From: a virus
IMG/VR virus record: IMGVR_UViG_3300042691_026259
Location: 1 to 27,900 of that record
Reading direction: 5' to 3' (one strand)
Length of the DNA: 27,900 nucleotides
Part shown: positions 1 through 27,900 of the stretch, piece by piece
Position numbering within the stretch: position 1 is the first letter of the stretch
Layout of the letters: each line of letters starts with the position of its first letter
Position numbers and translations under genes: made by a program
Notes under the pieces: generated by a model
Told to the model about the DNA's origin: nothing
The model's database searches: none
What the model saw: only the letters and a program-made list of their open reading frames with translations

Positions 1-2
1 AT

Positions 3-758
3 AAAAAGAATATATATATAAAAATAACTTTTTCATCTTCTGATTCCTCAAAATATTTGCCATCATTAAAAGATCTTAGTTTAAGGTTTTATTATGAACA
101 AAGAAAACACTCTTTAAATGGACCAAATAAAGCAAGTAGTTTACTTGGAGATGTAGTCTCTTCTGTATACGATATATCTTTAGGACAAAAAGTTTACCCA
201 ATATTATCTAGACATAACAATAATGGAATAAGATGTGCTTCTGGATCTGGCTTTCAAATAATTTCTAGCTCTGCAGTAATGTCTATAGAATTCTTTATAA
301 CCCCAGAAACTATATCTACAGAGGGAGCATTTATTTCTTTTGAAGAATCTGGTTCATATCCAACAACACTACTTTATTGGAATAGCTCAGGCGCCCTTCT
401 TAAATCAAATATATCTAAAGTGTATGTTAATGGCGTAGATAAGTCGACGGCTACCAATGTATCTGATATCCTTACAGTCAAAGAAATTTCTTATATATCA
501 ATTGTATTAGAGCAGCCAATATCTGGAAGAATAGTATTTAATTACAATTATTCAGAAAACTCATCAAATAAGTCTTTATATCAAAACATACTACTTTCTA
601 ATACGGAATTAACCTCACAACAGACTTTAGATCATTATAATTTTTATATTAATGGTGATCCAAAGGAAATAAAAGACCTCACCGCAGCGTCAGCCACCCT
701 GACAGAAACTGGTGCAGAGTTTTATAATAATGACTGGGTAGTGGTACAAAACTCTTAA
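3..758 (+). CDS. LamG/concanavalin-like virion protein (5' end missing)
   Basis: The reading frame is open to the left edge of the window, so the gene is 5'-truncated. An internal TTG at 57 is not needed as a start. The visible 250 or so residues alternate short beta-type stretches with Ser/Asn/Gly turns. Phrases such as SIEFFITPETI, AFISFEESGS, LYWNSSGALL and the late YQNILLSNTELTSQQ match the layout of LamG/concanavalin A-type jelly rolls, which in phages occur in tail-tip and decoration proteins that bind glycans. It ends 62 nt before the next gene, which has its own promoter. The position just before the portal is unusual for a tail protein, so it may belong to the preceding transcription unit. 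The fold call rests on pattern only; no catalytic motif is visible. Confidence 0.5.
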   Translation, partial: KKNIYIKITFSSSDSSKYLPSLKDLSLRFYYEQRKHSLNGPNKASSLLGDVVSSVYDISLGQKVYPILSRHNNNGIRCASGSGFQIISSSAVMSIEFFITPETISTEGAFISFEESGSYPTTLLYWNSSGALLKSNISKVYVNGVDKSTATNVSDILTVKEISYISIVLEQPISGRIVFNYNYSENSSNKSLYQNILLSNTELTSQQTLDHYNFYINGDPKEIKDLTAASATLTETGAEFYNNDWVVVQNS

Positions 759-783
759 ATATGTCATTTAAGATGACAAAAGC

Positions 784-812
784 TGGACTTTAGTTCTAGA
801 AAGTGGTAAAAT
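784..812 (+). promoter_or_regulatory. Predicted promoter, leaderless type, for the head operon
   Basis: TGGACT at 784-789, a 17-nt spacer and TAAAAT at 807-812. The -10 box ends 8 nt before the ATG at 821 and no Shine-Dalgarno site lies between, so the transcript would begin at or within a base or two of the start codon. Promoter function is inferred from the motif. Confidence 0.5.
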
Positions 813-820
813 AAATTCCT

Positions 821-1144
821 ATGGATATCAAAAGGGTTAATCAGACTGTTGTTGAAGAAACAAAGCTTGGAATCTATGTTTGGGAAATGCCAGACGGTAG
901 ATGGATAGGCGACGATGAGGGTAACTTCTTATCGGTAACATCAATGAAAGGTAATAAAGCTAAAATTGATGCTTTGGCAAAAGAAGTAAGGTCTTATGGT
1001 ATCTATGACGGGCAACCCAAATTTTTGTCTGGACGCAGAAAAATCGATGATGAAGAGTACGAGTACCAGAGACAAAGACTAGAGTGGGGCTTAGTCCCAG
1101 ATCCGCTTGATATAGGCGTTTATAAAGAAGGTAAAACTAAATGA
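821..1144 (+). CDS. Small conserved-looking protein upstream of portal
   Basis: A 107-residue acidic/basic soluble protein. I do not recognise its family. The central stretch (WEMPDGRWIGDDEGNFLSV, residues 22-40) looks like a compact beta-hairpin domain, and the C-terminal half is charged (RRKIDDEEYEYQRQRLEWG). There is no signal peptide or membrane segment. It is the first gene of the head block, immediately before the portal, and its TGA overlaps the portal ATG (ATGA), so the two are probably translationally coupled. Its ATG has no Shine-Dalgarno site but has a -10-like TAAAAT 8 nt upstream. A role in portal assembly or packaging is a guess from position only. Confidence 0.8.
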   Translation: MDIKRVNQTVVEETKLGIYVWEMPDGRWIGDDEGNFLSVTSMKGNKAKIDALAKEVRSYGIYDGQPKFLSGRRKIDDEEYEYQRQRLEWGLVPDPLDIGVYKEGKTK

Positions 1145-2724
1145 TGATTCACGAAGAAGAATCAAATGATTCTCAACAGATAGAAATTTCTAATATTGCA
1201 GACTGGAATAAGTTTAGCAACCCAGCACCAACAGTAGATAATGACCCATTTAAAATTGGTGAAGATGAAATTAGAAAATTAAGAGGCCTTAGTCCAACAT
1301 TTAGAAGAAAGCTATCTAGAGAATTTACCAAAAGATTTCAAGGTCAAGACGGTGCAGGAACACAACAAAATCTTTTAGCGCAGGCAATTACTGGATATTC
1401 TTCATTTGATCTTGTAGAGCCACCATATAACCTAGAGTATTTATCAAAAGCATATGAAGTTTCAACATTTAATTATGCTGCCATTAATGCTAAAGTCTCA
1501 AATATAGTTGGACTTGGCTATGAGTTTATTGAAACAAAAAAAGCAAAAGATGCTTTAGATGCAATAAATGATGAAAGACAGCTGGAGCGGGCAAGAAGAA
1601 AAATAAGTAGAATAAGACAAGATCTTCAGGCTTGGATAGATACTACTAACGAAGAAGATACATTTACACAAACTTTAATAAAAGTGTACACAGATCTTGA
1701 AGCCACTGGAAATGGCTATATGGAAATAGGAAGAACTGCTACTGGAAAGATAGGCTACATAGGCCATATACCAGCAAAAACAATGAGAGTTCGCAGACTT
1801 CGTGACGGATTCATACAGCTACTTTATGGCAAAGCAGTATTCTTTAGAAACTTTGGAGATACTGAGACGCCAAATCCTATTGCTGGAGAAGATAGGCCAA
1901 ATGAGATTATTCATTTAAAGAAATATACACCAATGAACAACTACTATGGCATACCAGATGTAGTTGCAGCTATTAATGCATTTGTTGGAAATGAGTTTGC
2001 AGGAAAGTATAATCTAGATTATTTTGAAAACAAGGCTGTTCCAAGATATCTTATTACACTAAAGGGTGGTAAGCTTGCCCCAGAGTCAGAAAGAAAATTA
2101 CTGGAATTTTTTCAAGTAGGTATTAAAGCAAAAAATCATAGATCTATATATATACCACTTCCAGCAGATTCTGCTGATTCAAAAGTTGAATTTAAAATGG
2201 AGCCAATCGAGGCGGGCACTCAAGAGTCTTCATTTAATATTTATAGAAAAGCAAATAGAGACGAAATACTTTTAGCTCATAGAGTACCAATAAATAAAAT
2301 TGGAACACCAGAGGGTGTTAATTTGGCTGTGGCAAGAGATGCAGATAAAACTTTTAAAGAGCAGGTTTGCAGGCCAGCTCAAATGCATTTAGAAAAAAGA
2401 TTAAATTCAATAATATCAGAAGTTACAGATGTTTTAGAAATTAAATTTAATGAATTAACCTTAACAGACGAAGATACCCAATCTAAAATTGATGAGCGTT
2501 ATTTAAGAATGCAGGTAATTACTCCTAATGAAATTAGGATTAGAAAGGGAATGATTCCTCTTGACGGGGGCGATGAGGTTGTAGAATTAAAGCCACAACA
2601 GGGAGCAGAAGCAAGAGCTCAGGCCAATAATAGTAGAAGAAGAGATCAAGAAAGAGAAAATAATTCCCCAGATATCTCTGGGGAAGGAAGAAATGCTCAG
2701 GGAGATGGAAGACAAGTCGAGTAG
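1141..2724 (+). CDS. Phage portal protein
   Basis: A 527-residue protein in the portal slot, directly before the protease/scaffold and capsid. Portal proteins form the dodecameric ring at one capsid vertex through which DNA is packaged and ejected, and they dock the terminase and neck. Portal-like traits are an N-terminal helical segment, the stretch ENEIIHLKKYTPMNNYYGIP-like around residues 258-277 (the 'iiH.k......yG.p' signature common in HK97-type portals), AAINAFVGNEFAGKYN, and a late SSFNIYRKANRDEILLAHRV segment. The C-terminus is a charged low-complexity tail (RRRDQERENN). Starts at 1141 and 1144 (tandem ATG) are both possible; AAGAAGG lies just upstream. The 3' end contains a perfect inverted repeat (2664-2685). 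Confidence 0.9.
   Translation: MMIHEEESNDSQQIEISNIADWNKFSNPAPTVDNDPFKIGEDEIRKLRGLSPTFRRKLSREFTKRFQGQDGAGTQQNLLAQAITGYSSFDLVEPPYNLEYLSKAYEVSTFNYAAINAKVSNIVGLGYEFIETKKAKDALDAINDERQLERARRKISRIRQDLQAWIDTTNEEDTFTQTLIKVYTDLEATGNGYMEIGRTATGKIGYIGHIPAKTMRVRRLRDGFIQLLYGKAVFFRNFGDTETPNPIAGEDRPNEIIHLKKYTPMNNYYGIPDVVAAINAFVGNEFAGKYNLDYFENKAVPRYLITLKGGKLAPESERKLLEFFQVGIKAKNHRSIYIPLPADSADSKVEFKMEPIEAGTQESSFNIYRKANRDEILLAHRVPINKIGTPEGVNLAVARDADKTFKEQVCRPAQMHLEKRLNSIISEVTDVLEIKFNELTLTDEDTQSKIDERYLRMQVITPNEIRIRKGMIPLDGGDEVVELKPQQGAEARAQANNSRRRDQERENNSPDISGEGRNAQGDGRQVE
2664..2685 (+). repeat. Perfect inverted repeat at 3' end of portal gene
   Basis: TTCCCCAGA, a 4-nt loop (TATC), then TCTGGGGAA: a 9-bp perfect stem inside the coding sequence, 40 nt before the stop. 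No T-run follows, so it does not look like an intrinsic terminator. It could act in mRNA stability or processing, or be coincidence. Confidence 0.45.
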
Positions 2725-2741
2725 GCTTACTCAACCATTAT

Positions 2742-2770
2742 TTGCCTTTTTATTTATAAGTCGATAAAAT
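2742..2770 (+). promoter_or_regulatory. Predicted promoter, leaderless type, for protease/scaffold
   Basis: TTGCCT at 2742-2747, a 17-nt spacer and TAAAAT at 2765-2770. The ATG follows 7 nt later at 2778 with no Shine-Dalgarno site. This is the same architecture as the element before 821. Confidence 0.55.
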
Positions 2771-2777
2771 TATCCAT

Positions 2778-4082
2778 ATGAATATCGAAAAATCACATTG
2801 GTCTTCAAGCGGCGACAACATTAGTTTATCTGTTCCGTTTACAAAAGTCAATCGTGAAAAGCGCACGGTTTCTGGTTTTGCTACACTAGACAACCTAGAT
2901 CAAACTGGAGATCTTGTTACTGCAGAAGCAAGCATGAAGGCTTTTGAAAGTTTTCGAGGAAACATTCGTGAAATGCATGGGCCAAATGCAGTAGGTAAAA
3001 TGGTTTCATTTAAACCTGAAACATTTTATGATCCAAAGACTGGTGAATTTTATAATGGTGTTTATGTAGATGCATACATTTCTAAAGGTGCACAAGATAC
3101 ATGGGAAAAAATTCTAGACGGAACCCTATCAGGATTTTCAATTGGCGGAAAAATTATTGATCAAGAGCATGAGGTTAATAAGTCGACTGGTCAAACAGTT
3201 AGGTTTATTAAAGAGTATGCTCTTATGGAACTTTCAGTAGTTGATTCACCAGCAAATGAACTTTGTAATATTCTTTCAATTCAAAAAATGAATGGGCAGC
3301 TTTTGTTTAAAGGAATAGCTGCAGAAACTGTAGTAGAAAATATTTTTTATTGTGAGGATAGCGATTCTGTTTTTATGTCAACAGACTCCTCTTATGTCTC
3401 TCCAGTCAGCGGAAAAGAAACAGTTTTAATTGGATGGGTTGAATCAAACGATGTTAATAAATCAAAGGAAATAAATAAAATTCTTGATTCTTATAAGAAT
3501 TCAAGAGAAACGTTGCCTGAAATACAACAAATTGCAAAACAGGCAAACGCAGAAGGAGGTAACGAAGTGTCAGAAAACACAGAAACTGTTGCTGTCGAAG
3601 AAGCAGCAGTTGTAGAAGAAACAGAAGTTGTTGCAGAAGAAGCAGCAGCCGAGGTTGTCGAAGAGACAGCAGATGCTTCTGCCGAAACTCTGGAAAAAGC
3701 AGCCGACGTATCAGAAGTTGAGGTTGATGAACCTGATTTTGCAAAGATGCTTGGCGATCTTAAGGGCTTTTTCTCGGAAACATTATCAAAGGCTTCCGAG
3801 TCCAACGCAGCTCAAGTTTCAGCTATCAAGGATACAGTTGAAACATTTAGCAAGAGCGTAGATGGCCGTATTTCAGAGCTAGCAGAACAACATGCCGCTT
3901 TAAGCAAGGCAGTCGAGACTATTAAGAATACAATCGACAGCGTAGAAAAGCGTGTAGATGCAGTTGAATCAGATACTGCAATTAAGAAGTCCTCAGACCT
4001 TGGCGGGTCTCAGGAAGTTACAATCAAAAAATCAAAATGGAACGGTTCTTTCCTTGGTTCCGTAAACGAATTGTTTAACTAG
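2778..4082 (+). CDS. Capsid maturation protease fused to scaffold (S78/XkdF-like)
   Basis: A 434-residue two-part protein. Residues 1-170 look like a prohead serine protease: His67 in REMHG, nucleophile Ser121 in GFSIGG, and ELSVVDSPAN (151-160) matching the C-terminal signature of the S78/XkdF families. These enzymes digest the scaffold and prime the capsid for DNA filling. Residues 170-260 are an unassigned linker. Residues 265-320 are an extreme Glu/Ala/Val-rich stretch, then a coiled coil runs to about 400 and a short basic end (KKSKWNG) follows, typical of scaffolding. The capsid gene beyond it has no long N-terminal delta domain, so the scaffold role must come from here. A nested in-frame start at 3567 probably also makes free scaffold. 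The start is ATG 2778 without Shine-Dalgarno, fitting leaderless expression. Confidence 0.85.
   Translation: MNIEKSHWSSSGDNISLSVPFTKVNREKRTVSGFATLDNLDQTGDLVTAEASMKAFESFRGNIREMHGPNAVGKMVSFKPETFYDPKTGEFYNGVYVDAYISKGAQDTWEKILDGTLSGFSIGGKIIDQEHEVNKSTGQTVRFIKEYALMELSVVDSPANELCNILSIQKMNGQLLFKGIAAETVVENIFYCEDSDSVFMSTDSSYVSPVSGKETVLIGWVESNDVNKSKEINKILDSYKNSRETLPEIQQIAKQANAEGGNEVSENTETVAVEEAAVVEETEVVAEEAAAEVVEETADASAETLEKAADVSEVEVDEPDFAKMLGDLKGFFSETLSKASESNAAQVSAIKDTVETFSKSVDGRISELAEQHAALSKAVETIKNTIDSVEKRVDAVESDTAIKKSSDLGGSQEVTIKKSKWNGSFLGSVNELFN
3553..3569 (+). promoter_or_regulatory. Internal ribosome binding site and GTG start for nested scaffold
   Basis: AAGGAGGT at 3553-3560 is a near-ideal Shine-Dalgarno sequence, 6 nt before GTG at 3567. 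The GTG is codon 264 of the protease gene and is in frame. It falls exactly at the junction between the protease/linker part and the acidic scaffold part. Confidence 0.7.
3567..4082 (+). CDS. Nested in-frame scaffold protein (internal start)
   Basis: Predicted 171-residue product of the internal GTG at 3567, identical to the C-terminal part of the protease-scaffold gene. It starts after the protease and linker and holds the acidic Glu/Ala/Val-rich segment, then a long coiled coil, then a basic C-terminal tip (KKSKW) of the sort that binds the capsid inner surface. In known phages (lambda C/Nu3) the scaffold is likewise the C-terminal in-frame product of the protease gene, made in excess. Codon choice also changes here: Lys is 10 AAG to 4 AAA, against 6 to 14 in the preceding part, nearer to the capsid gene. 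Independent translation is inferred from the ribosome binding site and codon use. Confidence 0.65.
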   Translation: MSENTETVAVEEAAVVEETEVVAEEAAAEVVEETADASAETLEKAADVSEVEVDEPDFAKMLGDLKGFFSETLSKASESNAAQVSAIKDTVETFSKSVDGRISELAEQHAALSKAVETIKNTIDSVEKRVDAVESDTAIKKSSDLGGSQEVTIKKSKWNGSFLGSVNELFN

Positions 4083-4101
4083 AAAAGGTAGGTGAAAAAA
4101 T

Positions 4102-5151
4102 ATGAATAACGAAACATTGGCTAAGGCAATGGCAACTGGTACAGTTGATACAGGTGATTTCTCAGGTTCCTTCTCTGGAGCTACTGGAGTTCACGTTGGC
4201 GCAACACAGTACGGCGGTCTCCTTAATCCAGAACAATCAGCACGATTCCTTGATTACATGTTCGATGCAACAGTAATCGGTAAGGTAGCACGTACAGTTC
4301 GCATGAGAGCTGACACTACTGAAATTGATCGTATGTCGGTTGGCGAGAAGCTTATGGTTGTAGCATCTGAGGCTGAAGACACTTCTTCTAACAGCGCTGT
4401 TACATTCTCAAAGATTTCTCTCACAACAAAGAAACTTCGTCTTGACTGGGAGCTCTCAACAGAGTCTCTTGAAGACAATATCGAAGGCCCAGATCTTGAA
4501 GATCATATTGCAAGAATGATGGCAACACAGGCAGGTAATGATATTGAAGATGTTATCCTCAATGGTAATACCGCTCTTACATCTGATAACCTTTATAAGG
4601 CTTTCAATGGTGTTGTTAAGCTTGCAAAGACAAATGCACACGTCGTTGACGCTGCAGGTGCTGCTGTAAGCAGAGCTGTTTTCAACAGCGCTCTTAAGGC
4701 ACTCCCACGTAAGTACAAGCAGCGACGAGCAGATCTTCGCTTCCTTGCTGGTTCGAACTTGATTCAGGACTTCCTGTATGCTAACAGCATTGGTACAAAT
4801 CAGACAATTCCACAAGATATTGCTTCAAGCATTATCCGTGGAGATGTTCAGCCAGTTTCTGGTCCAGCAGGTTATGTTGCTCCATACGCATTCGGTATCC
4901 CGATTGTTGAAGTTCCTCTTCTCAATGAGGCACAAGATGGAACATATTCTGGCGAGACAGGAAACCATGGTGACATCCACTTGACATTCCCAAATAACGT
5001 TGTTATTGGTGTCAAGAGAGACGTCTCGGTTTACAGATTCTTCTGGCCACGTAAGGACTCTATCGAGTATACAATGTATACCCGTGTTGGCGTCCAGATC
5101 GAACAAGCAGATGCTTGGGTCGTCGTGAAGAACGTTAAGGTTGCTTCCTAA
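4102..5151 (+). CDS. Major capsid protein, HK97 fold
   Basis: A 349-residue protein placed right after the protease/scaffold. Features of the HK97-type capsid family are a disordered Gly/Ser-rich N-terminus, LLNPEQSARFLDYMFDATVIG (E-loop lead-in), GEKLMVVASEAEDTSSNSAVTFSK (E-loop/P-domain), a spine helix around LEDHIARMMATQAGNDIEDVILNG, an A-domain with YKQRRADLRFLAGSNLIQDF, and a C-terminal domain ending in TRVGVQIEQADAWVVVKNVKV. It lacks the 100-residue N-terminal delta domain, so scaffolding is external. The ribosome site AGGTAGGTGA precedes ATG 4102. Codon use is unlike neighbouring genes: AAG dominates Lys and CGT/CGC are common for Arg, consistent with very high expression. A terminator follows. 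Confidence 0.93.
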   Translation: MNNETLAKAMATGTVDTGDFSGSFSGATGVHVGATQYGGLLNPEQSARFLDYMFDATVIGKVARTVRMRADTTEIDRMSVGEKLMVVASEAEDTSSNSAVTFSKISLTTKKLRLDWELSTESLEDNIEGPDLEDHIARMMATQAGNDIEDVILNGNTALTSDNLYKAFNGVVKLAKTNAHVVDAAGAAVSRAVFNSALKALPRKYKQRRADLRFLAGSNLIQDFLYANSIGTNQTIPQDIASSIIRGDVQPVSGPAGYVAPYAFGIPIVEVPLLNEAQDGTYSGETGNHGDIHLTFPNNVVIGVKRDVSVYRFFWPRKDSIEYTMYTRVGVQIEQADAWVVVKNVKVAS

Positions 5152-5158
5152 TTAGGAA
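5145..5158 (+). repeat. 14-nt perfect palindrome across the capsid stop codon
   Basis: TTCCTAATTAGGAA reads the same on both strands and contains the TAA stop (5149-5151). It lies 12 nt before the terminator stem and may be part of the transcript 3' end or a coincidence. Confidence 0.4.
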
Positions 5159-5169
5159 TTAATCTAATA

Positions 5170-5197
5170 AAAAGCCCCCATTAATTTGGGGGCTTTT
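5170..5197 (+). terminator. Intrinsic terminator after capsid gene
   Basis: AAAAGCCCCC, an 8-nt loop and GGGGGCTTTT: a perfect 10-bp stem whose 3' arm supplies the T-run. Because it also starts with an A-run it would work in both directions. A promoter begins inside its 3' arm. Confidence 0.9.
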
Positions 5198-5222
5198 CAT
5201 TTTAATTTATCAATGCTATAAT
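5194..5222 (+). promoter_or_regulatory. Promoter for neck operon, extended -10
   Basis: TTTTCA at 5194-5199, a 17-nt spacer and TATAAT at 5217-5222 preceded by TGC (extended -10). Predicted start near 5229. The Shine-Dalgarno AAGGAG (5238-5243) serves ATG 5249. Confidence 0.65.
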
Positions 5223-5248
5223 TGTTTTACCTAGATTAAGGAGAAATA

Positions 5249-5650
5249 ATGTCTTTTGACACACTAAAAGTTTCTGAATTAAAGAAAATTGCAGAAGACT
5301 TCGGAGTAGAAGTAGACAATCTTAAAAATAAAAACGATGTTATTGCGGCACTTGCAGAAGAAGGTGTAACCTGGTCTGTATATGAGCAAACAACTAAAAA
5401 GCTTGAAAATGAAGCAGAAGATGTTTCTGTTGAAGTTTTACCTAAATTTGATCCAAATAAAGAGCAACCTGAAGACAGCGTTTTAGTTAGAATGACTAGA
5501 GCAAACTTTAGATATGATATTTTAGGATTTACATTTACGAAAGATCATCCTTTCGTAGCAATGAAGTCTGACCAGGCTCAGGCTATTTTTGATAAAGAGG
5601 AGGGCTTTAGACTAGCTACCCCAGCTGAGGCAAGGGAGTTTTACAACTAG
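5249..5650 (+). CDS. Rho-N/SAP-like small head-tail region protein
   Basis: A 133-residue protein. Residues 4-40 (LKVSELKKIAEDFGVEV, then KNKNDVIAALAEEG) match the helix-extended-helix pattern of Rho-N/SAP-like domains, which bind nucleic acid or act as small helical modules in phage head proteins. The second half carries DILGFTFTKDHPFVAM and ends with GFRLATPAEAREFYN, which reads like a small conserved beta domain. It lies directly after the capsid terminator, behind its own promoter and a good Shine-Dalgarno site, and starts the run of neck genes. It may be a head decoration or DNA-binding neck component; the exact role is unknown. Confidence 0.8.
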   Translation: MSFDTLKVSELKKIAEDFGVEVDNLKNKNDVIAALAEEGVTWSVYEQTTKKLENEAEDVSVEVLPKFDPNKEQPEDSVLVRMTRANFRYDILGFTFTKDHPFVAMKSDQAQAIFDKEEGFRLATPAEAREFYN

Positions 5651-5664
5651 TCTAAACATAATAA

Positions 5665-6657
5665 ATGGCAGAAGTTTATATCAACACAAACTCTCCAGTA
5701 CGTCATAAGGTATTTTGGCAGGGTGAAATTGTAGATGCTGATTCTAATCCAACAGTAAAAGTTTATGATATAACTGAAGACCCTAAAGTTTCTCCTGCCA
5801 TCCCTACTTCGACAATACAAACTACATTAACATCATCAAAAATAGAAACAGACGTAGGAAATTATCAAGTAGCATTACCGCTTTCTTTAACTCAAAGACA
5901 AAGAAGGTTTAAACTATTGTGGGAGTATACAGTAGGCTCTAGCCCAGTAAGCTATTCTACATATGTTGATATTGTAGTTCCATATACAAATATATATGAG
6001 GCTATAGACGATCTTAATTTTGGCGTAGAGCCAACTGATCCAAATTATAAAACATATGCAGAAATTCAGGCTGCAGAAACATATGCTCGTAAAAAGATAG
6101 AAGATTACACTGGACAAGAATTTAATTTATATGATGATGTAGAAGTTGTTTATGGGATAGGGACAGATATTCTTACTGTTCCATATAGAATTCATGAAAT
6201 ACACAAGCTGTATGCAAATGATATATTGCTTGTAGATAACCTAGCAACCCCACCAGTAAATAATTGGCTTCATGTTCCACAAATATCTGAGTCAAACTAT
6301 GCAATTAGAATTGATAGAACAAATTTAATTGATAATACAGTTTATGTTGCTAATGGAATGGTTGCTCCAACAATTAATGAGTTATATGTTGGAGAAGCAT
6401 TTATTAGAAATTATAGATATATTATACATGGCAGATGGGGCTGGCCAGAAGTGCCAGACAGAGTTCAATTAGCATGTAAAGAATTAATGAAAGACTATTT
6501 TGCTAAAGATAGTATTTGGAGAAATAAATATGTCAAGAGTGTACAAACATTTGACTGGCAATTTGAGTATGACTCAGGAACTTATTCTGGTACTGGAAAT
6601 AAGTATGCCGACGATCTTCTTGCTGAGTACATTGTTGATCAAATGGTAGTAATATAA
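5665..6657 (+). CDS. Head-tail adaptor with N-terminal beta domain
   Basis: A 330-residue protein, about twice the usual size of head-tail adaptors. Residues 1-108 are a beta-rich Ig-like module ending in YVDIVVPYTN. Residues 113-330 carry the adaptor-like part: KTYAEIQAAETYARKKIEDYTGQEF (helical core of gp6/gp15-type connectors) and, near the end, GWPEVPDRVQLACKELMKDY, a common signature of connector complexes. It would form the ring beneath the portal. Its ATG lies 15 nt after the previous stop without a clear ribosome site, and its stop overlaps the next ATG (TAATG). The extra N-terminal domain is probably surface-exposed. Confidence 0.75.
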   Translation: MAEVYINTNSPVRHKVFWQGEIVDADSNPTVKVYDITEDPKVSPAIPTSTIQTTLTSSKIETDVGNYQVALPLSLTQRQRRFKLLWEYTVGSSPVSYSTYVDIVVPYTNIYEAIDDLNFGVEPTDPNYKTYAEIQAAETYARKKIEDYTGQEFNLYDDVEVVYGIGTDILTVPYRIHEIHKLYANDILLVDNLATPPVNNWLHVPQISESNYAIRIDRTNLIDNTVYVANGMVAPTINELYVGEAFIRNYRYIIHGRWGWPEVPDRVQLACKELMKDYFAKDSIWRNKYVKSVQTFDWQFEYDSGTYSGTGNKYADDLLAEYIVDQMVVI

Positions 6658-7082
6658 TGTTTGATTTAATAGACTCTGTTATGTCTATGAAGCTGGATGT
6701 TTATAGGCAGGTTGATAGTCAAGATGAAAATACTGGTGCTATTACAAAAGAGTGGATCTATTATAAAACTATGGATTGTCATGCAAAAGGAGTTATAAGT
6801 AACTCTGCTACTACAAGATCAAGCGATAGACAAACATTTACAAACAGGTATGTTAATGAGCAGATGGTTCAAATTAGAACTGTAGAAAGATTAACTCATA
6901 GAGAAAAAATATCTAACATTAGAGATTCTAAAAATAATGTAATTTGGGTAGAGCTTAATTATCCAAATGATACTCCAACTGTTTTTGAAGTAATTGGAAC
7001 GACTCCAATTACAGATCCTTTTGGTAATACTCTTGGATACAATACAACGGTTAAAAGATCGGAGAATCAGCAAATTGAGTAA
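6657..7082 (+). CDS. Head closure / stopper-like protein
   Basis: A 141-residue protein with the layout of small head-closure proteins (SPP1 gp16-like, 'phage head-tail joining' group). It starts with MKLDVYRQVDSQDENTGAITKEW, the typical opening strand pair of that fold, and continues with a beta-barrel core (EQMVQIRTVERL, VFEVIGTTPITDPFGN). Those proteins seal the portal channel after packaging. It overlaps the adaptor stop by 1 nt and the next gene's TTG start by 8 nt. No catalytic motif is seen. The call rests on size, gene order and the N-terminal motif rather than on a strong family signature. Confidence 0.65.
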   Translation: MFDLIDSVMSMKLDVYRQVDSQDENTGAITKEWIYYKTMDCHAKGVISNSATTRSSDRQTFTNRYVNEQMVQIRTVERLTHREKISNIRDSKNNVIWVELNYPNDTPTVFEVIGTTPITDPFGNTLGYNTTVKRSENQQIE

Positions 7083-7857
7083 TGTTCTCCTTGTTCAAGC
7101 GGCTAGCGGTTTAGAAAGACTTATGCATGGCTCTAATGAAAAAAATTTAAAAAACAGTATGGTTGCTCAAATATCTGCAGCCGTTTACTATCAATCGCAT
7201 GTCTTTTCTAAACTTGTTACAAGTAAAAAAATACATGATCTTTTTAGAAATACAATATTCTCTCAAATAGAAAAAGATTTTGGAGAGTATATGGATGCAC
7301 AGGCTAGATCAAAGCCAAGATCTCTACATCATGTTTATGAATGGAAAAGAACTGGCAATTCAAACTATAGACTTTTTAAACTAAAGATAGTTGGACAAGA
7401 AGATTTTTCATTTAAACTAAATTATGAATTCTTGCCATCAAAATCATCTGTACCAAATTCATTTAAAAATAGAAGACATGTTTTTTCTAGCAAAGCCGAA
7501 ATAATGGAAAGAGGAGATGGGCTTACAATATCTCCAAGAAATGCAGAAAGGCTTGTATTCGAATCAGACGGAATGACAGTTTTTATGCCCAAAGGCCAAT
7601 CTGTTTTTGTAAGAAGGCCAGGCGGATCCTCAGTTAAAAATTCTTTTGGTTTACAATATAGTAGATTTTTTAGTAGCCAACTTGTTAATGAATCAATAAA
7701 AAAATCTGGATTTCAAAAAATATTTGGTGCCACTGCTTCAAAAGCACTGTCCCTACCAGTAGATATTAAAAAGGTAAAATATACATTTAGTCCAAATACG
7801 GTAAAAGCTCAGGCCGCAGCATCCGTGGAGTCAGCGGGGTTTATAATAAATGGTTGA
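7075..7857 (+). CDS. Neck / tail completion protein (HK97 gp10-like position)
   Basis: A 260-residue protein if read from TTG 7075. This start is preferred because GGAG lies 10 nt upstream and it overlaps the previous gene by only 8 nt; an upstream in-frame start at 6994 would overlap by 89 nt. The N-terminal half is helical (NLKNSMVAQISAAVYYQ, FRNTIFSQIEKDFGEYMDAQARSKP). The middle is beta-rich, with a YEFLPSKSS stretch, VFSSKAEIMERGDGLTISP and FVRRPGG, a pattern seen in phage neck proteins between head closure and tail terminator. Position suggests the HK97 gp10-like / tail completion role. Overlaps the next gene by 8 nt. Confidence 0.65.
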   Translation: MSNVLLVQAASGLERLMHGSNEKNLKNSMVAQISAAVYYQSHVFSKLVTSKKIHDLFRNTIFSQIEKDFGEYMDAQARSKPRSLHHVYEWKRTGNSNYRLFKLKIVGQEDFSFKLNYEFLPSKSSVPNSFKNRRHVFSSKAEIMERGDGLTISPRNAERLVFESDGMTVFMPKGQSVFVRRPGGSSVKNSFGLQYSRFFSSQLVNESIKKSGFQKIFGATASKALSLPVDIKKVKYTFSPNTVKAQAAASVESAGFIING

Positions 7858-8362
7858 TTATAAATTAGATGTAATGTTTGAACTTAGAAAATATTTATGG
7901 GAAGAATTAAAATATGCTGGCATATTTAATCCACATGTATACTATAGCGATAACCTAAATAGAGAAGTAGTCCCTATTGTTCCAGTACAACAAACTGCTG
8001 AGATGAATCAATTTTTAAGCGGTAAAAAGCATATTGTATATGATAAGATTGGCATGTCATATGAGGACAATTGGCTTATCTGTTGCGAACAAATACTATT
8101 TACTATATATTCAACTGACATATCGGAGATTGCAGAAATCAGAAATTTTATGACAGATCTATTTAGAAGAATGGACGAGTCTGGAAGAGAAGTAAATTGG
8201 TGGAACAATAAGTCTGATAAATTTAAATTTCATACTATTTTTATTGCCGATATATCCCCAACATCTCCGTCAGAAGAGCTGCAAGGCTTTTTCTCAACAG
8301 ATATAGTCCTAGAAGTCAAATATTCACGAATGATTAACCCATTAACTGGTAGATTTTCTTGA
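7850..8362 (+). CDS. Tail terminator-like protein
   Basis: A 170-residue protein immediately upstream of the tail tube gene, the standard slot of the tail terminator (lambda gpU-like), which caps the tube end and joins it to the head. Sequence traits include an N-terminal helix (KLDVMFELRKYLWEEL), a central strand block (DNWLICCEQILFTIYSTD), a helix (EIAEIRNFMTDLFRRMDESG) and a final strand (STDIVLEVKYSRM), matching the alpha-beta-alpha order of small terminator proteins. There is no ribosome site of note; its ATG overlaps the upstream gene by 8 nt, so coupling is likely. The family assignment is by order and secondary-structure pattern. Confidence 0.65.
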   Translation: MVDYKLDVMFELRKYLWEELKYAGIFNPHVYYSDNLNREVVPIVPVQQTAEMNQFLSGKKHIVYDKIGMSYEDNWLICCEQILFTIYSTDISEIAEIRNFMTDLFRRMDESGREVNWWNNKSDKFKFHTIFIADISPTSPSEELQGFFSTDIVLEVKYSRMINPLTGRFS

Positions 8363-8363
8363 T

Positions 8364-8392
8364 TTGCTTTAGTGCGTATTATAGCCTAAAAT
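8364..8392 (+). promoter_or_regulatory. Candidate promoter for tail tube gene
   Basis: TTGCTT at 8364-8369, a 17-nt spacer and TAAAAT at 8387-8392, resembling the elements before 821 and 2778. It would give a 50-nt leader ending in AGGAGGT (8438-8444) before ATG 8449. TATTAT at 8377-8382 is an alternative -10. Confidence 0.45.
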
Positions 8393-8448
8393 TGGAAATG
8401 AAGGAAAGAGCCTAGCCAGCGATTTAATTTTAAAAATAGGAGGTTAAA

Positions 8449-9153
8449 ATGGCACTCACACCAAACAATCCAAAGAATATTATTGTCGGTGCGTCCCCAC
8501 TGTTCATCAGCCTTGCTCAAGGAGCAGAATCTACACTTGATCCAATTGATGGTTCTAATAAAGTAGCACTTGATAACACTAAGAGCTATGTAGACAGCTT
8601 AAGAGCATCTTCAGGAAAGTGGAGAGATGTTGGTTTTACCAACAATGGTCTTCAAATTACTTATAACCCAACATTCGGTGAAGTAACAGTTGATCAGCTT
8701 CTTGACTCTGCAAAACTCTTCAAGGAGTCCATGCAGGTTATGCTTATGACTGAAATGAGCGAAGGCACACTCGAAAATATTCTTGTTGTTTTCGGTCAGC
8801 CAGGTGGAGAAGGTACTGTTACAGCTATCGATAACGATGATACAATTACAACAGCAGACCCATCAGGCACAACACCAAAGCAACTTGGTATTGCAGCAGG
8901 TGCGCTTCTCCAGGCACCAGTCGAGCGTCAGCTCGTAGCTGTTGGTCCTGCACCAGAGTACGGTGTTACTTCTTTCACAAAGAACGAGCGTGTTTATTAT
9001 GCACGTCGAGTTCTTTCTGTTCAGCAGTCACAGTTCTCTCTTGCTCGTAATACGCCAACAACATTCCCAGTGACTTTCCGTCTGCTTCCAGCAGGTTCGG
9101 GCTACGCTGGCTCTGAGTATGGCAAGATTATTGACCGAGTTTACTCAGCATAA
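8449..9153 (+). CDS. Major tail protein (tail tube)
   Basis: A 234-residue protein between the tail terminator and the tail chaperones, the classic place of the tube subunit. The sequence reads like a tube fold: an N-terminal arm (NPKNIIVGASPLFISLA), a strand pair with KWRDVGFTNNGLQITYNPTFGEVTVDQ-type phrases, a helix (DQLLDSAKLFKESMQVMLMTEM), then LLQAPVERQLVAVGPAP and a final strand block. A very strong ribosome site (AGGAGGT, spacing 4) precedes ATG. Codon use switches to GC-richer forms (AAG, CGT, CTT/CTC) as in the capsid, indicating a highly produced protein. A terminator follows, isolating the gene as its own unit. Confidence 0.85.
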   Translation: MALTPNNPKNIIVGASPLFISLAQGAESTLDPIDGSNKVALDNTKSYVDSLRASSGKWRDVGFTNNGLQITYNPTFGEVTVDQLLDSAKLFKESMQVMLMTEMSEGTLENILVVFGQPGGEGTVTAIDNDDTITTADPSGTTPKQLGIAAGALLQAPVERQLVAVGPAPEYGVTSFTKNERVYYARRVLSVQQSQFSLARNTPTTFPVTFRLLPAGSGYAGSEYGKIIDRVYSA

Positions 9154-9172
9154 TTAAATTAATAATTTAATT
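9152..9172 (+). repeat. AT-only inverted repeat after tail tube gene
   Basis: AATTAAATT, AAT, AATTTAATT: a 9-bp perfect stem overlapping the stop of the tail tube gene and lying 6 nt before the terminator. Confidence 0.45.
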
Positions 9173-9178
9173 TAAATT

Positions 9179-9200
9179 GAGCCCCCAGAAATGGGGGCTC
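9179..9200 (+). terminator. Intrinsic terminator after tail tube gene
   Basis: GAGCCCCC, a 6-nt loop (AGAAAT), then GGGGGCTC: a perfect 8-bp stem followed by a moderately T-rich run. The GCCCCC/GGGGGC core is the same as in the capsid terminator. Confidence 0.8.
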
Positions 9201-9205
9201 TCTGC

Positions 9206-9234
9206 TTGTGTTATTAATATTCATTTGTTATAAT
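9206..9234 (+). promoter_or_regulatory. Promoter for tail chaperone and tape measure genes, extended -10
   Basis: TTGTGT at 9206-9211, a 17-nt spacer and TATAAT at 9229-9234 preceded by TGT (extended -10). AAGGAGG (9249-9255) then serves the TTG start at 9261. No terminator is seen for the next 17 kb. Confidence 0.6.
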
Positions 9235-9260
9235 AAATTAGAATATCCAAGGAGGATAAA

Positions 9261-9599
9261 TTGGCTACAACAGTATACAGTGTAGAAGAAATTGTTTTAC
9301 AAAATGGAGCTAAAGTTCAGCTCAAGCCTCTAAGCATCAAGCAGCTTAGAAAATTTATGTCAACTCTAAACAAGAGCTCAGAAGCAACAACAGAAGACGA
9401 CACTTTAAGTGTTCTTATAGACGCATGTTCGGTAGCACTAGAGCTACAGTTACCAGATTTGGTAGCAGATAGAGATGCTTTAGAAGCAGCATTAGACGTA
9501 CCAACCATCAATAGAATCCTAGAGGTTTGTGGTGGTATTAAGATGGACGACCCAAACCTACTAGCGGCAGCGGTTCTGGCTGGACAGAACTCGATTTAG
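9261..9599 (+). CDS. Tail assembly chaperone, short form (gpG-like)
   Basis: A 112-residue acidic protein starting at TTG 9261, with the Shine-Dalgarno AAGGAGG at spacing 5. It fits the tail assembly chaperone family: small, Glu/Asp-rich, with an early beta strand (IVLQNGAKVQLKPLSIKQLRKFM) and a helical core, sitting between the tail tube and the tape measure. Such proteins coat the tape measure during tail assembly and are absent from the virion. Most ribosomes should stop at TAG 9597-9599; some slip at CCCAAAC to make the long form. The order tube, chaperone pair, tape measure is diagnostic. Confidence 0.88.
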   Translation: MATTVYSVEEIVLQNGAKVQLKPLSIKQLRKFMSTLNKSSEATTEDDTLSVLIDACSVALELQLPDLVADRDALEAALDVPTINRILEVCGGIKMDDPNLLAAAVLAGQNSI

Positions 9600-9919
9600 C
9601 CGCTTTAGAAGGTGAAGTTTTTCTTCTAGGAATTTGGAAAAACTACGAAGAACTAGAAGAAAGTCTTTCAATGCCAGAGTTGTTACAAACATTGAAAGCA
9701 AAGCACGATGCAGAGGTTGCAGATAAAAAATTCTTTGCTTCATTAGAAGGAATTAAATTAGATGAAACCGAGCAACAAGAAGGTCCTACCTTTGAAGATG
9801 TTCAAAGAAAGGCTCTTGGCATACACGCAAGAGGAGATGATATAGTTTCTCTTCAAGGCCAATTTGCACAAGAGGCTGGTTTTGGAATTGGAATGGGATT
9901 AGGATATATTAGGGAGTAA
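9261..9919 (+). CDS. Tail assembly chaperone, frameshifted long form (gpGT-like)
   Basis: Predicted -1 frameshift product: 99 codons in the first frame to 9557, then 120 residues read from 9557 in the -1 frame, 219 residues in all. The -1 frame is open from 9542 and the shift site CCCAAAC is at 9551-9557. After the shift the protein continues with PTSGSGSGWTELDLAALEGE, a flexible linker, then a helical T-domain (IWKNYEELEESLSMPELLQ, DVQRKALGIHARGDD) typical of the second chaperone, which binds the tape measure and the tube subunit. An internal ATG at 9671 lies inside this region but has no good ribosome site. The extension ends 11 nt before the tape measure gene. Confidence 0.85.
9551..9557 (+). 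promoter_or_regulatory. Programmed -1 ribosomal frameshift heptamer CCCAAAC
   Basis: CCCAAAC matches X XXY YYZ in the zero frame (C CCA AAC), allowing CCA and AAC tRNAs to re-pair as CCC and AAA one base back. It is the only perfect heptamer I see inside the 9542-9599 overlap of the two frames. Confidence 0.85.
9563..9604 (+). promoter_or_regulatory. Candidate frameshift-stimulating RNA structure
   Basis: Five nt after the slip site, AGCGGC (9563-9568) can pair with GCCGCT (9599-9604), enclosing a second hairpin GTTCTG/CAGAAC (9573-9578 with 9585-9590, 6-nt loop). Spacing and two-tier pairing suit a stimulator. Folding was done by eye. Confidence 0.55.
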
Positions 9920-9930
9920 TAGCTTAATAA

Positions 9931-12900
9931 ATGGCCAATGAAAACGTAGTAGTAAATATAACTGCTACTAGCGATTTTTCAAATCTTATTACAGATGTTA
10001 ATAGGGTGTCTGCCTCATTGGCTAAATTGCAAAGAGATCTGATAACTTCAGATAAAGCAATTGGAAAAAATGTACAAAAATTAAATGCAGATTTTGCTAA
10101 TGCTTTAACTTCTTCTGGACAATTTTCTAAATACTTTGTAAGCTTAACTTCTGGTGCTGAAAAATTTGGTCAAAGCCTAGATAGTGGAAGGCTTAAACTA
10201 AGAGATTATTTCTCTACATTAAGAACTCATTTTACTGAACAAAAAAGTTTAATATCTGATTTAGCAAAACAACAGGTTCAGTTACAAAATGCTCTAATTC
10301 AGCCACTTGGTAAAAATGCTCAGGGTCTTATGCAATATAATATTATGGTTGCAAGAGGTCTTGATGAAGTAGCAAATAAAACTAAAATAGCACAAACTCA
10401 AGCTGCTATTATGAATAGAGTAATTCAGCAAGGTGCAAATCAATTAATTAACTGGGGTAAAAATACACAATGGGCTGGTAGACAGCTAACTGTTGGTTTA
10501 ACTGTACCTATTGCAGCATTTGGAAAAGCAGCAGCAGATGCATTTAGACTTGCAGATAAAGAGCTTGTAAGATTAACAAAGGTATATGGAGATCTTAGTG
10601 GAACAACTGCAAACGAATTAGGTAAAATTAGAGATGAAGTAGTTGCAACCGCAAAAGATCTTTCATCAAGCCTCGGCGCATCTTTTAAAGAAACATTAGC
10701 TCTATCTGCAGATATTGCTGCAACTGGAAAAACTGGAACTGAATTACTTGGATCAGTTCGAGAAACTACAAGGCTTGCAGTACTCGGTGAAGTTGATAGA
10801 CAAGAAGCAATGAAAGCTACTCTTGCAATTCAATCTGCATTTAAACAAAATACTGACGAACTTTCAGAATCTATTAACTTTTTAAACGCAGTTGAAAACC
10901 AAACATCTACAACACTTAATGATCTTGTAGAAGCTATTCCTAAAGCTGGACCAGTAATTAAGGGTCTAGGAGGAAGTATTCAAGATTTAGCACTATATAT
11001 AACAGCTATGCGTGAAGGTGGAATTAGTGCATCAGAAGGTGCTAATGCACTTAAATCTGGTCTTGCTTCTTTAATTAATCCAACCGATGTTGCTGTTGAT
11101 AAGTTTAAAACGTTTGGAATTGATCTTCTTGGTATGGTTCAAAAAAATGCAGGTAATACAACTGCATTACTACTTGACATGCAAGCAGCACTAGACAGAT
11201 TAGATCCATTACAAAAACAACAAGCAATAGAACAGCTTTTTGGTAAATTCCAGTTTTCAAGACTAAATGCTTTATTTAATAACTTAGGAAAAGAAGGAAG
11301 CCAAACATTAAAAGTTTTAGACTTAATGAAAGCTTCTACTGCAGAGCTTGGAGCAGTGGCTGACCGAGAGTTAGCTATGGTTACAGAGTCGGCATCTGGA
11401 AGATATGCTAGAGCAATTGAAAAATTAAAAGCTGATTTGGCTGGTGTTGGAGAATCATTTTTAGGAATTGCAACAAAAATAATTAATGTTATTGATAAAT
11501 TTGTTAACTTCGTAGGCGGACTGCCAGATCCAATTAAAAAAGTTATGGGCTTGGCTGCAGGAATAACTGCTATTGCTGGTCCAATAATCATGCTCACTGG
11601 TGTTCTTGGAAACTTCTTTGGGTATATTATTAAAGGAGTTTCACATTTTAGAGCATTATTTAAAGGTGCCGAAGGATGGAAATTATTAACCCCAGAAATA
11701 CTTGCTGCAAATGCAGCGGCTAATCAAATAGAAGATTCATTTTATTCTGATGCAAAAGCAGCTGATGTATTAAGAAATGCAATACAAAATCTTATTAATG
11801 AATATTCTATATTAGAAAATAAAGCACAATCTGGAGCACTTTCGCTGTCTGATATAGTAACAACAACTGCAGGAAATCCTTTAGTAATTGGCCCAAGAGA
11901 AGTAAATCCACAACATCCTTTAGCTGGCGAATATCAAACAAGAGCAAGTTCTCATATGAACCCAGTCGCTGGAATGACTAGAGAACAAAGAGCTTCTCAA
12001 ACAATTTTAGGAATGGTTCCTAGCGCAATTCCAGTTAATCGCTTAATTGGTCCAAATCCAATGATATTGACAGAAAAAGATTTGCCAAGAATTGAAGGAG
12101 TAACTTCATTTACCAGATCTACTGCAAAGGGAACATTTAGTACATCTGCTGGAGTACTAGCTCCAGAAGTAGCAAAGTGGCATGCCATGACAGCATCACT
12201 TGCAATGATGTCTAAAAAAGAAATTGCAGATTTAAAAAAGAGTATAGCGCTTACTGGTGTTGCAACAACAGAATTTATGGATAAGTTTGATGATGTTTTA
12301 CCAGCAGTTTCTAAAATTACTGATAATGGTGCAAGAATGTCTGCTGCTATTGTTGCTGAATTGCAAGCAGGTAAAATTACAGCTCAAACAGCAAAAGAAA
12401 AAATTATTGCTTTAAATTTTCAAATTGAAGCAATGCTTGCAGAAGCTGTAACAGATGTTGCAGCAGCTAGAGGATTAACAGTAGATCTAAGGACAGTTCC
12501 TTTAACAAGACAGCCAGCCACAAACGTCGTAACTGGTGAATCTAATATGAGACAAATGTTTAGGGGAGAAAATCAAAAATTTTTAGAAGAGCTTGGAGAT
12601 GTTTTAGGAGTTAGAACTTCTGGTGCTGGATATAATATTGAAACAACTAGACCAAAAAGATTAAACCAAGGTGGGTACATATATACAGCAAATGATGGAA
12701 GCATAGTTCCTGGTCCAAATGTAAATGCAGATGTTGTTCCAGCTATGCTAACTCCTGGAGAATTTGTTATAAATAGAGAAGCGACAGCAGCAAATCTTCC
12801 TTTACTAATTGCAATTAATGGTGGATTAGGTTCTGCTGGTCCAAATAAGTTTTTGGGGGGTAGAGTATCTGGTCTAGCTTCTAGAGCTAGAGATGCTGTT

Positions 12901-15900
12901 AGATCAATATTTGGAGTAAAAGCCAAAGGACCAGAAGCAAGCGCATTCCTTCAACAAATAGATGATATTCAAGATCCAATTTTAAAGGCACAATATATTG
13001 ATATTGCAAAAAAATATTCTAGTAAACTAACAAGATCAAAAAAAGATCCTAGTCTTTACTCTCCAGTTGCTCAAACTGTTCAAAAAAAGAATATAGAAGA
13101 TTTAAATAGAGCATTTGAGGATGCTGGATTAAATCCATTACCTTATGCCCCTGGAAGACATGCCACTCATTTAACTGTTAGCAAAAAATTAGGACGAGGT
13201 AAAACTCTAGTTAGTGGTTATACAGTAGACTACACTGCAGCATCAAACTTAGCTGCAAATAGAAATTCGCTCAGGCCAATTGATTTAATAACAAAAGATT
13301 TAATACAAGTTCCTGGTGTAAATAAATATGAAAGAATTTTACGTGCTGCTGGAATTCCAAAAGACAAGTGGGACTTAGCAGAAAAAGATATAGACCTTGC
13401 AATTAAAAATTATTTTGAGGAGCAGGCACAAAGAAGGGGAACAACAGTTGCTGGACTTCCAACCATAGGTGATAGACCAGAATCTGGAGCAGCGTTCACA
13501 TTTACAAAAGATATTATTCCAAGAATTGAATCTATTCTTCCAAAATATAATGATGCTGCATTATTTATGCCATCGTATAAAGCTCTTAAGGAAAATAAAA
13601 CATTAAGAGCTGCAAGAAGGAATAAGGGCGGAATGATTTATATGAATTCTGGTGGCGTGGTACCAGGATATAATCGTGGCGGCGGAATTGCAAGAAAAGG
13701 TAGAAAATATTACGGAGCAGTACAACCAAATGCTATATTCTATGCCAACCTAATTAGGAGAAATAAAGGAATTGCTGATAAGTCTGTAGTTCCAAAATCA
13801 TTCTTGCTGCAAAGGCTGGGTGCTAGATACCACTATAGCGAAAAAGATAAAGGATATGTTGTTACATCTCTGCCAACAAATCCTAATTTGAGAGTATTTT
13901 CAGACCTTGGATTAAGTTCTGCTGGCGAAAGAGTTTTGTATGGCAGTATGATAGATCGTATTTTAAACTCAAGGTCACAGGGAATGGATGCTCGTGGCAA
14001 GCGTGGGTTCTCTTTGGAATCAGATGGCCAAGATATGTGGCAGCATGCTTTATTAAGAGCTAAAAATTCTACATCTCTTTCCCCAGAAGATAAAGCTATT
14101 TTAGATTCACTTTATGATAAGGCTTCTAGAACAATGAATAACACAATGCCCAAGGCATTGGAAGAACAGCTTTTTGATTCAACATCGCATTTCTCTGACA
14201 TGCAATCATTATTTAGAAATCCAAAAACTCAATATAAAATGGGTGGAAAAATAAAAGGATATAACAGAGGCGGAAAGGTTACAGGTTATAACAAAAGAGC
14301 ATTACCTAGATATGCAGGCGGAGGAAAAGTATCAGGAGTTCAATATAAAAATGCTGGAGGAATGATAGCTTCTCTGCTTTTGTCTCAATTAGGATATAGT
14401 GTTGGGTCTTCATTAGGACAAAAGGCTGGCGGAGGCACTGGGCAAATGGTTGGCGGATCACTCGGTAGCATTTTACCATTTATGCTAATGGGTGGAATTG
14501 GTGGCAAAGACATAAACACTAAATATGAAAAGTCTATATTTGCTGGTAGCAAATTTGGACAATCTATGCTTACGCAAGCAACATCTGGAAGCAAACTCGC
14601 AGGTGCAATGTCTAAGGTAGGGCTTGCGCTTACCAGATTCAATCTAGCTGCAAGTGCTACTGTAGCTGTTGCTGGAGGACTAATAAAAGTTTATAAAGAT
14701 CATATAGAGTCCAATAAAAGATTAGCTGATTCATATGGGTTAACAGAAGAGAGAGCAAAAAATCTTAAATTAGAATATGTAGATTATATTGATGTATTAA
14801 GATCATCAATAAAAACAATGGAAGGTGCAAGAACAAGAAATAGATTAATTTTTGAAAGCATGGCTGCTGCAAATAGTCCAGTTAGTTTAACAATTAAACA
14901 GTATAAGGATCTAAGAAAAGAAATTAAGCAGACTATGCAAACAGAAATTGATATGATAAATAATGCAAAGCAGTCTGATCTTTCTGATATAGCAGTAAGA
15001 TTAAAAATTCAATTCATGGCTGCTGGTGCTTCTGCAGAAGAGGCAAATAGAAAAATTGCTGTATTATTTTCGCTAACAGAATACAGTGAGTTTGCACAAA
15101 AAGTTACATTGGCAAATAGAGAATTTATGAATTTAAAAACTGCTACAGATGTTGCAGTAAAAGCTTTTAAAAACTTTAGAGAGGCAACAAAAGAAAGATT
15201 ACCAGCAGAGACTCAACTAAGAGCATTTAATACAGCACTTCAAGCAACTGATAATGCTATTGATCAAATTTTAGCAAAAAATAAAAAAGATGGAGAAAAC
15301 CAACAAGAAAGATATAAAGCAGAGCTTGAAATACTAAATGAACTTAAGTCTAAAAAGCTTGATGAAGTGGAACTTTCTAATGAGCTAAAGGCATCGCTAT
15401 CAGCCCAAGACACAACTTTAATTGGAATTATTGGTAGATATGAAACTGTAGTTTCTTTATGGCAAAAAATACAAATTGCGGCAAAGGGTTATACTGGAGA
15501 CTTAAAAGGTTTAGATCCAACTGCTGTAAACGCTTTATATAATTTAGTTGCTGCAGTTGCAGACGAAACGGCCAGAAGTACCTCAGCTCAAGGTGGCTTG
15601 TTATTTAAAGAGTATAGAGAATTAACAAGATTAGAAAAAACTAGAAAAGATTTAATAGCAGCAACCAAAGGTCAAACAGCAGCACAAGAAATTAATTCTA
15701 GAAAAAGAATTGAAGCTCTTCAAAAAGAAATAGAAAAAATTAATGAGGCCGCAGAAGCCAGACAAAAAGCATTACAGGAAGAGCAAGAAGATGAAGATTA
15801 TTTAATTCAAATACAAAAGAAAAAGATTGAATATCAGGATGCCCTTGCTGCAGGAGATATGTCTAGGGCAGCCCAAGCTCAATTAGATATACAGTCTCTT

Positions 15901-17835
15901 ACAAATCAACAACAAAGAACCCTTGCATCAAGAGCAATAGAAGAAAAAAGACAAAGAGACATTGCTCCTCTACAATCTGAAATTGATAGAATAAATAAGG
16001 CTAATCAAGATCTTGCTGATAAGGCTGCGCTTGCTGCAGATGGTATAGATAAACTTAATGAAAAAATACAGCAGCTAAGAGATAAAATTGATATGGTTAA
16101 CGGCGCTCTTACTGATTATAGAGTTGCAGTTCTTACTGGACAAAACCCTGAACAAAGAAAAGAAGAAGCGGCAGCAGTTTTAAGAGCATTAGGAATTAAT
16201 CCAAAATCTATTGATCCTGAAGCATTTAAAGATAGAAAGAGGGCTCCTGGACCGACAGAGCTAAGAGCTGCATCTAAATCACAAAAGGACGTAGTTGCAA
16301 CAGCAGATGAAATATTGAATAAAATATTTGGTCAAAAAGTAGATAAAGTAGTTATGGAAGCCGCAGAAGTATATATCACAGAAAGTAAGAGCGGCACTTC
16401 AAAAGCACCTAAAACCTTTACTGAGGAACAGTTAAAAAGATCTGGAATGGGTCCTGGTCAAAGAGTAACTAATCAAACTCTTAGCGCTTTAGTAAAAAAT
16501 GAAAAATTAGAGTCTGGGGAAATATTTGAAATAAGAGGGGTCAGATATAAAGTACTTAATGACTATAGAAATGCTTTCCCAACTGCAGAAAAACTTGCTA
16601 TGGGTGGATTTGTTTCTGGTCCTGGAACTCCTACTTCAGATTCTATTCCAGCGATGCTTTCAAATGGTGAATATGTTATAAATGCAAAATCTGTAAATCA
16701 AGTTGGTGTTCCATTCCTTGACAAAATTAATGGAATGAAAGATGGCGGACTTGTTGATTCTATATTAAATTTACCTAGTGGAAAACGCCGTCCAATATTT
16801 CAAAAAGAAACTTGGGAGCCGACAGCAAATTTCTTTGGCTTGCCAGAAATGGGAAGAACATTTCAAGATACTCTTAAATATGGAGGAGGAACTTCTTCAC
16901 CATTTGGCCAATTAGCCATAATGATTGCAAGAGCCCTAGGAGCAGACACCAAATCAAGCTACTCTGATCAATTAATTACATCCTTAGGCCTCCTTCCAGG
17001 TGTTGGAAAACCACTTGGTTTAGGCGCTAAAGGTTTACTTAAAACAACAGGTAAAAAACTTGAAGCATTATCACTTATGAGAAGTGGTGTACACAGAAGC
17101 TATAACCCAAATATAAAAACTATGCACCCACTTATGGCACCAGTTGAATCTGCTCAAGTAATGGGTCCAGGGACATATTTTGCAGACGATATAATGTATT
17201 CAGAGCTTTATAGACAATATGGGCCACATGCCTATAAGATTCAGGCTGCTTCGCTAATGGATTGGATAAAAATTTTAAAAACAAAAGGTTTTGCAGACTA
17301 CCAAGATCTTGTAAGGTCAGCAAGTAAATATAATGCAGGACTCGGCCCATCAGAAAGTGCTAATGCGATTAATCTTAAGAAAATTCTTGACGGAGCATAT
17401 TGGGACAATCCAGCTATTCAAGGTTTAATGAGAGAGGGATATATCGGATATAGACCCACATCATACAAAGGTGAGAAGAAGGATGCATTTGTAAGCTGGT
17501 TAGTTGGAACTGGAAGATTTAACTTAAAAAAACTTGCTAGTGGTGGATATGTCAATTCTCCAAAGTTTCATAATTGGAATGGCACAGTTCCTGGACCATA
17601 TAATCAAGAAATTTCTGCAACATTAAAAGCTGGAACTGAAGGGGTATATCAAAATAATTATATATCATCTCTCAAAGAAAAAGCACAAGGAAATACCTAT
17701 ATAAACCAGCCAAAGATTGAAGTACATGCAGCGCCTGGTATGGATGAAGCAATGCTTGCTGATCTTGTTCTTAAGAAATTTAATCAACAAAATGATAAAA
17801 TAGCAGCTGCACAAGGAAGATCGGTGGTAAGATAA
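9931..17835 (+). CDS. Tape measure protein with modular inserted domains
   Basis: A 2634-residue protein directly after the chaperone pair; it sets tail length and helps DNA entry. Residues about 190-530 match the TP901/PhageMin_Tail core (ADAFRLADKELVRLTKVYGD, AIPKAGPVIKGLGGSIQDLA, LQKQQAIEQLFGKFQFSRL). Hydrophobic segments lie near 540-570 and 1472-1525 (Gly-zipper-like) and 1557-1590. A charged coiled coil covers about 1890-2070. Gly-Gly turn modules recur, e.g. VPAMLTPGEFVIN (936-948) and IPAMLSNGEYVIN (2239-2251), plus GG motifs near 914, 1233, 1432 and 2538. Between them sit unknown domains (about 970-1230 and 1255-1430) and a PARP/ART-like domain (about 2377-2535). No lytic-transglycosylase or peptidase motif was seen. 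AGGGAG (9911-9916) is the only upstream ribosome-like site, 14 nt away. Confidence 0.92.
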   Translation: MANENVVVNITATSDFSNLITDVNRVSASLAKLQRDLITSDKAIGKNVQKLNADFANALTSSGQFSKYFVSLTSGAEKFGQSLDSGRLKLRDYFSTLRTHFTEQKSLISDLAKQQVQLQNALIQPLGKNAQGLMQYNIMVARGLDEVANKTKIAQTQAAIMNRVIQQGANQLINWGKNTQWAGRQLTVGLTVPIAAFGKAAADAFRLADKELVRLTKVYGDLSGTTANELGKIRDEVVATAKDLSSSLGASFKETLALSADIAATGKTGTELLGSVRETTRLAVLGEVDRQEAMKATLAIQSAFKQNTDELSESINFLNAVENQTSTTLNDLVEAIPKAGPVIKGLGGSIQDLALYITAMREGGISASEGANALKSGLASLINPTDVAVDKFKTFGIDLLGMVQKNAGNTTALLLDMQAALDRLDPLQKQQAIEQLFGKFQFSRLNALFNNLGKEGSQTLKVLDLMKASTAELGAVADRELAMVTESASGRYARAIEKLKADLAGVGESFLGIATKIINVIDKFVNFVGGLPDPIKKVMGLAAGITAIAGPIIMLTGVLGNFFGYIIKGVSHFRALFKGAEGWKLLTPEILAANAAANQIEDSFYSDAKAADVLRNAIQNLINEYSILENKAQSGALSLSDIVTTTAGNPLVIGPREVNPQHPLAGEYQTRASSHMNPVAGMTREQRASQTILGMVPSAIPVNRLIGPNPMILTEKDLPRIEGVTSFTRSTAKGTFSTSAGVLAPEVAKWHAMTASLAMMSKKEIADLKKSIALTGVATTEFMDKFDDVLPAVSKITDNGARMSAAIVAELQAGKITAQTAKEKIIALNFQIEAMLAEAVTDVAAARGLTVDLRTVPLTRQPATNVVTGESNMRQMFRGENQKFLEELGDVLGVRTSGAGYNIETTRPKRLNQGGYIYTANDGSIVPGPNVNADVVPAMLTPGEFVINREATAANLPLLIAINGGLGSAGPNKFLGGRVSGLASRARDAVRSIFGVKAKGPEASAFLQQIDDIQDPILKAQYIDIAKKYSSKLTRSKKDPSLYSPVAQTVQKKNIEDLNRAFEDAGLNPLPYAPGRHATHLTVSKKLGRGKTLVSGYTVDYTAASNLAANRNSLRPIDLITKDLIQVPGVNKYERILRAAGIPKDKWDLAEKDIDLAIKNYFEEQAQRRGTTVAGLPTIGDRPESGAAFTFTKDIIPRIESILPKYNDAALFMPSYKALKENKTLRAARRNKGGMIYMNSGGVVPGYNRGGGIARKGRKYYGAVQPNAIFYANLIRRNKGIADKSVVPKSFLLQRLGARYHYSEKDKGYVVTSLPTNPNLRVFSDLGLSSAGERVLYGSMIDRILNSRSQGMDARGKRGFSLESDGQDMWQHALLRAKNSTSLSPEDKAILDSLYDKASRTMNNTMPKALEEQLFDSTSHFSDMQSLFRNPKTQYKMGGKIKGYNRGGKVTGYNKRALPRYAGGGKVSGVQYKNAGGMIASLLLSQLGYSVGSSLGQKAGGGTGQMVGGSLGSILPFMLMGGIGGKDINTKYEKSIFAGSKFGQSMLTQATSGSKLAGAMSKVGLALTRFNLAASATVAVAGGLIKVYKDHIESNKRLADSYGLTEERAKNLKLEYVDYIDVLRSSIKTMEGARTRNRLIFESMAAANSPVSLTIKQYKDLRKEIKQTMQTEIDMINNAKQSDLSDIAVRLKIQFMAAGASAEEANRKIAVLFSLTEYSEFAQKVTLANREFMNLKTATDVAVKAFKNFREATKERLPAETQLRAFNTALQATDNAIDQILAKNKKDGENQQERYKAELEILNELKSKKLDEVELSNELKASLSAQDTTLIGIIGRYETVVSLWQKIQIAAKGYTGDLKGLDPTAVNALYNLVAAVADETARSTSAQGGLLFKEYRELTRLEKTRKDLIAATKGQTAAQEINSRKRIEALQKEIEKINEAAEARQKALQEEQEDEDYLIQIQKKKIEYQDALAAGDMSRAAQAQLDIQSLTNQQQRTLASRAIEEKRQRDIAPLQSEIDRINKANQDLADKAALAADGIDKLNEKIQQLRDKIDMVNGALTDYRVAVLTGQNPEQRKEEAAAVLRALGINPKSIDPEAFKDRKRAPGPTELRAASKSQKDVVATADEILNKIFGQKVDKVVMEAAEVYITESKSGTSKAPKTFTEEQLKRSGMGPGQRVTNQTLSALVKNEKLESGEIFEIRGVRYKVLNDYRNAFPTAEKLAMGGFVSGPGTPTSDSIPAMLSNGEYVINAKSVNQVGVPFLDKINGMKDGGLVDSILNLPSGKRRPIFQKETWEPTANFFGLPEMGRTFQDTLKYGGGTSSPFGQLAIMIARALGADTKSSYSDQLITSLGLLPGVGKPLGLGAKGLLKTTGKKLEALSLMRSGVHRSYNPNIKTMHPLMAPVESAQVMGPGTYFADDIMYSELYRQYGPHAYKIQAASLMDWIKILKTKGFADYQDLVRSASKYNAGLGPSESANAINLKKILDGAYWDNPAIQGLMREGYIGYRPTSYKGEKKDAFVSWLVGTGRFNLKKLASGGYVNSPKFHNWNGTVPGPYNQEISATLKAGTEGVYQNNYISSLKEKAQGNTYINQPKIEVHAAPGMDEAMLADLVLKKFNQQNDKIAAAQGRSVVR
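17059..17535 (+). other. ADP-ribosyltransferase (PARP/ART-PolyVal)-like domain inside tape measure
   Basis: Residues about 2377-2535 of the tape measure. Visible elements in order: HRS at 2388-2390 (candidate NAD-site His/Arg strand); GPGTYFADD at 2412-2420 followed by YSELY, closely like the PARP signature G-x-G-x-Y-F-A-D...Y; AYKIQ then MDW, as the next ART strand; and EGYIGYRP (2502-2509) with KKDAFVSWLVGTGRFNLKKL near 2516-2535, as the closing strands. The expected catalytic Glu in the last strand is not evident, so activity is uncertain. It is bounded by KDGG and ASGG motifs. Confidence 0.45.
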
Positions 17836-17836
17836 A

Positions 17837-18274
17837 ATGGCATATATAACTTTGCCTGTTGGCTCTACAATATCTATTAACTCAAATCTACTAACAGAAC
17901 ATAATAGGGAGCCAATTAGTATATCCACAAATAGAATTGAGCAAATTACAAGAATGTCAAATGGCACTGCTAGAAAATTTTTTATTGCAGACAAACTAAC
18001 CGTCTCTGCATCTTGGAATAAATTACCATCAAGATCAACATTTACTGTAGATGGAAAATATGGGGCGTTAGATATAAAAGATTTATATGATTCATCAAAT
18101 GGACAAGGCACAGTAACTGTTATTATAAAACATGCCAACGACACAGCACTTTATACTAAGACTATGTATTTTTCATCTTGTTCTTTAGAGCTAGTTGGTA
18201 GAAATGCTAAATTGTCTCCGACAGACACTCCTCAAGATTTATGGAATCTTAATATATCTTTAGAGGAAGTATAA
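17837..18274 (+). CDS. Distal tail / minor tail protein
   Basis: A 145-residue beta-rich protein, one base after the tape measure stop. Its N-terminus (AYITLPVGSTISINSNLLTE) and the middle ADKLTVSASWNKLPSRSTFT read like a small tail-tube-like or Dit-like beta-sandwich. A closing stretch (LYTKTMYFSSCSLELVGRN, then LWNLNISLEEV) supports a sandwich. There is no membrane segment or catalytic motif. Being the first gene after the tape measure in a siphovirus-like order, it probably forms part of the distal tail ring. It overlaps the next gene by 1 nt. Family assignment is by position only. Confidence 0.6.
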   Translation: MAYITLPVGSTISINSNLLTEHNREPISISTNRIEQITRMSNGTARKFFIADKLTVSASWNKLPSRSTFTVDGKYGALDIKDLYDSSNGQGTVTVIIKHANDTALYTKTMYFSSCSLELVGRNAKLSPTDTPQDLWNLNISLEEV

Positions 18275-20283
18275 TGATAGATGTAACTCCATCTTCAAAC
18301 AATACTACAGTAAAAAATATATTTAATCAAAATACTACTGTAAGAGTAGAGCCTGGTTGCACAATTGAGTATAATATGAACTCAATGATTCCAGGACTAA
18401 CGGCTACATATTCTGGATCTTTGGAAACATTTTATCTTAAAGATCCAACAGGACGTGTCAATGTTTTTAAAAAACTATTTCCAATAGATGCAATAATAAA
18501 ACCCAATAGACCAGAATCTGCTGGAATTAAATATTACATCTTATCACCAGTAGATACCACAGCAAATAGCTTTTCATCTTATAGAACACTATCCTATCCA
18601 TCTAATCAACCAAGAATATATTATCCTGGGGTAAGTACTGCGTATAAATACTGGATAACACCTAAAGATAAAAATGTAGATCTTACAGTAACGTACAAGC
18701 AAACGGTAAGTACTGGCGGAAACAAGCATGCATTATGTAATAAAATTGTAGTTAAGTTTGAAAAGTACCATTCTCTTCCATCAAATTATACAATCACTGT
18801 TGTTCCAGAAACTGGTTCTAATATCGTAATTGGACCCATCACGTCAGTTCCAAGTTCTGGAATTATAACTCATTACTATAATGGAACTAATTTTAATACT
18901 ACCACAGAACCAATTTCTTATTCACAACCAGTTTCGATTAAATCTATTAATCTTACTGCTACCAATCAGGGCGGCGGTAGATATATAGGTGTTATAGAAG
19001 TTTCAGCACGGTGGATAAAAGATATATCTGATGACATAGTTTCACTTGATATAAATAAAGAATCTTCAAATGATACAGAAGATATTGTGCCAGTAGGTTT
19101 TATAACGGCAAATTATTTAGATCTATCTCTTTCTAAATATAATCAGTCTGAATTGCTATATGAATACTATAGCAAAGAATCTACATCCTTTAGCGCAAAT
19201 AAAATTTATTTAGTTAAGGGTGCAGAATTAAAACCGCATTTTAAAGTTAGGCATTCTGGTGCCTCTTATGTATCTGGACAATATGATCTGATCAAACAGG
19301 GAGTATTCTATATAGATACATTTTCAAAATCACAATATGGAGATGTTTCTATATCTGCTTTAGATGGTGCTAAAAATTTGATGGAAACTACCATACCAGA
19401 TATTTTGTGTGAAGACTACCCAGTAACAGCTATCATTAGGCGCATATTAGATTCTGTTGGATTTACAAATTATAATTTTAATTTAAATGCTTTTACAGAA
19501 ACATCAATACCACAAATACCTTATTGGTGGTCGGATGATAGAGATACAGTTTGGCAAGCATTACAAGAGCTTTGCAGAGATATACAAATGAATGCTCTGT
19601 TTGACGAAAATGGAGTTTTACAATTTTATAGTAGAGATTATCTTTATAGCAAATCAACTGTGGATTGGGCCTTTTATCATTCACAAGAAGGATCAATACT
19701 TCCAAATATTATTTCTTTTGAAGATAAAGCGATAGTCGGAGCAAACCAAGTTAAAGTTTTGTGGCAAGCACCAATAACATCCGACTACCTAGGAAACTCT
19801 GATGCCTTGTGGCAATCTGGTCCATCTTACTTAACTGCTGGTGGATTAAAGTATGCAGTAGCGTCCTCAGCCACAGTTTCATATTTAAATGATTTATCAA
19901 ATGATGGTTTAGTAATAGACACTAAAACAATAGATGAATTTAATGTGCAACAATCAATATATAATTTTTCTGGCTATTTAATGATAAATTCTGAAATTAT
20001 AGAATATGATGCGATACAATATCAGTATACAGAAAAAGATGCAGCAGATAACGCAGCCCCTCAATTATTTTGGGCGGAATCTTCTGCCGATGTAAATAAA
20101 TATAGATACTTATCAAAAGTTGGATTTAAGGATGTCAATAAACCAGAAACTGCTTACTTTAGACCAACTGGAAGATATAGAGTAAAAGCTCGTGGAGCAT
20201 TAGGAACAAAAGCTGAATTTCATAGAGCAACTGGTTCTGAATTAACAAGCAAATGGACGGGTAGAAAGGTAGAGTTAAAATAA
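18274..20283 (+). CDS. Minor tail / baseplate-hub-like protein
   Basis: A 669-residue protein translated from ATG 18274 with AGAGGAA (18262-18268) upstream. Residues 1-250 are beta-rich and Ser/Thr-rich. From about 260 the sequence resembles phage hub proteins (gp27/Tal-like): SDDIVSLDINKES-type strands, FKVRHSGASYVSGQYDLIKQ, VFYIDTFSKSQYGDVSISAL, then ILCEDYPVTAIIRRILDSVGF and WWSDDRDTVWQALQELCRDI followed by FDENGVLQFYSRDYLYS. That order (short orientation domain, helix with AIIRRIL, 'ALQEL...A.FDE.G.L.F' strand) is a common hub signature in actinophage and other siphovirus tails. The hub closes the tube and holds the fibres. No lysin motif is seen. Confidence 0.7.
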   Translation: MIDVTPSSNNTTVKNIFNQNTTVRVEPGCTIEYNMNSMIPGLTATYSGSLETFYLKDPTGRVNVFKKLFPIDAIIKPNRPESAGIKYYILSPVDTTANSFSSYRTLSYPSNQPRIYYPGVSTAYKYWITPKDKNVDLTVTYKQTVSTGGNKHALCNKIVVKFEKYHSLPSNYTITVVPETGSNIVIGPITSVPSSGIITHYYNGTNFNTTTEPISYSQPVSIKSINLTATNQGGGRYIGVIEVSARWIKDISDDIVSLDINKESSNDTEDIVPVGFITANYLDLSLSKYNQSELLYEYYSKESTSFSANKIYLVKGAELKPHFKVRHSGASYVSGQYDLIKQGVFYIDTFSKSQYGDVSISALDGAKNLMETTIPDILCEDYPVTAIIRRILDSVGFTNYNFNLNAFTETSIPQIPYWWSDDRDTVWQALQELCRDIQMNALFDENGVLQFYSRDYLYSKSTVDWAFYHSQEGSILPNIISFEDKAIVGANQVKVLWQAPITSDYLGNSDALWQSGPSYLTAGGLKYAVASSATVSYLNDLSNDGLVIDTKTIDEFNVQQSIYNFSGYLMINSEIIEYDAIQYQYTEKDAADNAAPQLFWAESSADVNKYRYLSKVGFKDVNKPETAYFRPTGRYRVKARGALGTKAEFHRATGSELTSKWTGRKVELK

Positions 20284-21992
20284 TGCCAATTGAAAACACA
20301 TATGATGGCTTTGCAACAAACCCATCTATTAATATTGCTAATTATATAAGAATCTACCAGACTACTGAAACATCAATACAGGTAGATATTGATAATTTAA
20401 ATATGGATGAGCAGCCCACCCAGTATCAAATATCTTATGCAAAATTAAAAGAAGATGAAACTTTAGATGGCATTGCAACAGTAGTTTCTAATATTTTAAA
20501 TTTACCATATACAATTTCTAACCTAGTGTCTGGATCCAAATATAGCATAAGTGTTATTGCTACTAATTCAAACGGATCTAGCAGTTCAGCAGGAACAAAA
20601 ATTAGACTTAATTCTACTTCTTTTAATTCTCAAATTGTAAGCAATCAATACTCTCCAGTAAAAATTCCAACATCAAAATCATACTTAACTATTTCAAATG
20701 GTAATAAAACTAAAAAAGAATTAATGATTGCATACAGAGATTTTGATTCGATAACAATTCCAACTTCAATTCCTGGTCAAATAACTGGTAAAAATGGAAA
20801 ACAAAGAGTTATAGATACTTATGCATCTCCAACTTATTATGCATTTGGAACAACGTTTTTCATGCCAGCAACAAAAGATAATCCAAGTCCAGCCGCAGGC
20901 ATAGCATTTTTTTTGGCAAATGAAGTTTCAAAAGGATACATGATAACAATCAGTTCAACTGTAGCCTCTGCCGCATTTGATCGTAAAGTTGTTAGCATAG
21001 AAAAAATTGATGGTAAAGCTAGAATTAAATTAAAAGATTCACAAGTATCTCCAGCAAGCACATTGGATGCAATATATGCTGGCACAGCATATTCTTTAGA
21101 TGTAAAAGTAAAACTAAATAATGAAAAAGTAACAATCATTACTTATATAAATGGTTTTAAAATTACAGCAGAAGATGAAACAAAATATACTACTGATAAA
21201 GGAATGAATATCATATCTCCTCCTACAAAAAAAGTTGGAGTGTTTTCTAGAAATGGAACGGTAGCATTTGACTATGTTTATGGATACAATATTTCTGAAG
21301 ATGATTTTGATAATAATAGATATATACCAAACAAATACCAAGGTCAATTTTCTAACGATGTTTTAAATACATCTTTTGGAGATTTAATTTACAACTCTAA
21401 TTTTGAAGATGATGATATTACTAAAAAAGATGCATCGATTGAAGAATTCGGAACAGTAGTTAGAGAGATACAAAAAGTTAAAACTAAATTTAATAGAAGG
21501 CCAGCATATCCACTTAGCTGGTCAGTTTCAGATAATAAATTTGCAAGTATCATTGGATCTAAAATTTCTAATTTTGGCGGGGAGGCATTTGTATTAAACA
21601 ATAGCTCAACAACAATTCCCCTATCAGACGGAGAGACTACTTCGTTTTATATATATGGAAACGACATCAGTTTATCAGGACAGCTAGAATATAGTACAGA
21701 TAAAGCAGACGACATAGAAGCCCCAGAGCCAGTTATTTTTGAAACATCTTGGTTACAAAATCTAGAAGATGTAAAAAGGCTTGCTGATTGGATTAAAACA
21801 AAAACAATTAATCAGGGTAAAGTTTTAGATCTTGAAGTTTTTGGAAACCCACTGCTTTCTGTAGGCGATGTAGTTACTATTAAATATACATATAACGGAT
21901 ACCAAGGATCAGAAAAGTTTATTCTTACAAATGTAAAACATTCGTTTAAAGACGGGGGGTTAACTACCAGCATAAAGTGTAGAACTTTATAG
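20283..21992 (+). CDS. Tail hub-associated protein with Fn3 and LamG-like domains
   Basis: A 569-residue multidomain protein that overlaps the previous stop by 1 nt. Residues 15-109 form a fibronectin type III domain (ETSIQVDIDNLN, QYQISYAKLK, YTISNLVSGSKYSISVIATN). Residues 130-345 look like a concanavalin/LamG-type sandwich (AFGTTFFMPATKDNPSPAAG, SLDVKVKLNNEKVTIITYIN, KKVGVFSRNGTVAFDYVYGY). The last 70 residues (WIKTKTINQGKVLDLEVFGN, LLSVGDVVTIKYTYNGYQGS, KHSFKDGGLTTSIKCRTL) match the C-terminal module of phage hub/protein-D-like proteins. Thus a hub-type end carries two adhesion-type domains. It likely completes the hub with the preceding protein and displays glycan- or surface-binding modules. 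Confidence 0.7.
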   Translation: MPIENTYDGFATNPSINIANYIRIYQTTETSIQVDIDNLNMDEQPTQYQISYAKLKEDETLDGIATVVSNILNLPYTISNLVSGSKYSISVIATNSNGSSSSAGTKIRLNSTSFNSQIVSNQYSPVKIPTSKSYLTISNGNKTKKELMIAYRDFDSITIPTSIPGQITGKNGKQRVIDTYASPTYYAFGTTFFMPATKDNPSPAAGIAFFLANEVSKGYMITISSTVASAAFDRKVVSIEKIDGKARIKLKDSQVSPASTLDAIYAGTAYSLDVKVKLNNEKVTIITYINGFKITAEDETKYTTDKGMNIISPPTKKVGVFSRNGTVAFDYVYGYNISEDDFDNNRYIPNKYQGQFSNDVLNTSFGDLIYNSNFEDDDITKKDASIEEFGTVVREIQKVKTKFNRRPAYPLSWSVSDNKFASIIGSKISNFGGEAFVLNNSSTTIPLSDGETTSFYIYGNDISLSGQLEYSTDKADDIEAPEPVIFETSWLQNLEDVKRLADWIKTKTINQGKVLDLEVFGNPLLSVGDVVTIKYTYNGYQGSEKFILTNVKHSFKDGGLTTSIKCRTL

Positions 21993-22004
21993 TATTTAAA
22001 ATGG

Positions 22005-22010
22005 TATAAT
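22005..22010 (+). promoter_or_regulatory. Extended -10 promoter, leaderless type
   Basis: TATAAT at 22005-22010 with TGG just upstream (extended -10). Six nt later is ATG 22017, with no Shine-Dalgarno site. No good -35 is visible. The geometry is that of a leaderless start. Confidence 0.55.
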
Positions 22011-22016
22011 CGTAAA

Positions 22017-22406
22017 ATGGCTAAGTCAAGAAGAGTACCCGAACAAAATGTAGTTCCAAGAACTCCTATTGTTTTAAATAAAAATTCTAAAGAAGCAAAA
22101 TACATGAATCCGCAAAAGGTTAGGATTCGTGATTCTTATGCAAGCCAAAACACAGCTAAAATATTTTCTAGCCCTTTTAATGAATCTGCAGAAGATGCAT
22201 TTTTAACTGGATCAGATAATCCAGAAACGGACGTTTTAGATAAGGTAGATTTAACTGATATTGAAAGTATAACTATAGAAAAATATTATGATCCCGCTAC
22301 AAAAGAACAAAGGGGCAGGGCTATAATTAAAGTTAGAAACACAAGCATAACTTTAGAAAATGTAGAGGGGGTGGACGCTAGGATTTATAATCCTAACGCA
22401 TCATGA
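22017..22406 (+). CDS. Hypothetical virion-associated protein
   Basis: A 129-residue protein I do not recognise. The N-terminal 40 residues are basic (KSRRVPEQNVVPRTPIVLNK), the middle is acidic and polar (FNESAEDAFLTGSDNPETDV), and the end is a predicted beta-hairpin (QRGRAIIKVRNTSITLENVE). There is no signal peptide or membrane segment. It is the first gene of a distal-tail subgroup, with an extended -10 six nt before its ATG and no ribosome site. Its stop overlaps the next ATG (ATGA). It may be a small connector or chaperone for the fibre that follows; this is inference from position. Confidence 0.65.
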   Translation: MAKSRRVPEQNVVPRTPIVLNKNSKEAKYMNPQKVRIRDSYASQNTAKIFSSPFNESAEDAFLTGSDNPETDVLDKVDLTDIESITIEKYYDPATKEQRGRAIIKVRNTSITLENVEGVDARIYNPNAS

Positions 22407-23335
22407 TTAAGGGCACATATATAGTTTATGAAAATAACAAAGAGGTTGTAAGACAGTCCAATATTATTACAAAGTTTGGTAAAAGATTTTTAACAAATTA
22501 TCTTGCTGGCAATATTACTAATCCACAAAAAGATATGGCGTTTGGCATAGACTCTACCTCTGCAACAGAAAATGATTCTAGGCTTGGATTTGAATTTTAT
22601 AGAACTCCAATTTTAATAGCCTCAACTGATATTCAAACACAATCCTCTGTAACAACTTATAATATTGTTTTTAAAACTACAATTCCTCAAGATGTGTCTG
22701 GGCAAATAAATGAAGTTGGAGTTTACCCATCATTAAGATCATCTATTAATAATTTTGATAGTAAATTTATCACAGACTTTAATGATTATTTAGACTGGGA
22801 AACATCTGGCGGTTCTAATCCAAATATTGTTACCACAAATCAAAAAATAGGAGACAATATGCTTGTTATGTCTTCTAATACAACATCCGCTCAAGAATAT
22901 AAAACTTCAGTATTGCCAATAGATTTATCTGGATATAGCGTAAATGATACCATTACTCTTGCATATTATAAAAATGACACAAACCTAAGTAGCATAAAGA
23001 TTAGATTATATACTACAGCTAGCGATTATTATGAGGTCACAATCACACCAGCTTCTGGAACGGGATATAAAATAACTTCTGCAATCCCACTGTCTACAGT
23101 TTTTTCCTCATCTACTGGATCACCAGATAAAACAAACATAAATCAAATCGGAATTATCGTTACTCCATCATCTGGAAATACTACAACTGTTTCAATGGAT
23201 GCATTAAGAATTAACGATGAAGATACATTTGATCCAATTTTTGGATTAATAAGTAGAGCAGTATTTTCAACACCGCTAAATAAAATTGCTGGAAGAGCGG
23301 TAGATGTAGAGTATAAGCTAGAATTGGATTTCTAA
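22403..23335 (+). CDS. Tail fibre-type protein with carbohydrate-binding-like domain
   Basis: A 310-residue protein. The start MIKGTYIVYENNKEVVRQSN, then NIITKFGKRFLTNYLAG and MAFGIDSTSATENDSRLGFE, matches the N-terminal virion-attachment domain found in many phage fibre/minor tail proteins ('N.it..Gk..l...laG.......aiG...t....t.l..e..R.pi'). Residues 105-290 are beta-rich (DNMLVMSSNTTSAQEYKTSV, LAYYKNDTNLSSIKIRLYTT, TNINQIGIIVTPSSGNTTTV) and read like a CBM-type jelly roll. The final strand set (ISRAVFSTPLNKIAGRAVDV) closes the fibre part. It is coupled by a 4-nt overlap to the preceding gene. No catalytic residues are visible, so it probably binds rather than cuts glycans. Confidence 0.7.
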   Translation: MIKGTYIVYENNKEVVRQSNIITKFGKRFLTNYLAGNITNPQKDMAFGIDSTSATENDSRLGFEFYRTPILIASTDIQTQSSVTTYNIVFKTTIPQDVSGQINEVGVYPSLRSSINNFDSKFITDFNDYLDWETSGGSNPNIVTTNQKIGDNMLVMSSNTTSAQEYKTSVLPIDLSGYSVNDTITLAYYKNDTNLSSIKIRLYTTASDYYEVTITPASGTGYKITSAIPLSTVFSSSTGSPDKTNINQIGIIVTPSSGNTTTVSMDALRINDEDTFDPIFGLISRAVFSTPLNKIAGRAVDVEYKLELDF

Positions 23336-23336
23336 A

Positions 23337-24677
23337 ATGGCATACGAAGATCTATTAAAGGATAGTAGTAAGCCAGATCCAGACAATAAAAATTATTTTA
23401 TTGTTACAATAACAGATCTTTTTGTAAATAAAACATATCCAATTGAATTTAGATGGAAATATAAAGACGGATCTTTTGGTCCATGGGGTGCTGTTAAAAA
23501 AGTCATAGTGTCTTCTGAATCAGTAAACACACCATCAACACCATCTGTCACCGCCTCCCCAGGAAGATTAAATGTTACTTGGGATGGAAATGATAGCTCT
23601 GGAAATCCATTGGTAGACATAGATAGAATAAATGTTTTGGTTGGCGGAGTTTACTATGGGTCAATACTTAAAAGAGGATCCGCTGGCAGCCTTAGCCTTC
23701 CATTTTCCGTAGGAACGTATTCTGTAACATTTGTAGCTGTAAGTAAACTTGGCAATGAATCAAGCCCCTCGTCGTCATCGTCAGCCACTATAACTACTGA
23801 TATTGGAACAGCAAATGCTAACCTTGCATCTAAATTAGAAGCTGGCGCTGGTGTTGTGGCAAACGCATCTAGTCAGATAGTTTCAATAGATACTGGATCT
23901 GGTCTTGTTGTTTACTCTAGCTCATCGACAGCAACTGCTGGTAATCGTGTAGTATTAAATTCAGAAGGTTTGGCTGGATTTAGGGTGGATGGTGTAAATC
24001 AAAATAAAGCAAGTTTTGCCATTCTTACAAATACAAAATATTATGATCCAACAACAGAAGAAATGTATACAACCACTGCTCCAGGCAGATTAACTATTGA
24101 TGCTGGTAGTGGATTTTTTTCTGGAACTTTAAATGCTAAAGCTGGTGTATTTTCTGGTGCAATTACTGTCGGAGACGGGACAATGCAATTTGGAGATAAT
24201 GTATCTCCTGCTGCAAATAAAACTGGAATTTATATAAATCAATATAATCATTGGTACGACAACGGTTACTTTAGAGTTGGAAGCAATAATAAATATTTAG
24301 AATGGGATGTAACAAATCTTAATATAAAAGGAGATATATTTTTAGAAAATTCTGATTATATTTATGCCAGTGGATCTTTTAGTTTTGGAACGGGCATATT
24401 GTCTGGTACTAGTAGTGCTATTACAATTAATATAAATAATGGAAGTAGTAATTTTATTCTTTCAAACATGCCAGCATCCGACAATGACGGATTTGCTGGA
24501 GACCCTACAATAACAATACAACCAAGCGGTAAGCTTGTAAAAGGTAGGGCAATGATATTTAATTCTACAACAACACCTACCAGCGCAGATTTAAACTGGA
24601 TCAATAAAACATTCAATCAGGTTAATATAGGGCCAGTCCCAATTAAAGTTGGAGACTTGATATTGGTTGCTGAATAA
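23337..24677 (+). CDS. Tail fibre / receptor-binding protein with Fn3 domain
   Basis: A 446-residue protein one base after the preceding stop. Residues 1-60 form an attachment region, and residues 63-150 are a fibronectin type III domain (PSTPSVTASPGRLNVTWDGN, YSVTFVAVSKLGNESSPSSS). From about 150 to 290 the text is Gly/Ala/Ser-rich with repeated strand-turn units (GLVVYSSSSTATAGNRVVLN, GRLTIDAGSGFFSGTLNAKA, GVFSGAITVGDGTMQFGD), typical of trimeric fibre shafts. The last 130 residues (YINQYNHWYDNGYFRVGSNN, GNPTITIQ-like end) may be a globular tip with aromatic residues that could contact a receptor. There is no clear ribosome site, and its stop overlaps the next ATG by 1 nt. Confidence 0.65.
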   Translation: MAYEDLLKDSSKPDPDNKNYFIVTITDLFVNKTYPIEFRWKYKDGSFGPWGAVKKVIVSSESVNTPSTPSVTASPGRLNVTWDGNDSSGNPLVDIDRINVLVGGVYYGSILKRGSAGSLSLPFSVGTYSVTFVAVSKLGNESSPSSSSSATITTDIGTANANLASKLEAGAGVVANASSQIVSIDTGSGLVVYSSSSTATAGNRVVLNSEGLAGFRVDGVNQNKASFAILTNTKYYDPTTEEMYTTTAPGRLTIDAGSGFFSGTLNAKAGVFSGAITVGDGTMQFGDNVSPAANKTGIYINQYNHWYDNGYFRVGSNNKYLEWDVTNLNIKGDIFLENSDYIYASGSFSFGTGILSGTSSAITININNGSSNFILSNMPASDNDGFAGDPTITIQPSGKLVKGRAMIFNSTTTPTSADLNWINKTFNQVNIGPVPIKVGDLILVAE

Positions 24678-26569
24678 TGCCTATTTACAGAGTCACCAGT
24701 TCTGCTACAGTTCAAAAGATAAAAGAAATACATAGAGTAACAAGCGCAGCAACAGTACAAAAAATTAAACAAATTTGGAGAGTGACAAGCTCTGCAACTT
24801 TGCAAAAAATATTTAGTAGTGCTACCTTGCCAGAGCCAGAACAAACTGCACAGGCATTTCTTTCAAGCCCAGATTCAACCACACAATTAAGAACTCTTAC
24901 TGGAAGGGTCTATCATTGGCTAAATAATCCTACAACTGTTGTTTATAGATATCAAAGATTAGTCAGCGGAAACTGGGAAACAATTTCTGGTCCAAATACA
25001 ATAGCAAATCCGTCACTTGGTTCTTACACGGATATAAATGGACTTGTAATTGGTAATGATATAGCATCTCCAAATTTAGAAAACTTTTATAGAATTAGAT
25101 CTATTGCTACAAATGAGGCTGGCGAAGCAACAACAACAAGCTCATCTGTTTCATTTTTTACCCCCACAGATATTACCTTATCATATGTTTCAAAGGGTGA
25201 AAATAATGTTAATATTTCTTGGACAACATCTTTATATGCACTTACATATGAAGTTGAATATAAAAAAGCAATAGATTCATCTTATAGTTTATTTGACCGA
25301 ACATCTTCAACATCTATTAATTTAACTGGGCTTGCAGACTCAACATCTTATAATTTTAGAGTTAGACCAATAAGCGGAGTTGGAGAAATGGGAATAGGTG
25401 CTGGGTATCTTGGAAATTATTCTAATGTAATTACTCAAACTACTGATTCTCCGCCTCCTCCGCCCCCACAGCTTGCAACTCCAACATTTAATAATTTAAG
25501 TACTTTTTATCGTGGGTGGAGCGTTAAAATAAGTAATTATGATGCAGCAAACACATATACAGTTGCAAAATATAGCCCTACATCTGGATATGATCTTTCT
25601 AGATCTGGGGATACTATAACGGTAAGTAACGCAACAGCAGGAACCAGTATTACAATTGGTGTCGTAGCCTCTAGGTCTGGTTATACTACATCAGAAACAG
25701 CCTACTATACCGCAACAGCTGGCTTAGGCTCTGCTCCAGTAAATACAGCAGCCCCAGTAATTAGTGGAACTAAAAGAGAGGGAAATACTTTATCTGTTAC
25801 AACTGGAAGTTGGAGCGGTGATCCAAATACATTTACATATACATATGCTTGGAAATATTTGGGCTCTGTATTCCCAGAAAGCTATGTTACTTTAGGCACA
25901 AGTTCATCATTTACAATACCATTAGACTTTTTAGATAACACTACATATCCATATGTAATTTGTACTGTTACTGCTACAAATGATGTTGATTCAACAGCTC
26001 ATACTCAAGATTACGGTCCTATTGCTCCTGGAGTAAGTCTTTCTAATGTTAATGCTGTTGCTGGAACTGTTGCTAGTGCGACAGACGCAAGCTTAGATGT
26101 TTCGTGGACTTCATCTGATAATGAGTCTTACAGGGTAAAAACATATGCTTTAGAATTTGGTTCTTATATAGAAGTTAAAGATACTTTAGTAGTTAACAGC
26201 ACATCAGATTCAGTTTCAGTCACTGGGCTTGATCAAAATACAGCACATTATGCAACGGTTTTTGTTTATCAGGGTCAAAATGCTTCTGGAGAAGAGAAAA
26301 GTGAAACCACACCAGTAGTAACCACTGGAACTTATAATCCAGCCACCCCACCGACCTCCACTCCACCTACAGCTACACCACCAGCTACACCGCCAGCTAC
26401 ACCACCAGCTACGCCACCGACAGCAGGATGCGGTAGTGCATATTGTTGTATATCGTCTATGGATTATGGGGCAACCTACGGACCATGCTTTGGTGTGGCA
26501 TTTGATGTTAGTGGAACCGATGCTGGAGGCGCTATTGTTACAATATGTAATGCTGGTACATGCCCATAA
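24677..26569 (+). CDS. Repeat- and Ig/Fn3-rich tail adhesin with Cys-rich tip
   Basis: A 630-residue protein. It opens with three tandem 15-residue repeats around RVTSSATVQKIKEI (about residues 4-48). A low-similarity beta part follows (50-150), then a fibronectin type III domain (164-245; VNISWTTSLYALTYEVEYKK), an Ig-like domain (353-450; TWSG-type KREGNTLSVTTGSWSGDPN) and a second Fn3 (450-550). Next is a Pro/Thr stalk with PATPP repeats (about 555-583), and last a 47-residue Cys-rich tip (GCGSAYCCISSMDYG ... PCFG ... ICNAGTCP) with six Cys, while most of the other tail proteins are Cys-poor. It has the layout of a cell-surface adhesin: anchor, rod, flexible stalk, disulfide-capable tip. 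A strong promoter follows its stop. Confidence 0.65.
   Translation: MPIYRVTSSATVQKIKEIHRVTSAATVQKIKQIWRVTSSATLQKIFSSATLPEPEQTAQAFLSSPDSTTQLRTLTGRVYHWLNNPTTVVYRYQRLVSGNWETISGPNTIANPSLGSYTDINGLVIGNDIASPNLENFYRIRSIATNEAGEATTTSSSVSFFTPTDITLSYVSKGENNVNISWTTSLYALTYEVEYKKAIDSSYSLFDRTSSTSINLTGLADSTSYNFRVRPISGVGEMGIGAGYLGNYSNVITQTTDSPPPPPPQLATPTFNNLSTFYRGWSVKISNYDAANTYTVAKYSPTSGYDLSRSGDTITVSNATAGTSITIGVVASRSGYTTSETAYYTATAGLGSAPVNTAAPVISGTKREGNTLSVTTGSWSGDPNTFTYTYAWKYLGSVFPESYVTLGTSSSFTIPLDFLDNTTYPYVICTVTATNDVDSTAHTQDYGPIAPGVSLSNVNAVAGTVASATDASLDVSWTSSDNESYRVKTYALEFGSYIEVKDTLVVNSTSDSVSVTGLDQNTAHYATVFVYQGQNASGEEKSETTPVVTTGTYNPATPPTSTPPTATPPATPPATPPATPPTAGCGSAYCCISSMDYGATYGPCFGVAFDVSGTDAGGAIVTICNAGTCP
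24686..24820 (+). repeat. Three tandem 15-residue coding repeats
   Basis: Encodes RVTSSATVQKIKEIH, RVTSAATVQKIKQIW and RVTSSATLQKIF in a row. The protein units are nearly identical while the DNA differs at many synonymous sites. Confidence 0.8.
26341..26423 (+). repeat. Pro/Thr-rich PATPP repeat coding region
   Basis: Near-tandem ccagctacacc/ccagctacgcc units encode repeated PATPP and PTATPP. It forms a stalk between the last Fn3 domain and the Cys-rich tip of the adhesin. Confidence 0.85.
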
Positions 26570-26577
26570 AATTTGTA

Positions 26578-26606
26578 TTGACAATAATATGAATGTATTC
26601 TATAAT
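26578..26606 (+). promoter_or_regulatory. Perfect sigma-70-type promoter
   Basis: TTGACA at 26578-26583, a 17-nt spacer and TATAAT at 26601-26606: full consensus in both boxes with ideal spacing. Predicted start near 26613, which would overlap the AAAGGAGG ribosome site (26611-26618) of the next gene and give a very short leader. Confidence 0.85.
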
Positions 26607-26622
26607 ATAAAAAGGAGGAAAT

Positions 26623-26844
26623 ATGACCTACGAACTATCAACTGCTGAAAAAATAGAAATAATTGATCAGCATATAAAAAGCTTGTCGTATTCTAAATAT
26701 AATTTAGAGATGTCTATATTAGCAGAAGATGCTGTAGCACCAGTAGATCAAGCTAAAAAAGATGCTTTGACTTTACAGGTATCTATTGTTAATGATAAAA
26801 TTAATGCTTTAGTAGAAGAGAAAGCATTATTGTCTAATGGATAA
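26623..26844 (+). CDS. Small coiled-coil protein
   Basis: A 73-residue protein with a strong ribosome site (AAAGGAGG) and ATG 26623, behind the perfect promoter. It is all-helical in appearance: EKIEIIDQHIKSLSYSKYNL, then DQAKKDALTLQVSIVNDKIN and VEEKALL, with heptad-like spacing of hydrophobic residues, so a short coiled-coil hairpin is likely. There is no membrane segment, signal peptide or recognised family. Its stop overlaps the next gene by 8 nt. High expression is suggested by promoter and ribosome site. A small virion or assembly factor for the fibre tip is a guess. Confidence 0.75.
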   Translation: MTYELSTAEKIEIIDQHIKSLSYSKYNLEMSILAEDAVAPVDQAKKDALTLQVSIVNDKINALVEEKALLSNG

Positions 26845-27016
26845 ACAAACATTAATTATAACAGCACTGCAACAAAGAATCGGCGAATTAACATCAAACT
26901 ATGAAACACAAATCGCTATATTAAGAGCAGAAATAACACAGTTAATGGATGAAAAGGGCCAGCGTGAAAAAGCTATTCAGGAATACTCAGAAGAAATCAA
27001 TAACATCGCCAACTAA
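26837..27016 (+). CDS. Short coiled-coil protein, 59 residues
   Basis: An ATG at 26837 overlaps the previous stop by 8 nt and reads 59 residues to TAA 27014-27016. It has strong heptad character: LQQRIGELTSNYETQIAILR, EITQLMDEKGQREKAIQEYS. The low-complexity helix resembles the preceding protein, so the two may pair. No ribosome site of note; coupled translation is likely. The next gene overlaps its 3' end by 53-68 nt in another frame, an unusually long overlap for this region, so one of the two starts may be wrong. Confidence 0.65.
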   Translation: MDKQTLIITALQQRIGELTSNYETQIAILRAEITQLMDEKGQREKAIQEYSEEINNIAN

Positions 27017-27362
27017 TTTCCCATCAGGCTTAGCTGTAAAAGTAGGCTCAGCCACTTATTGGATAAAAGATAATAAGCGATATAAACTTGTATCAGAGAG
27101 AGCTGCAGAGTCATGGTCTTTTACCACTATAGAAGCAGAAGAAACTGCTATTTCTCATATTAAAATAGCTGGCAAGCTTGGATTTAGAGATGGCACCTTG
27201 ATAAAGAATATAGCAGATGGTAAAATGTATTTAATATCGCAAAACAAAAGAAGGCATATAGTATCACCAGATTCCTTTGACCGATATGGTTTAGATAGAT
27301 CTAAAATCATTGAGGTTGGAGATGCCGAAGTTAAATTGCACGTTTTAGGAGAAAATTTATAA
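26949..27362 (+). CDS. Protein with two repeats of a small beta domain
   Basis: A 137-residue protein from ATG 26949, or 132 residues from GTG 26964, which has AAAAGGG 5 nt upstream and may be the true start. Two similar units follow each other: AVKVGSATYWIKDNKRYKLV (about residues 29-48) and IKNIADGKMYLISQNKRRHI (about 84-103), each with the pattern 'l.k...d...Y.I...kr..i.s...f'. Such repeats (short strand pairs around a YxI..xKR motif) occur in surface and virion-associated proteins of unclear role. The basic N-terminus (KRASVKKLFRNTQKKS) lies in the overlap with the upstream gene. The stop overlaps the following ATG by 1 nt. Confidence 0.65.
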   Translation: MKRASVKKLFRNTQKKSITSPTNFPSGLAVKVGSATYWIKDNKRYKLVSERAAESWSFTTIEAEETAISHIKIAGKLGFRDGTLIKNIADGKMYLISQNKRRHIVSPDSFDRYGLDRSKIIEVGDAEVKLHVLGENL

Positions 27363-27778
27363 TGCCATTTAAGCCAATTGTATTTAATGAGGGTGAGCCG
27401 TTAGATCCACAAAAACTTACTGATCTTAATACTAATATTAAAGAAGCATTTGATAACTCAGACAATCTTTATAGCAGCACAGTAAATAATATTACACAAA
27501 CTTTAAAACCAGTTATCTATGCTAATAAAATTGAGGCAACAGATCTTTCTCCAAATACGCCTAAAGCATTTAATATAGATTTAGGAAACGGATTTGATAG
27601 TACACAGCCAATATATATAACTGCAACTCCAAGGGGAATAGTTAAATCAAATGAAAATATAACTATTACTGTATACCGTGGCGGCAGTACTCCACAAATT
27701 TATGTTCAAACAAATAGCAAAGAACGAAGATCTTTAACAATAGATTGGGTAGCAATTCAATTAATAGAGGCGCTATAG
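27362..27778 (+). CDS. Virion accessory protein, possible lectin-like C-terminus
   Basis: A 138-residue protein. The start (FKPIVFNEGEPLDPQKLTDL, then NTNIKEAFDNS) is an attachment-like helix pattern seen at the N-terminus of small phage fibre and tip proteins. The second half is beta-rich (AFNIDLGNGFDSTQPIYITA, NENITITVYRGGSTPQIYVQ, SLTIDWVAIQLIEAL) and its final 'tIdWvAI' strand resembles H-type lectin or gp-tip folds. It lies last in the unit started by the consensus promoter. The role (minor tip or glycan-binding component) is inferred; no catalytic motif is visible. Confidence 0.6.
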   Translation: MPFKPIVFNEGEPLDPQKLTDLNTNIKEAFDNSDNLYSSTVNNITQTLKPVIYANKIEATDLSPNTPKAFNIDLGNGFDSTQPIYITATPRGIVKSNENITITVYRGGSTPQIYVQTNSKERRSLTIDWVAIQLIEAL

Positions 27779-27780
27779 TA

Positions 27781-27808
27781 TTGACAGATATCTAATAAAT
27801 GTTACAAT
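27781..27808 (+). promoter_or_regulatory. Strong promoter directly before a terminator
   Basis: TTGACA at 27781-27786 (perfect), a 16-nt spacer and TACAAT at 27803-27808, preceded by TGT (extended -10). It begins 3 nt after the previous stop. Predicted start near 27815. Confidence 0.75.
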
Positions 27809-27819
27809 TTAGATATAAC

Positions 27820-27843
27820 AAAGCCACAGAAATGTGGCTTTTT
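27820..27843 (+). terminator. Intrinsic terminator or attenuator hairpin with GAAA loop
   Basis: AAAGCCACA, loop GAAA, TGTGGCTTT: a 9-bp perfect stem with a GNRA-type tetraloop running into TTTTT (27839-27843). It lies only about 5 nt after the predicted start of the upstream promoter. Confidence 0.85.
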
Positions 27844-27859
27844 ACCTATAAGGAAGAAA

Positions 27860-27900
27860 ATGACAAATGATTTAAAGTGGATGCTATCATCCGACCAGCA
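27860..27900 (+). CDS. Start of a further gene, cut by window end
   Basis: ATG 27860, with AAGGAAG (27850-27856) as ribosome site, opens a frame reading MTNDLKWMLSSDQ to the window edge. It sits past the virion genes and behind the terminator/attenuator, where lysis or late regulatory genes are common. Thirteen residues are too few to name a family. Confidence 0.6.
   Translation, partial: MTNDLKWMLSSDQ

Follow-up and report, generated by a model that had tools for sequence, protein, structure and literature searches.

The window analysed, a virus record of 27.9 kb with a low G+C content (about 35%), contains a run of siphovirus structural genes encoding a portal, a head maturation protease, a head protein, a tape measure protein (TMP), and minor tail proteins. 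TMPs set the length of the phage tail, occupy the tail tube, and are discharged at infection, entering the bacterium together with the DNA; in some siphoviruses, the C-terminal part is placed close to the tip and exits early. The TMP gene (9931–17835; this and all other features of the window lie on the plus strand) is an intact ORF of 2634 aa, which was assigned by profile matches to PHROG_10030 (E = 2.8e-116) and PhageMin_Tail (PF10145; E = 2e-29) and by the tail gene order, with minor tail proteins downstream. Across the greater part of residues 1–956, this TMP is 59–66% identical to the TMPs of many IMG/VR contigs, and its first 600–680 residues are ~31–36% identical to TMPs from phages of Streptomyces and other actinobacteria. 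Because these last relatives come from actinobacterial phages, the virus probably infects actinobacteria.

Alignment with related TMPs revealed an inserted segment of ~265 aa (residues 2272–2537; 16744–17541) between GG-containing linkers (GGLVDS ... ASGGYV), which is absent from all ten TMPs aligned. As a result of this insertion, the tail beyond the conserved SNGEYVINA motif measures about 380 aa, compared with 89–105 aa in the ten relatives. A conserved C-terminal tail (ASGGYVNSPKFHNWNGTVPGPY...; 17536–17832) shared by 12 contigs comes next; in related TMPs, it follows ADP-ribosyltransferase (ART)-like or other modules. Two further variable regions were recognized in the same protein. The first, at residues 986–1240 (12886–13650), is 59% shared with the TMPs of contigs L072 and L074, did not turn up in the remaining TMPs of the sample, and has no Pfam match. 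The second, at residues 1256–1450 (13696–14280; FLLQRLGARYHYS), has weak relatives in L048, L050, L007, and L040 and contains SFLLQRLGARYHYS, which by eye resembles FFLQRFGKPFHYS of the L074 TMP and may be another shared cargo module. A reading of HATHLTVS (TMP residue 1077) as a 2H-phosphoesterase motif was dropped, no second HxT motif being seen.

Residues 2377–2535 of the insertion, to which the first-pass annotation had assigned a PARP/ART-like domain, are translated in frame from 17059 to 17535, and all of the residues named in that annotation are present and in place. The motif block, ESAQVMGPGTYFADDIMYSELY (residues 2406–2427; 17146–17211), would span strand 2 and the following helix of an ART-PolyVal-like domain and comprises E2406-S-A-Q, GPGTYFADD (2412–2420) with Y2416 as the candidate catalytic Tyr of the GxGxY motif, and YSELY (2423–2427), which ends in the helix Tyr, Y2427. 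H2388 (17092–17094) lies 24 residues upstream of GxG, on a candidate strand 1, and is the candidate catalytic His; the usual HG[ST] motif here reads HR (HRS at 2388). Farther downstream, YKIQAASLMDW (2435–2445; 17233–17265), with YKIQ at 2435 and MDW at 2443–2445, is a candidate strand 3, its by-eye likeness to the ART-PolyVal LYxV...LDW not being significant; GYIGY is found at 2503, DAFVSW at 2518–2523 (17482–17499), and NLKKL at 2531–2535. From alignments, DAFVSW is a candidate strand 5, and D2518 is the sole acidic residue directly before AFVSW. D2518, the nearest acidic residue, is a candidate for the third catalytic position, although it does not align with a conserved Asp of ART-PolyVal, and its part there is unproven; no acidic residue of the segment could be aligned as the third catalytic one. 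Immediately upstream of the domain lies a Gly-rich hydrophobic stretch, LITSLGLLPGVGKPLGLGAKGLL (residues 2348–2370; 16972–17040), which reads as glycine-zipper-like when compared with the glycine zippers described in PMC10240207.

To put a frequency on the motif, the pattern GxGxYFADx7Y was searched in viral contigs among nonredundant ORFs of at least 100 aa; the shorter GxGxYFADD retrieves genuine ART-PolyVal and PARP domains in such a scan. At least 104 ORFs contained the calibration pattern, one of them belonging to this phage. Among the matches listed, 97 of the 103 other ORFs were ART-like and six appeared to be chance matches, the label resting on the author's inspection rather than on curation and, for ORFs without HG, on visible PARP/MuF-type or truncated ART-PolyVal sequence. 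HG[STGAP] was found upstream in 91 of the same 103 ORFs, and the modal spacing from HG[ST] to GxG was 24 residues (53 of the 91 ART matches listed), identical to that of H2388. Members of the ART-PolyVal family PF18760 likewise share with the segment a His-to-GxG distance of exactly 24 residues and the preceding ExAQ. We made an HMM of our own out of 14 ART-PolyVal domains; against it, the segment scored 10.0–10.5 bits, a value exceeded in just 3 of 20,000 shuffles and higher than that of any of 4,523 windows from other proteins of related contigs. The signal is confined to the ESAQVMGPGTYFADD...YRQ block, whose flanking parts on both sides scored at shuffle level against the ART-PolyVal or HGS profiles (p = 0.70 and 0.90; 0.14 and 0.45; the HGS module is described below), and the likeness of the beta-3 region to ART-PolyVal did not rise above that of shuffles. 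Because the flanking parts match no better than shuffles, by-eye pairings outside the motif block (LDW, KGE...YVIF, and beta 3) carry no weight and were discarded as evidence.

Searches of the segment against Pfam, PHROGs, PDB sequences, and PADLOC returned no match, the sub-threshold rows being unrelated, so that the curated ART family match by which the first-pass annotation was to be checked did not materialize. PF18760 was not matched at E ≤ 10, either in an hmmscan of the segment or in a six-frame search of the record. The PARP catalytic domain (PF00644) gave no Pfam match, and there is no Glu at the strand-5 position as an H-Y-E triad would demand. The PARP-type part of the original description is not supported: with ExAQ..GxGxYFADD and His at −24, the segment is most likely ART-PolyVal-like, not PARP. 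The only relative found was a contig that matches over 13.9 kb at 99.99% identity and represents the same phage; nothing beyond it came up when the phage collection was searched by tblastn or when viral and genome contigs were scanned with peptide patterns, and a combined alignment (A1) used as query gave no confirmed relative. A single-sequence AlphaFold model of the segment (pLDDT 36) is uninformative on whether it has the split beta-sandwich of ARTs; an ART-like fold emerged only from the model of the HGS module of related TMPs. The broader claim of an ART-like domain thus finds support in motif, spacing, and context but not in the curated profile search or in direct fold prediction.

Context is provided by cargo in other TMPs of the family. 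A module here called HGS was present in 3 of 55 complete related TMPs fetched regardless of cargo, and further TMPs with it were found when the module itself was used as query; carriers include L036, L072, L076, and L084–L087, and none was found in genome contigs. A structural model built from seven TMP sequences only, with no annotated ART included, reached pLDDT 78.5 and pTM 0.79. In the viral structure library BFVD, its best match was an ART-PolyVal-like protein (E = 2.2e-5, probability 1.00), and seven matches were obtained at E ≤ 0.001, several of them named PolyVal ADP-ribosyltransferase, with modest TM-scores of 0.36–0.46. Nothing significant was found in the PDB, where the top TM-score among the matches listed belonged to rifampin ADP-ribosyltransferase (2hw2; probability 0.16). 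The case for an ART fold in the modelled HGS module is good but, because the TM-scores are modest, not certain. In L141/L087 and L146/L086, HGS modules are followed immediately by the conserved C-terminal tail, which likewise follows the present segment. ART-fold cargo in this TMP family is therefore supported independently of the segment, which raises the prior that the segment is itself an ART.

Other cargo was seen in the same family. The L072 TMP combines CHAP and LysM domains, both recognized by Pfam, with the modelled ART-fold module, and the TMP of the window has its two further variable modules. The remaining cases were recognized by inspecting the sequences. HExxH motifs (HELIHVLG and AHEAVHAAD) occur at cargo positions in the L058 TMP (from 5120) and in L140 (3197–4006); their sequence suggests zinc proteases like those of polyvalent proteins. 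A further TMP segment of L072 (19502–20479; DALGYSDAHGGNLIINPIGKKAGAIDFGRIGD) bears a likeness to the loops for catalysis and metal binding found in protein-kinase-like enzymes. Segments with the look of other ART families (YFSTN..A..Y, GGKFFATDD, GGYWSLN..LYRADIP, and FHGGS) were noted in L072 (18731–19306), L145 (3224–4006), L147 (2885–4006), and L076 (11263–11949), none with a significant Pfam match. A shared preamble, roughly GDxLxAAMxPLxFxGxG, stands ahead of differing cargo in the TMPs of L072, L085, L141, L145, and L147 and recalls the segments that precede the toxin domain in polymorphic toxins. The preambles that introduce several different kinds of cargo are mutually related (scores of 62–162 versus about 28 in shuffles; p about 0.001); the Gly-rich stretch at residues 2348–2370 showed no significant homology to the preambles of other cargo modules.

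Taken together, the segment is probably a divergent ART-fold domain of the ART-PolyVal kind, inserted as cargo into a siphovirus TMP at a point where the coiled body gives way to the C-terminal tail. The motif with its spacing and the insertion are direct features of this TMP, and the ART-fold module and other cargo in its relatives are supported by model and fold match; from these, we infer the ART fold of the present copy. Whether such a domain would act as an enzyme is a separate matter, on which the chances are about even. The segment possibly is catalytically inactive, since no third catalytic acidic residue aligns. The first-pass annotation was right that a catalytic Glu is not evident, but its suggestion of degeneracy does not follow from that alone: the missing Glu is not decisive because the reported catalytic triad of ART-PolyVal is His-Tyr-Asp (PMC5512222).

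A variant of the same reading, a sub-case of it and not a competitor, is that the ART-fold domain has lost catalysis and serves to bind NAD/ADP-ribose or a host protein, or acts as a spacer or structural module. The replacement of HG by HR and the failure of any third acidic residue to align fit such a loss, and the HGS modules of other TMPs also vary at the usual Glu position. However, His and Tyr are both retained at canonical spacing, which drift would not favour, and absence of Glu is uninformative in a family reported to work without it (PMC5512222); we rate loss of catalysis a real prospect, a little short of an even chance. That the segment is not an ART at all, and the GxGxYFADD block a chance or convergent match in an unrelated inserted domain, is unlikely. 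Six of the 103 other pattern ORFs among the matches listed do look like chance, the flanks match ART profiles no better than shuffles, and the databases returned no profile match; against this, the His sits at the modal spacing, the segment tops every window from the related contigs, and an independent model places a predicted ART-fold module as cargo in the same TMP family. Least probable is that one of the muralytic or envelope-penetrating modules typical of TMPs (a TM4-like peptidoglycan hydrolase or CHAP/LysM) has been misread as an ART, for although such modules are known enzymatic parts of TMPs (PMC1796659) and the family member L072 has both CHAP and LysM, the segment itself gave no match to CHAP, NlpC/P60, lysozyme, or LysM.

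If the segment is an ART-PolyVal-like cargo domain, the following course of infection may be envisaged. The TMP would run through the tail tube until its release at infection, with the domain held in an unfolded or extended state in the tail lumen and leaving near the front, along with the C-terminus. Refolding would then take place in the host membrane or across it, and the glycine-zipper-like stretch at 2348–2370 could aid the crossing; glycine zippers are required for translocation of the type VI secretion system effector Tde1 and are present in some TMP C-termini (PMC10240207). If NAD is used, the domain would bind NAD+ through H2388 and Y2416 as residues of the nicotinamide pocket and would either modify a host component or occupy NAD/ADP-ribose. 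Delivery of the domain into the host by the TMP is plausible, and this reading is strengthened because related TMPs carry several different cargo modules. More speculatively, and with the balance somewhat against it, the TMPs of this phage group could be exchangeable carriers akin to polymorphic toxins, in which a shared preamble and a common tail would frame varied effectors (several ART types, proteases, and a kinase-like domain) that reach the host before the DNA does; in the present case, the effector would be a domain that uses NAD and disarms or redirects the host.

In the open-licence literature searched, no phage TMP was found to be described as containing an ART, which is weak evidence of novelty, and the surveys consulted on polyvalent proteins and on viral NAD/ADP-ribose functions do not mention tape measure proteins. 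Known already are virion-borne ARTs in phage heads (T4 Alt and MuF fusions) and in polyvalent proteins, as well as cell-wall hydrolases in TMPs. An ART-type effector in the tail ruler, if confirmed, would join the two themes of virion-borne ARTs and TMP enzymes and would offer siphoviruses a route for delivering intracellular effectors. It would also raise the physical question of how the tail lumen accommodates a beta-rich domain and whether that domain refolds after exit.

Among the closest known systems is ART-PolyVal (PF18760), from the polyvalent proteins of phages and conjugative elements: the segment shares with it the His 24 residues before GxGxYFADD, the preceding ExAQ, the helix Tyr, and a place as a module within a large multidomain virion-associated protein, but it scores below the Pfam profile, has HR for HG, lacks the aligned Asp, and is housed in a TMP. 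The HGS module (L036, L072, L076, and L084–L087) resembles it as cargo of the same TMP family, with a modelled ART-PolyVal-like fold and, in the L086 and L087 copies, the same C-terminal tail behind it, whereas in sequence there is no significant similarity (−1.4 bits with the HGS HMM). T4 Alt and the MuF-fused ARTs are also virion-borne and injected (PMC5512222, PMC9503650), but from the head rather than in the tail ruler, and Alt is of the R-S-E type. The peptidoglycan hydrolase motif in the TMP of mycobacteriophage TM4 is likewise an extra enzymatic module in an actinophage TMP (PMC1796659), although its target is the cell wall and not NAD or anything intracellular. Finally, Sle1 and Tme of actinobacterial contractile injection systems pair a TMP-like carrier with variable C-terminal functional domains, and for Sle1, refolding outside after an unfolded or extended state in the lumen has been proposed (PMC13277306). 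Those are bacterial injection systems, for which PMC13277306 makes no mention of ADP-ribosylation, whereas the carrier here is the TMP of an infecting phage; if the proposed delivery is correct, it would be a phage-side counterpart to these TMP-like effectors.
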